Shown: positions 1 through 64,000 of the stretch, in pieces
Layout of the letters: the number at the start of each line of letters is the position of its first letter
Position numbering within the stretch: the first letter of the stretch is position 1
Origin: Carboxydothermus hydrogenoformans Z-2901
GTDB taxonomy: Bacteria; Bacillota; Z-2901; Carboxydothermales; Carboxydothermaceae
DNA length: 64,000 nt
Assembly: GCF_000012865.1 (NCBI RefSeq)
Contig: NC_007503.1
Coordinates: 124,001 to 188,000 of the forward strand
Direction of reading: 5' to 3'
Translations under genes and position numbers: made by a program
The notes under the pieces: model-generated
Database searches by the model: none
Told to the model about the DNA's origin: nothing
Seen by the model: only the letters and a program-made list of their open reading frames with translations

Positions 1-1
1 A

Positions 2-46
2 AACGATTATTTCCTGGATAAGTTGGAAATTGCCCAGCAAAACTAA
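2..46 (+). CDS. C-terminal end of an upstream gene (partial)
   Basis: The first bases read as an open frame of 14 residues ending NDYFLDKLEIAQQN before TAA at 44-46. The codons look like those of neighbouring genes. Too little is present to name the protein, and a chance open frame cannot be excluded. Confidence 0.45.
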   Translation, partial: NDYFLDKLEIAQQN

Positions 47-49
47 GAA

Positions 50-170
50 GGGTGGTAAGTGGTAGGTGGTGGGTGGTCGGTCGTCGGTAAAAAAATTATA
101 TCTTATCACCTACGACAAACCACATACCACTATTTTTGGAGGTTGGAAATTAGAAGTTGGAGATTAGAAA
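50..170. repeat. GT-rich imperfect inverted repeat followed by a tandem 14-mer
   Basis: Positions 50-90 are runs of GGTGGT/GGTCGG-like words. Positions 110-132 are their imperfect reverse complement, so the block can fold into a long G-U-rich hairpin ending in a short T run. It is followed by two tandem 14-mers, TTGGAAATTAGAAG (143-156) and TTGGAGATTAGAAA (157-170). A related GT-rich tract lies at 3797-3830. No gene is visible in 47-318 apart from this, one terminator and one palindrome. Confidence 0.55.
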
Positions 171-213
171 ACAAAAAATAATAATTTTAACGCAAAAATC
201 AGTAGTTGTCAAA

Positions 214-242
214 GGCCGCCTTGGCAAAAGGCGGTTTTTTTC
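214..242 (+). terminator. Intrinsic terminator
   Basis: Arms CCGCC (216-220) and GGCGG (230-234) with a 9-nt loop are followed by seven T residues. It would separate the upstream partial gene from the sigma-like gene. Confidence 0.6.
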
Positions 243-286
243 TTTTTAGAGGCTTTTTGCTATTCTTTTCCCGGCGCTAAAAACGA

Positions 287-300
287 AAAGCCCGGGCTTT
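287..300. promoter_or_regulatory. 14-bp perfect palindrome before the sigma-like gene
   Basis: AAAGCCCGGGCTTT is a perfect 14-bp dyad ending 18 nt before the ATG at 319 and just upstream of its ribosome-binding site. It could be an operator or a short hairpin in the leader. It shares an AGCC/GGCT core with the palindrome at 869-880. Confidence 0.35.
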
Positions 301-318
301 AACCAAAGGGGGCTTTTT

Positions 319-846
319 ATGGATCGGTTTTTAGAAAAGTGGCAGAAAGCAAGAAAAAGCCGGGAAGGGATGGAAGAACTTCTTAATTACCTGCGTCCAC
401 TCATTAAAAAGGCAGCTCAACGTTATCGCAATCCCTATCTAACCGAGGAAGACCTTATGCAGGAAGGGATGATTGCGGTAATCGAAAGTGTTTACCGCTT
501 TGACCCCGAGCGGGGGGTTTATTTTTTAAAGTACGTCCGGGAGATGGTGTATGGTAGGATTTATTCCCTGTTGCGGGCGGAAAAGGCCAGAAGGGGTAAG
601 GAAGTGCCGTTAGAGGAATACCATATTGAGGTGCAGCATTTTGCCGAGGAACTGCCGACGATTAACTTTCCTCCGGGGGTTTTAACGCCCCGCCAGGAAA
701 GCTTGATAACTTTAAAATACGAACGGGGAATTTCCCTGAGTGAAGTGGCGAAGATTTTAAAAATTACCCCGGCCGGTGCCTATGATTTGGAAAAACGGGC
801 TCTTAATAAATTAAAAAAATACTACCTCTCCTTAAAAACCAAATAA
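319..846 (+). CDS. Small sigma-70-family-like factor
   Basis: 175 residues with the plan of a minimal sigma factor. Residues about 28-90 resemble region 2, including TEEDLMQEG and the RFDPERGV segment. Residues about 122-170 resemble region 4 with a helix-turn-helix around LSEVAKILKITPAGAYDLEKRA. No region 3 is evident. A GGGGG ribosome-binding site precedes ATG 319. It leads a cassette of DUF1659, DUF2922 and YvrJ genes; B. subtilis yvrJ likewise neighbours the sigma-O gene yvrI. It probably directs RNA polymerase to a small private regulon, perhaps the cassette itself, but no target is proven. Confidence 0.75.
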   Translation: MDRFLEKWQKARKSREGMEELLNYLRPLIKKAAQRYRNPYLTEEDLMQEGMIAVIESVYRFDPERGVYFLKYVREMVYGRIYSLLRAEKARRGKEVPLEEYHIEVQHFAEELPTINFPPGVLTPRQESLITLKYERGISLSEVAKILKITPAGAYDLEKRALNKLKKYYLSLKTK

Positions 847-868
847 ATGGACTGCACTTTTTTTGATG

Positions 869-880
869 TCAGCCGGCTGA
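869..880. promoter_or_regulatory. 12-bp perfect palindrome before the DUF1659 gene
   Basis: TCAGCCGGCTGA is a perfect dyad centred 31 bp before ATG 906. Together with the palindrome at 287-300 it may mark a shared operator of this cassette. This is an inference from position only. Confidence 0.3.
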
Positions 881-905
881 ACGCTAATAGAAGGGAGGAA
901 TTTTT

Positions 906-1142
906 ATGGCGGTGATTGCCAACAAGGTGGACACGGTATTGCGGCTTAAGTTAATTACGGGGGATGACGGAAGCGGGAATCCGGTTTATGCTTTTCGGAG
1001 TTACAATAACATAAAGCCTGCGGCCAACAATGAAGACCTGTACGCGGTGGCGGTGGCCTTAGCCGAACTTACCGGTTTACCGCTTAACGGGGTTTTCCGA
1101 AACGATACCGAACTTCTGTATAACGTTCAAACGGGGGGTTAA
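906..1142 (+). CDS. DUF1659 family protein
   Basis: 78 residues, no cysteines, no signal peptide or membrane segment. The N-terminal VDTVLRLKLITGDDGSGNPVY stretch followed by a helical NEDLYAVAVALAELTGLPL segment fits the DUF1659 family, whose function is unknown. An AGGGAGGA ribosome-binding site sits well before ATG 906. The DUF2922 gene follows after 3 nt, so the two are certainly co-transcribed and probably work together. Confidence 0.75.
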   Translation: MAVIANKVDTVLRLKLITGDDGSGNPVYAFRSYNNIKPAANNEDLYAVAVALAELTGLPLNGVFRNDTELLYNVQTGG

Positions 1143-1145
1143 AGC

Positions 1146-1352
1146 ATGAAAGTCCTTGAGATGATTTTTACCAATCAGCAGGGGAAAAACGTGACGATTC
1201 GGGTGCGAGAACCAAAGGAAGGACTTACCAAGGCGGAAGTTGATGCGGTGATGAACTTAATTGTTACGAAAAACATTTTTACTTCCAATGGTGGAGACCT
1301 GGTGGCAGTTAAAGGCTCGCGGATTGTGGACCGAATTGTAACCGAATTTTAA
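1146..1352 (+). CDS. DUF2922 family protein
   Basis: 68 residues; MKVLEMIFTNQQGKNVTIRV, a KEGLTKAEVDAVMNLIV helix and a C-terminal strand-like VKGSRIVDRIVTEF fit the DUF2922 family of unknown function. It begins 3 nt after the DUF1659 gene and ends at a strong terminator. The small size and its constant pairing with DUF1659 suggest two subunits of one small assembly, but this is inference. Confidence 0.75.
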   Translation: MKVLEMIFTNQQGKNVTIRVREPKEGLTKAEVDAVMNLIVTKNIFTSNGGDLVAVKGSRIVDRIVTEF

Positions 1353-1357
1353 AGAAA

Positions 1358-1387
1358 AAGCCGTGGCTTAAGCCACGGCTTTTTTAA
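1358..1387 (+). terminator. Intrinsic terminator between DUF2922 and yvrJ
   Basis: A 24-nt perfect palindrome at 1358-1381, with AGCCGTGGCT pairing AGCCACGGCT, runs into a T tract. It lies between two genes of the same cassette, so yvrJ may depend on read-through or partial termination and be made at a lower level. Confidence 0.85.
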
Positions 1388-1402
1388 AAAGGGGGTTTTA
1401 AA

Positions 1403-1549
1403 ATGGATTTTTTTAGCCAACTTGCCAACTATAGCTTTCCCATGGCAGTAGCGGCTTTTTTACTGGTAAGGATTGAGGGAAAGTTAGATGAACTTAATAA
1501 ATCGTTAACCGAATTAACCCGGGTGATTGCCGGTAAGGAGCTGTCTTAA
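1403..1549 (+). CDS. YvrJ family small membrane protein
   Basis: A 48-residue gene. It begins MDFFSQLANYSFPMAVAAFL, with one hydrophobic segment at about residues 11-22, followed by an amphipathic RIEGKLDELNKSLTELTRVI helix. This matches the YvrJ family, small proteins with a holin-like outline and no known function. GGGGG at 1391-1395 is the ribosome-binding site. The last 36 bp overlap the 3' end of the lutB-like gene on the other strand. Confidence 0.8.
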   Translation: MDFFSQLANYSFPMAVAAFLLVRIEGKLDELNKSLTELTRVIAGKELS

Positions 1550-2722
1550 GGCTAAAGTCATGCGGGGAACATCAATTTTCATCGGGCAGCGCTCCTGACA
1601 GCGGCCGCATCTAAGGCAAACGTAGGCCAGGGGTGCTGCTTTTTCTATACCTCCCGCTACAAAGGCTGTCCAAATTGAGCCGATACCGCCTAAATACTTG
1701 TAGCCGTAATAGCCGGCGGTTAAAGAAAAGACCGGGCATTCATAAAGACAACCGCCACAGCGCAGACACAACAATGCTTCTTTAAAAGTTTCGTTTTGGG
1801 ATAGAGAAAGGCGGCCGTTATCGAGAAAGATTACGTGAAGTTCTTTCGGGCCATGGGCTCCGTAAGTGGTAACCTTTTCGATGTCACCGGTTTTACTGGG
1901 ACCGCTAATGATATTAACGTAGGACGGTACCGTATACTGGGCATAACGCCAGGTAACTTCTGCCGTCTTAAAAGCGTCGTCTAACGTCGGGACAAGTTTT
2001 TCCAAGCCAACGATGACGATGTGCACCGGAGGGGCACCGGTGGCCAGGCGGCCGTTACCTTCGTTTTCAATGATAAAAATTGAACCGGTATCGGCAGCGA
2101 CAATGTTTGCACCGCTTATCCCGATATCAGCTTTAAAATACTTCTCGCGCATGAACTCCCTGACGGCTGCTACTTCTGCGGCAATCTCGGGAGGGATTTC
2201 TTTTTCAAAAAAAGCGGAAAAAAGCTTTGCCACTTCTTCCCGGGGAATATGAATGGCCGGGGAGAGGATGTGCATTGGCCGGTCATTTCTGAGCTGCTGG
2301 ATAAACTCTCCCAGGTCCGTTTCCCAAAGGGTATTTCCTCTCTCTTCTAAATGTTCTCTTAAACCGATTTCTTCACCTACCATCGATTTTACCTTGACGA
2401 TTAATTTCCCGGTGCCAACAATTTCGGAAACAATTTTTAACGCCTCACTGCCATCTTTGGCTAAATAAGCTTTTCCGTGATTTTCTTCGATGCTTTTAGC
2501 GGCTTTTTCGTAAAGATCTTGTAAGTTGGATAATGCTTGAAGTTTAATTTCTCTTACTTCATAAGCCCGTTCTACCGTGTGGGGAAAGCGGCTTAAAGCT
2601 TTATTTACGTTTTCCCGGTAGGATTTTACTGCCCGGCTTAAAGCTAAGTTAATATTGGGGTTGTTAGCTGCCTTAACTAAGGTTTCTGCTAAGGCGGCTA
2701 AATCTTTTTCCAGGTCTACCAT
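1514..2722 (-). CDS. lutB: LutB-like LUD-domain iron-sulfur protein
   Basis: About 402 residues. The central LUD domain (about 60-300) contains the ADIGISGANIVAADTGSI stretch typical of lactate-utilisation proteins. It is followed by two cysteine sets, CLRCGGCLYECP and CLRCGRCQERCP, that fit two 4Fe-4S clusters. In B. subtilis, LutABC oxidises L-lactate to pyruvate; LutB is the cytoplasmic electron-carrying subunit. I chose ATG 2722 because AAGGTGAG precedes it; a GTG at 2731 is possible. It lies 14 nt after the LutA-like gene; no lutC is seen here. Confidence 0.85.
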   Translation of the reverse strand: MVDLEKDLAALAETLVKAANNPNINLALSRAVKSYRENVNKALSRFPHTVERAYEVREIKLQALSNLQDLYEKAAKSIEENHGKAYLAKDGSEALKIVSEIVGTGKLIVKVKSMVGEEIGLREHLEERGNTLWETDLGEFIQQLRNDRPMHILSPAIHIPREEVAKLFSAFFEKEIPPEIAAEVAAVREFMREKYFKADIGISGANIVAADTGSIFIIENEGNGRLATGAPPVHIVIVGLEKLVPTLDDAFKTAEVTWRYAQYTVPSYVNIISGPSKTGDIEKVTTYGAHGPKELHVIFLDNGRLSLSQNETFKEALLCLRCGGCLYECPVFSLTAGYYGYKYLGGIGSIWTAFVAGGIEKAAPLAYVCLRCGRCQERCPMKIDVPRMTLALRQLLTGNHPG

Positions 2723-2736
2723 TGAGCTCACCTTCT

Positions 2737-3699
2737 TTAAATAAGAATTTCGGTTAAATCTTTTACCGGAAGATTAGCGTATTGCGAAAGGTTAAAATAA
2801 CAATAAGGACAGGCGGTAACTATTTCTTCACCACCGCTTTTTTCAAGTTCATGAACTCGTTGTTTGGCCAATGCTTCCGCCAGTTCCGGAAATAAAAGCT
2901 TGGTAGCACCGCCACAGCAAGTAGTAAATTTACCGCTTTGGGGAAGATCTATTACTTCGCCGTTACCGCTCTTCTTTATAACTTCCCTGATTTCGGTAAA
3001 TACATCGAGCTCCCGGGCTAACCGGCAGGGATCGTGGATGACGATTTTTTTCCTGGGCCCTTTGGGGGAAAGTTTAGCAAAATTGGCTGCTAAAAATTCC
3101 GGCATAGTATAAACTTCAAAGGGAAAGTCAACGAACTCAGGATAGACTTCCCGCAACATTTCGGCGGCATGGGGAGATGCAACTATTATCTTTTTTACTC
3201 CCCGGCTTTTAAAAATTCCGGTGAGTTTCCGGGCAATTTCCCGAACGTCATTAAGGTAACCGTACTCATATAAAAGAGCCCCAGCGTACAGCTCTTCTTC
3301 TCCTAAATACTGGGGAGTAATGCCCATGGAGTTTAAAAGCTGGACGTGTTTACGGAGTATATTAGCGGTTTTATCGCGGTCCTTGGCTAAGATTCCGGCG
3401 TAAACTTTTTCGGGGTTAAAGCCAAACTTATCCACTAAATTTCTTAGACCAAAAAGGATTTTTTTACCCGAACCTAACTGGTTCATGGTTTTAAGAGCTT
3501 TTACCAGACTATCAATGTAAGGGAGCATCTGGTATTCGGTGCCGGTATAAAAAAGATATTCACTGTCAGTGGAAAAGTTAAGTCCTTCGGCCCACGAAGT
3601 AAGTTCTCGCCCTTTTAACCCCAGAGGATTTTTGTATTTGAGGATGTTCTGGCGAACCAGTTCAATGGTGGCCGGGGGGGTTATTGAAATTTCTAACAT
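2737..3699 (-). CDS. LutA/HdrD-like cysteine-rich (CCG) protein
   Basis: 320 residues. The C-terminal half carries a complete CCG module: HDPCRLAREL, then TCCGGATKL and TACPYC. This is as in LutA, GlcF and heterodisulfide reductase subunit D, where it binds an iron-sulfur cluster and passes electrons. The N-terminal half seems to be a degenerate copy: the expected cysteine near residue 47 is replaced (YTGTEYQ). I chose ATG 3699 because AAGGAAGGGA lies just before it; the longer frame would need a TTG at 3753 without such a site. It is first in the operon with the LutB-like gene. Confidence 0.8.
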   Translation of the reverse strand: MLEISITPPATIELVRQNILKYKNPLGLKGRELTSWAEGLNFSTDSEYLFYTGTEYQMLPYIDSLVKALKTMNQLGSGKKILFGLRNLVDKFGFNPEKVYAGILAKDRDKTANILRKHVQLLNSMGITPQYLGEEELYAGALLYEYGYLNDVREIARKLTGIFKSRGVKKIIVASPHAAEMLREVYPEFVDFPFEVYTMPEFLAANFAKLSPKGPRKKIVIHDPCRLARELDVFTEIREVIKKSGNGEVIDLPQSGKFTTCCGGATKLLFPELAEALAKQRVHELEKSGGEEIVTACPYCYFNLSQYANLPVKDLTEILI

Positions 3700-3796
3700 A
3701 AAAATCCCTTCCTTTATTCTTGTGCTCAACTCTATTAAAGGAGTTAACTCCAAAAAATGTCAATAAAATTGGAAATTGTGTTATGTATACTTTTTA

Positions 3797-3830
3797 ACGG
3801 TGGTCGGTGGTTGGTGGTCAGTGGTCAGCA
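3797..3830. repeat. GGTGGTC-type low-complexity repeat
   Basis: A tract of degenerate GGTGGTC, GGTGGTT and AGTGGTC heptamers in the divergent spacer before the ThrE-like genes. The same word family occurs at 50-90. With G doublets every few bases, it could form a two-layer quadruplex. No function is shown. Confidence 0.5.
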
Positions 3831-3912
3831 AAATAATAAAAAAAATCATACCTTTTTACGGCGGAAGGAGGAAATGGGAAGAAAAGAAAGAAAAAAGTAA
3901 GGGGTGAGGAAA

Positions 3913-4662
3913 ATGAACTACCTGGATGTTTTAAGGCTTACGGTTTTAGCCGGAGAAATAATGATTAAAAGCGGAGCGGAAATTTACCGCACGGAAGATG
4001 TAATGGACCGGATTGCTAAAAATTACGGGGTAAAACGCGTGGAAAGCTTTGTGACTCCAACCGGCATTTTATGCGCCATCGAAACCGACGATGGACAGGT
4101 TTTTACTACCGTTAGGCGGATAGAAAGCCGGGGTTTTAATTTAACGAAAATTGATAAAGTTAATGATTTTTCCCGCCGACTTGCCAGACGGCATATTCCT
4201 GTGGAGGAAGGCATAGCCGAACTCACTAAAGTAGCCCACGAAAAGAGTGAATATTCCTGGTGGGTAAAAGTCTTGGCAGCAGGTTTAGGGGCTTTCTTTG
4301 CGACGGGTTTAATTGGTGGCACGGTGGTAGAAATGATTATTTCTTTGATTATTGCGTTACTGGTAAGGGGTTTTGTCATGGTAATTCCGGACCTTGGCTT
4401 ATTTCCCTTTTTCCTTGATTTAGTGGGAGGCTTTCTTTCTACTTTGCTGGTAGTAGCAATTTCTAAGTTTTATCCCATTTCCTTAGGGGTTACCGTGGTA
4501 GGAAGTATCATGCCCTTTATTCCGGGGATGAGCATTACTAATTCCATCCGGGATGCTATTGCCGGGGACTTCTTGGCCAGTCAGGCCCGGGGGCTTGAAG
4601 CGTTTTTAAGGGTTATTGCGTTAGCGGTAAGTGCTGCGGTGGTTTTAGCTTTTCTAACATAG
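3913..4662 (+). CDS. Threonine/serine exporter family, YjjP-type large subunit
   Basis: 249 residues. A soluble N-terminal domain (about 1-115) carries the family motif around GAEIYRTEDVMDRIAKNYGV and FVTPTGILCAIETDDG. It is followed by about four or five membrane segments. This is the N-terminal part of the ThrE exporter, which here is split into two genes as in E. coli YjjP/YjjB. I prefer ATG 3913, eight nt after AAGGGG, over the GTG at 3904. The small subunit follows after 16 nt. The substrate is likely a small amino acid or carboxylate such as threonine, serine or succinate. Confidence 0.8.
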   Translation: MNYLDVLRLTVLAGEIMIKSGAEIYRTEDVMDRIAKNYGVKRVESFVTPTGILCAIETDDGQVFTTVRRIESRGFNLTKIDKVNDFSRRLARRHIPVEEGIAELTKVAHEKSEYSWWVKVLAAGLGAFFATGLIGGTVVEMIISLIIALLVRGFVMVIPDLGLFPFFLDLVGGFLSTLLVVAISKFYPISLGVTVVGSIMPFIPGMSITNSIRDAIAGDFLASQARGLEAFLRVIALAVSAAVVLAFLT

Positions 4663-4678
4663 AAATGGGGTAGGGAAG

Positions 4679-5107
4679 ATGAACGTTTTGTATGCTTTTT
4701 TTCTTTCTTTTACCTTTGGAATTTTATTTAATGCGCCGATGGAAAGCCTCTTTTACGGAGGAGTAACGGGAGCCGGAGGTTATCTTGTTTATACGATTGC
4801 GGGCAAAACCCCTTTTGCCGGAGTATTTCTTGGTTCCCTTACCGTGGGTGTCCTTTCGGAAATTTTGGCCCGTCTCAAGAAAAAGCCAACCATAATCTTT
4901 ACCACTACCGGCCTTATACCGCTGGTACCGGGGAAGCTTGCTTACGATACTATCACTGCTTTTATCCGGGAGGATTTTAGCTTAGGGGTGAGTTTGGGGT
5001 TACAAACGTTTTTTAGTGCCGGGGCTATTGCTTTGGGGATAGCCATTACTTCTTCGGTAATGCGGCTTTATAAAAAAGTAACGCAAAGGAAACAGCGATG
5101 TTTTTAG
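4679..5107 (+). CDS. Threonine/serine exporter family, YjjB-type small subunit
   Basis: 142 residues, nearly all membrane: about four hydrophobic helices with the ILFNAPMESLFYGGVTGAGGY start and TTGLIPLVPGKLAYDT loop typical of the ThrE_2 domain. It completes the split exporter with the preceding gene. Its end overlaps the comFC start by 10 bp, so the three genes probably form one transcript. Confidence 0.8.
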   Translation: MNVLYAFFLSFTFGILFNAPMESLFYGGVTGAGGYLVYTIAGKTPFAGVFLGSLTVGVLSEILARLKKKPTIIFTTTGLIPLVPGKLAYDTITAFIREDFSLGVSLGLQTFFSAGAIALGIAITSSVMRLYKKVTQRKQRCF

Positions 5108-5787
5108 ATTTTTTTTACCCCAAGCCTAAGGTTTGTCCCCTCTGTCAAAAGCCAATGCCCCAAAGGGAGTTTTGTAAAAGCTGCCGGGAATTTATGCAAA
5201 AAACCCGCTTTATGTGTCAAATCTGCGGTCGAATTTTACCGGTAGAAGTACCGCTTTGTTCTGATTGCCGGAAAAATTTGTTTAGTTTTACCAAAGCCTC
5301 CGGTCTTCTTCCCTATACCGGTCCGGTAAAAAAAAGTATGGCTTTGTTTAAGTATAAAAATAAAAGGTACATCTGGGATGAGCTTTATGACCTTTTAGCA
5401 GAACACTGCCGTAAAAACCTGGGGGAGGAATTTGATTTAATTATTCCGGTTCCCCTTTATCAGAGAAAATTAAAGGAGAGGGGTTACAACCAGGCGGAGA
5501 TTTTAGCTAAAAACCTGGCCCGCCGGCTAAAATTACCCTTGGGCCGCGACATCCTTATCAAGATTAAAGACACCCCGCCCCAGGCTAAACTTGGATATTT
5601 TGATCGGAAAAAAAACCTTAAAGGAAACTTTGCGGTAAAGGAAAGGTTTACCGGCAGGGAAAAGATTCTTTTGGTTGATGATGTTTTTACTACCGGGGCT
5701 ACCGCTCAGGAATGTACCCGGACTTTGCTTCTGGCAGGAGCTGACAAAGTTTATGTTATTACCATGGCAACTGCTGTAAAAAAATAG
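5098..5787 (+). CDS. comFC: ComF-family phosphoribosyltransferase-like protein
   Basis: 229 residues. The N-terminal third has four cysteine pairs (CPLC, CKSC, CQIC, CSDC) that form a zinc-binding region. The C-terminal part is a type I phosphoribosyltransferase fold with the nucleotide/PRPP loop ILLVDDVFTTGAT at about 190-202. ComFC is needed for DNA uptake during transformation in B. subtilis, and GntX-like homologues also occur in non-competent bacteria. The comFA helicase partner is not in this window. ATG 5098 overlaps the upstream gene. Confidence 0.85.
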   Translation: MFLDFFYPKPKVCPLCQKPMPQREFCKSCREFMQKTRFMCQICGRILPVEVPLCSDCRKNLFSFTKASGLLPYTGPVKKSMALFKYKNKRYIWDELYDLLAEHCRKNLGEEFDLIIPVPLYQRKLKERGYNQAEILAKNLARRLKLPLGRDILIKIKDTPPQAKLGYFDRKKNLKGNFAVKERFTGREKILLVDDVFTTGATAQECTRTLLLAGADKVYVITMATAVKK

Positions 5788-5841
5788 CATTGTAGCAAAG
5801 ATTATGCCAAAAAAAATTTTGAAAATTCATTTGCCAATAAC

Positions 5842-5918
5842 TTATCCACAACAAAACCCCCGATTTTGGTAGTTATCAACAGAGTTATCCACAATATCAA
5901 CAATTTTGCTTTTCCACA
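5842..5918 (+). promoter_or_regulatory. Cluster of DnaA-box-like nonamers
   Basis: The spacer between comFC and csp holds two perfect TTATCCACA boxes (5842-5850 and 5885-5893). Near matches are TTATCAACA (5873-5881), ATATCAACA (5894-5902) and TTTTCCACA (5910-5918), all in one orientation in AT-rich DNA. They lie 40-120 bp upstream of the csp promoter. No dnaA or dnaN is nearby, so this is more likely a DnaA-binding regulatory or titration site than an origin. Confidence 0.6.
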
Positions 5919-5959
5919 AAAAATTTTTTTCCAACTTTTTTCGACAGATAAATTTATCA

Positions 5960-5988
5960 TTGACAAAACATCGTTAAAATGCTATTCT
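5960..5988 (+). promoter_or_regulatory. SigA-type promoter of first csp gene
   Basis: TTGACA (5960-5965), a 17-bp spacer and TATTCT (5983-5988). The predicted start near 5995 gives a leader of about 60 nt before the csp ATG, which is long for so small a gene and could carry cold-responsive structure. Confidence 0.75.
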
Positions 5989-6055
5989 CAATACAAAGAA
6001 CGTGAGTCGCTTGGGGCTTGCGTTTAGTAAAAAGTTTTAAGGAGGAATTGGTTTC

Positions 6056-6253
6056 ATGCAAGGCAAAGTTAAATGGTTTGATCCCAAAAAAGGGTACGGT
6101 TTCATTGAGAGAGAGGATGGCGGCGACGTATTTGTCCACTTCTCGGCCATCCAGGAAAAGGGATTTAAGACCCTCGAAGAAGGTCAAAGGGTGGAGTTTG
6201 AAATTGTGGAGGGTGCCCGCGGGCCACAAGCGGCAAATGTCGTAAAATTATAA
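6056..6253 (+). CDS. Cold-shock protein (CspA family)
   Basis: 65 residues, one cold-shock OB-fold domain. It starts [18 protein letters not shown] and contains both RNA-binding motifs: KGYGFIER (RNP1) and DVFVHF (RNP2). These proteins bind single-stranded RNA and DNA and melt RNA secondary structure. AAGGAGG at 6039-6045 precedes ATG 6056. The gene has its own promoter and terminator. A nearly identical copy lies at 6978-7175. Confidence 0.95.
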
Positions 6254-6260
6254 GGGCATT

Positions 6261-6290
6261 AAACCCCAGGGATATTCTCTGGGGTTTTTT
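6261..6290 (+). terminator. Intrinsic terminator after first csp
   Basis: AAACCCCAG (6261-6269) pairs with CTGGGGTTT (6279-6287) and is followed by T residues. Confidence 0.9.
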
Positions 6291-6359
6291 AGTAATTATA
6301 ATGTGTGGAGCTGGTTTTAAAGGTTGCAGGTTAAAATAATAAAAAAAGGGGGTATTTCC

Positions 6360-6893
6360 ATGAATGTTCAAGTGCGGGGTAAAAATATCGAGGTCACTCC
6401 TGCATTAAAGGAGTACGCGGAAAAGAGACTCGCCAAGCTGGAAAAGTATTTGCCGAAAATTGATGTGGTGCATGTAACGCTTTTGGTGGAAGGGGATTTA
6501 CATAAAACCGAAGTAACGATACCGGTAGCCGGATACCTTCTTAGAGGTGAAGAGGAAAGCCCCGATATGTATTCATCCATAGATTTGGTGGTAGATAAGT
6601 TAGAAAGGCAGGCCAAAAAATATAAAGAAAAGCTTTACGCCCGCTTTAAAAATAATAAAAATATTGCAACAGGGGAGAAAAGCGCCGAAACTACCCCTGA
6701 ACCGGATAATGAAATTAAAATTGTTAAATCCAAGCGTTTTGCGATAAAACCCATGTCACCGGAAGAAGCGGCCATGCAGATGGAGCTTTTAGGGCATTCG
6801 TTCTTTGTCTTTACCAATGCGGATACCGATGAAATAAATGTTGTATATAAACGGCGGGATGGGAAGTACGGCTTAATAGAACCGGAAGTTTAA
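6360..6893 (+). CDS. hpf: Ribosome hibernation-promoting factor, long form
   Basis: 177 residues. The N-terminal domain (about 1-100) starts MNVQVRGKNIEVTPALKEYA, as in HPF/YfiA proteins that bind the 30S decoding centre. The C-terminal domain (about 120-177, KSKRFAIKPMSPEEAAMQMEL ...) is the dimerisation domain of long HPF, which pairs 70S ribosomes into inactive 100S particles. GGGGG before ATG 6360 decides the start; the frame continues upstream to 6324 without a ribosome-binding site. It sits between two cold-shock genes. Confidence 0.93.
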   Translation: MNVQVRGKNIEVTPALKEYAEKRLAKLEKYLPKIDVVHVTLLVEGDLHKTEVTIPVAGYLLRGEEESPDMYSSIDLVVDKLERQAKKYKEKLYARFKNNKNIATGEKSAETTPEPDNEIKIVKSKRFAIKPMSPEEAAMQMELLGHSFFVFTNADTDEINVVYKRRDGKYGLIEPEV

Positions 6894-6900
6894 AAAAAGT

Positions 6901-6929
6901 TTGACAAAGGCCGGGAAACGTGTTAGAGT
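6901..6929 (+). promoter_or_regulatory. SigA-type promoter of second csp gene
   Basis: TTGACA (6901-6906), a 17-bp spacer and TAGAGT (6924-6929). The leader to ATG 6978 is about 42 nt. Confidence 0.75.
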
Positions 6930-6977
6930 TAGAGCATGGCTTTATGCCGAATAAAATTTTCAGGAGGCATTAGATCG

Positions 6978-7175
6978 ATGCAAGGAAAAGTTAAATGGTT
7001 TGACCCGGCCAAAGGCTACGGGTTCATTGAAAGGGAAGATGGCGGCGACGTGTTTGTCCATTTTTCCGCCATTAAGGGCAACGGGTTTAAAACTTTAGAA
7101 GAAGGCCAGAGGGTAGAGTTCAACATTGTTGAAGGCACCCGGGGCCCGCAAGCGGCTGACGTCGTAAAACTATAA
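6978..7175 (+). CDS. Cold-shock protein (CspA family), second copy
   Basis: 65 residues, differing from the first copy at only a few positions (for example FDPAKGYG for FDPKKGYG and KGNGFKT for QEKGFKT). Both RNP motifs are intact. CAGGAGG lies just before ATG 6978; the frame is open back to 6936 but has no start signal there. It has its own promoter and terminator, so the two copies can be expressed independently of hpf. Confidence 0.95.
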
Positions 7176-7184
7176 ATTGCCCGC

Positions 7185-7216
7185 AAAACCCCTCCGTTTA
7201 CCGGAGGGGTTTTTTA
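7185..7216 (+). terminator. Intrinsic terminator after second csp
   Basis: AAAACCCCTCCG (7185-7196) pairs with CGGAGGGGTTTT (7202-7213), 12 bp with a 5-nt loop, followed by T residues. Confidence 0.92.
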
Positions 7217-7228
7217 ACGCCTAATTCG

Positions 7229-7273
7229 GGGACGGTTCTGATATTTGCGTCTAAACGCCAAAAAAACCGTCCC
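7229..7273. repeat. REP-like hairpin element, copy A
   Basis: GGGACGGTT (7229-7237) pairs perfectly with AACCGTCCC (7265-7273), with an inner GCGT/ACGC stem (7247-7250, 7255-7258). The outer arm continues CTGA as in copies B (16785) and C (46141). Copy C is joined to a REP-associated transposase gene. Copy A is probably a non-autonomous relative. Confidence 0.65.
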
Positions 7274-7356
7274 TTATCTTTTTGCGGTATGAACGCCAAA
7301 AAGGGGGATGGAGTTTTGAAGATAATTTGGATTTTTTAGATATTATGAGGCAACAT

Positions 7357-7383
7357 GCAGGAAAATTGCGGATTATAGAGAAT
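7357..7383 (+). promoter_or_regulatory. SigH-type promoter
   Basis: GCAGGAAAA (7357-7365), an 11-bp spacer and AGAGAAT (7377-7383) fit the B. subtilis sigma-H consensus RNAGGAWWW-N11/12-RNNGAAT. The start would fall about 25 nt before the GTG of the next gene. Confidence 0.6.
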
Positions 7384-7414
7384 TATATCTAATAGTTATG
7401 AGAGGAGGGTATGC

Positions 7415-8068
7415 GTGGCTGTTTTAAGCAAGGAGCAGTTAGCGGAGCTGGAAGTTTTGCTGGGACGCATTAAAGGGGTTAATGCGGCCCGGGTGGTATT
7501 GGATGAAGAGGGAAAGGTTGATGAAATCCATATATTAGCCGGCAGCAGTCGAAGTCCCAAGCAGATAGTACGGGATGTAGAATCGGCCCTTTTAGCTTCC
7601 TTTAATATTGCTATTGACCATAAAAAAATCAGTATTGCCCAGGTGGAGGGCGGTGATACTGAAGACGATTCCCGGGAGGAAATCAGACCCCAGGTAGCCA
7701 AAGTCGATATGGCTTTGGAGCAAAGTATAGTGCGGGTCAATGTGGAATTAACCATCGGGGAGTCTAAGATTTCCGGGACGGCGGAAGGTCCCGCTACCTC
7801 CCAAAATAGAAAAAGGCTTTTGGCTATAGCTACCGTTTGTGCGGTGGAAAATTTCTTAAATAAAAACGGGATATTTGTGGTGGAGGATGTTCAGGAACTT
7901 TACATATCAGGGAAAAAAGCGATGGTGGTGGCAGTGGCTGCCATTTTAGGCCGGGAGGAGGAAAATTATTTAGGTGCGGCCTATGCCAACGGGGATGAGA
8001 GAGAAGCGGTAGTTAAAGCAACCTTAGCCGCTATCAATAGAAGACTTCGCTTTTTTGTAGAAAAATAA
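7415..8068 (+). CDS. Conserved protein of unknown function
   Basis: 217 residues, soluble, no cysteine-rich motif. The N-terminal part (about 20-75) contains the conserved-looking run GVNAARVVLDEEGKVDEIHI followed by RSPKQIVRDVESALLASFNI and IDHKKISIAQVEG. The rest (100-217) looks like an alternating strand/helix domain with an acidic linker before it. I recognise the run as recurring in Firmicutes and actinobacterial proteins but cannot assign a function. GTG 7415 has GAGAGGAGGG upstream. A SigH-like promoter suggests expression on entry to stationary phase. Confidence 0.75.
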   Translation: MAVLSKEQLAELEVLLGRIKGVNAARVVLDEEGKVDEIHILAGSSRSPKQIVRDVESALLASFNIAIDHKKISIAQVEGGDTEDDSREEIRPQVAKVDMALEQSIVRVNVELTIGESKISGTAEGPATSQNRKRLLAIATVCAVENFLNKNGIFVVEDVQELYISGKKAMVVAVAAILGREEENYLGAAYANGDEREAVVKATLAAINRRLRFFVEK

Positions 8069-8131
8069 AAGTTTAAATAAATTTTAGAGAGAGATAAAAT
8101 TTTTTCTTTAATGCAGGTGTTTTGCTGGTGG

Positions 8132-8356
8132 AAGGACCGACATATCCAAAGACCGAAGCAAGCGCTTCGAAGCCGAGCCCGAGCGGAATACTGCCTGTCT
8201 GCCGTTTAGCCGAGGGCGGATAGAGCTTATTCGTAAGGGAGGGCGTTTTCACCATGACTGCAAGAGTGGTTAAAATTCTGCTGGCGATTGTCAGCTTAAT
8301 CATCGCCGGTGGTGCGAGATTTTCAATGTAATTAGATTTTTATTATGTCGGTCCTT
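8132..8356. repeat. 225-bp element bounded by a perfect 13-bp inverted repeat
   Basis: The spacer 8069-8379 holds AAGGACCGACATA (8132-8144) and its exact reverse complement TATGTCGGTCCTT (8344-8356). Between them is a GC-richer, hairpin-prone stretch (for example CGAAGC/GCTTCG near 8154-8169 and TCTGCC/GGCGGA near 8198-8220). A short peptide ORF follows. It may be a miniature mobile element or a structured leader RNA of the HD-GYP gene; the sequence alone does not decide. Confidence 0.5.
8254..8331 (+). CDS. Possible 25-residue hydrophobic peptide
   Basis: Reads MTARVVKILLAIVSLIIAGG then five more residues (ARFSM). A single hydrophobic helix follows a short basic start, as in small membrane peptides. 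GGGAGGG at 8238-8244 is a good ribosome-binding site at suitable distance. It lies inside the inverted-repeat element. Alternatives are the leftover 5' end of a lost membrane-protein gene, or a leader peptide. Confidence 0.4.
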   Translation: MTARVVKILLAIVSLIIAGGARFSM

Positions 8357-8379
8357 TAAGAAATTATTGAGGTGAAAAT

Positions 8380-9708
8380 ATGGTAGCAATAAAGAGATTG
8401 CTTGATAAAAACACTATAAAGTTAAAATTATATTATATTATTATCGGAATTATAGGATTGATTTTATTTTTAACATATTTTAGATCTGTATTTAATTTAA
8501 GTGGAAATATTTTGATAGCGTTTATTTTCTTTATTTTATTTGAAGCGCTTTCAGAAAAACTAGCAATTAAAATGCCTAAAGTAGGTTTTGTTTCAGTTGC
8601 ATTTGGTTTAGATGTAGCTGCATTTTTAATATTTGGGTATAAAATTGCAGCAATTATTGCAGGATTTTCTTTTTTATTGGATTTTGGACGAATTGAAAAA
8701 AATAATATTTTATTTTCCTTGTTGACAAAAATTTTTAACTTGAGTCAAATAATTATTACAATTACTTTGGCTGGAATTACTTATAATATTTTAACTAAAT
8801 TTTTTGTTTTAAATTCCTATATTACATTTTTTTCTATCTTTATTTTTGCTTTCACATACTTATTTATAAATGTGCTTTTAGTTTGCTTAGCTGCAAGCCT
8901 TTCGTTAAATTTACCTTTTATGTATATATTTATTGATAACTTCAGAGGATTTATTCCCAATTATGCTTTACTTGCAATTTTAGGTTATTTAATGGCTTTA
9001 GTGTATAATTCCATTGGTATTCCAGGGATTATACTTTTCTTCATACCATTAATTATTACCCGCTATGTATTTAAACTTTACTCCGATTTAAGAGAATCCT
9101 ACCTTTCCACCATTCGGGCTCTTGTTGCTGCCCTTGAAGCTAAAGATCCGTACACCAAAGGCCATTCAGAGCGGGTTTCAGAACTGGCGGTGGAAATTGC
9201 TAAGGAAATGGGGTTAAATGCAGACCAAATTGACATTATTCGCCATATGGCGCTTTTACATGATGTGGGCAAAATCGGTATCCTTGATACCGTTTTAAAT
9301 AAAAAGGGAACGCTGGATCCCGAGGAAAAAGAGTTAATCCAGGAGCACCCGGTACTGGGTGCGAAAATCGTGGAGGAAATACCGTTTTTAAAACAATACG
9401 CCGGGATGGTCCGGCACCACCACGAGCGGTTTGACGGTACCGGCTATCCCGATAAAGTTTCCGGGGAAAAAATTCCCCTCGGAGCCAGGATTATTGCTGT
9501 GGCGGATACGTATGATGCCATGACTTCGGACCGTCCCTATCGGTCGGCGTTGACCAAAGAACAGGCGATGAGCGAACTGGAACTGAATGCCGGACAGCAA
9601 CATGACCCAAGAGTGGTTAAAGCTTTATTGAAAGTGCTGGAGCGGTTTGATCCCCGGGAAAAAGAACGGGAAGCCATGGCCAAAGCAGCGGCGGCGGAAG
9701 GGACCTGA
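8380..9708 (+). CDS. Membrane-anchored HD-GYP domain phosphodiesterase
   Basis: 442 residues. Residues about 20-230 form six to eight membrane helices of unknown sensory type. Residues about 240-425 are an HD-GYP domain with HSERVSELAVEIA, the HD pair in LLHDVGKIGI, the HHHERFDGTGYP motif and ADTYDAMTSDRPYR. Such domains hydrolyse cyclic di-GMP or related nucleotides; the GYP triad and metal-binding histidines are present. The gene is a compositional mosaic: the membrane half is very AT-rich (10 G+C in the 60 bases from 8701), while the catalytic half is ordinary (32 of 60 from 9421). The switch is near 9060-9110. Confidence 0.88.
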   Translation: MVAIKRLLDKNTIKLKLYYIIIGIIGLILFLTYFRSVFNLSGNILIAFIFFILFEALSEKLAIKMPKVGFVSVAFGLDVAAFLIFGYKIAAIIAGFSFLLDFGRIEKNNILFSLLTKIFNLSQIIITITLAGITYNILTKFFVLNSYITFFSIFIFAFTYLFINVLLVCLAASLSLNLPFMYIFIDNFRGFIPNYALLAILGYLMALVYNSIGIPGIILFFIPLIITRYVFKLYSDLRESYLSTIRALVAALEAKDPYTKGHSERVSELAVEIAKEMGLNADQIDIIRHMALLHDVGKIGILDTVLNKKGTLDPEEKELIQEHPVLGAKIVEEIPFLKQYAGMVRHHHERFDGTGYPDKVSGEKIPLGARIIAVADTYDAMTSDRPYRSALTKEQAMSELELNAGQQHDPRVVKALLKVLERFDPREKEREAMAKAAAAEGT

Positions 9709-9743
9709 AGGGAGGAATAGTTATTTATTTAGAAGCACTGATT

Positions 9744-10295
9744 TTGGCGCTTATTCTCGGTTATCTTTTTAAAGGCCGGCTGAAAAACTTAGCCGAATTG
9801 GAATTTACGGCGCTTTTTTCCTTTATCTTAGCTTTTTTAATCCAGTTTCTTATTGATTACCAGATGGCCCATCCTTTTATCCGGGCCTACGGCAGGTATC
9901 TCCATCTTTTTTCCTACCTCCTGCTTTTTTACGGGATTTATAAAAACATCAGACTTCCGGGGATGGGGTTAATCGGTCTGGGGGTTTTTTTAAATTTTAT
10001 AGTAATTGCCGCCAATGGCGGTTACATGCCGGCGGATCCGCGGACCATTTCGCCTCAATGGATAGAGATGATGAAACAGGGGATTTTGGGGACCCATACG
10101 TTAATTAATGAGCATACCCGTCTTGTCTTTCTCTCCGATAATATTTATCTCTGGTTTTATCCCATAACCTTTTCTTACGGGAAGCCCATTATTAGCTTTG
10201 GGGATATTTTTATTACCGTAGGAGTTTTTTGGCTGGTGTTTAAAGGCATGCGCTACCAAAAAAATAAAAACTACAAGCTTACCGTATTTCGCTAA
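9744..10295 (+). CDS. DUF5317-type integral membrane protein
   Basis: About 183 residues with four to six membrane helices and the NGGYMPADPRTISPQW loop and LSDNIY segment typical of DUF5317 proteins; function unknown. The start is uncertain. The only standard codon near the front is TTG 9744, 28 nt after AGGGAGGA (9709-9716). The same frame is open to that site and could begin at a non-standard ATT at 9723, adding hydrophobic residues VIYLEAL-like to the first helix. It follows the HD-GYP gene by 35 nt and is probably co-transcribed. Confidence 0.7.
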   Translation: MALILGYLFKGRLKNLAELEFTALFSFILAFLIQFLIDYQMAHPFIRAYGRYLHLFSYLLLFYGIYKNIRLPGMGLIGLGVFLNFIVIAANGGYMPADPRTISPQWIEMMKQGILGTHTLINEHTRLVFLSDNIYLWFYPITFSYGKPIISFGDIFITVGVFWLVFKGMRYQKNKNYKLTVFR

Positions 10296-10304
10296 AGAAA
10301 AGAT

Positions 10305-10333
10305 TTGCGGTAGATAGTTGAAAGTGGTAAAAT
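10305..10333 (+). promoter_or_regulatory. Promoter of secA
   Basis: TTGCGG (10305-10310), a 17-bp spacer and TAAAAT (10328-10333). Transcription would start near 10340, just before the hairpin at 10352-10368. Confidence 0.55.
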
Positions 10334-10351
10334 GAAAAGAAGAGCTATCAG

Positions 10352-10375
10352 GGAACCGTAACGGTTCCTTTATTT
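10352..10375 (+). terminator. Hairpin with T run in the secA leader
   Basis: GGAACCG (10352-10358) pairs with CGGTTCC (10362-10368) around a TAA loop, followed by TTTATTT. It can end transcription from the DUF5317 gene. It would also lie about 12 nt into a transcript from the predicted secA promoter, so it could act as an attenuator. Confidence 0.55.
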
Positions 10376-10393
10376 GTGCAAAGAGGTGAAAAT

Positions 10394-13018
10394 ATGCTGA
10401 AGTTTTTAAAGAATTTACTGGACGATAATGCCCGGGAGATTAAGAGGCTTACGGCCCGGGTGGAAGAGATAAATAGTTTAGAGCCCCAAATGCAAAAGCT
10501 TTCCGACGAAGAGCTGAGGGCTAAAACCGGGGAGTTTAAAGAACGTATAGCCCGCGGTGAAAGTTTGGACGAACTTTTACCGGAAGCTTTTGCGGTGGTC
10601 AGGGAAGCTTCCCGCCGGGTTCTGGGGATGCGGCATTTTGATGTGCAATTGATGGGGGGCATTGTACTTCACGAAGGTAAAATTGCCGAGATGAAAACCG
10701 GGGAAGGTAAAACTTTAGTCGCTACCCTGCCGGCATATCTCAATGCCCTTACCGGTCGCGGTGTGCATATCGTAACGGTAAACGACTACCTGGCCCGGCG
10801 TGATGCGGAATGGATGGGAAAAATTTACAAGTTTTTGGGTCTTTCGGTGGGTCTGGTGGTCCACGGCATGGATTATGCCGAAAAAAAAGCGGCCTATCTG
10901 GCGGATATTACTTACGGTACCAACAACGAGTTTGGATTTGATTATCTCAGGGATAACATGGCTATCCATCCGGACCAGGTGGTGCAGCGGGAGCTTTATT
11001 ATGCTATTATTGACGAAGTGGACAGCATTTTAATCGATGAGGCCAGAACCCCGCTGATTATTTCCGGGGAAGCGGAAAAGTCCACCGACCTCTACTATAC
11101 CTTTGCCAAAATTGTAAAGCAATTAGTGCCCGGGGAAGATTACACCGTGGACGAGAAAGCGCATGCGGTTATGCCTACCGAAGCGGGGATTCATAAAGTT
11201 GAAAAAATGCTTGGTATTCAAAACCTGTATGCTGATGAACACATGGAGTTAACCCACCATTTAAATGCGGCTTTAAAAGCGCAAGCTTTAATGAAGCGGG
11301 ACCGGGATTATGTAGTCAAAGACGGTCAGGTAATTATCGTGGACGAATTTACCGGACGCCTTATGTTCGGCCGCCGGTATTCCGATGGATTGCACCAGGC
11401 CATAGAAGCCAAGGAAGGGGTCAAGATTGAGCAGGAGACCCAGACCTTAGCAACCATTACTTTCCAGAATTATTTCCGGATGTACGAAAAATTAGCCGGG
11501 ATGACCGGTACGGCGGAAACGGAAGAAAACGAGTTTCGCAAGATTTATAACCTGTCGGTAGTGGTAATTCCAACCCATAAGCCGATGATTCGTAAGGATT
11601 TGCCCGATGTAATTTTTAAAACCGAAAAGGCCAAGTTTAAGGCAATTGTGGAGGAAGTGGCGCGGCGGCACCAGACCGGCCAGCCGATCTTGATTGGTAC
11701 CATTTCCATTGAAAAATCCGAAATGTTAAGCGAAATGCTGAAAAAACGGGGAATTCCCCATCAAGTCTTAAACGCCAAATACCACGAAAAAGAAGCGGAA
11801 ATTGTAGCCCAGGCGGGAAGGCTTGGGGCCGTGACCATTGCTACCAACATGGCCGGTCGGGGTACCGATATTTTACTGGGAGGTAACCCGGAATTTTTGG
11901 CCCTTCAGGAATTAAGAAAAATGGGAAAAACTCCGGAAGATGACCCGGAACTGTACCGGGAACTTTTGGCCAAATACAAAAAAATAACCGATGAAGAGCA
12001 CAAAAAAGTGGTGGAGTTAGGGGGTCTCCACATTATTGGTACCGAACGGCACGAGTCCCGCCGGATTGATAACCAGCTCCGGGGACGGGCCGGGCGGCAG
12101 GGAGACCCGGGTTCGTCGCAATTTTTCATTTCCCTTGAAGATGACCTGATGCGCCTTTTTGGCTCCGATAACATTGCCGGGCTTATGGATCGCCTGGGTT
12201 TGGATGAAGATACCCCAATTGAACATCCGCTTATTACCAGGTCCATTGAGACGGCGCAAAAACGGGTGGAAAACCGGAACTTTGAAATTAGAAAACACGT
12301 TTTAGAATACGATAACGTTATGAACCAGCAGCGGGAGCTTATTTACAGCCAGCGCCGGCGGGTGCTTTTTGGGGAAGATGTCCTGACCTTTGTCCACCAG
12401 ATGATAGAAGCGGTGGTGGAGCGGGCAGTCGATACTTACTGCCCCGATGGCGTTCACCCGGAAGAATGGGATTTAAAGGGATTATTGGAGTACGCTCATA
12501 ATGTCTTTTTGCCCAACCACCAGTTAACTCCCGAAGATTTAGCCGATACCGGCAAGAAAGCTTTGGTGGAGTTTTTGGTGGAAAAAGCCAAAGAATACTA
12601 CAAAAAGCGGGAAGAAGAGCTTGGCGGTGAGCAGCTCCGGGAGTTAGAACGGTACGTTATCCTGCGGGTAGTGGATGAGAAGTGGATGGACCACCTGGAT
12701 GCCATGGACCAGCTGCGGGAAGGTATAGGGCTTAGAGCTTACGGGCAAAAAGACCCGCTGGTGGAATACAAAATCGAAAGCGTTGAAATGTTCAACAACA
12801 TGATTGCTGCCATTCAGGAAGATGTGGTGCGTTATTTAATGCGGCTTTCCGTGGTCCGGCAGCCGGAAACCAGGAGGGTCCGGCGGGTGGTGGAAAACCG
12901 CTATCAGGAAGAAGGACCGAAAAAACCCTACCGCCGGGAGCAAAAAATTGGCCGCAATGATCCCTGTCCCTGCGGTAGCGGTAAGAAATACAAGAAGTGC
13001 TGTGGCAGAAACGGGTAA
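10394..13018 (+). CDS. secA: Protein translocase ATPase SecA
   Basis: 874 residues, the usual length. It is the motor that drives secretory proteins through SecYEG. Walker A is in [11 protein letters not shown] (about 97-107) and Walker B in [16 protein letters not shown] (about 204). Helicase motif VI is in [10 protein letters not shown]. The C-terminal zinc site [13 protein letters not shown] that binds SecB or lipids is present. ATG 10394 follows AGAGGTGA; the frame is open to a GTG at 10376, which I reject. prfB follows by 15 nt, an order common in Firmicutes. Confidence 0.98.
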
Positions 13019-13033
13019 AGGAAGTGGTTAGCT

Positions 13034-14150
13034 ATGTTAATTGAGCTGAAAAGAAGTTTGGCGGAGATTTCCCCCAAGATTGAGGAAATGAGGGTTTCTC
13101 TTTGACATTCCCGGGAAAAAGGAACTGGTGGAAAAACTTACGGCCAAAACCTACGAGCCTGACTTCTGGGATAATTACACAGAAGCCCAGAAAACTCTAA
13201 AAGAATTAAACCGCCTCAAAGATGACATTGAAAAGTATGAAGAACTTTTAAAAGCGCAGGAAGAGCTTACCGTTTTATTGCAACTTTTGGAAGAGGAAGA
13301 AAATGAGGAGTTAGCCGTTGAGGCTCAGGACAAAGCCAAAAAATTAATGGAAAAACTCCACCGGATGGAAATAGAGCTTTTGCTATCGGGGCCATATGAT
13401 AAAAATTCGGCAATAGTTTCCCTCCATGCGGGAGCGGGAGGTACGGAGGCCCAGGACTGGGTGGAAATGCTTTACCGGATGTATACCCGCTGGGCCGAAG
13501 ATAAAGGGTATAAAGTGGAACTAATCGACCGGCTTTTAGGGGAAGAGGCGGGCTTAAAAAGCGTTACTTTTAGCGTGGAGGGGTTTGGCGCTTACGGTTA
13601 TTTGAAAGCCGAGCGGGGAGTGCACCGCTTAATTCGGATTTCTCCCTTTGATTTTTCCGGCCGGCGACATACTTCCTTTGCTTCGGTGGATGTCCTGCCG
13701 GAGGTAGCGGAAGATATTCCGGAAATTGAATTAAAGGAAGAAGAGTTAAAAATAGAAACGTTTCGGTCGGGAGGAGCCGGGGGACAGCATGTCAATAAAA
13801 CCGAATCGGCGGTGCGGATTACCCACCTGCCTACGGGCATAACGGTGGTTTGCCAGAACGAGCGCTCCCAGTTAATGAACCGGGCGTTAGCGGAAAAACT
13901 ATTAAAAGCCAAGCTTTTGGATCTGGAAATGAAGAAAAAGGAAGAAGAAATGGCCAAACTTCGGGGGGAGCAGAAGGAGATTGCCTGGGGCAGTCAGATA
14001 AGAACTTACGTTTTTCATCCCTATAGCCTGGTTAAAGACCACCGCACCGGCGTTGAAGTAGGGGATGTCCAGGGGGTCATGGATGGCGAAATTGACATTT
14101 TTATCGAAGCTTATCTTAAAATGCTGGTGACACAGGGAGGAAACCAATGA
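13034..14150 (+). CDS. prfB: Peptide chain release factor 2 (programmed +1 frameshift)
   Basis: The first frame starts at ATG 13034 ([20 protein letters not shown]) and reaches AGGGTTTCTCTTTGAC, where CTT (13100-13102) is followed by an in-frame TGA (13103-13105). Shifting by +1 continues [12 protein letters not shown] into the long frame ending at 14150, giving about 371 residues. This is the classic RF2 autoregulatory frameshift: low RF2 slows reading of UGA and favours the shift. The codon-recognition SPF tripeptide is in [10 protein letters not shown]; the catalytic GGQ is in [15 protein letters not shown]. Annotating only the second frame loses about 30 residues. Confidence 0.97.
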
Positions 14151-15010
14151 AGCTTAGCGACAGAGTGCGAGCGGTAATCGATTATTTCTGGATTTTTGTG
14201 GGTTCGGCACTGATTGCTTTAGCCCTGGACTGGTTTTTAATTCCCAATAAAATAGCTGCCGGAGGCGTAAGCGGAATTGCTACCATTATACACTACCTTT
14301 TTGGGCTGCCGGTAGGTGCGGTAATGATTGCTTTAAACGTTCCCCTTTTTTTAATGGGTTTTAAAGAGCTGGGGTTAAAATTTGGGGTCCGCTCCCTTTA
14401 CGGTATGCTGGTGCTGTCCCTGCTGGTGGACTTTTTGGCTCCGTATTTAAAAGCTTTAACCAAAGATCCTTTTTTGGCCTGCCTTTACGGTGGTGTTTTA
14501 TCGGGAATAGGGCTGGGTATTGTCTTTAAATTTAAAGGAAGTACCGGTGGTACCGATTTAGCGGCGGCGATTTTACGCCGGTTTACCAAAACAAACGTCG
14601 GCATGGCCCTGTTGTTTATTGACGGACTGGTGGTTTTCGTTTCGGGGATAGTTTTCAACCCGGAACAGGCTTTGTATGCTTTAATTACCATCGTGGTGAC
14701 GAGCTTGTTAATTGACCTTGTGCAGGAAGGAATGGGCTATGCCCGGGCGTTTTTCATCATTAGCGACAAAAACGATTTAATTTCCGAAAAAATTATTACC
14801 GAGCTTGACCGGGGTGGTACCTGCTTAAAAGGCGAAGGAATTTATTCCCGGAAGGAAAAAGATGTGTTGCTGGCAGTGGTTAACCGTTCGGAAGTTTCCC
14901 GTTTGAAGGAAATAGTTTACCAGATTGATCCCAAAGCTTTTGTGATAGTCACTAACGTCCATGAGGTTTTGGGGGAAGGCTTTAAACCGATGGTTAAGGA
15001 GGGAAATTAG
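14147..15010 (+). CDS. YitT family membrane protein
   Basis: 287 residues. Five or six membrane helices (about 15-200) of the YitT/DUF161 type, with the [21 protein letters not shown] and [10 protein letters not shown] motifs, precede a cytoplasmic DUF2179 domain (about 220-280: [21 protein letters not shown] ...). Function is not established; a transport role is often suggested. ATG 14147 overlaps the prfB stop by 4 bp, so the two are translationally coupled. Confidence 0.85.
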
Positions 15011-15852
15011 TGCAGGACGAAATTTTAAACTTAAAGTTAATAGCCAATCAACTCCGCCAGCATGTGGTAAAGATGGTGGGAGAGGCCAATTCGGGCCATC
15101 CCGGCGGCTCCCTTTCGGCTGCGGATATTTTAGCGGTGCTGTTTTTTAAGGAGATGCGGATTGATCCGGCTAATCCCAAATGGCAGGACCGGGACCGCTT
15201 CGTTTTGAGCAAGGGACATGCTTCCCCGGTTTTATACGCAGCTCTGGCGGAACGGGGCTTTTTTCCTAAAGAATGGCTGTCCCAATTTCGCAAGATTAAT
15301 TCTCCCCTGCAGGGGCATCCGGATATGAAAAAAGTCCCCGGCGTGGAAATGTCCACCGGTTCCCTGGGCCAGGGGTTTTCCACCGCGGTGGGGATGGCTT
15401 TAGGGTTAAAGCTTGACCGCAGCCCGGCCCGGGTTTACGTGCTGCTGGGAGATGGGGAAATTCAGGAAGGGATAGTCTGGGAAGCGGCCATGGCCGCAGC
15501 CCATTATAAATTAAATAATCTTACGGCGATTTTGGATTACAACGGTCTGCAGATAGACGGGCCGGTGCAGGAAGTGATGAATCCTGAACCGGTTGCGGAT
15601 AAATGGCGAAGCTTTGGTTTTAAAGTTATTACCGTTGACGGCCATAACATTCCGGAAATAATAAATGCCATCGATGCTGCCCGCCTGCACTTGGAAGGTC
15701 CAACCATCATTATCGCCAAGACCGTTAAAGGTAAAGGAGTTTCCTTCATGGAAAACCGGGTCGAGTGGCATGGATCTGCTCCCAAACCGGAGCAGGTAGC
15801 AGAGGCTCTTTCTGAACTTCAAGTGGGGAGGGAAAAGCTGTGGGAGGAATAG
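15010..15852 (+). CDS. Transketolase, N-terminal (TPP-binding) subunit
   Basis: 280 residues. Thiamine-diphosphate domain with [27 protein letters not shown] and the [13 protein letters not shown] motif (GDG...N type, with DYNGLQIDG). Together with the next gene it forms a split transketolase of the non-oxidative pentose phosphate pathway, as in many clostridia and archaea. GTG 15010 shares its G with the YitT stop codon. Catalytic histidines in GHP and KGHA are present. Confidence 0.93.
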
Positions 15853-16778
15853 CCACAAGGGAAGCATACGGAAAGGCCCTGGTTGAATTGGGGCAGGAAA
15901 ACCCGAAAATCGTTGTTTTAGATGCGGACTTATCTAAGTCCACGAAAACCTCCGATTTTGCCAAAGCTTTTCCCGAGAGATTTTTTAACATGGGCATTGC
16001 TGAGCAAAATTTAATGGGGGTTGCTGCCGGTCTTTCTACGGTGGGGAAAATACCCTTTGCCAGTACCTTTGCGGTGTTTGCGGCGGGCAGAGCGTTTGAA
16101 ATAATTCGAAACAGTATCTGTTACCCGAAGCTCAATGTGAAAATTGCTGCTACCCATGCGGGTTTAACGGTGGGGGAAGACGGAGCTTCCCACCAGGCAA
16201 TAGAAGATCTGGCTTTGATGCGGGTTTTACCCAATATGCAGGTATTTGTACCCGCCGATGCCGCCCAGACCCGTGCTATTGTAAAAAAAGCTGCGGAAAT
16301 AGAGGGTCCGGTTTACATCCGTCTTGGCCGTTCCGGGGTGCCGGAGGTGTTTTCGCCAGATATTCGGTTTGAACCGGGGCGGGGTACGGTGCTTAAAGAA
16401 GGTAAAGATGTAACTATAGTTGCTCTCGGGATTATGACGGCCAAAGCGTTAGAGGCAGCTAAGATGTTAGAGGCAGAAGGCATCGCGGCAAGGGTTGTGG
16501 ACATGGCAAGCCTTAAGCCCATAGACCGGGAGCTTTTGGTGGAAAGCGCTCGACTTACGGGAGCTGTGGTAACGGCGGAGGAACATTCGGTTATTGGCGG
16601 ACTTGGCAGTGCGGTGGCGGAGGTTTTAAGCGAGGAGTATCCGATACCGGTGGTAAAAGTAGGAGTTAATGATGTGTTTGGGGAGTCGGGAACTCCGCAA
16701 GCGCTTTTGGAAAAATACGGCTTAACCGCCAGGGACGTTGTAGCGGCGGTGCAAAAAGCGTTAACCTTAAAAAGGTAA
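15840..16778 (+). CDS. Transketolase, C-terminal subunit
   Basis: 312 residues covering the pyrimidine-binding and C-terminal domains: [19 protein letters not shown] carries the conserved TPP-activating glutamate, followed by [18 protein letters not shown] 15840 lies inside the upstream gene (13-bp overlap) after GTGGGGAGGG. The two subunits are co-translated and must assemble for activity. Confidence 0.93.
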
Positions 16779-16784
16779 CTCCGG

Positions 16785-16838
16785 GGACGGTTCTGAGAAC
16801 ATCCATTTTCCGCTCACGAACCGTCCTTTAATTTTTTT
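16785..16838 (+). repeat. REP-like hairpin element, copy B, also a likely terminator
   Basis: GGACGGTTC (16785-16793) pairs with GAACCGTCC (16818-16826); the stem extends through TGAG/CTCA with one bulged C. A T-rich run (16827-16838) follows, so this copy can serve as the transketolase terminator. Same family as the hairpins at 7229 and 46141. Confidence 0.65.
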
Positions 16839-16902
16839 GCTTAAAAACAAGGAAAAAGCCATAACTTTGTCGAATAAAAAAAGGATGAAAGCGGGGGATA
16901 TG

Positions 16903-17583
16903 ATGCTGCAGCTTTTTAATGTAACAAAAATCTATCCCGGAAGCATTAAAGCGTTAAGCGATGTTAGTTTTAAAGTAAACAAAGGTGAATTTGTTTTTTT
17001 AGTGGGAAACAGTGGTGCCGGTAAATCCACCTTGTTAAAACTTATCACCCGGGAAGAGCTTCCGACCCACGGACAAATTTTAGTCAACGGGAAAAACATC
17101 GTGCGTTTACGGGGCCGGGAAATACCCTTATACCGGCGGAAGATTGGTATGGTTTTCCAGGACTTTCGCCTTTTACCCAATAAAACTGCTTTTGAAAACG
17201 TAGCGTTTGCTTTAGAAATTTGCGGACTTTCGGGAAAGCAAATTAAGGAGCGTTCGCTGTATGCCCTGGAACGGGTGGGGATGGCCAAAAAAGCGGACCG
17301 TTTTCCGGCAGAGCTTTCCGGAGGAGAAGCGCAAAGGGTGGCGATTGCCCGGGCCATTGTTAATAACCCCGTCCTGCTTTTAGCCGATGAGCCCACGGGC
17401 AATTTGGACCCGGAAAATTCTTTAGCAATTATCAATCTGCTAAAAGAGATAAATTATACAGGAACTACGGTGATTATTGCTACCCATGATGCTTTTATCG
17501 TTGATTCGTTAAAGCAACGGGTTATAGCATTAAAGGACGGCAAAATAGTACGGGACGAAGAAAGCGGGGCTTATGCTGGATGA
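16903..17583 (+). CDS. ftsE: Cell division ATP-binding protein FtsE
   Basis: 226 residues, ABC ATPase with Walker A GNSGAGKSTLLKL, signature LSGGEAQRVAIARAI, Walker B LLLADEPTGNLDP and H-loop ATHDAF. With FtsX it forms a transporter-like complex that signals ATP hydrolysis to a cell-wall hydrolase. I take ATG 16903, five nt after GGGGG; ATG 16900 is next to it and the frame is open back to 16837. Confidence 0.95.
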   Translation: MLQLFNVTKIYPGSIKALSDVSFKVNKGEFVFLVGNSGAGKSTLLKLITREELPTHGQILVNGKNIVRLRGREIPLYRRKIGMVFQDFRLLPNKTAFENVAFALEICGLSGKQIKERSLYALERVGMAKKADRFPAELSGGEAQRVAIARAIVNNPVLLLADEPTGNLDPENSLAIINLLKEINYTGTTVIIATHDAFIVDSLKQRVIALKDGKIVRDEESGAYAG

Positions 17584-18467
17584 GTTTAAACCTATTGTCG
17601 TACTACTTTAAAGAAGCATTTAAATCGATTTTTCGCAACAGTTTTTTAAGCCTTGCTTCGGTGATGGTGGTTTTTATTACCATTTTTATTTTAGGGGTAG
17701 CGGTTTTGTTAATCATTAACGCCGGCTATCTGGCCGATACTCTCCAGAATCAGTTAGAAATCTACGCTTATTTAAAAACGGGAGATGTTTCGATAGATAC
17801 CCGCGCGTTAGAAGATAAGATAAAAGCCATTGAAGGAGTTGCCTCGGTAAAGTTTATTCCCAAAGAAGAGGGACTACGAAAAATAAAAGAAAAATTGGGC
17901 GATAGGGCTGATATTTTAGCAGGGATTGAGGAGCGAAATCCCCTGCCGGATGCGTATTTGATTAAAACCAAACGGCCCGAAGATGTGCCGATCGTGGGTA
18001 AAAAACTTGCCACCTTTCCGGAGTTTGAGACAGTAAAATACGGCCAGGGGATTGTGGAAAAGCTTTTAAAGGTAACCACGATGTTAAAAATTTTTGGACT
18101 GGGGATTATTTCCCTTTTTGGATTCGGGGCAGTATTGTTAATCATGACCACCATTCGCCTGGCTATTTTTTCCCGGCGCAAAGAGATCGAAATTGCCCGT
18201 ATCCTTGGGGCTACCAACTGGTTTGTGCGGATGCCGTTTATCATTGAAGGTACTTTTTTGGGGCTTACCGGAAGTTTATTTGCTGCAGTTTTGGTGGCTA
18301 TAGGTTACTACTCATTATTATTAAAGGTAAGTAAAGCATTACCTTTTTTGGTACTGTTTCGGGACCAGCAGTGGTTAACCTTAACCTTTGCAGCTCTTGT
18401 GGGAAGTGGCGGCATCCTTGGACTTTTAGGTAGCATTCTTTCCCTCAATAAATACCTCAAATTTTAG
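17580..18467 (+). CDS. ftsX: Cell division protein FtsX
   Basis: 295 residues. One N-terminal membrane helix (about 20-45), an extracellular loop domain (about 50-165, containing the [16 protein letters not shown] stretch) and three C-terminal helices fit FtsX. The loop normally contacts a coiled-coil peptidase such as the product of the next gene. It overlaps ftsE by 4 bp. Confidence 0.95.
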
Positions 18468-18477
18468 GAGGGATAGG

Positions 18478-19593
18478 GTGAAGAAAAAAATTCTGGCGGT
18501 AGTTTTAACCTTTTTACTATTATCTACAACTTCCCTTACTTACGCTGAAAGCTTAACTACCAAGTTAAAAAAGACCCGGCAAAAAATTGCCGTGACAAAA
18601 AAGAAAATTGAAGAACGAAAACTTGATATTAAAAATTATGCCGATGAAATTGCACGGTTGGATGCGGAAGTGGAAAAGCACGAACAGCAGCTTTTGGCTG
18701 TTTCCCGGGATTTGAGTGAAATAAAACGAAAGATTACGGCAACCGAGGAAGAGCTGGCTAAAACCGAAGAATTGTTAAAAACCAATAACGAACTATTTGA
18801 AAAAAGGTTAAAAGATTTTTACCAAAACGGAACGGTTACCTACCTGGAAATCCTGTTTCAAGCGGAAAATATTTTTGACTTTTTAAACCGCCTGGAATTT
18901 ATGAGCCGGATAATTGAGCAGGATATTCAACTTTTAAACGATATTACCAAGCAAAAGAAGCTACTGGAAGAGTTAAGAGAACAGCTTTTACACCAAAAAA
19001 ATGAGCTTTCCCTCTTAAAACAAAAAGAAGAAGAAGCCCAGAAAAGTTTATTAGCTGCTCAGGAGGAAAAGGTGCAGTTAATCGAGCTTGCTAAAAATGA
19101 TGTAGCCCGTTACCAGCAGGAAGTGGAAAGGTTGGAAGAGGAAGAACAAAAGTTAATCCAGGAAATCGTCCGGCAGCGGCAGAAGTCCCGGCCTTCCATG
19201 GGTAGCGGTATCTTTAAGTGGCCGGTGGATGGGTATTACAATATTTCCTCGGGCTTTGGGATGCGGTTTCATCCCATCTTAAAAGTTAACCGGATGCACC
19301 AGGGGATTGACATCCCCGCACCTACGGGTACCGATGTTTTAGCGGCCCAGACGGGGGAAGTGATTTATGCCGGAACCATGAAGGGTTACGGTAAGGTTAT
19401 AATTGTAGACCATGGTGGCGGTGTTTCCACGTTGTATGCCCATCTTTCCGCTATCAGGGTTTCCGTTGGCCAGCGGGTGGAAAAAGGCGAACATATAGGT
19501 GATGTGGGCAGTACCGGTTTATCTTCCGGCCCGCACCTTCACTTCGGAGTTCTTGTAAACGGTGAATATGTAAATCCAATGCAGTACCTGTAA
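18478..19593 (+). CDS. Coiled-coil M23 family murein hydrolase (EnvC/PcsB-like)
   Basis: 371 residues: signal peptide (1-24, ending TYA), a long charged coiled coil (about 25-240) and a C-terminal M23 LytM domain (about 245-371). The domain has [14 protein letters not shown] and HLHFG as zinc ligands, so it appears catalytically complete. The coiled coil plus the position 10 nt after ftsX mark it as the hydrolase activated by FtsEX. GTG 18478 follows GGAGGGATAGG. Confidence 0.92.
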
Positions 19594-19595
19594 AA

Positions 19596-19620
19596 GGCAC
19601 GGATTATCCCGTGTCTTTTC
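19596..19620 (+). terminator. Intrinsic terminator after the M23 gene
   Basis: GGCACGG (19596-19602) pairs with CCGTGTC (19609-19615) with one G-U pair, followed by TTTTC. Confidence 0.7.
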
Positions 19621-19709
19621 TTTGTATGTAGCATATCTTGGAGAAAAGTGATAGTATAATATTATTAATGCATTTACAAACTAAAGCAGCGGCTGTGAGG
19701 TGCATGTAA

Positions 19710-20843
19710 TTGTCCAGGAAAAAAATTATTGCTTTAGTAGTGGTTGTCTTCTTACTCTGGGGGATATTTTCGTTAGCCGGTTTATTCTGGAAAAAGAGCG
19801 GGGATAAGATAGAGACTTTACTTACGGTAATTGCTTTAATTAAAAGCCAGTATTATCAGCCGGTTTCTACCGAAAAACTTATAAACGGTGCAATAAAAGG
19901 TATGGTCGAAGGCCTGGACGACCCGTATTCGACTTATCTTGATCCCGAACAATTTAAACACTTAAACGAGCAAATTACCGGAACTTTTGGCGGTGTAGGG
20001 TTGATTGTGACGATGGAAGAAAATCATATTGTGGTGGTAAAGCCCATTCCCGATACTCCCGCCGCCAAGGCCGGTATCAAGGCGGGGGATATCATTGTAA
20101 ACATTTCCGGCAGGGATACCAAAGGGATGGACCTGGACACGGCGGTTAGTTTAATGCGAGGTCCGGTGGGAACCCGGGTGGAAGTAGGAATATTGCGACC
20201 CGGTGAAAAAGAAACCCGGATGTTTACGTTGGTTCGAGAAAATATTACCATTCCCACCGTGGAAAGCAAAATGTTAGATGACAAGATAGGCTATATTATG
20301 TTATCCCAGTTTACCGAAAACTCACCCCAAGCGGTGCGAAAAGCAATCGGAGATTTAAAGAAAAAAGGGATGAAAGGCTTAATTTTTGATTTACGGGACA
20401 ATCCCGGGGGAGAGCTTAAGGCTGCGGTTGAGATTGCTGATATTTTTGTTCCCCGGGGAAAAACTATTGTGTATGTGGATTACCGGAATCAGCCGGATGA
20501 AGAGGAAAAGGCAGAGGTGCCGGAGTTAGGAATTCCGGTGGTGGTTCTTGTAAACGGGGGCAGCGCCAGTGCTTCGGAAATTGTGGCCGGTGCTCTGAAA
20601 GATTGGGGAGTGGCGGTTTTGGTTGGGGAAAAAACTTTCGGGAAGGGTGTGGTGCAATCAATCTTCAGGTTACCGGGAAATGCCGGTTTAAAGCTAACCG
20701 TAGCCCGTTACTTAACTCCCAAGAAGCATGACATCAACAAAAAAGGCATCATGCCGGATGTAGTAGTAAAACAGCCGGCGGGAAGCAAGGAAGACCGGCA
20801 GCTCTTAAAAGCCAAAGAAATATTGGCGGAAAAGATTAAATAA
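19710..20843 (+). CDS. Carboxy-terminal processing protease (S41)
   Basis: 377 residues. An N-terminal membrane anchor (6-27), a PDZ domain (about 90-165, GTFGGVGLIVTMEENHIVVV onward) and an S41 peptidase core. The catalytic serine is in NGGSASASEIVAGA and the lysine in FGKGVVQS. CtpB-type enzymes cut regulatory proteins at the membrane; in B. subtilis CtpB acts in the sigma-K checkpoint. TTG 19710 follows GTGAGGTG. A TATAAT box at 19655-19660 suggests a separate promoter, but no good -35 is seen. Confidence 0.93.
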   Translation: MSRKKIIALVVVVFLLWGIFSLAGLFWKKSGDKIETLLTVIALIKSQYYQPVSTEKLINGAIKGMVEGLDDPYSTYLDPEQFKHLNEQITGTFGGVGLIVTMEENHIVVVKPIPDTPAAKAGIKAGDIIVNISGRDTKGMDLDTAVSLMRGPVGTRVEVGILRPGEKETRMFTLVRENITIPTVESKMLDDKIGYIMLSQFTENSPQAVRKAIGDLKKKGMKGLIFDLRDNPGGELKAAVEIADIFVPRGKTIVYVDYRNQPDEEEKAEVPELGIPVVVLVNGGSASASEIVAGALKDWGVAVLVGEKTFGKGVVQSIFRLPGNAGLKLTVARYLTPKKHDINKKGIMPDVVVKQPAGSKEDRQLLKAKEILAEKIK

Positions 20844-20856
20844 GCGAGGGGCTTTC

Positions 20857-22077
20857 ATGATTTGGGTGAAATTAGCTGGTAATACCCTTTATACCGTGTT
20901 TTTAGCTTTAATGGAAAATCCGGTATTCTGGCTGTTAGTTTTAATTATTGCTTTGCAGTATTCCCGCATCTCGGGAAAATTTATCCTGTCAATGGATGTG
21001 ATTTACGATACTTTAAAAGCTACTGCCCACGGCATAATTGGCGGAATGGCTGGAAGTTTGGTTTTGGTGTTTCTCGGGATTGCTTTAAATGAGGCAGGCC
21101 TTAGCTATCTTTGGCCTCTGGCTATTTTGTTTATGCTTATAAATCCCCGCTTTTTGTGTTTTTCCTATGCCGGTGGAGTTGTTTCCTTGGCCTACTTAAT
21201 TTTTGGCTTTCCCAAAGTAAATGTAGCGCAAATTGCAGCTTTAGTGGGAGTACTGCATTTAGTGGAAAGCGTCTTAATTTTAATAGGAGGGCATTTGGGG
21301 GCAAAGCCGGAGTATTTTAAAATAAAAACAGGACAAATTGTCGGGGGCTTTGTTTTGCAGCGGTTTTGGCCAATACCCCTGGCTGCTTTAGTGGTGGTGA
21401 ACCAAGTCCCGGGGGTGTCCGGCGGAATTCAGATGCCGGACTGGTGGCCGCTTATAAAAAGCAGTGAAGTTGCACCGAATCTTATGTATTCCTTGATTCC
21501 TGTGGTGGCGGGATTGGGTTACGGTGATATGGTGCTTACCCGCTACCCCGAAGAAAAAAGTAGACTATCTTCCCTGTATCTTGGGATATATAGTGTAAGT
21601 TTAATTATTCTGGCGGTGCTGGCTATGAAACTTAGCTTTTTAACCTGGCTTGCTGCAGTTTTTATGCCTTTAGGGCATGAAGCGGTAATTTACCTGGGAA
21701 GAAAACTTGAAGAAGGTAAACCTATTTTTGTAAATCCCGAAAATGGTATCGGGGTAATGGTTTTAGGGGTCAGGGCCGGGTCGATAGCCGATGCAGCGGG
21801 ACTCAGAACGGGGGATGTGATTTTAACGGTAAATGGAATTTATATTCACTCGCCGGAAGAACTTTTCCGGGAACTTACCTATGCCTACGGAATGGTACCT
21901 TTGGAAGTATCCCGCAGGGGCAGCCACCGCATTGAAACCTTATATTTAAAAAAGTCTTTTTTCCCGGTGGATGTGGGAATCATGACTGCTCCTTCGCCTT
22001 ATGATCCTTATATCGATTTAACTCAAAAAAGTACAGGGGTTTTTACCAAAATATGGAACAGATTCAAGGGCAGTTAA
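20857..22077 (+). CDS. minJ: MinJ-like multispanning PDZ protein
   Basis: 406 residues. Six to eight membrane helices (about 1-285) are followed by a PDZ domain (about 300-365: GVMVLGVRAGSIADAAGLRT and GDVILTVNG). This is the plan of B. subtilis MinJ (YvjD), which bridges DivIVA and MinCD at poles and septum. MinJ is also encoded near ftsEX and ctpB there, so gene order supports the call. It starts 13 nt after the protease gene. No minCD or divIVA lies in the window. Confidence 0.8.
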   Translation: MIWVKLAGNTLYTVFLALMENPVFWLLVLIIALQYSRISGKFILSMDVIYDTLKATAHGIIGGMAGSLVLVFLGIALNEAGLSYLWPLAILFMLINPRFLCFSYAGGVVSLAYLIFGFPKVNVAQIAALVGVLHLVESVLILIGGHLGAKPEYFKIKTGQIVGGFVLQRFWPIPLAALVVVNQVPGVSGGIQMPDWWPLIKSSEVAPNLMYSLIPVVAGLGYGDMVLTRYPEEKSRLSSLYLGIYSVSLIILAVLAMKLSFLTWLAAVFMPLGHEAVIYLGRKLEEGKPIFVNPENGIGVMVLGVRAGSIADAAGLRTGDVILTVNGIYIHSPEELFRELTYAYGMVPLEVSRRGSHRIETLYLKKSFFPVDVGIMTAPSPYDPYIDLTQKSTGVFTKIWNRFKGS

Positions 22078-22156
22078 AAAGTTATAAATTTTGTAGATAA
22101 TAACCCTTCTCTTTGATATAATAAGTTTAAACAAAAGTTGGGAGCGTGGGATTTTC

Positions 22157-22768
22157 ATGACGGAATTTAATACCCCCTTAGGTACGGTAATTATTGAAAA
22201 ACACGAAAAGGGTGATACGTTAGCCAATCTTGACATAGACCCGGGCTTATCCAATTTCCGTCCCTACCGGCGGCAAAAAGAAGCATTAATCGATATTGCC
22301 AACCAGCCCCAGGGGTGGGTGGTGATTGCCAGGCTTGATAATAAAATTGTCGGATATGTTACCTTTCATCCCCCCGATGAATTTACCCGGTGGGGTAAAG
22401 CCCGTCTACCCTTCTTGCTGGAAATGGGAGCCATAGAGATAACACCGGACCTAAGGGGAACGGGACTGGCGCGTAAGCTTTTAACCGAAGCTTTTTCCGA
22501 TCCGGTTTTGGAAAAATATATCGTGATGTCTACCGAATATTACTGGCATTGGGACTTAAAAAATAAAGGGATGGATATCTGGACGTACCAAAAAATGTTG
22601 GAAAACCTGTTTTCCAGTGCCGCAGGGATGGAGAGGGTTTATACCGATGACCCGGAAATTACTTCCCATCCTGCTAACATGTTGATGGTGCGCTTTGGCA
22701 AGGAGTTGACTCCGGAGCAAATAGAGCAGTTTGAAATATTAAGGTATGCGGGGAAGAAAATGTTTTAG
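22157..22768 (+). CDS. acuA: AcuA protein lysine acetyltransferase (GNAT)
   Basis: 203 residues, a GNAT fold with the acetyl-CoA loop around EITPDLRGTGLARKLLTEAF (about 94-113). In B. subtilis AcuA acetylates and inactivates acetyl-CoA synthetase, and AcuC reverses this. The acuA-acuB-acuC order here matches the acu operon, so the call rests on both domain and context. ATG 22157 follows GGGAGCGTGGG. No acetyl-CoA synthetase gene is in the window. Confidence 0.88.
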   Translation: MTEFNTPLGTVIIEKHEKGDTLANLDIDPGLSNFRPYRRQKEALIDIANQPQGWVVIARLDNKIVGYVTFHPPDEFTRWGKARLPFLLEMGAIEITPDLRGTGLARKLLTEAFSDPVLEKYIVMSTEYYWHWDLKNKGMDIWTYQKMLENLFSSAAGMERVYTDDPEITSHPANMLMVRFGKELTPEQIEQFEILRYAGKKMF

Positions 22769-22797
22769 GGAAAGGGTTTACTTTCCCTAAAAATTTT
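22763..22797 (+). terminator. Terminator-like hairpin between acuA and acuB
   Basis: A 12-bp stem TTTTAGGGAAAG (22763-22774) / CTTTCCCTAAAA (22781-22792) includes the acuA stop codon. The following T run is short (TTTTT at 22794-22798), so termination may be partial and acuBC could be read at lower level. Confidence 0.6.
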
Positions 22798-22842
22798 TAG
22801 GAAAAATTTACAGAAAATTTATAACATTAAGAGGTGGCGGGA

Positions 22843-23475
22843 ATGTTAGTTAAAGACATTATGACCCGGGAGCTAATTACAGTTAAAAGTACCGATACCA
22901 TCCGGGAGGCCATGGCTAAAGGCCATGAAAAACGCATCCGGCACTTGCCGGTGGTAGATGATGGAAAGTTGGTGGGGATAGTTTCGGACCGGGATTTGAG
23001 ATATGCCTGCCCTTCGCCTTTTACAGGAGAAAAAAATGGGGAATGCTGGCAAATTAAAGTGGGGGATATTATGCAAAAAAGGGTTGTTACTGCTCATCCC
23101 CTGGATCCTGTGGAAGAAGCAGCAAAAATGATGCTGGAAAACCGGGTAGGATGTCTTCCGGTACTTTTAGATGATGAGCTGGTAGGAATAATAACCCAGG
23201 GCGATATTGTCATGGCTTTTGCCGAGCTAATGGGGGTTTATAAAAGAAGTTCGCGGATTGAAGTCCAGGTTCCGGACCGGCCGGGAATGTTGGCCGAGGT
23301 TGCCCAAATTATGAAGGAACTAAATATTAATGTGGTGAGCGTGTTTTTGGCTCCAAAAACCGAAAATGGTCTTAAAACCCTTGTGATGCGGGTTGAAACG
23401 ATGAACACCAAACCAATCATTGACCGCATTCGGGCTAAAGGATTTACACTGATCAACCCCTTTGGCGAGGTATAA
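22843..23475 (+). CDS. acuB: AcuB: paired CBS domains plus ACT domain
   Basis: 210 residues. Two CBS domains (about 1-60 and 75-135: MLVKDIMTRELITVKSTDTI and VGDIMQKRVVTAHPLDPVEE) bind adenine nucleotides. An ACT domain (about 140-205, IEVQVPDRPGMLAEVAQIM) may bind an amino acid. It is thought to regulate the acetylation pair; the mechanism is unknown. ATG 22843 follows AGAGGTGG; an in-frame GTG at 22834 overlaps that site and is rejected. Confidence 0.88.
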   Translation: MLVKDIMTRELITVKSTDTIREAMAKGHEKRIRHLPVVDDGKLVGIVSDRDLRYACPSPFTGEKNGECWQIKVGDIMQKRVVTAHPLDPVEEAAKMMLENRVGCLPVLLDDELVGIITQGDIVMAFAELMGVYKRSSRIEVQVPDRPGMLAEVAQIMKELNINVVSVFLAPKTENGLKTLVMRVETMNTKPIIDRIRAKGFTLINPFGEV

Positions 23476-23479
23476 GTAA

Positions 23480-24631
23480 ATGAGCGGAAAGGCGTATTTA
23501 ATATACAGCGACGACTATTTAAGTTACCGCTTAGCGGAAGACCACCCCTTGAATCCCCAGCGGTATGCTTTAGCTGTGGAATTGATGAAAATAGCTGAAG
23601 TTTTAAAGGAGGAAGAAATAATCCCACCCCGTTCGGCTACGTTAAAAGAACTGTATTTGGTACACGACCCGGCTTATGTGGAAGCGGTAATGAATTTAAG
23701 TAAAAATCCGGAAAACGTGAACGGCAGCCGCTTTGGTCTGGGTTCGGAAGACAATCCGGTTTTTTCCGGGATGCACGAAGCAGCGGCGCTGGTGGCGGGG
23801 GGTTCAGCCCTGGGTGCGGAACTGATTTATGAAGGAGAAGCGGACCACGTTTTCAATATAGCGGGAGGGCTACACCATGCCCTTCGGGATGCTGCGTCGG
23901 GTTTTTGCATTTATAATGATTTAGCGGTAGCCATAGCCAAGTTCAGGGAAAAAGGACTCAAAGTGGCGTACGTAGACCTGGATGCCCACCATGGAGATGG
24001 GGTCCAGTGGCTTTTTTATAGTGACCCGGGGGTTTTAACCATATCTATTCATGAAACGGGAAGATATCTCTTCCCCGGTACCGGTTCGATAACCGAGTTA
24101 GGGGAAGGAGCGGCTTACGGCACCAAAATTAATATTCCTTTAGAGCCTTATACCGAAGATGATTCGTGGCTATGGGCTTTGGAGGAAATTGTTCCGGAGC
24201 TTATCAGAAAGTTTAAACCGGACATCCTGGTTACCCAGCACGGGTGTGATTCCCACCGCTTTGACCCTTTAACCCATTTAGCCAATACTACTTTGGCTTT
24301 TCAGGAATCGGCCAAGCTCTTACATGAATTAGCCCATGAAGTCTGCGGGGGACGCTGGCTTGCCGGCGGGGGCGGGGGATACGACTACTGGCGGGTGGTG
24401 CCCCGGGCCTGGACAATAGTTTGGGCTGAGATGACCGAGCGCTCTCTACCCTATGATGTTCCCGCCACTTTCTGGCGTAAATATGAGAGTAAAGCCGGGG
24501 TGTTTTTACCGAGAACTTTTTTAGATGAAGGAAGTTCCGGGATTCCGTTAGGGCGCCGGCGGGAAATTACTTCAAAAAACCAAAGGACGGTGGAAAGGTT
24601 AAAAAACGCTTTAACTCTCTTTTGGAGTTAA
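23480..24631 (+). CDS. acuC: AcuC class I/II-type lysine deacetylase
   Basis: 383 residues of the arginase/deacetylase fold. Zinc-site and charge-relay motifs are visible: DLDAHHGDGVQWLFY (metal ligands D and H), GGLHHALRDAASGFC, and the C-terminal GGGGYDYWRVVPRAW. It would remove acetyl groups from acetyl-CoA synthetase and perhaps other proteins. It follows acuB by 4 nt. Confidence 0.92.
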   Translation: MSGKAYLIYSDDYLSYRLAEDHPLNPQRYALAVELMKIAEVLKEEEIIPPRSATLKELYLVHDPAYVEAVMNLSKNPENVNGSRFGLGSEDNPVFSGMHEAAALVAGGSALGAELIYEGEADHVFNIAGGLHHALRDAASGFCIYNDLAVAIAKFREKGLKVAYVDLDAHHGDGVQWLFYSDPGVLTISIHETGRYLFPGTGSITELGEGAAYGTKINIPLEPYTEDDSWLWALEEIVPELIRKFKPDILVTQHGCDSHRFDPLTHLANTTLAFQESAKLLHELAHEVCGGRWLAGGGGGYDYWRVVPRAWTIVWAEMTERSLPYDVPATFWRKYESKAGVFLPRTFLDEGSSGIPLGRRREITSKNQRTVERLKNALTLFWS

Positions 24632-24642
24632 AGCATTTTTTT
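24608..24642 (+). terminator. Intrinsic terminator at the end of acuC
   Basis: GCTTTAACTC (24608-24617) pairs perfectly with GAGTTAAAGC (24625-24634), followed by seven T residues. The stem includes the acuC stop codon. Confidence 0.85.
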
Positions 24643-24746
24643 ATAAAAAGGAGGTTAGCAACAGTTGGAATTAATATTGCAAAAATAAAATTTAAAAAAT
24701 ATTTTGAAGACCGCCAGGACTTTCGGTAACCGCTTCAATTGGATTT

Positions 24747-24776
24747 ACCCAACTCTTAGAGGTTGGGTTTTTCTTT
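24747..24776 (+). terminator. Intrinsic terminator upstream of rtcB
   Basis: ACCCAAC-TC (24747-24755) pairs with GA-GGTTGGGT (24759-24768) with one bulge, then TTTTTCTTTT. No recognised gene lies between it and the acuC terminator, so it ends a short unassigned transcript or acts in the rtcB leader. Confidence 0.65.
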
Positions 24777-24812
24777 TGCCTCTGGTACAATTAAAATCTG
24801 GAGGTAATTTGT

Positions 24813-26216
24813 ATGTTAAAGAAACTAAATGATTACCTTTATCGGTTGCCCAAAACCGGCAAGATGCAGGTGGAAGGATTAATAATTGCCAGCGAAAAGC
24901 TTTTACCGGCTTTATACCGGGATGAATCGTTAAAGCAATTGCAAAATGCGGCATCGCTACCGGGGGTTTACCGGGCGGTTTACGGCATGCCGGATTTACA
25001 TGAGGGTTTTGGTTTGCCTATTGGTGGAGTAATGGCTACGGTCCTGCCCGAGGGTTTAATTTCTGCCGGGGCGGTGGGGATGGATATAAACTGCGGGGTG
25101 CGCTTACTGACTACTCCTTTTTTAGCCGAAGAGATTTCCCGGGAAAGACTTGCCGAATTAATAAAAGCCATTGAAAAATACGTGCCGGCAGGAGTGGGCA
25201 AAAAAAATTGGGAAAAAGAAGTAAGGAGTCTTTTGCCCAAAGTTTTATTAAAAGGAGCTCGGGCTTTGTTAGAAGAGGGATACGGTTTTGCGGAAGACCT
25301 TAATAAAATTGAAGAAGGCGGAGTTTTGGCTGGAGCGGAGATCAAAGCTTTATCCGAGACAGCTTTATCCCGGGGTGCGGAGGGACTTGGAACTTTAGGT
25401 GGAGGAAATCATTTTATTGAGGTGCAGGTAGTGGCGGAAGTAAGGCGGTGGGAGGTTGCTCAGAGTTTTGGGTTATATCCGGGGATGTTATGCTTGATGG
25501 TTCACACCGGTAGCCGCGGGCTTGGGCATCAGGTTTGTACCGACTATACCGAAATTTTATATAAAGCTGGACCGAAATACAATGTCAGTGTACCGGTAAA
25601 AGGTTTGGCGGCGGTACCGTTTTCTTCTCCTGAAGGACAGAGGTATTATCAGGCGATGTTGGCTTCCGCAAATTTTGCTTATGCCAACCGGCAGCTTATT
25701 ACCCATTACTTAAGACAGGTGTTTAAGTCATACCTCGGAGACGGAAAGCTTGATTTAGTTTATGATTTAGCCCATAATATTGCTAAAGAGGAGTACCACG
25801 ATGGGATCAAGGTTTTAGTCCACCGCAAGGGTGCTACCAGAGCCTTACCGGCCGGGCACCGGGAAAACTTACCTCAATTTCGGGAAATAGGCCAGCCGGT
25901 ATTAATTCCCGGAAGCATGGGTACCAAATCGTACGTCCTGCGGGCCACTTCAAATATTTCTTTAACTTTTAACTCTTTAAACCACGGAGCGGGTCGCAGT
26001 ATGTCCCGGAAAGCTTCTTTAAAGAACTTGACGGTGAGCGAAGTAAAAAAGGCGTTAGGAGATGTTATTTTAAATGAAAAAGTGGAATACGTGCGGGATG
26101 AAGCGCCGCAGGCGTACAAGGACATAGATTTGGTAATCGAGGCGGTGGTGGGGGCCGGTTTGGCCGAAGTGGTAGCGGTTTTAAAACCGCTTGCGGTGAT
26201 TAAAGGTAAGGATTAA
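24813..26216 (+). CDS. rtcB: RtcB RNA-splicing/repair ligase
   Basis: 467 residues, full length. Manganese-site motifs MDINCGVR (about 90-97), GGGNHFIE and HTGSRGLGHQ, and the guanylated-histidine motif SLNHGAGR (about 388-395) are all present. RtcB joins 2',3'-cyclic phosphate or 3'-phosphate RNA ends to 5'-OH ends using GTP. ATG 24813 follows CTGGAGGT. No RtcA or archease gene is nearby, so it probably serves RNA repair. Confidence 0.95.
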   Translation: MLKKLNDYLYRLPKTGKMQVEGLIIASEKLLPALYRDESLKQLQNAASLPGVYRAVYGMPDLHEGFGLPIGGVMATVLPEGLISAGAVGMDINCGVRLLTTPFLAEEISRERLAELIKAIEKYVPAGVGKKNWEKEVRSLLPKVLLKGARALLEEGYGFAEDLNKIEEGGVLAGAEIKALSETALSRGAEGLGTLGGGNHFIEVQVVAEVRRWEVAQSFGLYPGMLCLMVHTGSRGLGHQVCTDYTEILYKAGPKYNVSVPVKGLAAVPFSSPEGQRYYQAMLASANFAYANRQLITHYLRQVFKSYLGDGKLDLVYDLAHNIAKEEYHDGIKVLVHRKGATRALPAGHRENLPQFREIGQPVLIPGSMGTKSYVLRATSNISLTFNSLNHGAGRSMSRKASLKNLTVSEVKKALGDVILNEKVEYVRDEAPQAYKDIDLVIEAVVGAGLAEVVAVLKPLAVIKGKD

Positions 26217-26232
26217 AAAAAGGGGGATTTTT

Positions 26233-26424
26233 ATGTGTGAAGCCAGTGCTTTTATCGTAAATGGGGATAAGGAAGAGCTTTTTTTGGAACGGGTGGATAA
26301 GCTTATTCCGACAGAAGAGGGACTATTACTGGAAAATATTTTTGGCCAGAGAAAAGTTATTAAAGCAAAAATAAAGCGTTTGGAGCTGGTAGACCATCGT
26401 ATATTACTGGAGCGGGAGGATTAA
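26233..26424 (+). CDS. cooT: CooT-family nickel-binding protein
   Basis: 63 residues. It starts MCEASAFIV, with the conserved second-position cysteine that binds nickel in CooT dimers, and has the strand-rich body ELFLERVDKLIPTEEGLLLE ... of the family. CooT takes part in loading nickel into carbon monoxide dehydrogenase. No coo or CODH genes are in this window; the position beside a DNA glycosylase gives no clue. GGGGG lies just before ATG 26233. Confidence 0.85.
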   Translation: MCEASAFIVNGDKEELFLERVDKLIPTEEGLLLENIFGQRKVIKAKIKRLELVDHRILLERED

Positions 26425-27020
26425 TGGAGGAACTTAAAGCATTAAAAGAAGAGGCGTTGGCCTGTCAGCGTTGCAATCTTAGAGCCCATGCCCAAAGGGT
26501 TGTGTTTGGGGAGGGAAATGAAAAAGCCCTATTAATGTTAGTGGGGGAAGGACCCGGAGCTGAAGAAGACCGGCAAGGCAGACCTTTTGTGGGGGCTGCC
26601 GGGGAACTTTTAAATAAAATCTTAGAAGCCGCAGGGATTTCCCGGGAAGAAGTTTACATTGGCAATGTGGTAAAATGTCGTCCCCCCAATAACCGGGTTC
26701 CTACCAGAGAAGAAGTGGCTGCTTGCCGAACTTTTTTAGACCGGCAAATTGAGTTAATTAAACCTAAAATTATTGTTTGCCTTGGGGCAACTGCTGCCCA
26801 GACGTTGATTGGGCCGGATGTTAGAATTACCAAAATTCGCGGGCTCTGGCATGAAAAAGGTGAGATAAAGATAATGCCGACATTTCACCCGGCAGCGCTT
26901 TTACGGGATCCGACGAAAAAACGCCCGGCGTGGGAAGATTTTCAAAAAGTCCGGGATTTATACTTTGCTTTGAAAAAAGAGCAGGAAGTGGAGGAGTTTG
27001 AACAATTAAAATTGTTTTAA
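26424..27020 (+). CDS. Family 4 uracil-DNA glycosylase
   Basis: 198 residues. Four cysteines expected to hold a 4Fe-4S cluster are in CQRC (14-17), VKCRPP and AACRTF. Motif A is GEGPGAEEDRQGRPFVG, and the second catalytic motif is HPAALLR. These thermophile-typical enzymes remove uracil from DNA after cytosine deamination, useful at high temperature. The ATG shares its A with the cooT stop codon. Confidence 0.95.
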   Translation: MEELKALKEEALACQRCNLRAHAQRVVFGEGNEKALLMLVGEGPGAEEDRQGRPFVGAAGELLNKILEAAGISREEVYIGNVVKCRPPNNRVPTREEVAACRTFLDRQIELIKPKIIVCLGATAAQTLIGPDVRITKIRGLWHEKGEIKIMPTFHPAALLRDPTKKRPAWEDFQKVRDLYFALKKEQEVEEFEQLKLF

Positions 27021-27031
27021 AAAAGTAACAT

Positions 27032-27075
27032 TAAGCCCCTGACCTCGTTTCAGGTAAGGTCAAGGGCTTATTTAT
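27032..27075. terminator. Bidirectional terminator
   Basis: TAAGCCCCTGACCT (27032-27045) pairs with AGGTCAAGGGCTTA (27057-27070) with one mismatch, with T-rich or A-rich flanks on both sides. It separates the converging glycosylase and ferredoxin genes. Confidence 0.8.
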
Positions 27076-27089
27076 TTTATATTAGTTTC

Positions 27090-27332
27090 CTATAGTTCTT
27101 TTAACTTTTTTAGCTCTTCCACAAGCATGTTTAATTCGTCATCGTCTTTGGCGTAATAAAGAGCTCCGGGACCACAGTGATTGACGCAGGTACCGCAGTT
27201 CTGGCATTTCTCCCGATCGTATTTTAACCTTTTTTCGCTGTGGTCAAAGTATAGAGCTCCGTACAAACAGTAAGTAGCGGCGGGACAGTCTTCGTTCTGG
27301 TCGCAAAGATCTAAGTCAATGTGAATAGGCAT
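27090..27332 (-). CDS. Ferredoxin-like iron-sulfur protein
   Basis: 80 residues. One classic 4Fe-4S motif CQNCGTCVNHCGPGAL lies in the second half; the N-terminal half has CDQNEDCPAATYC, a looser cysteine set resembling a degenerate second cluster site. ATG 27332 follows GGGGGTG; the frame extends to 27356 without a site. A paralogue is at 27444-27731. Its electron partner is unknown. Confidence 0.85.
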   Translation of the reverse strand: MPIHIDLDLCDQNEDCPAATYCLYGALYFDHSEKRLKYDREKCQNCGTCVNHCGPGALYYAKDDDELNMLVEELKKLKEL

Positions 27333-27431
27333 ACGGTACACCCCCAAAAAATTCATAAAATTTAAAATTATTAATAAAAGTATAACATATCTAAAGTATA
27401 ATTGAAAGATGGTTGGGCCAAAATAAAAGCA

Positions 27432-27450
27432 ACCTTAGAGGTTCTAAGGT
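27432..27450 (-). terminator. Intrinsic terminator of the second ferredoxin-like gene
   Basis: On the minus strand ACCTTAG (27450-27444) pairs with CTAAGGT (27438-27432), followed by TGCTTTTATTTT. The stem contains the stop codon. Confidence 0.7.
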
Positions 27451-27731
27451 CGCTCTTTTAATCCCAGTAGCGAAATAAATTTGGAAGCAAAGGTTTCCCG
27501 GGCTTTTGTGATTTTTGTTAAAAAGGCGGTTAGTTCATCGGCGGTTTCAAACAACGCAAGGGCGTTATAGGCGCATTTCTGGACGCATTGGCCGCAGCCG
27601 TTACAGAGGTCAACATTGAAAAACAGCTTATTTTCCCTGCTATCGTAAACAAGGGCTTTGGTGCTGCAGACCTCGGCGGCAGGGCAGCAGGGTTCCCTAA
27701 GGCAAACTTCGTGGTCGATGTACAGTGTCAC
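27444..27731 (-). CDS. Ferredoxin-like iron-sulfur protein, paralogue
   Basis: 95 residues with the same plan as its neighbour: CLREPCCPAAEVC near the start and a complete CNGCGQCVQKCAYNAL motif. The two probably arose by duplication. GTG 27731 follows GAGGAGGG. It lies upstream of the other ferredoxin gene but ends in its own terminator, so the two may be transcribed separately. Confidence 0.85.
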   Translation of the reverse strand: MTLYIDHEVCLREPCCPAAEVCSTKALVYDSRENKLFFNVDLCNGCGQCVQKCAYNALALFETADELTAFLTKITKARETFASKFISLLGLKERP

Positions 27732-27883
27732 GCGAAGCCCTCCTCAAAGCTATTGATAATGTTATATAACACAATAAAACTAATGTTTTCTATATGATAA
27801 CAGAAGAATGGAGAGTTGTAAAGGATTTTATGGATAATCCCCCTTGATTTATCTCAAAATAAAAACGAAAAGGGGGTTTTTTG

Positions 27884-29041
27884 ATGAAAAAGCTCTGGAT
27901 TTTTTGTTTAATCGTTACGTTATTGGTTAACCTGACCGGTTGCCCCGATAAGAAAAGAAGACCGGTCCTACCGAAGGTTTTTTTGGTAGTTGCCAAAACC
28001 CAGCAGGAAAGAAAAAACTTCATTCAAACCGCATATAATTTAGCCAGGGAAAAAAAGATTGCTCTTACGGTAAGAGGGTTAAATGACGATGAAAAGCGGG
28101 AAGAAAAGGTCTTAAAAAAGATCATTGCCCAAAAGCCTAAAGGGGTGATTTGGGAAACGGCAGGTAGTCCCCGGGCCGGGTATTTAGCGCAAAAAATTTA
28201 CCCAAAAGCAAAATTAATTTTTATAAACGATGTGCCGTACGATGGTCTTGGGGATTGTGCGGTGTTGCCCGATTTCCAAAAAGCTGCGGTGATGGTGGCT
28301 CAAAATATTGCTCTTAAAGATAAGACCGGGAAAGTGCTGCTTCTGGGGAGCCACCGGCAAACCCTTTCGGTATTTACCTTGGAGAAGGCTTTAAAAAATG
28401 AGTTAAGAACCCTGGGTAAGGAAGTAACCGTCGGTAAACTTCCGGTTGTGGCCGGGGAAAGGGCATTGGACGAAATAAGGAATTTGGCAAGGAGTCAAAG
28501 TATTATTGCCCTTGACGGAAAAGTAGGGGAACTTTTAGCAGAGGAGGGAATGAAGGAACAGCAGGGAACGGTTATGGCTTCTATGGTGTTAACCAGGAAG
28601 GTTGCAAAAGCCATCAAAGAGGGGAAAATTCTTTCGTCTGTGGATTTCATGCCGGAAATTGTAGCAAATAAAGCCCTGGAAGCAATGGACCGGGTATTAC
28701 AAAAGCGGGGGATAGATGCGGATAGCAAAATTGCGGTTAAAAATGGCCAAATACCGGTTATTTATACACCCGTGCAGCTCATTACCCGGGAAAATGTTCA
28801 ACAACTCCAAAAGGCTTACGGAAAATTTACTTCTTCCACGCCAAAAGAAAAGGAAGAAAGCAAAAGCAAGGAGATTAAAACAACAAAGGTAAAAATAACC
28901 ACAAATCGGGGTAAAACCGTTGAGCTTACGGTAGAAGGAGAAATAACCAAAATAGAAACAAGCCCTGAAGAGGGAAAAAAAGATGAACAGGCTGGCCAGG
29001 AAAAGACCGGAGAAGAAAGCGGTGTTGGTCATAACCGGTAA
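27884..29041 (+). CDS. Lipoprotein resembling a periplasmic sugar-binding-type protein
   Basis: 385 residues. A signal peptide ends in the lipobox LTGC (Cys near 20), so the protein is anchored to the membrane outer face. Residues about 30-290 alternate strands and helices like an RbsB/PBP1-type fold (KPKGVIWETAGSP, FINDVPYDGLGD, TGKVLLLGSHRQT, IIALDGK). The last 80 residues are charged and low complexity. No permease or ATPase gene is adjacent, so it may sense rather than transport. ATG 27884 follows AGGGGG; TTG 27881 is possible. Confidence 0.65.
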   Translation: MKKLWIFCLIVTLLVNLTGCPDKKRRPVLPKVFLVVAKTQQERKNFIQTAYNLAREKKIALTVRGLNDDEKREEKVLKKIIAQKPKGVIWETAGSPRAGYLAQKIYPKAKLIFINDVPYDGLGDCAVLPDFQKAAVMVAQNIALKDKTGKVLLLGSHRQTLSVFTLEKALKNELRTLGKEVTVGKLPVVAGERALDEIRNLARSQSIIALDGKVGELLAEEGMKEQQGTVMASMVLTRKVAKAIKEGKILSSVDFMPEIVANKALEAMDRVLQKRGIDADSKIAVKNGQIPVIYTPVQLITRENVQQLQKAYGKFTSSTPKEKEESKSKEIKTTKVKITTNRGKTVELTVEGEITKIETSPEEGKKDEQAGQEKTGEESGVGHNR

Positions 29042-29067
29042 ATTTATTAAAGAAAAAATTTCTTTTG

Positions 29068-29096
29068 CTGAAAATATTAATAAATTTTGGTATAAT
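29068..29096 (+). promoter_or_regulatory. SigA-type promoter
   Basis: CTGAAA (29068-29073), a 17-bp spacer and a perfect TATAAT (29091-29096) lie just before the secreted-protein gene at 29130. Confidence 0.65.
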
Positions 29097-29129
29097 TACC
29101 TTAGTAAGGTAAAAAAGGGGGAAGGGGCC

Positions 29130-30440
29130 GTGCGATTGTTTTGGCAAACTTTTTTAGCTTTTATTTTTACCGTTTGCGTGCTGGTGTTACCGGCGATGGA
29201 TATTGAAACCGCAATAATCAGTCAAAAACCGGAAAGTTCCGCAATCACCGCTTTTAAATCCAGCGGTTCCATCTTTGCCAGGATGGGGGATGTTGGTTTA
29301 AAACGGGCCCTGACTTCTGGTTACGTTCAGAAAATCGGCCGGGAAGTAGCTATCTTTCCCCATATCTTCGTAGTGGATGAACTTATTGCCGATGCAACCA
29401 GGGTAGCGGTAAGCTTTTATTTTTACTCCGAAAAACAGCCGGTAGATAATGAAATGGGGCGTTTGGAGGTGGAGCTTGATTTACCGGGAGCTTTTAAACA
29501 TTCAACTTTTACCGGTATGCAGGGGGAGAACGGGGGTTTAAACGGTTATGTATTTTCCGAATATACCGGAAACCCCAGGGGAATAGTGGTAAAAGGGAAA
29601 TATAAGGATTTTTCCGGCAGTGAACAGGAGTTTAACATAAAAATTCCGTTTAAACTAACGGCAACTAACTTTAAGGAAATAGGATTAAATAAGAAGCTTG
29701 GGGGAAGCCCGGAAGTAGAACTGGGAAAAATTATCTTGGCCCCGACCCAGTGGGTAGTAGTGGTGAATTTAAGAGGAAGCCGGGAGGAGCTTGAGGCTTT
29801 TCGCAATTTAAACTTACCGGTGAAACTTTACAGCGATGGCAATCCCTTAGAATTGTTGGGAGTTGGGTCAAGTTTGGGAGGAATCCCGCCTAAGTTGGAT
29901 GAATACTTTTACTTCCAACCGGGTGGACAGGAGAAAGGAGCTTTAGTGGGAGTTTCCTGGCCCGATGGTAATTACCGTGAAATGTATGTAGATTTTACCG
30001 TTAACTCCCGGCAAAAGCCGAAGGTAGAGATTACACCGTTTAACGAGAACATACCCGGGGAAACCTTGCCCAAGACTCCTCCGGAAAGAAAGGAACAGAG
30101 CTCGGTACCGGTAAGTAAGCCTCTTACGGGTATCGAATGGGTAAAGGAAAACTGTAAAAAGCTTTTAGCGTGGATAACGGAGAAAAACTACGGAAAAATT
30201 CGGGAAATTGCCGAGGAACAGGTAGTACTGGCGATAAAGGATGTTTTTTCCAATTTCCAGAACTATAAATTGGAGCTTGTGAATTTTAACTACCAGGAAA
30301 ACCAAAAGGGCTATATTGTTTCTCTTTATGTTGAAATAAGAAATGCTCAAGATAACAGCTATCTTGGAAGTAGCGAACTGATGTTACAGTTTACCCGTAA
30401 GGGAGAAGGTTATAAGCTTATTAAATTCAGTAAAAATTAA
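29130..30440 (+). CDS. Secreted protein of unknown function
   Basis: 436 residues. A signal peptide (about 1-24, FWQTFLAFIFTVCVLVLPAM) is followed by a mostly beta-rich region: residues about 70-310 look like two or three immunoglobulin-like sandwiches. A proline-rich linker near 325-350 and a C-terminal alpha/beta domain (about 355-436) come after. GTG 29130 follows GGGGGAAGGGG and the promoter just upstream; the frame is open to 28983 but without signals. I do not recognise the family. Confidence 0.7.
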   Translation: MRLFWQTFLAFIFTVCVLVLPAMDIETAIISQKPESSAITAFKSSGSIFARMGDVGLKRALTSGYVQKIGREVAIFPHIFVVDELIADATRVAVSFYFYSEKQPVDNEMGRLEVELDLPGAFKHSTFTGMQGENGGLNGYVFSEYTGNPRGIVVKGKYKDFSGSEQEFNIKIPFKLTATNFKEIGLNKKLGGSPEVELGKIILAPTQWVVVVNLRGSREELEAFRNLNLPVKLYSDGNPLELLGVGSSLGGIPPKLDEYFYFQPGGQEKGALVGVSWPDGNYREMYVDFTVNSRQKPKVEITPFNENIPGETLPKTPPERKEQSSVPVSKPLTGIEWVKENCKKLLAWITEKNYGKIREIAEEQVVLAIKDVFSNFQNYKLELVNFNYQENQKGYIVSLYVEIRNAQDNSYLGSSELMLQFTRKGEGYKLIKFSKN

Positions 30441-30469
30441 TTGACAAATTGATGTTTTTTGGTTATTAT
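30441..30469 (+). promoter_or_regulatory. Promoter of a putative small RNA
   Basis: TTGACA (30441-30446), a 17-bp spacer and TATTAT (30464-30469). It lies directly after the stop of the secreted-protein gene, and no ORF follows for 150 bp. Confidence 0.65.
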
Positions 30470-30475
30470 AAAAGC

Positions 30476-30592
30476 GAAGGGAAATGTCCCGCTTCCTTTT
30501 TCCCCAATAATGTGAAAGTACCAACAAGCACCCCCTCTTTTTGGGTTATTTCACCTTTTAGAAAAACCGCTTTTTAAGCGGTTATTTTTTTT
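30476..30592 (+). ncRNA. Putative small RNA of about 115 nt
   Basis: A consensus promoter feeds a stretch with no convincing ORF that ends in a strong terminator. It can form a 5' hairpin (GAAG...CTTC, 30475-30495) and a GTGAAA/TTTCAC stem (30511-30516 / 30548-30553) enclosing a C-rich CACCCCCTC loop. I do not recognise the RNA family. It could instead be a terminating leader of the DUF1232 gene. Confidence 0.45.
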
Positions 30593-30593
30593 G
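30565..30593 (+). terminator. Intrinsic terminator
   Basis: AACCGCTT (30565-30572) pairs with AAGCGGTT (30576-30583), followed by A and eight T residues. Confidence 0.85.
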
Positions 30594-30620
30594 TATAATT
30601 TTAGCGTGGGGGGCGGGAGA

Positions 30621-31661
30621 ATGCGGGATGCCTGGTCATTTTTCAACAAAATTAAAAACTTTTCCCAGGAAGAGTGGCAAAGGTACCAAAGAGAAGTGCC
30701 TTTAAAACTCGAAGAAGCTGCAGTTAAAGTTGAAACTTCGGAACTAAAGTTATTAATTTTGTATTTAAAGTACTTCTGGGAGATGTTTTTTGATGAAAGC
30801 TATCGCATCGAAGCCAAAACAAAACTTATCATTTTAGCAGGCATCCTGTATTTTGCCCTTCCGGTAGATATTATAAGTGACTTTTTACCTTTTTTAGGTT
30901 TTTTGGATGATGCTTTTGTTTTTCGCCTCATTTGGGAATTTATCGGAGAGGAAGTGCGAAGATACGCAAGTTACAAAGGGTATGAGTTACCGGAGGTCCA
31001 ATTAGATATTAAAACTTTACTGGAGAAAAAATTTGGAGTAATAAGGGATTTATTTAAAATTTCTCCCTTTTTACTGGCCTTAAAACTCGAAAATAAAGTG
31101 GAAGATTTGGAGAATTTGTTTTACATAAGTCGGGAATTTTTTAAGCATAACCGCCTGGCCAATGTCCTTAGAGGAAAATTATATTTTTCCGAAAGCTTTT
31201 TAAATGGCGTGATAAAAGAGCTGCCCCGGGACTTGCCGGTGGAAAATTTGCGGGTGGAGGTTCGGGGCGATGAATTATGGTTTATGGGGAAGATTGACCA
31301 ATATAATTTAGATTTTCGGCAAAAAATAAATATGGTAAATTTAACGGCAGAAAAAGACCGGATTTTAATTGAATTTGACTTAAAAGGAATGCCCCAAATA
31401 GAGTTTAAAGGGGCCTGGGGGTTTTTATACCGGTTTTTTGCGCCGGTGGCTGGTTTTTGGGGGATACGTAAGTTTATAAAGCTTAATCAACACCGTTTTC
31501 CCGGAATAACTTTAGAAGGCAGTAAGCTTAAAGTTGATTTAAGTTTTTATTTAAAACCGGATAATTTAAAGGTTATGGCGTTACTAAAATTTGCGGAGAA
31601 GCTTCCGCCTTTAACCGCCGTACCTCAGAACGGGCTTCTTGTGGTAAAAATAAACGAATAG
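30621..31661 (+). CDS. DUF1232 (YkvA-type) protein with a C-terminal extension
   Basis: 346 residues. Residues about 60-110 hold the DUF1232 signature: RIEAKTKLIILAGILYFALP followed by VDIISDFLPFLGFLDDAFV, a membrane hairpin. The rest (about 150-346) is a soluble alpha/beta domain I do not recognise, with alternating strands in the last 150 residues. Function unknown. ATG 30621 follows GGGGGGCGGGAG; a TTG at 30591 would lie inside the terminator and is rejected. Confidence 0.75.
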   Translation: MRDAWSFFNKIKNFSQEEWQRYQREVPLKLEEAAVKVETSELKLLILYLKYFWEMFFDESYRIEAKTKLIILAGILYFALPVDIISDFLPFLGFLDDAFVFRLIWEFIGEEVRRYASYKGYELPEVQLDIKTLLEKKFGVIRDLFKISPFLLALKLENKVEDLENLFYISREFFKHNRLANVLRGKLYFSESFLNGVIKELPRDLPVENLRVEVRGDELWFMGKIDQYNLDFRQKINMVNLTAEKDRILIEFDLKGMPQIEFKGAWGFLYRFFAPVAGFWGIRKFIKLNQHRFPGITLEGSKLKVDLSFYLKPDNLKVMALLKFAEKLPPLTAVPQNGLLVVKINE

Positions 31662-31672
31662 GAGGCGATATT

Positions 31673-32140
31673 ATGGCTAAAGGACTTAATTATTTAGCAA
31701 ATTCGGTAGCGTTACTGGGTTACCGGGACCGGGAGCAGGGGAACTTTACTACCGTTGCCTGGATAACCCAGGTATCGGTGAAGCCGCCGATGGTTTTGGT
31801 GAATGTTGCTCCGGGAAGATATGCCTACCAAAAAATAAAAGAGTCCGGGGAATTCACCTTAGCAATTTTAAGCGAAGAGCAAAAGGAAATTGCCGATTTT
31901 TGCGGGAAAAACTCCGGAGCAAAAGTTGATAAGATCAAAGAGCTAAATCTTCCGGTAGTACCCGGGGAAAAAGTTTCTGCTCCGAAACTTACTACCGCCA
32001 TTGCTAACCTTGAATGCCGCCTGGTACAGGAAATTCCTGTGGGTGACCACATTGTTTTAGTTGGGGAAGTAGTGGCGGATGATGTTCCCAATCCCGCTAA
32101 AAGACCGCTTATTTTTCACCAGTGGAAGTACCTTGACTAA
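31673..32140 (+). CDS. Flavin reductase-like FMN-binding protein
   Basis: 155 residues of the flavin reductase/flavoredoxin fold: NFTTVAWITQVSVKPPMVLVNV, YAYQKIKESGEFTLAIL, and DFCGKNSGAKVDKI fit the FMN-binding split barrel. Its redox partner is unknown. GGAGGCGAT precedes ATG 31673. Its stop codon overlaps that of the converging transpeptidase gene by 4 bp. Confidence 0.88.
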   Translation: MAKGLNYLANSVALLGYRDREQGNFTTVAWITQVSVKPPMVLVNVAPGRYAYQKIKESGEFTLAILSEEQKEIADFCGKNSGAKVDKIKELNLPVVPGEKVSAPKLTTAIANLECRLVQEIPVGDHIVLVGEVVADDVPNPAKRPLIFHQWKYLD

Positions 32141-32493
32141 TCTTTAGTGATAATTACTCTGCTCCAGAGGGGTACCTGGGGGAATAACTCTTCAATATCT
32201 TTGTTTAACATGCGGATGCAACCTCTGGAAACCTCACGGCCAATGGAGGCTGGATTATTGGTACCGTGAATTCCGTAATTACCTCCGGGAATAGTTAATC
32301 CCATCCAGCGGCTTCCGAGAACTCCGTAAGGACTACCCCCGGGATTGCTGATTTTGTTTTTAATCCGGTAGATGCCGGTAGGGGTGGGGGTGCTGGGGGC
32401 TCCTACCGCTACCGGCCAGGATTTAATTTTTTGGTTGTTTTTATAGAGGGTTAGAAGCTTCTTTTTTAGACTGACGGTTAAATGGACTATCAT
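32137..32493 (-). CDS. L,D-transpeptidase (YkuD domain)
   Basis: 118 residues covering just the YkuD domain. The catalytic motif HGTNNPASIGREVSRGCIRM carries the histidine and the nucleophilic cysteine. Such enzymes cross-link or modify peptidoglycan. There is no signal peptide from ATG 32493, which has a strong AGGAGGCG site; the frame is open to 32568 but the extra residues are not a signal sequence either. How it reaches the wall is unclear. Confidence 0.9.
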   Translation of the reverse strand: MIVHLTVSLKKKLLTLYKNNQKIKSWPVAVGAPSTPTPTGIYRIKNKISNPGGSPYGVLGSRWMGLTIPGGNYGIHGTNNPASIGREVSRGCIRMLNKDIEELFPQVPLWSRVIITKD

Positions 32494-32533
32494 TACTTTC
32501 GCCTCCTTTCCGGGGTGATGGGGAGGAAAAAAG

Positions 32534-33400
32534 TTGTTAATTTTTGCGCCGGCTAAAATAAATCTCACTTTAGATATATTAGGAAAACGTCCCGATGGTT
32601 ACCACGAACTCTGGTCGGTAATGCAGGCAATTACTCTGGGAGATTTAGTGGAAATTGAACCGGCAGAGGGAATAAACTTAAGGGTTGTAGGGGCAGATTT
32701 ACCTGTGGATTCTACCAATATTGCGTTTAAAGCTGTTCAGGCTTTAAGGGCCGCCACTGGGAAAGCCATAGGAGCCAGCATTACTATCCGTAAAAAAATC
32801 CCCTTAGAAGCGGGACTGGCCGGTGGCTCGGCGGATGGAGCCGCAGTTCTTTATGGTTTAAATAAACTTTATAATTTAAATTTAAGTCAGGAAGAGCTTT
32901 TAGAAATTGGGGCAAAAATAAGCGCCGATATTCCCTTTTGCCTTACCGGTGGCACCGCCCTGGTGCAGGGGATAGGGGAAAAAGTAAAAAAACTTCCGCC
33001 CTTAAAAAAAGGTTATTTTGTTATCTATAAACCCCCTTTTGGGATCTCGACAAAAGAAGCTTATTTAAGGCTTGCGGGTAAGGATTTAACAAAGGAGCAT
33101 CCTGATCGCGAAAAAATCCTGAAAGCTTTAGGCAAAGAAAATTTAGAGGATTTGGGAAAGTTTTTAAAGAATCTTTTAGAAATAAGTGCTTTGGAAATAA
33201 ATCCGGAAATATATAAATATAAAAACGAACTTTTAAATTTAAAACCTTTAGGGGTGCTAATGTCGGGTAGCGGTTCTGCTCTTTTTGCTTTAACGGAAAA
33301 TTTAAAAAAAGCGAAGGAAATTTATTATCAATTGACATTGCCTGGACAAAAATTTATTGTCCGCCCGTATGCGGCCGGTCCTACTTGCTTAAAGCTTTAA
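32534..33400 (+). CDS. ispE: 4-diphosphocytidyl-2-C-methyl-D-erythritol kinase
   Basis: 288 residues, GHMP kinase fold. It opens APAKINLTLDILGKRPDGYH; the ATP loop is PLEAGLAGGSADGAA and the C-terminal motif is VLMSGSGSALFAL. It makes an isoprenoid precursor in the MEP pathway. TTG 32534 follows GGGGAGG. It is transcribed divergently from the transpeptidase gene and leads the run toward glmU-prs. Confidence 0.96.
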   Translation: MLIFAPAKINLTLDILGKRPDGYHELWSVMQAITLGDLVEIEPAEGINLRVVGADLPVDSTNIAFKAVQALRAATGKAIGASITIRKKIPLEAGLAGGSADGAAVLYGLNKLYNLNLSQEELLEIGAKISADIPFCLTGGTALVQGIGEKVKKLPPLKKGYFVIYKPPFGISTKEAYLRLAGKDLTKEHPDREKILKALGKENLEDLGKFLKNLLEISALEINPEIYKYKNELLNLKPLGVLMSGSGSALFALTENLKKAKEIYYQLTLPGQKFIVRPYAAGPTCLKL

Positions 33401-33451
33401 CTCCATAGTAAAATATAATAATACAAATTATCGTAGAAATGAGGGGTTAAA

Positions 33452-34141
33452 ATGGGGAGATTAAAACCTATTATCCTTGATAATTACAAGCCTTTAAGGG
33501 AGCTGGTTTTTGAGACCTTAAGGGAAGCAATTATCAATGGAGTGTTAAAACCCGGGGAGAGGTTGATGGAAGTTCAGCTGGCGGAAGAGCTGGGCGTAAG
33601 CCGGACTCCGGTGCGGGAGGCTATTAGAAAATTAGAGCTGGAAGGTTTTGTGGTGATGATTCCCCGGAAAGGGGCTTATGTGGCGGGGATTTCGTTAAAA
33701 GATGTGGCGGATGTTTTTGAAGTACGGGCGGCTCTGGAAAGCCTTGCCGCAGGCCTTGCGGCGGAAAGGATTACCGACGAGGAAATCGAGGAGTTGGAGC
33801 GGGTATTGGTGCAGCAACAAAGCCTCGCGGAAAGTGACCGTCTGGAAGATATTATTAGAGCTGACACCGATTTTCACGAGGTGCTTTACAGGGCAAGCCG
33901 GAATGAACGGCTCATCCAAATTGTAAGCCATCTTAGGGAGCAAATTCAGAGATTTCGGACTGCGTCTCTTTCCCAGCCGGGACGGCTGCGGTTAGCTTTA
34001 GAGGAACATAAAGAGATAGTGGAAGCGATAGCCGAACGGAATGTGGAGAAAGCCCAGGCACTGGCCAGGGAACACATCGAGAATGCCGAGCAGAGCATGA
34101 TTAACGGGTTAAAAGAAAGAGGCGAATTAATTGGTGATTAA
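33452..34141 (+). CDS. GntR family regulator, FadR/FCD type
   Basis: 229 residues. An N-terminal winged helix (about 14-75: LVFETLREAIINGVLKPGERL with LGVSRTPVREAIRKLELEGF) and a C-terminal FCD helical ligand domain (about 85-210). FCD domains often bind carboxylates with a metal. It stands where B. subtilis has purR after ispE. Its target is unknown; its own operon is the simplest guess. Confidence 0.92.
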   Translation: MGRLKPIILDNYKPLRELVFETLREAIINGVLKPGERLMEVQLAEELGVSRTPVREAIRKLELEGFVVMIPRKGAYVAGISLKDVADVFEVRAALESLAAGLAAERITDEEIEELERVLVQQQSLAESDRLEDIIRADTDFHEVLYRASRNERLIQIVSHLREQIQRFRTASLSQPGRLRLALEEHKEIVEAIAERNVEKAQALAREHIENAEQSMINGLKERGELIGD

Positions 34142-34877
34142 TGCGCTGGTATTGGCGGGTAGTCAAAACAACGGAAAACTGGCCCAAATTTGTCCCGAGC
34201 CGTATGAAGCGTTAATACCCCTGAAAGGCCGCCCAATGGTGGATTATGTGGTCGATGCGCTGTTAAAAACTTCCAAAGTCAATAAAATAGTTGTAGCGGG
34301 GCCTAAAGAGCTTGCCGGAAGGTATCCGGAAGGCAGGGTTCGGGTTGTTAACGGGGGCGGCTCGGTGGTAGAATCGGTCCAGCATGGTTTTGCGGTCTTA
34401 CCCAAGGACTCAATGACTTTGGTGTCAACCAGTGATATTCCTTTACTAACGCCGGAGGAAATTGAAGATTTTCTTAAGAACTGTCCGGATGGATACGATG
34501 TTTACTATCCGGTGGTGTTTAAAGAGGCTATTGAGCAACGGGATAAAACGGTTAAGCGGACTTACGTAACGTTAAAGGAAGGTACGGTTACCGGAGGAAA
34601 CCTTTTTTTGGTTAATCCGCGGATTGTCGACCAGGCCATAGTAAAGGCTCAGGATTTAATTAAACTTAGAAAAAGTCCTTTTAAACTTAGCCTGCTTTTA
34701 GGAATAGGTTTTGTAGTGAAATTTTTAACCAAAAGGCTTTCAGTAAAAGAGTTGGAAGAAAAGGTCGGAGGTTTACTGGGAATCCGGGGCAAAGCGGTAT
34801 TTTCCAGGAGTTTTGGCATTGGGGTTGATGTTGATAAACCGGAAGATCTGGAGGTAGCCTTAAGACATTTGCCCTAA
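34131..34877 (+). CDS. MobA-like nucleotidyltransferase
   Basis: 248 residues. Nucleotidyltransferase fold with INALVLAGSQNNGKLAQICP, a loosened version of the usual GGxGxRx6K loop, then ALIPLKGRPMVDYVVDALL and the STSDIPLLTPEEIEDF segment with a metal-binding aspartate. The substrate is not clear. GTG 34131 overlaps the gntR end by 11 bp, implying coupling with that regulator. Confidence 0.78.
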   Translation: MVINALVLAGSQNNGKLAQICPEPYEALIPLKGRPMVDYVVDALLKTSKVNKIVVAGPKELAGRYPEGRVRVVNGGGSVVESVQHGFAVLPKDSMTLVSTSDIPLLTPEEIEDFLKNCPDGYDVYYPVVFKEAIEQRDKTVKRTYVTLKEGTVTGGNLFLVNPRIVDQAIVKAQDLIKLRKSPFKLSLLLGIGFVVKFLTKRLSVKELEEKVGGLLGIRGKAVFSRSFGIGVDVDKPEDLEVALRHLP

Positions 34878-34910
34878 GGGGGGCTTTTTTCTTTTTGAGG
34901 AGGGGATTAA

Positions 34911-36116
34911 GTGGTAGAAATTAAAGATGTTCAGGAAGCAAGGATTAGGCTATTGGGGGTTGCTCACCGCACTTTAACCGCTTATTCGGCAACCTTTAGC
35001 CGGCTGGCGGGAGCGGAAGTGTATTTTAAATATGAAAACCTGCAAAAAACCGGTTCCTTTAAGCTGAGGGGAGCTTATAATAAAGTTGCCAGTCTGCCCG
35101 TAAAGGAGCGGGAACGGGGCGTTGTAGCGGCCTCGGCGGGTAACCATGCCCAGGGGGTAGCTTTTGCTTCGTTTAGTGCCGGAATTCCCGCAACTATCGT
35201 GATGCCGGAAGGCGCTCCGCTGGCTAAGATTCAGGCGACCCAGAGCTACGGAGCAAAGGTAATTTTACACGGGGTTAGCTATGATGATGCTTTTTTAAAA
35301 GCGAAAGAAATCATGGAAAAGGAAGGAGCAACTTTTGTCCATGCCTTTGACGACCCCAAAGTGATTGCCGGGCAGGGGACCATAGCCTTAGAAATGCTCG
35401 AAGATGTTCCTGAACTGGATATGCTGGTGGCTCCGGTTGGTGGTGGCGGACTGATAGCCGGTCTTGCAGTGGCAGCGAAAGCGATAAAACCGCATCTGAA
35501 AGTCATAGGGGTTCAGGCCAAGGGGGCACCATCGGCGTATGCTTCTTTAAAAGAACGCAGGAAAGTAACGTTGGCTTCGGTGTCGACAATTGCTGACGGA
35601 ATTGCCGTCAAAACTCCGGGGGAGTTGACCTCGAAAATTATTTTTGATTTGGTAGACGACATTGTCCTGGTGGATGATGAGGAAATTGCCCAGGCAATAT
35701 TAATGATGTTAGAACGGGGTAAAGTAATGTTAGAAGGAGCAGGAGCGGTGGGGGTGGCAGCGCTTTTAGCCCAGAAAATTCCGGTACGGGGGCATAAAGT
35801 CGGCGTTGTTTTGTCCGGTGGAAATATCGATGTTCATACCATCTCGATCATAATCGAACGGGGTCTGGTAAAATCCGGTAGATATGTACGGATAAAAACT
35901 ATTTTAGATGATAAACCGGGAGCCTTACAAAAGCTTTTGGAGTTAATTGCCAGGGAAAAGGCCAATATAATTTTTATCAACCATGACCGCATTGCTCCCC
36001 ACGTGCCGATAAAGCAGGCGGAGGTTGAGCTGGCTCTGGAAACAAGGGATTTATCTCACATTGAAAAAATTCTGGCGGTTTTAAGAGAAGCGGGTTATCA
36101 GATTCTACAAAATTAA
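34911..36116 (+). CDS. ilvA: Threonine dehydratase with ACT domain
   Basis: 401 residues. The PLP lysine is in KTGSFKLRGAYNK (about 47-55), the glycine loop is VGGGGLIAGLA, and a C-terminal ACT domain (about 325-400) could bind an amino-acid effector. It deaminates threonine to 2-oxobutanoate, feeding isoleucine synthesis or catabolism. Length and single ACT domain match the TdcB/IlvA short form. GTG 34911 follows GAGGAGGGG. Confidence 0.92.
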   Translation: MVEIKDVQEARIRLLGVAHRTLTAYSATFSRLAGAEVYFKYENLQKTGSFKLRGAYNKVASLPVKERERGVVAASAGNHAQGVAFASFSAGIPATIVMPEGAPLAKIQATQSYGAKVILHGVSYDDAFLKAKEIMEKEGATFVHAFDDPKVIAGQGTIALEMLEDVPELDMLVAPVGGGGLIAGLAVAAKAIKPHLKVIGVQAKGAPSAYASLKERRKVTLASVSTIADGIAVKTPGELTSKIIFDLVDDIVLVDDEEIAQAILMMLERGKVMLEGAGAVGVAALLAQKIPVRGHKVGVVLSGGNIDVHTISIIIERGLVKSGRYVRIKTILDDKPGALQKLLELIAREKANIIFINHDRIAPHVPIKQAEVELALETRDLSHIEKILAVLREAGYQILQN

Positions 36117-36129
36117 GGAGGGCTTTTTA

Positions 36130-37470
36130 GTGGAAGGAATTATCTTAGCGGCCGGTAAAGGCACGCGAATGAAATCGGATTTACCCAAAGTAGTACACGA
36201 AGTTGCCGAAAAACCAATGGTATTGAGGGTGTATGAAGCTTTAGTTGGTGCCGGGGTTAAGCGGGTGGTCGCGGTGGTGGGCTACCGCAAAGAAAAGGTG
36301 GAGGAAATTCTCCGCGGCCGGGCGGTAATTGCAGTTCAGGAAGAACAGTTAGGAACCGGGCATGCAGCTTTGGTGGCTATGCCTTACGTTGAAGACGAGA
36401 ATGTTATTATTGTCCCCGGAGATACACCCCTTTTAAAAGCTTCTACCCTTCAAGCTTTAATCAAAAAACATCTTGAGACCGGGGCTTATGCCACGGTATT
36501 AACCTGTTTTTTAAGTAATCCCTATGGTTACGGCCGTATTGTCCGGGACGGATACGGGAAAATAATAAAAATAGTCGAGGAAAAGGATGCAACCCTGGAA
36601 GAAAAGCAAATAGCGGAGGTTAACACGGGAATTTACTGTTTTAATACAAAAATTTTAAAAGAAATCTTGCCGTTATTAAAAGCGGAAAATGCCCAAAAGG
36701 AGTATTACCTGACCGATGTTATTCCCCTTCTTTTAGAACGGGGTAAGGTAGTTGAAACGATTACTATACAGGATGAAACGGAAGTTTATGGGGTAAATGA
36801 CCGGGTGCAGCTTGCTCGCTTGACCAAGGGAGTTTACCGGAGAAAAGCTGAGGCGTTAATGCAGGAAGGGGTTACAATAATTGACCCGGAGACCGTGTAT
36901 ATTGGTGAAGAAGTAGTGGTGGGCAGTGATACGGTTATTTATCCCAATACTTACCTTGAAGGGAAAACGGTTATTGGGAGTGGGTGCCGCCTTGGACCCA
37001 ATACCCGCATTACCGATAGCGTGATTGGCAACAATACCGAAATTACTTTTTCCGTAATTATCCAGGCCCGGGTTGGCGATGAGGTGAACGTGGGACCGTT
37101 TGCTTATCTTCGACCTGGGACCGAAATTGCTAACGGGGTAAAAATTGGAGATTTTGTGGAAATTAAAAAATCGTTCATTGGCGAAGGCTCCAAGGTTCCC
37201 CACCTGTCTTACATTGGGGATGCGGTAGTGGGTAAAGGAGTTAATATTGGGGCCGGAACAATTACATGTAATTACGACGGGAAAAATAAGTGGGAAACGG
37301 TTATTGAAGATGGAGCGTTTATCGGAAGCAATACCAATTTGGTGGCACCGATAAAGATTGGGAAAAATGCTGTAGTTGGGGCAGGCTCCACATTAACCGA
37401 AGATGTTCCGGAAAAAGCTTTGGCTATAGCCCGTTCCCGCCAGGTGAATAAAGAAGATTATGTTAAATAA
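36130..37470 (+). CDS. glmU: Bifunctional GlmU (UDP-GlcNAc synthesis)
   Basis: 446 residues. The N-terminal pyrophosphorylase domain opens LAAGKGTRMKSDLPKVVHEV. The C-terminal left-handed beta-helix (about 250-446) has hexapeptide repeats and the acetyltransferase motif NYDGKNKWETVIEDGAF. It makes UDP-N-acetylglucosamine for cell wall. GTG 36130 follows AAGGAGGG. The glmU-prs order is conserved with B. subtilis gcaD-prs. Confidence 0.97.
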   Translation: MEGIILAAGKGTRMKSDLPKVVHEVAEKPMVLRVYEALVGAGVKRVVAVVGYRKEKVEEILRGRAVIAVQEEQLGTGHAALVAMPYVEDENVIIVPGDTPLLKASTLQALIKKHLETGAYATVLTCFLSNPYGYGRIVRDGYGKIIKIVEEKDATLEEKQIAEVNTGIYCFNTKILKEILPLLKAENAQKEYYLTDVIPLLLERGKVVETITIQDETEVYGVNDRVQLARLTKGVYRRKAEALMQEGVTIIDPETVYIGEEVVVGSDTVIYPNTYLEGKTVIGSGCRLGPNTRITDSVIGNNTEITFSVIIQARVGDEVNVGPFAYLRPGTEIANGVKIGDFVEIKKSFIGEGSKVPHLSYIGDAVVGKGVNIGAGTITCNYDGKNKWETVIEDGAFIGSNTNLVAPIKIGKNAVVGAGSTLTEDVPEKALAIARSRQVNKEDYVK

Positions 37471-37492
37471 TATTTATTTTTTCGTTAAAGCG

Positions 37493-37520
37493 GCAGGAAG
37501 TTTTCCTATTGTAGGAGAAT
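37493..37520 (+). promoter_or_regulatory. SigH-type promoter before prs
   Basis: GCAGGAAGT (37493-37501), a 12-bp spacer and GGAGAAT (37514-37520) fit the sigma-H consensus. A TGTCGAA heptamer (37529-37535), the Spo0A-box core, lies at the expected start point but may be chance. Confidence 0.55.
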
Positions 37521-37576
37521 AAAAAAACTGTCGAATTTTGCTCGGAACATGGATTAAAGTAAATGGAGGTTTAAAG

Positions 37577-38518
37577 ATGAGCCGCTATGATTTAAAAATT
37601 TTTTCCGGCAATGCCAATCCAGATTTAGCTCGAGAAATTGCTTCTTTTTTGGGAGTGGAAGTTGGTGATGCCCGGGTTTCCCGCTTTTCCGACGGGGAAA
37701 TTCAGGTAAAAATAAATGAAAGCGTCCGGGGGGCGGATGTATTTATAATCCAGCCAACCTGTACACCGGTTAATGAAAATTTAATGGAACTGTTGATCTT
37801 AATAGATGCGATTAGAAGGGCTTCGGCACGCAGGATTACTGCGGTGCTGCCGTATTTTGGTTACGCCCGGCAGGACCGGAAAACGAGAGCCCGGGATCCG
37901 ATTACGGCAAAATTGGTATCCAATTTAATAACCGTAAGCGGGGCGCGCCGGGTGATTGCCATGGACCTGCATGCCGGACAAATTCAGGGCTTTTTTGATA
38001 TACCGGTTGATCACCTGGTGGGCGTACCGATTTTAGCCAAGTATTTTAATGAAAAGGGTTTGGAAAATAAGGTGGTGGTTTCTCCCGATTTAGGCGGGGT
38101 AACCCGGGCCCGGGATTTGGCCGAGCGGATTGGGGCGCCAATTGCTATTATCGATAAACGCCGCCCGGAACCCAATGTAGCGGAAATAATGAACATCATT
38201 GGAGAAATTGAAGGGAAAACGGTGATTATGATCGATGATATTATCGACACCGCCGGTACCATTACCCAGGGAGCGCAGGCTCTTATGGAACGGGGGGCTA
38301 AAGAAGTATACGTATGCTGTACCCATCCTATTTTATCCGGTCCGGCGGTGGACCGGCTGGCCAACGCTCCCATTAAGGAAGTAGTTGTAACCAATACAAT
38401 ACCCCTTCCACCGGAAAAGAAACTGCCCAAAATTAAAGTGTTATCGGTAGCACCCCTAATGGGTGAAGCGATCCGGCGGATTCATGAAGATTTATCGGTA
38501 AGTGAGCTATTTGTTTAA
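37577..38518 (+). CDS. prs: Ribose-phosphate pyrophosphokinase
   Basis: 313 residues, full length. [33 protein letters not shown] and the PRPP loop [16 protein letters not shown] are present. It makes PRPP for purine, pyrimidine, histidine and NAD synthesis. ATG 37577 follows ATGGAGGT; the frame is open to 37538. The stop TAA is shared in part with the converging PRC-barrel gene. Confidence 0.97.
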
Positions 38519-39012
38519 TCGTCCTGCTTTTTGATTATTGCCTTGCCACACCGGGCAAGGTTTTCTTTTATTTTGGAAAAAGTGTGGCTAATTTTTCCCG
38601 GAATGTAGGTAAGGGCTTCTCTTCCTTCCCTCTTGACAACAACGGCATCTTTGCCGATAGTTAATATATAGGAGCTTTCTAAATGGTAACTGCGACCAAG
38701 ACGCATTAAACCCGGGGCGATGATTATTTCGGTAATATCTCCGGTAGAAAGTTCAAAGGTAAAGTTTACCATTTGGCCCAGGTAACTTCCGTCTTCCGCA
38801 ATGACTTTTTGGCCAAAGAGCCGGGGACCTTTTTTCCATAGTTCCACAAGCCCGGAAGACTGGTCGGGTTTTTTTAAAGCATCTTTACTTTTAATGAGGA
38901 CTACCTTTTCACTTAATGCTTTTATTTCGTTAAAAGGCAGGAGTTTTATCCCCGGTAAAAAATTGCGACTGACCACTAATAGACCTGCAACTTTTCGCTC
39001 ATAAGGCTCCAC
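38515..39012 (-). CDS. PRC-barrel domain protein, start uncertain
   Basis: At least 165 residues from GTG 39012, with a second PRC-barrel-like segment [20 protein letters not shown] at about 66-85. The same frame stays open upstream to 39117. There it encodes GLPVITAYDGIITGTVKELL, clearly the first PRC-barrel strand set, so the true protein should be about 30 residues longer. No ATG, GTG or TTG is in frame there. The only start behind the GGGAGGTG site is out of frame. See findings. Function unknown. Confidence 0.7.
38541..38570 (+). terminator. Terminator of prs, inside the opposing gene
   Basis: CCTTGCC (38541-38547) pairs with GGCAAGG (38554-38560), followed by TTTTCTTTT. It lies within the 3' coding end of the PRC-barrel gene, so the same DNA encodes residues on one strand and a terminator on the other. 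Confidence 0.75.
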
Positions 39013-39197
39013 TAATAGCTCTTTTACTGTTCCGGTGATAATACCGTCGTAAGCGGTAATTACCGGAAGCCCTTGGATAAGCCGTGCATTCCCAAAATAC
39101 CACCTCCCGGTCCCTCTTTAAGTTACATTTATTCCCAGTTCATGTTTTTTAGAACTAAAATTCGGGAATACTTTGTAAGTAAGGAGGGATGTAAAAG

Positions 39198-39791
39198 GTG
39201 GAAAAAATTACTGCGAGTGTACGGTTGAAGAAAACCCGGGGAGAACGGAACCGGCTTTTAAAAGAAGGCAAAGTGCCCGGAGTAATGTACGGGAAAAACA
39301 TTGAGCCGGTGGCGGTGGCTGTTAATGCCCGGGAACTTGAGAGTTTGGTAGAGCGGGGCTTAAAATTATTTGAGCTTTCCGTGGAAGGAAAAACCCAGAG
39401 GGTACTGGTTAAAGAGCTACAACACCATCCGGTGACCGGGAAGCTAATCCATGTGGATTTTCAGGTGGTAGAAAGCGGCCGGAAGATCCGGCAACTGGTG
39501 CCGGTGGAGCTTTATGGGGAACCGGCAGGGGTTAAAGCCGGTGGTATCTTGGAGCATGGTCTTTCGGAAGTTACGGTGGAGTGCCTGCCAGAGGATCTAC
39601 CGGAGTTTATTGAAGCGGATGTTTCAAAACTTGAGGTTGGCGATTGTCTGAGGGTAAAAGATTTGGAGCTACCTCCGGGTGTACGCGTCATTGAGGACCC
39701 GGAAAGCATCATTGCGTTAATATCTGCTCCCAGGGATTATGTTGAAGAGGAAGAGGAAACAACTACCTCCGCCCCGGAAGCTACAGCTTAA
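39198..39791 (+). CDS. rplY: Ribosomal protein bL25, CTC form
   Basis: 197 residues. The N-terminal L25 5S-rRNA-binding domain (about 1-90, KTRGERNRLLKEGKVPGVMY) is followed by the longer beta-rich CTC domain (about 95-185), with an acidic tail. In B. subtilis the homologue Ctc is a general-stress ribosomal protein, also placed between prs and pth. GTG 39198 follows AAGGAGGGATG. Confidence 0.95.
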   Translation: MEKITASVRLKKTRGERNRLLKEGKVPGVMYGKNIEPVAVAVNARELESLVERGLKLFELSVEGKTQRVLVKELQHHPVTGKLIHVDFQVVESGRKIRQLVPVELYGEPAGVKAGGILEHGLSEVTVECLPEDLPEFIEADVSKLEVGDCLRVKDLELPPGVRVIEDPESIIALISAPRDYVEEEEETTTSAPEATA

Positions 39792-39813
39792 AATTTTCGT
39801 AGGGAGAGGAAAA

Positions 39814-40377
39814 ATGTTTATCATAGCAGGATTGGGGAACCCCGGACAGGAATATGAAAATACCCGGCATAATGCCGGGTTTATGGTTGTAGATGAGTTA
39901 GCTAAAAAACATGGAATATTAATAACCAAAAGAAAATTTAAAAGCCTTGTCGGTGAAGGGGAAATTTTAGGGGTAAAAGTTTTATTGCTTAAACCTCAAA
40001 CCTATATGAATTTAAGCGGGACAGCAGTCCAGGAGGCGGTTTCTTTTTACAAACTCCCTCTGTCCCGCTTAGTTGTTGTTTATGATGATTTAGACTTGCC
40101 TTTAGGGAAAATTCGTCTTCGTTTAAAAGGGAGTGCCGGCGGTCATCGGGGAATGGGGTCTATTATTAGTTGTCTGGGAAGTGAGGAAATACCCCGATTA
40201 AAAATTGGGATTGGTCGACCGGCGGTGGGAGATGTTAAGGATTATGTTTTACAGCCCTTTACCGGTGCCGAGAGGGAGATTTTAGAGCCTACCCTTAAAC
40301 TGGCGGCGGAAGCCATAACCGTAGCTCTAACGGAAGGATTTAATAAAGCAATGACTGACTTTAACCGGGGAGGTTAA
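39814..40377 (+). CDS. pth: Peptidyl-tRNA hydrolase
   Basis: 187 residues. Catalytic histidine in GLGNPGQEYENTRHNAGFM; YMNLSGTAVQEAV and YDDLDLPLGKIRLR follow. It recycles peptidyl-tRNA released from stalled ribosomes (B. subtilis spoVC). ATG 39814 follows GGGAGAGG; the frame is open to 39739 inside the previous gene. Confidence 0.96.
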   Translation: MFIIAGLGNPGQEYENTRHNAGFMVVDELAKKHGILITKRKFKSLVGEGEILGVKVLLLKPQTYMNLSGTAVQEAVSFYKLPLSRLVVVYDDLDLPLGKIRLRLKGSAGGHRGMGSIISCLGSEEIPRLKIGIGRPAVGDVKDYVLQPFTGAEREILEPTLKLAAEAITVALTEGFNKAMTDFNRGG

Positions 40378-40388
40378 TAATTTACAAG

Positions 40389-40769
40389 GTGGCTTCTTTT
40401 TTTTATGGTTTTTTGGCAGCGGTGCTGGCTTATGGGGTAAATAAACTTTTAGTGCGCTTGCTAACAAAGGAGAAGGTAGCGTTAGTAGCTCCTTCTATCG
40501 AAGAATGTCTAAAAACTTTTTTGGGGCTCTTTGGTCAGGGAAACATCGTTTTTACCCATTTCGCTTTTGGTTTTGCCGAAGGCTTGTACGACTTAATAAC
40601 CGCCCGCCAGAAGTATCTGGCGTTTTTTCTGAGTATCGTTACCCATACCGTTTTTGGTATTATTACTTTAAGTATAACTGAAAAATTTACCCTTTTTTTA
40701 GGTATAAGTACCGCCGCTCTGGGCCATACTTTGTATAACCTGATAGTTTTAAAAATGGCCCGGAGGTAA
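40389..40769 (+). CDS. Small membrane protein with PrsW/CPBP-like motifs
   Basis: 126 residues and about four membrane helices. Conserved-looking polar residues sit in membrane context: an SIEECLKTF segment (EExxK-like), HFAFGFAEGLYDL, THTVFG and GHTLYN. This order (EE..K, H/E, H, H..N) recalls the metal-dependent membrane proteases of the PrsW/CPBP group in a very short form. I infer a possible protease. GTG 40389 is the frame's only standard front start; its ribosome-binding site is weak. Confidence 0.6.
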   Translation: MASFFYGFLAAVLAYGVNKLLVRLLTKEKVALVAPSIEECLKTFLGLFGQGNIVFTHFAFGFAEGLYDLITARQKYLAFFLSIVTHTVFGIITLSITEKFTLFLGISTAALGHTLYNLIVLKMARR

Positions 40770-40772
40770 GCG

Positions 40773-40925
40773 ATGATTATCCATGTTTGTGACTTTTGCC
40801 AAAAAACCTACTTCTTCAAAGGAAGTTCCACAAAAATTTCTTACATACGGGGGATCTGTCCCGATTGCCAGGAGGAGCTTTTTTTTGAAGAAAAATCGTA
40901 TTTTGGCCGACCAGTTATTCATTAA
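40773..40925 (+). CDS. 50-residue zinc-ribbon-like protein
   Basis: Reads MIIHVCDFCQKTYFFKGSST then 30 further residues, with a CDFC pair near the start and CPDC in the middle: two CxxC knuckles about 21 residues apart, as in a zinc ribbon. CGGAGGTAAG precedes ATG 40773. It lies where B. subtilis has fin (yabK), between pth and mfd. Fin is a small zinc-binding anti-sigma-F factor, so this could be its short counterpart. Confidence 0.7.
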   Translation: MIIHVCDFCQKTYFFKGSSTKISYIRGICPDCQEELFFEEKSYFGRPVIH

Positions 40926-40940
40926 AACGGAGGATGTAGT

Positions 40941-43900
40941 GTGAGTAAAAATATTTTTTCTTTAATGCAGGAAAATTCAGAATTTAAGCGCCTTTTGGAA
41001 GGGATAAATAAAAAACGGATTCAGTTAATTTACGGTTCTTACGGCACTGCCCGGACCTTTTTAATGGCAACTGTTGCCAAAGCCTTAAACCGTCCCCTTT
41101 TGGTGATTACCGAGAATGAACAGGTGGCCCGGGAAATTGCCGAAGATTTGGAGTTTTTCCTGGGCGATAAAACTTCCCGCTTTTTTTACCGGGAGGGTTT
41201 TTTATTTGACCTGACCGTGCGGGAAGGGGGCGAGTTAAAGGCTTCGAGAATTGAGCTATTAAAAAGGCTATCCCGGGGGGAAAAGCCGCATACGGTCGTA
41301 AACTACGAAGCTTTAACCCGGAAATACCCGCCGCTGCAGAGCTTTGCCCGCTGGAAAAGGGAGCTCAGGGTTGGAGATGTGGTTGAGCTTGAGGAATTGA
41401 TCCGGTATTTAAGCCAGATCGGTTATGAACGGGTGGACCAGGTAGAAGCGCCGGGACAGTTCAGCCAGCGGGGTGGAATTGTAGATGTTTATGTTCCCGG
41501 TGAGGTGCCTTTCAGGGCGGAGTTTTTTGGTGATGAAATTGATTCCCTGCGGGCTTTGGATGTTGAAAGCCAGCGTTCCCAGGCCAATTTAAACGAAGTG
41601 GTTATTTATCCTGCCGAGGTAGCTGTTGCCGAAGAAGACCTGCTTTTAGAGGTAAAACAAAAAATTAGTGCAGATATTGAACAACAAGTTAAAAAATTAA
41701 TTCAGCAAAATAAACGGGAAGCTGCAGGTAGATTAAAAGAAAAAGGAGCCGAGGTTTTAAATATTCTGGGAAAAAGCGAGGTAATTGAAAAGCTATTGCC
41801 GTACTTTTGGAGCGGTGTCTCGCTTCTGGATTATTTTGGCGACGAATATCTTGTTTTTTTAGATGAGCCGGGGAGATTTGGCGAGCAAATTAATAGTTTG
41901 GAGAAACTGCGCCGGGAAAGTTTTACCGAAGCGCTTAGTGGCGGCTATACTTTACCAAAGCAAGCCGAGGTTTTTTACGAAGAAGAGCAGCTAATGGCTC
42001 TTCTACGAGGAAGAATTGCGGTGATAACTTCTCTTTTACCCAAAACTCCGCGTTTTATCGGAGATTACGACCCCCATAATTTTGCGGGAAGAAAGCCACC
42101 AAACTATTTAGGAAAGGAAAAGCTATTTTTTGAAGATATAAAAAACTTTCTTGCCAATAATTATCGCATTTTTATCTTAAGAGGACGGGAAGAAGCGGCG
42201 GTAGCGTTAAAAAATGAGCTTTTAAAAAGAAATTTTCCGGCAAGCTTCGTTGAAAAATTTGAGGTAGAGATAGCCCCCCGGGAAATAAAAATTGGCCTTG
42301 GCGTTCTTAATTCTGGCTTTGAATTTCCCCAGCAAAAGCTTTTGGTTTACACCGATGTAGAACTGGCGGGAAGGGCGGTAAAAGCAAGGGTTACAAAAGC
42401 GGTTTTAGGGGAAAGGGCTGAGGAGCCGTTTTCCCCCGGTGATTATGTAGTGCATCCGGTCCACGGAATTGGCAAGTACCTGGGAATAAAGCCGGTAGAA
42501 GTTGGCGGAAACGTCAAGGACTACCTGGTTATTGCTTACCAGGGGGAAGATAGGCTTTACGTACCACCGGAACAGGTAGGGAATCTCCAAAAATACGTGG
42601 GCGTTGACGGCGAGCCGCCAAAACTTTCCCGCCTTGGTGGCAGCGACTGGCAGAGGGTTAAAAATCGGGTGAAAGCCGCGGTCAGGGAAATGGCCGAAGG
42701 ATTGTTGGAGCTTTATGCCAAGAGAATGGCCAAGCCGGGTTTTGCTTTTTCGCCCGATACCGTCTGGCAAAAGGAATTTGAAGAGCGCTTTCCCTATGAA
42801 GAAACCCCCGACCAGCTCAAAGCCATTGAAGAGGTAAAAAGAGACATGGAAAAACCGAAGGTGATGGACCGGCTTTTATGCGGTGATGTCGGGTACGGTA
42901 AGACCGAAGTAGCTTTAAGGGCAGCTTTCAAGGCCGTAATGGATGGGAAGCAGGTGGCGGTCTTAACTCCTACTACTTTACTGGCGCAGCAGCATTACAA
43001 TACTTTTAAGGAGCGTTTTTCCGGTTATCCTGTCGAAATTCGCCTTTTAAGCCGTTTTCAGACAGCCCGGGAGCAAAAGGAAATAATTAAAGAACTGAAA
43101 AGAGGGAAAGTGGACATTGTTATTGGAACCCACCGCTTGCTCCAGGACGACGTTCAGTTTTACGATTTGGGCCTGATGATTGTGGATGAGGAGCAGCGCT
43201 TTGGAGTGGCCCAAAAAGAACGGTTAAAAATTTTAACGGAAACGGTAGATGTTTTAACCCTGACGGCAACTCCGATACCGCGGACACTCCACATGGCTTT
43301 AATGGGCATAAGGGATTTAAGTGTTTTAAATACCCCACCGGAGAACCGTTTTCCGGTACAAACCTATGTCCTGGAAGAAGACCCTTTTATCATCAGGGAT
43401 GCCATTCGCCGGGAACTGGGGCGCGGGGGCCAGGTGTTTTTTGTCCATAATAGGGTTTCCGATATTGATGAAGTAGCTGCCTGGGTTCAGTCTTTGGTGC
43501 CCGAAGCAAAGGTGGCAGTGGCCCACGGGCAAATGAAAGAAGAACAATTGGAAAGGGTAATGTTGGAGTTTATTTCCGGTAAGTACGATGTCCTGGTTTC
43601 CACGACGATAATCGAAACGGGAATTGACCTTCCTAATGTTAATACTTTGATTATTAAAAATGCCGACCGTTTTGGACTGGCCCAGCTTTACCAGCTCCGG
43701 GGCCGGGTAGGGCGGAGTAACCGAATTGCTTATGCTTACTTGATGTACGAAAAGGATAAGGTGTTAAGAGAAGCGGCCGAAAAGCGTTTAGCCGCGATTA
43801 AAGAGTTTACGGAGTTTGGTTCGGGCTTAAAACTTGCCATGCGGGACCTGGAAATTCGCGGTGCGGGAAACCTGTTAGGGCCGGAGCAGCACGGGCATAT

Positions 43901-44423
43901 TGCGGCGGTAGGCTTTGATATGTATATGAAGCTTTTACAGGAAACGGTGGCGGAGTTAAAGGGGCAGGTAACTTCCGAGGAAGTAGAGCCGCAGCTCGAA
44001 TTAAACTTAACTGCCTATATTCCCGAAAGCTATATTCCCGATGAAAAACAAAAAATTGAAATGTATAGAAGACTTTCGCGGACGCGCAACTTAGAGGATT
44101 TAGAAGATGTGGTGGATGAATTAATTGACCGTTTTGGCGAAATTCCTCCGGAAGTGGAAAACCTGATTCGGCTAATTAAAATAAAAATTGTGGCTTCTAA
44201 ACTAAAAGTTAAAGGAATTTTCCAGACCGACGAAGAGCTGAAAATTCAGTTCTTTCCCAATCCCGAAATTACTGCCGAAAAGCTTTCACGAATTTCCGGT
44301 CAGTTTAAGGGCAGGGTCATATTTGGTATGAACCCCGATCTGGAAATTCGTGTCCGGACCAAGGGAAAAATGGGCCAAGAAATTTTTTCAATTTTAGAAA
44401 GGATATTCGGGCAGTTAAGTTGA
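40941..44423 (+). CDS. mfd: Transcription-repair coupling factor Mfd
   Basis: 1160 residues. A UvrB-homology module (about 1-340), the RNA-polymerase-interacting CarD-like domain (about 495-570, GDYVVHPVHGIGKYLGI) and a RecG-like helicase follow in order. Walker A is CGDVGYGKTEVA (about 646), with DEEQRFG near 748. A C-terminal TRCF domain ends the protein. It removes RNA polymerase stalled at lesions and recruits UvrA. GTG 40941 follows CGGAGGATG. Confidence 0.97.
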   Translation: MSKNIFSLMQENSEFKRLLEGINKKRIQLIYGSYGTARTFLMATVAKALNRPLLVITENEQVAREIAEDLEFFLGDKTSRFFYREGFLFDLTVREGGELKASRIELLKRLSRGEKPHTVVNYEALTRKYPPLQSFARWKRELRVGDVVELEELIRYLSQIGYERVDQVEAPGQFSQRGGIVDVYVPGEVPFRAEFFGDEIDSLRALDVESQRSQANLNEVVIYPAEVAVAEEDLLLEVKQKISADIEQQVKKLIQQNKREAAGRLKEKGAEVLNILGKSEVIEKLLPYFWSGVSLLDYFGDEYLVFLDEPGRFGEQINSLEKLRRESFTEALSGGYTLPKQAEVFYEEEQLMALLRGRIAVITSLLPKTPRFIGDYDPHNFAGRKPPNYLGKEKLFFEDIKNFLANNYRIFILRGREEAAVALKNELLKRNFPASFVEKFEVEIAPREIKIGLGVLNSGFEFPQQKLLVYTDVELAGRAVKARVTKAVLGERAEEPFSPGDYVVHPVHGIGKYLGIKPVEVGGNVKDYLVIAYQGEDRLYVPPEQVGNLQKYVGVDGEPPKLSRLGGSDWQRVKNRVKAAVREMAEGLLELYAKRMAKPGFAFSPDTVWQKEFEERFPYEETPDQLKAIEEVKRDMEKPKVMDRLLCGDVGYGKTEVALRAAFKAVMDGKQVAVLTPTTLLAQQHYNTFKERFSGYPVEIRLLSRFQTAREQKEIIKELKRGKVDIVIGTHRLLQDDVQFYDLGLMIVDEEQRFGVAQKERLKILTETVDVLTLTATPIPRTLHMALMGIRDLSVLNTPPENRFPVQTYVLEEDPFIIRDAIRRELGRGGQVFFVHNRVSDIDEVAAWVQSLVPEAKVAVAHGQMKEEQLERVMLEFISGKYDVLVSTTIIETGIDLPNVNTLIIKNADRFGLAQLYQLRGRVGRSNRIAYAYLMYEKDKVLREAAEKRLAAIKEFTEFGSGLKLAMRDLEIRGAGNLLGPEQHGHIAAVGFDMYMKLLQETVAELKGQVTSEEVEPQLELNLTAYIPESYIPDEKQKIEMYRRLSRTRNLEDLEDVVDELIDRFGEIPPEVENLIRLIKIKIVASKLKVKGIFQTDEELKIQFFPNPEITAEKLSRISGQFKGRVIFGMNPDLEIRVRTKGKMGQEIFSILERIFGQLS

Positions 44424-44481
44424 ATATATAAACGGTAAAATTTTTTACAAATTAGTTATTGTGTAGAGAGGAGAGACAGTA

Positions 44482-45495
44482 ATGAAAAAAATTACAAGAG
44501 TTGTTGCCGTACTTTTAACCTTTGTCCTGGCCTTAATCGTTGCGGGTTGTGGGGATTACGTGGCCAAAGTGAATGGAAAAACTATTTCCAAAAAAGATTT
44601 CGACCGGCGGTTTGCCCAGGTACAGGCTGACATGAAGCTAAGAGGAGTGGATTTAACCTCCACCGAGGGGCAGAAGATGCTTCAGAGCTTAAAGCAGCAG
44701 ACTCTGGACCAGATGATCAATGAAATTCTAATTTCCGAGTATGGAAAGGAAAAGAAAATTGAACCGACAAAAGACGAAATTACCAATAAAATTAATGAAA
44801 TTCGGGCCCAGTTCCCATCACCCCAGGATTTTGAAAAAGCTTTAAAAGACCGCAATATAACCGACAAAGATTTGCAAGAAATGGTTCGGGTGCAACTAAT
44901 AAATGACAAAATTTACAACGAAGTAACCAAAGGGATTACCGTATCCGAACAGGAAGTTAAGGAGTATTATGAAAAACATAAAAACGAGCCGGATTTTCAA
45001 ACACCGGAGCAGCGGCAGGTAAGGCATATTTTAATTGCGGTTAACGATGGAAATGCTCAAAACAATCCCCATTTTAACATCAATGTCAAAAGAACCGATG
45101 CGGAAGCCAAAAAGCTTGCCGAGGAGTTAATAAAACAAATAAAAGCCGGAAAGGATTTTGCTACCCTGGCTAAAGAAAAATCCGATGATCCGGGAGTAAA
45201 AGAAAATGGGGGGCAGTATACCTTCAGCCGGGGGGAGATGGTAAAGGAGTTTGAAGATGCTGCCTTTGCCTTGAAAAAACCCGGTGATATTACCGAAACT
45301 CCCGTAAAAACTGCTTTCGGTTATCACATCATTAAACTGGAAAAAATTATCCCGGCAAGACAAAAAACTTACGAAGAGGTTAAAGAACAGCTGAAAAACT
45401 ACCTTTTAGAGAAAAAGAAACGCGAAGCTTATAATAAATTCCTCGAAGACTTAAAGAAAAAAGCCAAGATTGAAACTAAGCTTTCTTTCAAGTAA
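44482..45495 (+). CDS. PrsA/SurA-like lipoprotein peptidyl-prolyl isomerase
   Basis: 337 residues: signal peptide with lipobox IVAGC (Cys near 23), a SurA_N-like helical chaperone region (about 28-165) and one parvulin domain (about 178-295, RQVRHILIAV to TAFGYHIIKL). It helps fold secreted proteins outside the membrane. GAGAGGAGAG precedes ATG 44482. Confidence 0.92.
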   Translation: MKKITRVVAVLLTFVLALIVAGCGDYVAKVNGKTISKKDFDRRFAQVQADMKLRGVDLTSTEGQKMLQSLKQQTLDQMINEILISEYGKEKKIEPTKDEITNKINEIRAQFPSPQDFEKALKDRNITDKDLQEMVRVQLINDKIYNEVTKGITVSEQEVKEYYEKHKNEPDFQTPEQRQVRHILIAVNDGNAQNNPHFNINVKRTDAEAKKLAEELIKQIKAGKDFATLAKEKSDDPGVKENGGQYTFSRGEMVKEFEDAAFALKKPGDITETPVKTAFGYHIIKLEKIIPARQKTYEEVKEQLKNYLLEKKKREAYNKFLEDLKKKAKIETKLSFK

Positions 45496-45510
45496 AAACT
45501 TAACAAAAAA

Positions 45511-45540
45511 GTATAAACCCCTCCTTAAGGTAAAATACTA
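45511..45540 (+). promoter_or_regulatory. Possible forespore (SigF/SigG-type) promoter of spoVT
   Basis: GTATA (45511-45515) and GGTAAAATAC (45529-45538) are close to sigma-F/G elements at suitable spacing. spoVT is sigma-G-dependent in B. subtilis. The match is imperfect. Confidence 0.4.
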
Positions 45541-45565
45541 ACATTACCAAACCACTTAAGGAGGG
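45519..45565 (+). promoter_or_regulatory. Inverted repeat covering the spoVT ribosome-binding site
   Basis: CCCTCCTTAAG (45519-45529) is the exact complement of CTTAAGGAGGG (45555-45565), which contains the spoVT Shine-Dalgarno sequence. In a transcript reading through from the prsA-like gene the site would be paired; a transcript starting near 45547 would lack the left arm. Confidence 0.55.
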
Positions 45566-45572
45566 AATTTTT

Positions 45573-46133
45573 ATGAAAGCAACGGGTATTGTGCGGCGAA
45601 TTGATGATCTGGGGCGGGTAGTAATTCCCAAGGAGATAAGAAGAACGTTACGGATAAGAGAGGGGGACCCTCTGGAAATTTTTGTTGACCGGAACGGAGA
45701 GGTGATTTTAAAAAAATACTCGCCAATTGGTGAGCTGGGGGATTTTGCTAAAGAATACGCCGAATCCCTTCATGAATCTTTAGGTCATATTGCCTTTATT
45801 GCCGACCGGGATACGATAATAGCGGTGGCTGGAGCCCCGAAAAAAGAGTTTCTCAATAAGCCCATTGGTCCGGCGGTAGAGCGGGCCATGAATGAAAGAA
45901 AAACCGTGCTGATAACCGCCACCGGGGAACACGAGTACTGTAAGGAATGTATTACCGCCGAAGAGGGCAAGTGCCTGTTTACTTCGGAAATTATCGCGCC
46001 GATTATTGCTGAAGGAGACCCCATCGGGGCTGTAATCATTGCCAGCCGGGAGCCGGGAGTGAAGTTCGGAACTTTGGAGCAAAAAATGGCGGAAACCGCT
46101 GCTCATTTTCTCGCCAAACAAATGGAACAGTAA
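45573..46133 (+). CDS. spoVT: Stage V sporulation regulator SpoVT
   Basis: 186 residues. An AbrB-type swapped-hairpin DNA-binding domain (about 1-50, KATGIVRRIDDLGRVVIPKE) and a C-terminal GAF-like domain (about 60-180) fit SpoVT, a forespore regulator of sigma-G genes. AAGGAGGG before ATG 45573 is inside an inverted repeat. The gene stops 1 bp before the left end of the RAYT element. Confidence 0.95.
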   Translation: MKATGIVRRIDDLGRVVIPKEIRRTLRIREGDPLEIFVDRNGEVILKKYSPIGELGDFAKEYAESLHESLGHIAFIADRDTIIAVAGAPKKEFLNKPIGPAVERAMNERKTVLITATGEHEYCKECITAEEGKCLFTSEIIAPIIAEGDPIGAVIIASREPGVKFGTLEQKMAETAAHFLAKQMEQ

Positions 46134-46140
46134 CCTCCAG

Positions 46141-46187
46141 GGACGGTTCTGACAGCGTACATATTGAACGCCGTTCAGAACCGTTTA
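46141..46187. repeat. REP-like hairpin element, copy C
   Basis: ACGGTTCTGA (46143-46152) pairs perfectly with TCAGAACCGT (46175-46184), with an inner GCGT/ACGC stem (46155-46158 / 46168-46171) as in copy A. The following T-rich run means it can also act as a terminator for spoVT. Confidence 0.7.
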
Positions 46188-46188
46188 T

Positions 46189-47001
46189 TTATTTTTTCCT
46201 GTTTTTCCGAATTGTTCGAAGAAAACTATTATAACTTTTACCCAAAAATTCGGCGGTTTGTTTTAGTTCAATGTTATATTGTTCTTTAGCTCGAAGGGCT
46301 AATTCAACCTGTGCATTTACTACCGGGCGCTTATATTCATCGGTTAACAATTCGGTATAAGAAAGATTTAACTCACTGCAAATTTTTTTGGCTAAATACT
46401 GTAAATGAAAGTACCTTATACTTCCATCCAAATCTTCCGGCCAGAATTCCTCTTTAACTAAACTTTCGACTAAAAAATTGGTAATTGGTTGCAAGTCTTC
46501 TAAGCCGTTGGGGCAAATTTGCGTAAAAAGGGAAAAATCCATAAAAGGCAAAGCTTTTTGAGGATTTAAGAAATAATAGAAACTACTCCATGGGTATGAA
46601 GATAAACTTAAGACCAGGCCTGCCCGTAAAGGATTTAACAGAACATAACGAAAAGCTTCCCAGAGATAATCATCCGATTCTATCAGATAAGATTTAAACC
46701 GATCCTCAAAAACGTGACCGGTTTTTTGGTATTTTCGGTTAAAATAAATGGCGTAGGTGGTAAGGACCGGTTGAAAGTACTTAGATAATGGTTCGTCAGT
46801 GGCCTGGGCTAAAATGTGAAAGTGGTTGGACATTAAAGTAAAGGCAAATATTTTAAGCGGCTTTTTTTCCCAGTTTTTTTGCAAAAGAAAAAGAAAGAAG
46901 TTGTAGTCTTTTTCTTCCAAGAAAATTTTTTCTTTTTTGTTTCCCCGGGCAATGATATGATAAATACTGCCGGGAAGAAAAAAGCGTTTTTGTCGAGGCA
47001 T
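46189..47001 (-). CDS. REP-associated tyrosine transposase (Y1, HUH type)
   Basis: 270 residues. The HUH pair is HFHIL in FTLMSNHFHILAQA (about 60-72). The tyrosine region is YFQPVLTTYAIYFNRKYQ, followed by the RAYT hallmark KTGHVFEDRFKS. A C-terminal helix-turn-helix-like part (about 225-265) is present. The frame is intact. ATG 47001 follows GAGGGGGAG; the frame runs on to 47268 without start signals. Such proteins cut single-stranded REP hairpins. Confidence 0.88.
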   Translation of the reverse strand: MPRQKRFFLPGSIYHIIARGNKKEKIFLEEKDYNFFLFLLQKNWEKKPLKIFAFTLMSNHFHILAQATDEPLSKYFQPVLTTYAIYFNRKYQKTGHVFEDRFKSYLIESDDYLWEAFRYVLLNPLRAGLVLSLSSYPWSSFYYFLNPQKALPFMDFSLFTQICPNGLEDLQPITNFLVESLVKEEFWPEDLDGSIRYFHLQYLAKKICSELNLSYTELLTDEYKRPVVNAQVELALRAKEQYNIELKQTAEFLGKSYNSFLRTIRKNRKK

Positions 47002-47129
47002 TATTCTCCCCCTCAGAATTGTTTGTCTAAAATATACATAATTTCCACAAATAACGTCAATAGGAAAAGGAAGAGTTGGGGAAGAATAGCACTTTTTTTG
47101 AACCGTTTCTGGAGGAGGTGGTGGGAAAA

Positions 47130-48569
47130 ATGGTGGTTGACAGAACCGTCCCTGGAGTGATCTATGTGGTGGGGTTGGGGCCGGGGAGTATGGATTACCT
47201 ACCCTTAAAGGCGTACCGGCTCTTGAAAGCGGGGATGAAGGTGTTTTTCCGGACGGAAAAAGCAGCACCTCCGGAACTGTTAAGGGAAATCACCTGGCAG
47301 AGCTTTGATCATTTATATGAAGAGTTTTCTACCTTTGAGGAAGTTTACCGGGAAATTGTTAACGTACTTCTTAGAGAAAGGCAAAAGGGCGATCTTGTTT
47401 ATGCGGTGCCGGGAAACCCGCTGGTGGCGGAAAAAACCGTAGAGCTTTTACTTGAGCAGCACGAGGTACCGGTGGAAGTGGTAACGGCGCCGGGGGCGTT
47501 AGAGCTTGCCCTAACTTCCCTGAAAATAGACCCTGCTAAAGACCCTTATAAAGTCCTGGATGCTTTAACCGTAACGGCTTGGGATTTTTCCAAAAGTGCT
47601 ACTAACATTATTTTTCAGGTGTACGACCGTTTAATTGCCGGAAACCTCAAAATTTTGTTGATGGAGAGGTATCCCGATGATTATCCGGTCCTGGTATTAC
47701 GAGATCTGGGGCTGCCGGGAGAAAAGGTTGAAAAAGTTCCTTTATTTGAGTTGGACCGCCGGGAGTTTGATCACAAAGTGCTGGTGGTGGTTCCCAAAAT
47801 GCGGGAGGAAATATTTTCGGTTGAAAAGCTTGGAGAAATCATGGAAGTTTTAAGGGGGGAGCAGGGGTGCCCCTGGGACAGGGAGCAGACGCACCGTTCG
47901 CTTTTGCCTTATGTTTTAGAAGAAGCGTATGAAGTGGCCGAAGCAATCGAGGAGGAGGACCCGGAAAAGCTAAAAGAAGAGCTGGGCGATTTACTTTTGC
48001 AGGTGGTGTTTCATGCCCAGATTGCCCGGGAAGAAGGGGAGTTTACTTTTAAAGAGGTAGTTGAAGGGATTTGTGAGAAACTTATTCGCCGGCACCCTCA
48101 CGTTTTTGCCTCGGTGGAAGTTGATGATAGCGAGGAAGTAAAAATTAACTGGGAAATGATTAAACAGCAGGAAAAAGGGAAAAAATCGGTAATAGAGGGA
48201 GTGGCCAAAACTCTTCCGGCCCTAAAAAAAGCGCAAAAAGTAGGAGAAAAGGCGGCCAAGGTTGGTTTTGACTGGGAAAAGGCGGAGGAGGTTTTTGCCA
48301 AGATTGAAGAAGAGTTAGAGGAACTAAGAGCAAGTTTAAAGGAGGGGACCAGCCGGCAGGAAGAGGAACTGGGAGATTTGTTATTTTCGGTGGTAAATCT
48401 TGCCCGAAAATTGGGGTTGGAGGCAGAAGAGGCGCTAAATAAAACCACTTCTAAATTCGTAAAAAGATTTATGAAAATGGAAGAAATGGTTAAAGAAAGG
48501 GGCCAAAACCTCCAGGATTTAACTCTAAGTGAGTTGGATGAGCTATGGAATAAAGCAAAAAATCATTAA
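47130..48569 (+). CDS. mazG: YabN-like fusion: tetrapyrrole-methylase-like plus MazG
   Basis: 479 residues. An SAM-dependent methylase-like domain (about 10-225, VIYVVGLGPGSMDYLPLKAY) is fused to two MazG nucleotide pyrophosphohydrolase modules (about 235-345 with CPWDREQTHRSLLPYVLEE and EELGDLLLQ; and 365-470). It probably destroys non-canonical or excess NTPs. ATG 47130 follows GGAGGAGG. Residues 2-9 (VVDRTVPG) are encoded by the RAYT element's right end, so the insertion replaced the native start. GTG 47157 is a weaker alternative. Confidence 0.93.
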   Translation: MVVDRTVPGVIYVVGLGPGSMDYLPLKAYRLLKAGMKVFFRTEKAAPPELLREITWQSFDHLYEEFSTFEEVYREIVNVLLRERQKGDLVYAVPGNPLVAEKTVELLLEQHEVPVEVVTAPGALELALTSLKIDPAKDPYKVLDALTVTAWDFSKSATNIIFQVYDRLIAGNLKILLMERYPDDYPVLVLRDLGLPGEKVEKVPLFELDRREFDHKVLVVVPKMREEIFSVEKLGEIMEVLRGEQGCPWDREQTHRSLLPYVLEEAYEVAEAIEEEDPEKLKEELGDLLLQVVFHAQIAREEGEFTFKEVVEGICEKLIRRHPHVFASVEVDDSEEVKINWEMIKQQEKGKKSVIEGVAKTLPALKKAQKVGEKAAKVGFDWEKAEEVFAKIEEELEELRASLKEGTSRQEEELGDLLFSVVNLARKLGLEAEEALNKTTSKFVKRFMKMEEMVKERGQNLQDLTLSELDELWNKAKNH

Positions 48570-48595
48570 AAAAATAAGATTTTTTTTGATAGTTT

Positions 48596-48622
48596 GCAGG
48601 AAAATGAAGGATTGTAGCGAAT
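48596..48622 (+). promoter_or_regulatory. SigH-type promoter before hup
   Basis: GCAGGAAAA (48596-48604), an 11-bp spacer and AGCGAAT (48616-48622) fit the sigma-H consensus closely. Leader of about 45 nt. Confidence 0.6.
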
Positions 48623-48676
48623 TAAGTAAAACGATAATTTAAGTACATAAAAAATTTTTTCAAGGAGGGAATATAA

Positions 48677-48946
48677 GTGAACAAAGCTGAATTAGTAAGT
48701 GTAATTGCTGAAAAGGCCGAAATGACTAAAAAGGATGCGGAAAAAGCCTTAAATGCGGTTTTAGCAGCAATTGAAGAAGCTTTGAAAAAAGGTGAAAAAG
48801 TACAGTTGGTCGGTTTTGGTACTTTTGAAGTAAGAGAAAGAGCCGCACGGAAGGGTAGAAACCCGCAAACCGGTCAGGAAATCGAAATTCCCGCTTCCAA
48901 AGTTCCGGTATTTAAGCCCGGCAAGCTTTTAAAAGAAAAAATTTAA
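48677..48946 (+). CDS. hup: DNA-binding protein HU
   Basis: 89 residues, starting [20 protein letters not shown], with the signature [20 protein letters not shown] and a C-terminal [11 protein letters not shown] bends and compacts DNA. GTG 48677 follows AAGGAGGG. It has its own promoter and terminator. HU also sits beside mazG in B. subtilis relatives, in place of, or next to, yabO, which is not seen here. Confidence 0.97.
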
Positions 48947-48950
48947 TAAA

Positions 48951-48983
48951 AAAGCCAGGTGCCTAAAGCATCTGGCTTTTTTC
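48951..48983 (+). terminator. Intrinsic terminator after hup
   Basis: AGCCAGGTGC (48953-48962) pairs with GCATCTGGCT (48968-48977) with one G-U pair, followed by TTTTTT. Confidence 0.9.
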
Positions 48984-49043
48984 TGTGTTTGCATAACCCT
49001 TCCTCTTTTTGGACAAAATAACCAAAAATTGAGGAGGGGTTTT

Positions 49044-49982
49044 ATGCGCCTTGGGAAAAGTCTTTTAGCCTTGACGGTAATGTTTGTTCTCATAATTTAC
49101 GGTTGCACTCCCGCAAGAAAGCCTTTAGCCCTCAAAAAATATAGAACCGAACCCACCGTTACAGTTTACTTCAATGAGACCGGGGAAAAAAAGAAGATGA
49201 AATTGGAAGAATACGTCCTGGGAGTTGTAGCGGCGGAAATGGAACCGGATTGGCCGGTTAATGCTTTAGCGGCGCAGGCAATTTTAGCTCGAACTTTTGC
49301 CCTGGAGAATATTGAAAGTGGAAAGGTGAGAAAGCTTCACGGTACCGATGTTTCCACCGATATCGAAGAGAGCCAGGCGTATGACCCGAAAAAAATTACG
49401 GAAAATGTAAAGAAAGCGGTGCAAATGACCCGGGGTCAAGTGGTACTTTACAAGGGGCATTTTATCAAAGCCTGGTTTAATGCCTGCGACGGTGGGATTT
49501 CGGCTTCGGCCAGGGAAGGATTAAGTTATACCAAAACTCCTACTCCCTACGTCAAAGAGTTAGTGAAAGATGGCTGTCTTAAAGTTACCATTCCGGAAAA
49601 CCGCCACTGGCGGGTAGAGATACCCTGGGAGGAGATTCGAAAGGTGTTAAAAACAAATTATAAAACCGATCCAGGTCCTAACCCTGCGGTAAAGGTATTA
49701 GCCCGGGGTAAAAGCGGGCGAGTGTTAACTCTGCGGGTTGGAACGGCCACCGTTGGAGCGCCGGCTTTGAGATTAGCCCTTGGACCGGAAAAAATGCGTT
49801 CCACATTGTTAACGAAAATTTTTGTGGAAAACGGTAAGCTAATCATGGAGGGAAAAGGCTTTGGCCATGGTGTCGGCCTTTGCCAGTGGGGGGCCAATAA
49901 AATGGCCCGGGAAGGTAAGTCACCGGAAGAAATCATCAGGTTTTATTTTAAAGATATTGAAATTAAAAAACTCTGGCGGTAG
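49044..49982 (+). CDS. spoIID: SpoIID/LytB-type sporulation lipoprotein
   Basis: 312 residues with signal and lipobox IIYGC (Cys near 21). The SpoIID domain (about 45-312) has LEEYVLGVVAAEMEPDWPVN, LAAQAILARTFAL and the GKGFGHGVGLCQWGA motif of the glycan-cutting family. SpoIID is a lytic transglycosylase in the engulfment machine with SpoIIM and SpoIIP, neither seen here. A GCATAA/ACAAAAT pair upstream (48991, 49013) weakly suggests a sigma-E promoter. ATG 49044 follows TGAGGAGGGG. Confidence 0.88.
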   Translation: MRLGKSLLALTVMFVLIIYGCTPARKPLALKKYRTEPTVTVYFNETGEKKKMKLEEYVLGVVAAEMEPDWPVNALAAQAILARTFALENIESGKVRKLHGTDVSTDIEESQAYDPKKITENVKKAVQMTRGQVVLYKGHFIKAWFNACDGGISASAREGLSYTKTPTPYVKELVKDGCLKVTIPENRHWRVEIPWEEIRKVLKTNYKTDPGPNPAVKVLARGKSGRVLTLRVGTATVGAPALRLALGPEKMRSTLLTKIFVENGKLIMEGKGFGHGVGLCQWGANKMAREGKSPEEIIRFYFKDIEIKKLWR

Positions 49983-50050
49983 GAAGTTATGCGGGCATAA
50001 TTCCCTTTATGCCCGCATAATTATTTTGTAAGGTCGAAAGGGGGGGAAGT

Positions 50051-50329
50051 ATGGACGAGGCTACTTTGCATAAAGTAGAAATTTATGACCGCAAAACCGT
50101 TAAGCTTTCAGGAATAAAGCAGGTTTTAAGCTTTAATGACCAGGAGATCCTGGTTGAAAGTGTCCAGGGATTTGTGGTTCTTAAGGGAGAAAGCCTTTTT
50201 ATTACCGGACTGAACCTGGAGGCAGGAACTTTGATAGTTGAAGGGTTTTTAAAGGAATTTACCTATCCGGAAGAGGGTGTAAAGGCTAAAGAAAGGGGTA
50301 AGAAGGTTTGGGAGCGCCTATTTCGGTAG
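50051..50329 (+). CDS. yabP: Spore coat/cortex assembly protein YabP
   Basis: 92 residues, a strand-rich YabP/YqfC domain: HKVEIYDRKTVKLSGIKQVL, then ILVESVQGFVVLKGESLFIT and GLNLEAGTLIVEG. It is needed for proper sporulation in B. subtilis and always precedes yabQ. GGGGGG before ATG 50051. It overlaps yabQ by 22 bp. Confidence 0.93.
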   Translation: MDEATLHKVEIYDRKTVKLSGIKQVLSFNDQEILVESVQGFVVLKGESLFITGLNLEAGTLIVEGFLKEFTYPEEGVKAKERGKKVWERLFR

Positions 50330-50631
50330 CAGGACAAATTAGAGAAGTTATTTTGTTTTTGGTGGCCGTGGCCTTGGGTTTGACATTTTGCGGCCTTTAT
50401 TTTTTGGAAAACCTTATTTTAAAGCGAAAGTTTAGACGCAGGAAGAAATTTTTTCCCTATTTTGTAGCGGATATTCTTTATTTTACCGCAGTAGGAGGCT
50501 TAATTTTGGGGTATTTTCTCTTTTTCAGTCAGGGAGAGGTGAGGAGTTACGGCTTTTTGGGAATAATTACCGGAATAGTTTTATATTATTTTATTTTAAA
50601 TAAAAACACCAGTTCGAAAGGAAAAACGTAA
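50308..50631 (+). CDS. yabQ: Spore cortex membrane protein YabQ
   Basis: 107 residues with three membrane helices (about 10-30, 47-68, 80-97) and a basic LKRKFRRRKKF loop, matching YabQ, which is required for cortex formation. TTG 50308 follows GGGGTAAGAAGG. Overlaps yabP. Confidence 0.9.
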   Translation: MGAPISVAGQIREVILFLVAVALGLTFCGLYFLENLILKRKFRRRKKFFPYFVADILYFTAVGGLILGYFLFFSQGEVRSYGFLGIITGIVLYYFILNKNTSSKGKT

Positions 50632-50658
50632 ATTAGCACGAATAAATTTAGTAAGATT

Positions 50659-50722
50659 TTGTCCACATTTTGTCCATAACTTGTCCAAAGTTTGTCCACA
50701 ATTGTTAATAAACTGTGGATAA
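50659..50722. promoter_or_regulatory. 11-bp-phased array of DnaA-box-like nonamers
   Basis: TTGTCCACA (50659), TTGTCCATA (50670), TTGTCCAAA (50681) and TTGTCCACA (50692) start exactly 11 bp apart. A perfect inverted DnaA box TGTGGATAA starts 22 bp later at 50714. The array ends 22 bp before the ATG of the HTH gene. All sites would face one side of the helix. Confidence 0.7.
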
Positions 50723-50744
50723 GTTGTAAATAAGGTGAAGATAA

Positions 50745-50978
50745 ATGCAGATTGAAATTCGAGGGGCAGAAAAATTAAGCTTTCGCGAACGGCAAGTGGT
50801 AGTGCTAAAAGAAATGGGTTACACCAACGAACAGGTTGCCAAAAAATTAAAAATTAATGTGAGTTCCGTTGCCACCCTTTATAATCGTGCCAAAAGCAAA
50901 GGCTACCAGGTAGTGATAGTAATTCCAGGGGATCATCTGGGACTTTTTGATCCCGGGGATGAAGGGGAGGAAGAATAA
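50745..50978 (+). CDS. Small sigma-region-4-like HTH protein
   Basis: 77 residues. Residues about 10-55 form a region-4/LuxR-type helix-turn-helix: LSFRERQVVVLKEMGYTNEQ then VAKKLKINVSSVATLYNRAK. A short VVIVIPGDH strand and an acidic tail follow. No core-binding region is present, so it is a DNA-binding regulator and not a sigma factor. It is coupled to divIC (stop and start overlap by 1 bp) and lies downstream of the phased nonamer array, which could be its own operator or a DnaA site. ATG 50745 follows AAGGTGAAG. Confidence 0.75.
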   Translation: MQIEIRGAEKLSFRERQVVVLKEMGYTNEQVAKKLKINVSSVATLYNRAKSKGYQVVIVIPGDHLGLFDPGDEGEEE

Positions 50979-51301
50979 TGCCGCGGTATTATGCCGGTTA
51001 CAATAAAAAAAATAAGAAAAAAAACTTTTGGTCGGCGGTATTTTTGGCGTTTCTTTTATACATAATGGTGAGCTTTGGTTTTGAGGTTTACAAACTTTAC
51101 ATTATGCACCGGGAAGTTAAAGCTCTATCGGCAGAGGTTTATGAGCTAAAAGCGGATAATGAGAAGCTGTTAGAAGATATTAAGAGGCTAAAAAATAACT
51201 CGCACTTTGAAACTCGCGCCAGGGAGATGGGGTTTGTAAAACCTGGAGAAAAAGTAATTGTAATTGAAAAGAAGGGAAATAAAGATGCCAGCAGTGATTG
51301 A
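50978..51301 (+). CDS. divIC: Cell division protein DivIC/FtsB family
   Basis: 107 residues: basic N-terminus, one membrane helix (about 18-38), a coiled coil (about 45-75, HREVKALSAEVYELKADNEK) and a C-terminal FETRAREMGFVKPGEKV motif. It joins DivIB and FtsL in the septal complex. Position after yabQ and before spoIIE matches B. subtilis. Confidence 0.93.
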   Translation: MPRYYAGYNKKNKKKNFWSAVFLAFLLYIMVSFGFEVYKLYIMHREVKALSAEVYELKADNEKLLEDIKRLKNNSHFETRAREMGFVKPGEKVIVIEKKGNKDASSD

Positions 51302-52172
51302 TATCGGAACAAATTCGGTACGGGTTTTAGTTGGTTCTTTTAACAATGGTAAATTTTACGAAGAGTACCGGGACTTGAGGACCACCCGTATTGGCCAAGG
51401 GATAAACTCGGGGTATTTAAAAGAAGAGGCGATGGAGCGAACCTTGAAGGTGGTTGTAGAATTTGTTGAAAAAGCCCGGGAATTTACCGATGAGATAGTG
51501 ATTTTTGCCACCAGTGCGGTGCGCGATGCTAAAAATCAAAGGGAGTTTGTGGATAAAATAAAAAGCGCAACCGGTATAACCCTTGAGGTTTTAACGGGCG
51601 AGGAGGAAGCTTATTATTCTTATCAGGGAGTAAAGCTATCATTACCTTATTTAAACGAACCTGCGGTTATCGATTTGGGTGGCGGGAGTATTGAGTTTAT
51701 CTGGCAGGAACGGGGGAAAACCTTATTTCAAAGCGTCCCAGTTGGGGCAGTAAGATTAATGGAGGCTGTAGACAAGGAGGGTTTGCTGAAACTTTTACGG
51801 GATTTTGTCGGGAAAATAACTCCCTATTTTCATGAACCGGTGGTGGCGGTTGGTGGTACCGCTACAACTTTAGCGGCAATTGACCTGAAGTTAGAAAAAT
51901 ACGATCCCCGCAAAGTGGAGGGGCATGCTATTGAATTACCGCGGCTTAGAGAAATCCATAATTATTTAGAAAGTTTACCCTTACCCGAACGCCAAAAGGT
52001 ACCGGGACTTTTACCCGAGCGAGCAGATATTATCGTTTATGGCTGTAAAATATTAATTGAAGTTCTAACCACCGCCCGGCTTTCCGGGCTAATTGTGGGA
52101 GAAGGGGACCTGCTTTTAGGAAAACTTAAAGAAATGACGGTGTCGAAAGAAAATAAAGGGCCAAAACTTTAA
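51285..52172 (+). CDS. Exopolyphosphatase/guanosine pentaphosphatase (Ppx/GppA) family
   Basis: 295 residues, ASKHA fold: AVIDIGTNSVRVLVG at the front, FATSAVRDAKNQ, TGEEEAYYSYQG and DLGGGSIEFIW, then AVGGTATTLAAI. It hydrolyses polyphosphate or pppGpp; the short form lacks the C-terminal HD part. It overlaps divIC by 17 bp. It takes the place of yabR. ATG 51285 is chosen for the GGGAAATAAAG spacing. Confidence 0.92.
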   Translation: MPAVIDIGTNSVRVLVGSFNNGKFYEEYRDLRTTRIGQGINSGYLKEEAMERTLKVVVEFVEKAREFTDEIVIFATSAVRDAKNQREFVDKIKSATGITLEVLTGEEEAYYSYQGVKLSLPYLNEPAVIDLGGGSIEFIWQERGKTLFQSVPVGAVRLMEAVDKEGLLKLLRDFVGKITPYFHEPVVAVGGTATTLAAIDLKLEKYDPRKVEGHAIELPRLREIHNYLESLPLPERQKVPGLLPERADIIVYGCKILIEVLTTARLSGLIVGEGDLLLGKLKEMTVSKENKGPKL

Positions 52173-52206
52173 AATGACAAAAATTTCCTCCTTGCAAGGC
52201 TATAAT
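52141..52206 (+). promoter_or_regulatory. Spo0A-type promoter of spoIIE
   Basis: ATGACA (52174-52179) and TATAAT (52201-52206) are separated by 21 bp, the unusual spacing of B. subtilis spoIIE and spoIIG promoters that need Spo0A. A perfect 0A-box core TGTCGAA is at 52141-52147, and a one-mismatch copy TGACAAA (52175-52181) overlaps the -35. Confidence 0.6.
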
Positions 52207-52241
52207 AACCATTAGAAGCCTTGGAAAAAGGAGGATTTTTT

Positions 52242-54641
52242 TTGGAAACCAAGATCTATCCCTTTGCCCGTAGAAAGAGTAATGTAAAAGCCCCGGAGGT
52301 TAAAAGGCCGCGTAAAAAATTGAAACTTAGTGACATAATTTTTCCGGTTTTAGCCTTTTCTTTGGGAAGAGCTTCGCTGGCGGGAGACCTTTATCCCTTT
52401 GGGCCGGCGTTTTTAGGAGCGGCGGTCGCTTATCTGGGACTGGGGGAAGCTTTTTTTCTATTTGTTTTCCTTTTATTAGGACAAATCTTTATTATACCCG
52501 AGCGTTATATAATTTATAAGTTTTCGCAGCTTTTGGTACTGTTTATTTTAGCGGGAATACTTCTTAAAAACTTAAATTTCAAGAAAAAGACCGTTGTTTT
52601 ACCGCTGGTGGTTTTTTGCGTTGTTGCTTTTTTTGGCGTATATTTTGATAAAGCCTTTTCCGGCACCCCTTTGGATTTTATCAAAATTGGCCTTGATGCT
52701 TCTTTTTCAGCAATTTTAAGTGTGGTATTTTTCCTGGCTTTTCCGGCTTTAAAAGGCGGCCCGGGTAAAATTGTAACCGGCGAAGAACTGTTGCCTTTAA
52801 TGTTTGTAATTGGCTCGGCTTTGATAGGCTTTCCCGGGTTTTTCCTTGGTCCCTTAGAAGTTAAACAAACCATTATTCATCTTACAGTGCTTCTTACCGC
52901 CTTTTCCGGTGGCCCGGGCCTTGGAGCGGCCGGTGGGGCGGTTTTAGGGGTAATATTATGTTTTGGTAACGGCCTTCCTTTAGAAAATATAGGAATCTAC
53001 ACCTTTGCCGGTTTACTTTCCGGCATCTTTCGCCAGTTCGGTAAAATTGGCGCTTTAATTGGTTTTTTGTTAGCAGATGTGGTGTTGGCTTTTTACTTGC
53101 AAAGCCTTTCAGCGGCCAAAGGGCTTGCCTACCAAATGCTGGCTGCTTCCGGAATATTTTTACTCATACCTAACCGGTACCTTGACGGATTAAAGGAAAT
53201 GCTGGACAGCGTTACCAAGAAATTTCAGTTGTTTATGAACCAGCCCCGGGAAATTGCCCGGGAAAGGATGAATGAATGCCGGGAACTGTTTTTGGACCTG
53301 GGAAATTCTTTTTTAGAACTGTCAGCAACGTTAGGGCCGGAAGTAATTCCGGAGTTTCGGATAGAAGAGGTAGTGGAGCGCTTTCCCAAAGATACCTGCC
53401 AGAATTGCACTTTTACCCGGCTTTGCTGGGAGCGAGAGTTTTTTGGAACTTACCATGCGCTACTGGAAATGCTCACAATCCTGGAAAATAAGGGGCAATT
53501 ATTTAAATCGGATGTTCCGGGGTTTTTTTACAAGCGCTGTCTTAGAATCAAGGAATTTTTAAACGAGCTTCTTTTTACCTTCCTCATGGAAAAAGAAAAA
53601 AGTCGCTGGCAGAAAAAACTTTATGAAGAAGAGCAGCTGACCAAAAGCCAGCTCAAGGGTGTGGGAGAAATCTTTTTGGAATTAAATAAGGCTTTGGATC
53701 TGGATTTTGTTTATGATCAAAAAAATACGGTAAAAATTTTTAAAAGACTTTGGGAAGAAAACCTACCGGTGGAAACGGTTCTGGCCAAACCCACCGGTGG
53801 AAGGGGGATGGTCGTAGAAGTTAAATCTGCAAGGTGTTCAGGAACTAAGCCTTGCCTGAACAAAATTCCGGTAATCTTACGGGAAGAAACCGGAGGAGAG
53901 TTTGTTCTTCAACAAAAACGGTGTGGTCAGACCGATGGAGGAGAATGTCACTTAAATTACTTGCCTATGGAAGATTTAGAGGGTAGAATTGGTATAGGAA
54001 TGGCGGGAAAAACCGGAGAAAAGGTGTCGGGCGATAGTTACCGGGTGGTGCGGTACTCCCCGGGAAAACTGGCGGTAATGCTGTCCGATGGTATGGGCAG
54101 CGGGGAGCTGGCCCGCAGGGAGAGCAGTGCCTGCCTGTTAATGGTCGAAAGACTTTTATCCTTTGGTTTAAGTCCGTCGAAAGCGTTAGAAGCGGTAGAT
54201 GCCCTGATCCGTTTAAAAAACCGGCAGGAACGGTACTTAACTTTAGATCTTGCTTTGATTGATTTAATAAGCCGTCAGGTAACTTTTTATAAACGGGGAG
54301 CGGTTACCTCCTTTTTAAAAAGAGGGGCGGTAGTTGAAAAAATTACCGGGGAAAATTTACCCCTGGGGAGTGGAATTGAGCTTAAGCCCAGGGAAAAACG
54401 GCAAATATTATTTCCCGGAGATATTTTAGTGCTGATGAGCGATGGGCTTTTAGAAGCTTTAGGGGGAGAAGAGCGGGTGGTGAAAATTCTTTTGGAAGAC
54501 AATGATTTATCCCCCGAGATTTTAGCCGAGTATTTCCTTGCCCATGCCAAATTACGCCACCAGAATGTCATTACCGATGACCAGACGGTAATTGTGGTTC
54601 GTTTCTTTGAAAAGACAAGGAGTGAACGGGTTGTACGCTAA
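52242..54641 (+). CDS. spoIIE: Stage II sporulation protein E (SigF-activating phosphatase)
   Basis: 799 residues. About ten membrane helices (about 30-330), a central FtsZ-interacting region (about 335-580; includes a CQNCTFTRLC cysteine cluster) and a C-terminal PP2C domain (about 590-795). Metal and catalytic motifs are LSDGMGSGELARRES (about 614) and LMSDGLLEALGG. It dephosphorylates SpoIIAA to free sigma-F in the forespore. TTG 52242 follows AAAGGAGG by 7 nt; the longer frame to 52221 would start inside that site. Confidence 0.96.
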   Translation: METKIYPFARRKSNVKAPEVKRPRKKLKLSDIIFPVLAFSLGRASLAGDLYPFGPAFLGAAVAYLGLGEAFFLFVFLLLGQIFIIPERYIIYKFSQLLVLFILAGILLKNLNFKKKTVVLPLVVFCVVAFFGVYFDKAFSGTPLDFIKIGLDASFSAILSVVFFLAFPALKGGPGKIVTGEELLPLMFVIGSALIGFPGFFLGPLEVKQTIIHLTVLLTAFSGGPGLGAAGGAVLGVILCFGNGLPLENIGIYTFAGLLSGIFRQFGKIGALIGFLLADVVLAFYLQSLSAAKGLAYQMLAASGIFLLIPNRYLDGLKEMLDSVTKKFQLFMNQPREIARERMNECRELFLDLGNSFLELSATLGPEVIPEFRIEEVVERFPKDTCQNCTFTRLCWEREFFGTYHALLEMLTILENKGQLFKSDVPGFFYKRCLRIKEFLNELLFTFLMEKEKSRWQKKLYEEEQLTKSQLKGVGEIFLELNKALDLDFVYDQKNTVKIFKRLWEENLPVETVLAKPTGGRGMVVEVKSARCSGTKPCLNKIPVILREETGGEFVLQQKRCGQTDGGECHLNYLPMEDLEGRIGIGMAGKTGEKVSGDSYRVVRYSPGKLAVMLSDGMGSGELARRESSACLLMVERLLSFGLSPSKALEAVDALIRLKNRQERYLTLDLALIDLISRQVTFYKRGAVTSFLKRGAVVEKITGENLPLGSGIELKPREKRQILFPGDILVLMSDGLLEALGGEERVVKILLEDNDLSPEILAEYFLAHAKLRHQNVITDDQTVIVVRFFEKTRSERVVR

Positions 54642-55971
54642 GTTTGTTAAAACCGTACAAAAATATCAGATGATTAATCCCGGAGAGAAAGTAGTGGTAG
54701 GGGTATCGGGTGGCCCCGACTCCATGGCTCTCCTTTTTTGTTTGCTCAAATACCGGGAAGAAGTGGATTTTTCCCTTGAGGTTGTTCATGTAAATCACGG
54801 TTTAAGGGGAAGGGAAAGCGATTTAGATGAGGAGTTGGTCCTGGATTTTACCCGAAAATACGGCATAAATTTTCATGTAAAAAAGCTTGATGATTTAAAA
54901 GATTTGCGGGAAAATTTACAGGCGGTAGCCCGGCAAAAACGGTATGAATTTTTTTATGAAGTTTTGGAAAAAACAGGAGCGGATAAAATAGCGTTAGCTC
55001 ATACCGCTTCGGATGTAGCGGAGACGGTGATGATGAATATTTTGCGGGGAGCGGGAACGGAGGGTCTCTGTGGAATTTGGCCGGTGCGGGATAGGATTAT
55101 TAGACCATTATATACGGTTTTTCGACGGGAAGTGATGAGTTTTGTTGAACGGAAGAATATACCCTACCGGGTTGATTCTTCCAACCTTGTGCCCAAGTAT
55201 TTGCGTAATAAAGTACGTTTAAAGCTTTTTCCGTTTATAAATGAAGAGTTTGCAACCGATATCGAAGAGCGGCTTTTTAATCTTGCCCTGATTAAACAGG
55301 AAGAAAACCAGGTGCTTGATAATTACTTAAATAAACTGTGGCAAGAAGCTTTTGTTAAAGAAGGCCAGTACTTAAAGGTACCGGTACTGCAAAACCTTTC
55401 CAGGGCGGAAGCTGGACTTTTGTTGCGCAAGTTTTGGGAACAGGCAACAGGCAGTAAAAGGGATTTATACCAGGAGCACATTGAAAATTTACTGGCCTTT
55501 TGTAACGATATAAAAGGGACCCGCTATTTCCTCTTGCCCCGGGGGATGCGGGCCAAGCTATCCTACGGAAAACTTTTTCTTGAAAAAAATCTTTGGCAAC
55601 CAAAGGTTAGCTTTGGATATGAATTGATTCCTCCGGGAAGTTTAGAAATTCCCGAAGCGGGGAAAAAGATTACCTTAACTCCGGCTTTTAATGGTAAATT
55701 TGATTTATTTCTTGCCAAAAGTAGCGGTGTAATCGTCAGAAATCGCCGTCCTGGAGATCGATTTACCTTCAGGGGGCATACCAAAAAATTAAAAGAATGG
55801 TTGATAGAACAAAAAATACCCAGGGATATAAGGGATCGTTTACTAATTATTGAAGTAAACGGTCAAATTGCCTGGGTAGAAGGATTGGGGACCGGGGATT
55901 TATTTAAAAACAGTAAGGATTCTGACCTTATTCCCTTTGCGGTAAACCTTGAATTATTGAAAAGTTGTTGA
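54631..55971 (+). CDS. tilS: tRNA(Ile)-lysidine synthase
   Basis: 446 residues. The PP-loop SGGPDSMALL (about 30-39), VNHGLRGRESDLDEE and LAHTASDVAETVMMNILRG are typical. C-terminal TilS domains follow, including NRRPGDRFTF. It converts the wobble C of tRNA-Ile(CAU) to lysidine, which is essential. TTG 54631 follows AAGGAG; it overlaps the end of spoIIE by 11 bp. No hpt gene follows, unlike B. subtilis. Confidence 0.95.
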   Translation: MYAKFVKTVQKYQMINPGEKVVVGVSGGPDSMALLFCLLKYREEVDFSLEVVHVNHGLRGRESDLDEELVLDFTRKYGINFHVKKLDDLKDLRENLQAVARQKRYEFFYEVLEKTGADKIALAHTASDVAETVMMNILRGAGTEGLCGIWPVRDRIIRPLYTVFRREVMSFVERKNIPYRVDSSNLVPKYLRNKVRLKLFPFINEEFATDIEERLFNLALIKQEENQVLDNYLNKLWQEAFVKEGQYLKVPVLQNLSRAEAGLLLRKFWEQATGSKRDLYQEHIENLLAFCNDIKGTRYFLLPRGMRAKLSYGKLFLEKNLWQPKVSFGYELIPPGSLEIPEAGKKITLTPAFNGKFDLFLAKSSGVIVRNRRPGDRFTFRGHTKKLKEWLIEQKIPRDIRDRLLIIEVNGQIAWVEGLGTGDLFKNSKDSDLIPFAVNLELLKSC

Positions 55972-55985
55972 AATTATGATAAAAT
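55957..55985 (+). promoter_or_regulatory. Candidate promoter of ftsH
   Basis: TTGAAA (55957-55962), a 17-bp spacer and TAAAAT (55980-55985). A second possible -10, CATAAT, is at 55993-55998. Confidence 0.45.
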
Positions 55986-56028
55986 TTTGTAGCATAATGA
56001 TGGAAAGCTGTGAGAGGAGTGCTCAACT

Positions 56029-57888
56029 TTGAATAAAGTATTAAAAAATTTAGCAATTTATTTGTTGATTGTTTTGGTTGCAGTAATGCTCATAAACTAT
56101 TCCCGGCCGTCGGCAACTTCTATTCGCGATTTGAAATATGATGAGTTTTATAGCCTTTTGGAAAAAGGGCAGGTAGCGTCGGTAGCGATTCAGACGGACC
56201 GGACAATTAATGAAATTTCAGGGGTTTTAAGGGATGGAACCAGGTTTAAAACCCGGGGGCCCCTGGAAGATGCTGAACTATATAAAGATCTAAAAAAGAT
56301 GAATGTTACGGTAGAAATTATGCCGCCGAAAGAACCGGCCTTTTGGGCCAACCTTTTAAGTTCCCTGTTACCGGTCCTTTTAATGGTGGGTTTGTTCTTT
56401 TTCTTTATGCAACAGGCCCAGGGCGGGGGTAACCGGGTGATGTCCTTCGGCAAAAGCCGGGCCAAGCTGCATACCGATGAGAAAAAGCGGGTTACCTTTG
56501 CCGATGTGGCTGGGATTGATGAAGTAAAGGAAGAATTGGCGGAAATCGTCGAGTTTTTGAAAAACCCCCGGAAGTATAACGAATTAGGAGCCAGAATTCC
56601 CAAGGGCGTTCTCCTTTTTGGCCAACCGGGTACCGGGAAAACTTTGCTGGCCCGGGCAATAGCCGGTGAAGCGGGGGTGCCGTTTTTTAGCATTAGCGGC
56701 TCCGATTTTGTGGAGATGTTTGTAGGGGTTGGTGCTTCCCGGGTAAGGGATCTTTTTGAGCAGGCCAAGAAAAATGCTCCCTGCATTGTTTTTATTGATG
56801 AGATTGATGCTGTTGGTCGGCAGCGGGGAGCGGGGTTAGGTGGCGGTCACGACGAACGGGAGCAAACCTTAAACCAGCTGTTGGTGGAAATGGACGGCTT
56901 TAATTCCAACGAAGGAATTATCATTATTGCCGCTACCAACCGACCGGACATTTTAGATCCAGCCCTTTTGCGGCCGGGACGTTTCGACCGACACATAGTG
57001 GTGGATACTCCGGATATTAACGGTCGCAAGGAAATCTTAAAAGTTCACGTTAAAGGGAAACCGCTGGGAGATGATGTGGATTTGGATGTTCTGGCCCGGC
57101 GTACCCCAGGTTTTACCGGTGCTGATTTAGCAAATATGGTTAATGAAGCGGCCCTGCTTGCTGCTCGCCGCAATAAGAAAGTTATTAACATGGAAGAGAT
57201 GGAAGAAGCAATTGAAAGGGTTATTGCCGGTCCGGAAAAGAAAAGCAAGGTCATTTCCGAACGGGAGAAGCGGCTTGTAGCTTACCATGAGGCGGGCCAT
57301 GCCATGGTCGGTTACCTCCTTCCCCATACCGACCCGGTCCACAAGATTTCCATTATTCCCCGGGGACGGGCCGGGGGCTATACTTTACTGTTACCCGAAG
57401 AAGACCGTTCGTACATGACAAAATCCCAGCTTCTCGATGAAATTACCATGCTTTTGGGAGGTCGGGTAGCGGAGGCTCTGGTTTTAGAAGACATTAGCAC
57501 CGGTGCCCGTAACGATCTGGAGCGGGCTACCGAAACGGCCAGGCGCATGGTTATGGAATACGGAATGAGCGAAGAATTGGGCCCTCTGACCTTTGGTAAA
57601 GGTACCGAAGCGGTGTTTTTAGGCCGGGATTTGGCCCGGGATAGAAATTATTCCGAAGAAATAGCCTATACCATTGATAAAGAAGTAAGAAAAATTATTG
57701 ATAGCTGTTATAGCCGGGCGGAGGAGATTTTAAAGAAAAATATTAATGTGCTTCACCTTGTAGCGACAAAACTTATGGAAGTGGAAACGATGGAAGGGGA
57801 AGAGTTTGAAAAGTTAATGAAAGAAAATGGCTTAACCAAGCCCAGGGTAAATGGAAATAACGATTCACCTGCGGATGTTCTCCAGTAG
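56029..57888 (+). CDS. ftsH: ATP-dependent zinc metalloprotease FtsH
   Basis: 619 residues. Two membrane helices (about 7-25 and 107-127) flank a small outer domain. The AAA module has Walker [15 protein letters not shown] (about 196) and Walker [13 protein letters not shown]. The zinc motif is HEAGH (about 421), with a third ligand in [10 protein letters not shown]. It degrades misfolded and regulatory membrane proteins. TTG 56029 follows GAGAGGAG. Confidence 0.97.
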
Positions 57889-57892
57889 TTAG

Positions 57893-57922
57893 AAAGCCTC
57901 CCGTTTTCCGGGAGGCTTTTCC
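57893..57922 (+). terminator. Intrinsic terminator after ftsH
   Basis: AAAGCCTCCCG (57893-57903) pairs with CGGGAGGCTTT (57909-57919), 11 bp with a 5-nt loop; the T run is short. Confidence 0.85.
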
Positions 57923-57953
57923 AAATACAGAAAAAGGGGGAGAATATTTTCTT

Positions 57954-58403
57954 ATGGAACGAACCTTTATCATGGTAAAACCCGATGGAGTGCAAAGGGG
58001 ATTGGTCGGGGAAATTATTAGCCGTTTTGAAAAACGCGGGTTTAAATTAGTGGGATTAAAACTTATGCAAATCAGCCGGGAGCTGGCGGAAACCCACTAC
58101 GGCGAACATAAGGGTAAGCCGTTTTTTGAGGGACTGTTGAACTTTATTACCTCGGGACCGGTGGTGGCCATGGTTTGGGAAGGAAAAGAGGTAATAGCCA
58201 CTGCCCGGGAAATGATGGGGGCTACCAATCCCCTAAAAGCCCAGCCGGGGACTATCCGGGGTACCTACGGTATCGATGTGGGGAGAAATGTAATTCACGG
58301 CTCCGATTCACCGGAGTCGGCTGCCCGGGAAATTGCCCTTTTTTTCAAGGAAGAAGAACTTCTTAGTTACGAAAAAACTCTCGATACCTGGATTTACGAA
58401 TAA
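57954..58403 (+). CDS. ndk: Nucleoside diphosphate kinase
   Basis: 149 residues. It opens [20 protein letters not shown] and has the active-site histidine in [12 protein letters not shown]. It balances NTP pools by phosphate transfer. AAAGGGGGAG precedes ATG 57954, and a terminator lies on each side, so it is likely a single-gene unit. Confidence 0.97.
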
Positions 58404-58410
58404 TACCATA

Positions 58411-58441
58411 AACCCCGTCAAAATTCGGCGGGGTTTTTTCA
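58411..58441 (+). terminator. Intrinsic terminator after ndk
   Basis: AACCCCG (58411-58417) pairs with CGGGGTT (58429-58435), followed by T residues. Confidence 0.85.
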
Positions 58442-58542
58442 TGCTTAAAACCTTGTAAAAAGCTTTTTCTAATTTACAGTAATTTTCGAAAATAATAAAA
58501 TAAAAGTTAAGCGGAAAAATATATTATCATTGGGGTGAAAAA

Positions 58543-59649
58543 ATGAACTACAACAACTGGTTTTACTGGCTAAATCTTGTCTTAGGCGGAATAAGTGGGA
58601 TAGTTTTCGGAATAATTTATAGCAATTTTATTTTTCTTTTAATTGGCGGTATTTTGGTCTTTACCAACCTTTGGGGCTATTACTTTATTTACCTTAAAGA
58701 AAAAAAAGAGTTTGCCAAAATATTAGAATTTGGTGTAGCGGCTAAAAATAAAAACTTAAGAGAATTATTAAACTATCAACCGCCGCAAAAGGGCATTCTT
58801 AATGAATTAGGAGAAACCTTTAAGTTCCTGGGGGAGCAGATCTATAATTCGGTAAAATATGCCGGAGAGGATGCCCAGACGCAGTCGGAGATTATTGAGA
58901 GTTTAACTTCGGCCTTTGAACAGGTGGCAACCGGTACTCAGCACCAGGTAGGGCAAATTCAAAACTTAACGCTATCTTTAGAAAAACTAGCGAAGGAGAT
59001 TAATGAGGTGGCTAAGTTAGCCGCTAATACCGAACAGCTTGCCCAAAGAGCCCGCGAGCTTACCCAAAAAGGAGTCAAACAAAGCGAAGTAGCTGGGCAG
59101 GAAATGGAGAGCATAAGTCAAAGTATTAATGATTTAGAAAAAAATTCTGCTAACATAGCTGCTATCTTAGAAGTGATCAATGAAATTGCCGATCAAACAT
59201 CGCTTTTGGCTTTAAATGCAGCAATTGAAGCGGCTCGAGCTGGAGAGGCAGGAAGAGGTTTTGCGGTCGTTGCTGATGAGGTAAGAAAACTTGCCGATAA
59301 ATCCAGGGAATCGGTTATGAAGATTGAGGAAATTATTAAAGATGTACAGGGCAAGACTAAAGTGGCAGTAAACAATACTAAAAACGGTGTTGCTGCTATT
59401 ACCAGTTTAAGCCAGGCGTTTAATGAAATAAATACTCATGTCCAAGAAATGACTGAATATATGGCTCAAGTTTCCGAAAAAACCGAAATCCAAGCTGCTG
59501 CCAGCGAGGAAGTATCGGGGGCAGCCCAGACCATAGCTGCGGTCATTGAAGAAATTTCCGCCAGCACCCAGGAAATAGCTGCAACTTCTAAAAAACTTAC
59601 CGAGATTAATGCGGCTTTAAAGGAACATGTGGCCAGCCATATTTTATAA
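58543..59649 (+). CDS. Methyl-accepting chemotaxis-type receptor without sensor domain, copy 1
   Basis: 368 residues. Two closely spaced membrane helices (about 8-26 and 31-52) with almost no external loop are followed directly by a cytoplasmic coiled-coil signalling domain. The hairpin tip is [20 protein letters not shown], then [20 protein letters not shown]. No HAMP or ligand domain and no C-terminal CheR-binding pentapeptide are visible. It may sense the membrane state or a partner protein. ATG 58543 follows TGGGGTGA. Confidence 0.92.
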
Positions 59650-59663
59650 AGGTTAAAACCCAG

Positions 59664-59705
59664 CACCTTTAGGGATGGTATCCAAACCCTAAAGGTGTTT
59701 TTTTA
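59664..59705 (+). terminator. Intrinsic terminator between the two receptors
   Basis: CACCTTTAGGG (59664-59674) pairs with CCCTAAAGGTG (59687-59697), followed by T residues. Confidence 0.85.
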
Positions 59706-59769
59706 ATCTACAATTTACAACGATTAAGAAGAGTTGGTAAAATAAAAGAAACAAAAATGAGGTGGAAAG

Positions 59770-60876
59770 ATGAAGATGAAAATAAATAACTGGTACCAGT
59801 GGTTAAACGTACTATTAGGTCTTACCGGGATTGGGGCGGGAGTTATTACCGAAAATATTTTGGCACTGGCCCTTGGCATCGGGTTAGGCCTAACTACCAT
59901 AGCCAATTATTTCTTATATTTAAAGGAAAATGAGGAAAGGAAAAGGCTTTTACAATTGGGAGAAGCGGTAAAAAACCGGAACCTTAAAGAACTTGTGGAG
60001 TATACACCGCCACCAAAAGGCAGCTTTAAAGAACTGGGAGAAACCTTTAAGTTTCTCGGAAAGGTGGTTTATAACTCCATAAAATTTGCGGGAAAAGATG
60101 CCAAAACTCAAGGGGAAATCATTGAAAGCCTGACCGCTGCTCTGGAACAGGTAGCCACAGGAACCCAGCATCAGGTAGGGCAAATTCAAAATTTAACCCT
60201 TTCTTTAGAAAAGCTCGCCCAGGAAATTAACGAAGTAGCCAGGTTTGCTCTTGCGACGGAAAACCTGGCGCGAAAAACGCGCGAGCTTACCCAAAATGGA
60301 GTAGTACAAAGTGAAACTGCCCAACGGGAAATGGAGAGCATCAAGCAGAGCATTAACGAGTTAGAGAAAAATTCAGCCAACATTGCCGCAATCTTAGAGG
60401 TGATAAACGAAATAGCCGACCAAACTTCACTTTTGGCGTTAAATGCGGCGATTGAAGCTGCCCGGGCCGGAGAAGCCGGGCGCGGTTTTGCGGTAGTTGC
60501 CGAGGAGGTGCGCAAACTTGCCGATAAATCCCGGGAGTCTGTGAAAAAAATTGAGGAAATTGTGAAAGATGTCCAGTTCAAAACCAGTACTGCGGTTACC
60601 ATGACGCAAAACGGAGTAATGGCCCTTGCAAGACTGAGTCAAGCTTTTAGTGAGATTAATGCTAATGTTGAAGAGGTAGTGAGCCATATGGCAACGGTTT
60701 CCGAAAAAACCGGGATTCAAGCTGCGGCCAGCGAGGAAGTGTCAGGGGCGGCTCAAGCTATTGCTGCAGTTATTGAAGAGATTTCCGCAAGTACTCAGGA
60801 ACTAGCGGCTACCTCGCAAAAACTTAAGGAAATAACCGACGGTTTAAAGAAACGGGTTGCCAGTTACCAGCTTTAA
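59770..60876 (+). CDS. Methyl-accepting chemotaxis-type receptor without sensor domain, copy 2
   Basis: 368 residues, the same length and plan as copy 1. The signalling half is near-identical ([40 protein letters not shown]) and the two N-terminal helices are more divergent. This is a tandem duplication with divergence in the membrane part. ATG 59770 follows GAGGTGG; ATG 59776 is an alternative. Confidence 0.92.
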
Positions 60877-60904
60877 AAAGCCATGGCCTTAGGCCATGGC
60901 TTTT
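60876..60904. terminator. Bidirectional terminator
   Basis: AAAAGCCATGGCC (60876-60888) pairs with GGCCATGGCTTTT (60892-60904) around a 3-nt loop. It serves the converging receptor and cytochrome genes. Confidence 0.85.
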
Positions 60905-63431
60905 AAGGTTGATATCCCCCAAAGGTGTGGGAGCTTAGATAGATACTATCAATAAGTGATGCGGTTTTGGGCATATCCACCGCTGGCATTCGGGTTCCAT
61001 CGTGGCAGGAGGAGCAAAGCTGCCCCTGGGTAGTTTTAAGAGATTCCCCCAGTAAATTGGTGCCGTGACTGTTGTGGCAGTCGTTGCAGGCTAAACTGCC
61101 GTTTTTATAATGGAGGCTTTGCCTGTAAGCCGGATACTCGTTTTGAGCCCGGGCATCCCGGTAAATACCATCTACGGCAGGATAGAATAAATTCTGAAGT
61201 GACAATATTGGTGTTGGCATTGAACTTTCTACCAGATACGGACCTAAATTATCTGTACCGTAAATTGGGTCATTTAACCCCGGGATAATCCCGTAGGTAT
61301 ACCACTCTTCACTCCAGGGATAAACTCTTTGTCCTACCGGTGGTAGGAAATCTTCCCGGTAAGTTAGTCCCATTACTGTTTGCTGCCGGTATAAAAGGCT
61401 TATGCCTTTACTATGGCACTGGCCGCATAAACTGGTTCTAAGCGCTGGCGTCTGGTATTTGGGATTATAAATATTGTAGTGATTGGGGTTTTCAGTGTGG
61501 TTTTTACCGGGACCATGACAGGCTTCACAGCCAACACCCATTTCGACCAGTTCGTAACCGGTGACTTCAGAGGTTTCGCTATTTACGGTAGTAACTTTAA
61601 AACCGGTGCCATGGCAGCCCAAACAGGAGTTTAAGTCATAAACTCCGGAAAATACGGTGAACTTTTTTGCGGGAACATTAAAGCTTCTCGAAAGAAGATT
61701 ATAAGTTGTGTCATAAACCGCATAGCTCTGCAGCCACTTAAAACCAACGCTTAAGGTGACCTGCTCGGGATAAACATCCGCCCGGGTTGAATCAATCAGC
61801 CGGTACAGAAGGTTGCCTGGACTGGCGATAAAATCATTTAGTCCGCTGTAGGTAAAGCGGTAGCTAAAACCGTTAACCGACGGTTCCAAAGGATAAACCG
61901 CATCAGCTACTATGCTATTAAAACCAAAACCAATGGTCCTCGCATGGGCTGTCTTTTGCCATCCCTTATAATAATTCTGGTGACAGCTCTTGCAGGCTAA
62001 ACTTCCCACGTACTGACTGCTGCCCTGATAGTAGTTGGTTGGAGTAGGAGATTCCATAAAATAGCCGGTTTTATCCGGATGGCACAGTACGCAACTTTTC
62101 ATATTGGGAAGCCGTTTTAAAGCCGAGGACCCGGTATTTTCATAGGCTTCCTCCGGTACTGTACCGGTTTTCAGCCAGTAATCCTGATCAACTCCGTGAG
62201 CCGTATGGCAGGTAAGACAGTTTATTTTGGAAAAAGTTCCGGTAACCGGGTCGTATTCAAACTTGATGTTATAAACCGTGCTTAAAGTTGAAGCTAGCTC
62301 CGGATAAACGGTGATATCTACCGGGTGGCGGTAATTTTCCGTAAAACTGTAAGTATTGCCTACCACCGTGGTATAGTACGAAGGGTGACAGGAGGCGCAA
62401 AATTCCGAGATACCGCTTATATACGTTACTTTTTCCGGTTTGTCTGAAGCAATTGAAAGGTAATTTTCAATACCCATTACTACCCTGATAGCCGGTACAA
62501 AATAAGCATAAAGCGGTACCGTTGGTGCATAAGTGAATTTAATCACTGTATAACCCCGGGAGTTATCAATGGTATAGTAAGAGGGGTCAATATATCCTTC
62601 GTTGGAGCTAATTTTGGTAAGACGTTCGTATTCATAACCGGTAAGCCAGCGGTAAGGAGTATACGTCACCTCGCCTACCGAGTTAGCGGTAGCTCCGGGA
62701 TACACCGTATACTCGGTACTGGAAATCTTCGCCATTAAAACCCCTTCTTTTTTATTTAAATAAGCCTGTCCGTTGGGGTTAGGGGATAAAAGCCGGGCAT
62801 TTCCTCCGGCACCGTGAGGGTCATGACAGCTGGTACAGGTAAAAGGAATACTCCAGCGGTCGTTTATGCCATCGCCATTTAAATCGGCTTGGGCAGTGCT
62901 GATATAGACTTCCCCTGGCACCGAAGAAACTTCGATAATACCCGAAACGTTATGAGCCGATAAAAATTCTTCTTTGCCACGGCCGAAAACCCCGCTATTG
63001 GTTAAAACATTACTGTTTTGGATTTTGCCGTCTAACACGTTGTAGGTAGTGGTAACGGTACCATCGTGGCAGGCCATACAGGTAGCGTAATCGGAATACC
63101 ACTGCAAGAGGCCCGGACCTACTGATGTATGAGTAGAGTGGCAGGAGGCGCAGCTATCGGTATTTTTGGTAAAATTGCTGTGGACCCTGTACAAGGCAGG
63201 GTTATTTTCATTGGGCAGATAGACTTCATAAGGGAAATTTGTAAGATCGTCCGGGTTAAAGGCAGAGACCATTCCATAGACATTGTTATAAACTTTTGTT
63301 TGAACTGGAAGGTAACTACCTTTTTGTTCGTTATTGCCATAAACTGGCAATAAGTTGGCTTGTACGTTATTTGGTATTAAAATTATTGATATGAAAATTA
63401 ATGATAAAATGTATAAAAAAGCTTTTTTCAT
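60903..63431 (-). CDS. Secreted multihaem c-type cytochrome (12 CxxCH motifs)
   Basis: About 842 residues: signal peptide (about 1-26) and twelve CxxCH haem sites (CASCH, CMACH, CTSCH, CASCH, CLTCH, CVLCH, CKSCH, CLGCH, CEACH, CGQCH, CNDCH, CSSCH). The order suggests three parts: an N-terminal doubled-CxxCH region, a cytochrome c554-like centre (LACKSCHQNYYKGWQKTAHA) and a C-terminal doubled-CxxCH region (YKNGSLACNDCHNSHGTN). It probably carries electrons outside the membrane, to minerals or nitrogen or sulfur oxyanions; the substrate is not shown. ATG 63431 follows AGGTGGC. No haem-attachment genes are nearby. Confidence 0.9.
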   Translation of the reverse strand: MKKAFLYILSLIFISIILIPNNVQANLLPVYGNNEQKGSYLPVQTKVYNNVYGMVSAFNPDDLTNFPYEVYLPNENNPALYRVHSNFTKNTDSCASCHSTHTSVGPGLLQWYSDYATCMACHDGTVTTTYNVLDGKIQNSNVLTNSGVFGRGKEEFLSAHNVSGIIEVSSVPGEVYISTAQADLNGDGINDRWSIPFTCTSCHDPHGAGGNARLLSPNPNGQAYLNKKEGVLMAKISSTEYTVYPGATANSVGEVTYTPYRWLTGYEYERLTKISSNEGYIDPSYYTIDNSRGYTVIKFTYAPTVPLYAYFVPAIRVVMGIENYLSIASDKPEKVTYISGISEFCASCHPSYYTTVVGNTYSFTENYRHPVDITVYPELASTLSTVYNIKFEYDPVTGTFSKINCLTCHTAHGVDQDYWLKTGTVPEEAYENTGSSALKRLPNMKSCVLCHPDKTGYFMESPTPTNYYQGSSQYVGSLACKSCHQNYYKGWQKTAHARTIGFGFNSIVADAVYPLEPSVNGFSYRFTYSGLNDFIASPGNLLYRLIDSTRADVYPEQVTLSVGFKWLQSYAVYDTTYNLLSRSFNVPAKKFTVFSGVYDLNSCLGCHGTGFKVTTVNSETSEVTGYELVEMGVGCEACHGPGKNHTENPNHYNIYNPKYQTPALRTSLCGQCHSKGISLLYRQQTVMGLTYREDFLPPVGQRVYPWSEEWYTYGIIPGLNDPIYGTDNLGPYLVESSMPTPILSLQNLFYPAVDGIYRDARAQNEYPAYRQSLHYKNGSLACNDCHNSHGTNLLGESLKTTQGQLCSSCHDGTRMPAVDMPKTASLIDSIYLSSHTFGGYQP

Positions 63432-63539
63432 GGGTGCCACCTATAAGTAAAATTGTTAATTTCTTAATAATTTCGCTAAAAAGATACAAAAATCCTTCTA
63501 ATTAAAAGTATTATTTTTTAAAGGTGCTATCTTTTGGCA

Positions 63540-63566
63540 GCAGGATTTTTCCTATGTTAAACGAAT
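63540..63566 (+). promoter_or_regulatory. SigH-type promoter
   Basis: GCAGGATTT (63540-63548), an 11-bp spacer and AACGAAT (63560-63566) fit the sigma-H consensus. The predicted start lies about 10 nt before the ribosome-binding site of the last gene. Confidence 0.6.
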
Positions 63567-63583
63567 AGAAAATAAGGGAGGTA

Positions 63584-64000
63584 ATGGCTGTGGACGGTGA
63601 GAGAACATTTAAATTTAAAATTCCTTATCTAGATGAAGCAAAGCTTATACACTCCAAAGAAAGCATTGGAACACTTAAATTTAAAATTCCTTATCTAGAT
63701 GAAGTAAAGCCTTATAAAACAATGTGGTTTATCTTACTTTTAGGATTCAGCCTTTTATTTTTATTACCGCCTTTTTACCGGGGCCTATTTTTTGAATATG
63801 AGCAGGAAGTAGCAACTCTCTGGGCAATTATTTTAGTTTGGCTAGTTTATACTTTAGAGCTTGGGGAGAAAAAGCCAAAGTTTTTACAATTAACTTTAGA
63901 TTATGCCGTGTTGGCACTACCAATAATTTATTTAATTTCAATAATTAATGCGGCCAATATAGGCTTTGCTGTCGATGAATTTGTCCAAAACATTTTATAC
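63584..64000 (+). CDS. Membrane protein, N-terminal part (possibly O-antigen ligase family)
   Basis: 139 codons run off the window. The first 45 residues hold two copies of a KFKIPYLDE segment in soluble sequence. Then three or more membrane helices start (WFILLLGFSLLFLLPPFYRG, TLWAIILVWLVYTLELG, and so on). The LPPFYRGLFFEYE region recalls clostridial O-antigen ligase/polymerase-like proteins, but only the front is visible. ATG 63584 follows AAGGGAGG. Confidence 0.6.
   Translation, partial: MAVDGERTFKFKIPYLDEAKLIHSKESIGTLKFKIPYLDEVKPYKTMWFILLLGFSLLFLLPPFYRGLFFEYEQEVATLWAIILVWLVYTLELGEKKPKFLQLTLDYAVLALPIIYLISIINAANIGFAVDEFVQNILY
63605..63709 (+). repeat. 39-bp direct repeat within the last gene
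   Basis: 63605-63643 and 63671-63709 match at 37 of 39 positions, are 66 bp apart and in frame, and encode T(F/L)KFKIPYLDE(A/V)K twice. The near-perfect DNA match, including synonymous positions, indicates a recent internal duplication. Confidence 0.85.

Follow-up and report, generated by a model that had tools for sequence, protein, structure and literature searches.

A conserved array of 11-bp-phased units between yabQ and divIC is a probable operator of a small helix-turn-helix regulator

Between the sporulation gene yabQ and the division gene divIC of Carboxydothermus hydrogenoformans, short repeats follow one another at a step of 11 bp, immediately upstream of a gene for a 77-residue helix-turn-helix (HTH) protein. 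The question raised by this locus is which protein reads them. A preliminary description took DnaA as the obvious candidate and named the HTH protein second. The window analysed here is a stretch of 64,000 nucleotides (G000:C1:124001-188000) of the source genome, which consists of one 2,401,520-bp contig. Comparison with relatives suggests that the array is most likely where the HTH protein would control its own gene and divIC. This unnamed, uncharacterised regulator is found in many spore formers and in over a third of the sampled genomes of the phylum, and sits between sporulation and division genes; the site that it probably binds, the promoter and a probable partial recognition code are given below. 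Among the papers searched, none links yabQ, divIC and DnaA.

The HTH gene and the array upstream of it

The four TTGTCCAnA nonamers previously reported at an 11-bp step were confirmed at positions 50659, 50670, 50681 and 50692. An inverted DnaA box said to follow at twice that step is also present (TTATCCACA on the minus strand, 50714-50722), but the 22-bp step mixes the starts of different motifs. These sites are real; the array to which they belong is larger, comprising seven in-phase units (50659-50734) that share a TGT core at 50660, 50671, 50682, 50693, 50703, 50714 and 50725, with steps of 11, 11, 11, 10, 11 and 11 bp. The last three units start at 50702 (TTGTTAATAA), 50713 (CTGTGGATAA) and 50724 (TTGTAAATAA). 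Unit 6 contains the inverted DnaA box, and the last unit ends at 50734, ten bases 5' of the HTH start codon at 50745. In all, the array holds one perfect DnaA box (50714) and two TTGTCCACA sequences. The unit is better written as (T/A)TGTnnAnAAn, CC after TGT being one variant only. Elsewhere in the 64-kb window, forward TTGTCCAnA occurs at only two sites, and in 60 third-order Markov windows no two such nonamers stood 11 bp apart.

Table 1. Positions of genes, putative promoter elements and array units in the window
Feature	Position	Strand	Remarks
yabQ, upstream gene	50308..50631	+	Pfam Spore_YabQ, E 2.6e-10; -35 element within its 3' end
-35 element, sigma-H-type promoter	50617..50625	+	AAAGGAAAA; AGGA at 50619
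-10 element, sigma-H-type promoter	50637..50645	+	GAAT at 50640
Units 1-4, TTGTCCAnA, 11-bp step	50659..50701	+	Same units in two other Carboxydothermus genomes
Units 5-7	50702..50734	+	TTGTTAATAAA, CTGTGGATAAG, TTGTAAATAAG; one 10-bp step, then 11-bp steps
Small HTH gene, 77 aa (beta-HHH-beta)	50745..50978	+	Proposed array reader; Pfam Sigma70_r4_2, E 6.3e-8
divIC, presumed co-transcribed with the HTH gene	50978..51301	+	Pfam DivIC, E 1e-13; 1-base overlap

Pfam matches placed the HTH gene between yabQ and divIC, at the positions given in the preliminary description. The AlphaFold model of the HTH protein (pLDDT 85) has a strand at residues 2-6, helices at 13-23, 28-35 and 39-51, and a strand at 55-59. 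The HTH is of the sigma70 region 4/LuxR type: PF08281 (Sigma70_r4_2) matched over its cut-off, PF00196 matched below its cut-off, and no curated family other than the general Sigma70_r4_2 was over cut-off. Comparison of the fold with GerE, NarL and SigF region 4 gave VIA-align Z scores of 6.5-7.1, for an arrangement that is a common one, and a Foldseek search returned no match below E 0.001. The predicted HTH fold is thus held in common with GerE, NarL-LuxR proteins and sigma region 4, and GerE is likewise a stand-alone HTH protein of spore formers; the present protein differs in its extra N- and C-terminal strands (MxIEIRG, EVVIVIPG) and matches them weakly in sequence. It was rejected as a sigma factor of the sigma-70 family, as only the region-4-like part matches within its 77 residues and no region 2 was matched. 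A phage origin was also rejected, with no phage record matched and no viral contig confirmed.

Conservation extends over the whole length of the HTH protein, with 24 invariant positions among 50 sequences. The protein is 97% identical in Carboxydothermus islandicus, the nearest named relative in the collections. A single-protein search at E 0.001 detected the gene in 35 of 61 relatives, about 29 of these being convincing homologues, and a profile search detected it in 156 of 398 genomes of the phylum. Relatives of the protein are encoded on 404 contig stretches.

Conservation of the 11-bp phase and its linkage to the HTH gene

The preliminary description had proposed to look for the 11-bp step in relatives, and had regarded relatives with the gene but no phased array as decisive against it. 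Exact phasing is kept upstream of the HTH gene, so the proposal survives this comparison. Across 194 distinct homologue loci, TGT-TGT pairs numbered 482 at 11 bp and about 10 at neighbouring distances. At least three in-phase TGT were present at 169 of the 194 loci (roughly 1 expected) and at 160 loci of a 185-locus set (about 1.3 expected). For 108 distinct upstream regions, 292 TGT pairs were counted at 11 bp, compared with 6 in shuffles, with further peaks at 22, 33, 44 and 55 bp; control DNA 150-300 bp upstream gave only 13 pairs at 11 bp. The repeat is directional, with 33 ACA pairs at 11 bp against the 292 TGT pairs. Chance or a compositional repeat was ruled out by the Markov windows, the shuffles and the phase counts across homologue loci. 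Mere close relatedness was also rejected, since the upstream regions fall into 159 dissimilar clusters and the array is present in 137 of the 159 representatives.

The consensus across loci is WTGTnnAnAAn, repeated at exactly 11 bp just upstream of the HTH gene; the count was anchored on TGT, and the weight of TGT itself is therefore biased upward. Dynamic programming over 185 arrays, in which steps of 10, 12 and 22 bp were also allowed and a preference for 11 bp was built in, assigned 632 of 674 steps to 11 bp and 26 to 12 bp. Along the array, the dinucleotide after TGT changes from AC or AG at the 5' end to CC in the middle and GG at the 3' end, and the GG units are inverted DnaA boxes. At one locus (L065, genome G124), about nine degenerate 11-bp units (TTGGGGTAACC, TTGGGATAAGC) extend the array, 150 bp upstream of the HTH gene, and look as if the unit had undergone tandem duplication.

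The array tracks the HTH gene and not its neighbourhood. divIC lies downstream of the HTH gene at 175 of 185 loci, and the array was kept at all nine loci that lack DivIC downstream and have enough sequence. In G049, G087 and G116, where kilobases separate yabQ from the HTH gene, and in G018, where the two are on different contigs, the array is still at the HTH gene. In genomes without the HTH gene, 10 of 11 yabQ-divIC junctions have no array. The one exception is G036, in which a sigma-H-type promoter and a phased array follow yabQ (L328) and the HTH gene was not detected in the genome; this array is perhaps a relic of an HTH gene, possibly lost recently. Two members of the same family, G077 and G112, do have the gene. 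No large regulon of similar arrays was found with a three-unit, zero-mismatch pattern in 61 genomes: it matched HTH promoters and oriC, and its other, scattered matches were about as frequent as those of the reversed control.

A sigma-H-type promoter and covariation with the recognition helix

The array is preceded in the window by AGGA-N17-GAAT, which agrees with the SigH motif AGGA-N17/18-GAAT (PMC12456013), and transcription would be expected to start near 50650. The distance from AGGA to GAAW is exactly 21 nt at 79 of 168 loci (0.6 expected) and 22 nt at 12 more, and a relaxed promoter pattern was present at 142 of 181 loci, compared with 3.6% in shuffles. A sigma-H gene is present in each of the eight genomes examined (the source genome and seven relatives). 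The first unit begins at a median of 10 bp after GAA, at times overlapping it, and the median gap between array end and start codon is 18 bp; from this position relative to promoter and start codon we infer repression rather than activation. The preliminary description had proposed a link between replication state and division or spore formation; the link to sporulation would rest better on the sigma-H-type promoter than on replication state.

In genomes without the HTH gene, a similar promoter motif, judged by eye, often precedes divIC. Gene and array may thus have arrived behind a promoter already in place, or they may have been lost. AGGA-N17-GAA(T/C) lies between yabQ and divIC at five such loci (L306, L312, L318, L323 and L329), which suggests that divIC itself is under sigma-H.

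Unit bases covary with residues of the HTH protein. Over 142 dereplicated loci, the strongest associations linked residue 47 with unit base 5 (z 13.2) and residue 40 with base 4 (z 13.1), and for base 3 residue 46 ranked first (z 7.6). These three residues lie in helix 39-51, the predicted recognition helix; the association of residue 31 with base 4 ranked third (z 9.6). These associations are confounded by shared ancestry, which limits the covariation seen with the recognition helix. In paired comparisons, p values were 1.2e-4 for residue 47 (H to other), 3.2e-4 for residue 40 and 0.04 for residue 46, which appears to support 47 and 40, and 46 weakly. Most control residues showed nothing, and 3 of about 30 control comparisons had p below 0.02. 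A family with Lys47 has TGTACC/TGTCCC units, with C at base 5, in three genera, possibly through a single evolutionary event.

Candidate readers of the array

The array is probably the operator of the downstream HTH protein, which would regulate its own gene within a sigma-H-driven operon with divIC; this reading, drawn from sequence comparison, ranks best. Both genes would be expressed from the sigma-H-type promoter as cells begin sporulation or enter stationary phase. The recognition helix of the HTH protein is predicted to read (T/A)TGTnnAnA units, whose 11-bp step is close to one turn of the DNA helix. The protein would bind these units cooperatively in head-to-tail order, covering the leader from the -10/start region almost to the ribosome-binding site. 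Once bound, it would shut the promoter off in a negative feedback, and DnaA may bind the 3' units too. The HTH protein appears the better candidate because the array follows its gene rather than yabQ or divIC, because 42 of the 185 arrays lack the DnaA consensus TTDTNCACA on either strand, and because unit bases covary with its helix. Several observations count against autoregulation. The covariation is subject to the effect of shared ancestry, the control results and the third-ranked residue 31 noted above. Many of the 3' units match the inverted DnaA box perfectly, beyond the specificity that the HTH protein alone seems to need; in G036 promoter and array are present although the HTH gene was not detected; and the only other four-unit array in Carboxydothermus sits at oriC.

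Were DnaA to act alone, a filament on 11-bp-spaced boxes would control the sigma-H promoter of the HTH gene and divIC. Division or sporulation would then depend on replication state, a situation resembling the control of sda by DnaA in B. subtilis. This reading seems quite improbable. Boxes matching TTATNCACA are present in 107 of the 185 arrays and TTRTCCACA in 126, rather than throughout the family, and adjacent boxes lie 2-3 bp apart (a step of 11-12 bp; 98 G-to-G steps of 11 bp and 19 of 12 bp), the spacing preferred by E. coli DnaA (PMC11317965). Arrays of equal step also occur at oriC, with at least three units in 8 of 29 genomes with the HTH gene and 6 of 30 without it; this lack of difference indicates that such arrays belong to DnaA, and they were rejected as a product of the HTH protein. 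The 5' units, however, are of the TGTA type and are not DnaA boxes, and in G027, G034 and G042 the arrays lack the DnaA consensus although oriC has TTATCCACA-type boxes. The array tracks the HTH gene, and covariation with the recognition helix of the HTH protein would not be expected of DnaA. As first choice DnaA is less well supported, but it stays a serious secondary candidate, since TTRTCCACA is so frequent and the sole other comparable Carboxydothermus array is at oriC: when a four-unit pattern was run with at most three mismatches against three Carboxydothermus genomes, it matched only the HTH promoter and oriC, and the control gave zero. The oriC array of the source genome, upstream of dnaA (G000:C1:2401373-2401436), shows about five in-phase units at the 11-bp step, among them TTGTAATAAG and ATATGCACAA.

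A composite operator ranks next and is possible, if unlikely. On a shared 11-bp lattice, the TGTA/TGTC units at the 5' end would be occupied by the HTH protein and the TGTGGATAA units at the 3' end by DnaA, and the two proteins would compete or cooperate. The consistent 5'-to-3' order of TGTA, TGTCC and TGTGG units, the presence of DnaA boxes at two thirds of loci and the looser 11/12-bp step, found mainly among G-type units (168 of 170 A-to-A steps are 11 bp), are consistent with it. Transitions between unit types nevertheless keep the strict 11-bp register that one protein would give (A-to-G, 47 of 50; C-to-G, 89 of 90), and some arrays have no DnaA boxes. It is very improbable that the units are tandem 0A boxes read by Spo0A~P: the 0A box consensus TGTCGAA (PMC5295017) has TGT in common with the unit and Spo0A acts at sporulation entry, but TGTCGAA occurs in only 5 of 185 arrays on either strand, none of them the window array, and Spo0A gives no reason for the linkage to the HTH gene.

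PhoB pho boxes are tandem 11-bp direct repeats at a promoter, bound head to tail. The proposed operator of the HTH protein would work alike, with a protein of another fold and motif and no receiver domain, and with arrays of up to nine units at or downstream of the -10 element. DnaA-box arrays, such as the low-affinity arrays and double boxes of E. coli oriC (PMC11317965, PMC4451416) and those of Carboxydothermus oriC, share a near-identical 3' unit (TGTGnATAA), the 11-12 bp step and cooperative binding, which is predicted for the HTH array. The HTH-leader arrays differ in that their core, common to every lineage, is TGTnnAnA and their units include TGTA and TGTC types, in that they track the HTH gene, and in that many lack the DnaA consensus. 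Should the overlap with DnaA boxes prove important, replication, division and sporulation would be directly linked in the many spore formers in which the control of DnaA during sporulation is little studied.

A more speculative and rather doubtful extension would make the HTH protein a filament-forming protein that is induced through sigma-H and reads the DnaA-box lattice. It would bind both its own promoter and the oriC array and block DnaA and re-initiation at sporulation entry, its level being set by the promoter lattice. In that role it would parallel the function of SirA, and that of Spo0A at oriC. Spo0A, likewise a regulator of sporulation, has a site at B. subtilis oriC that looks like DnaA boxes and overlaps them (PMC5295017); it is a different protein, and binding of the HTH protein at oriC is hypothetical.

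Elsewhere in the window, a cluster resembling DnaA boxes (5842-5918; two perfect TTATCCACA, one TTATCAACA and one TTTTCCACA) lies just upstream of a cold-shock-type gene starting at about 6056, one of two closely similar genes of this type, at 6056 and 6979, about 900 bp apart.
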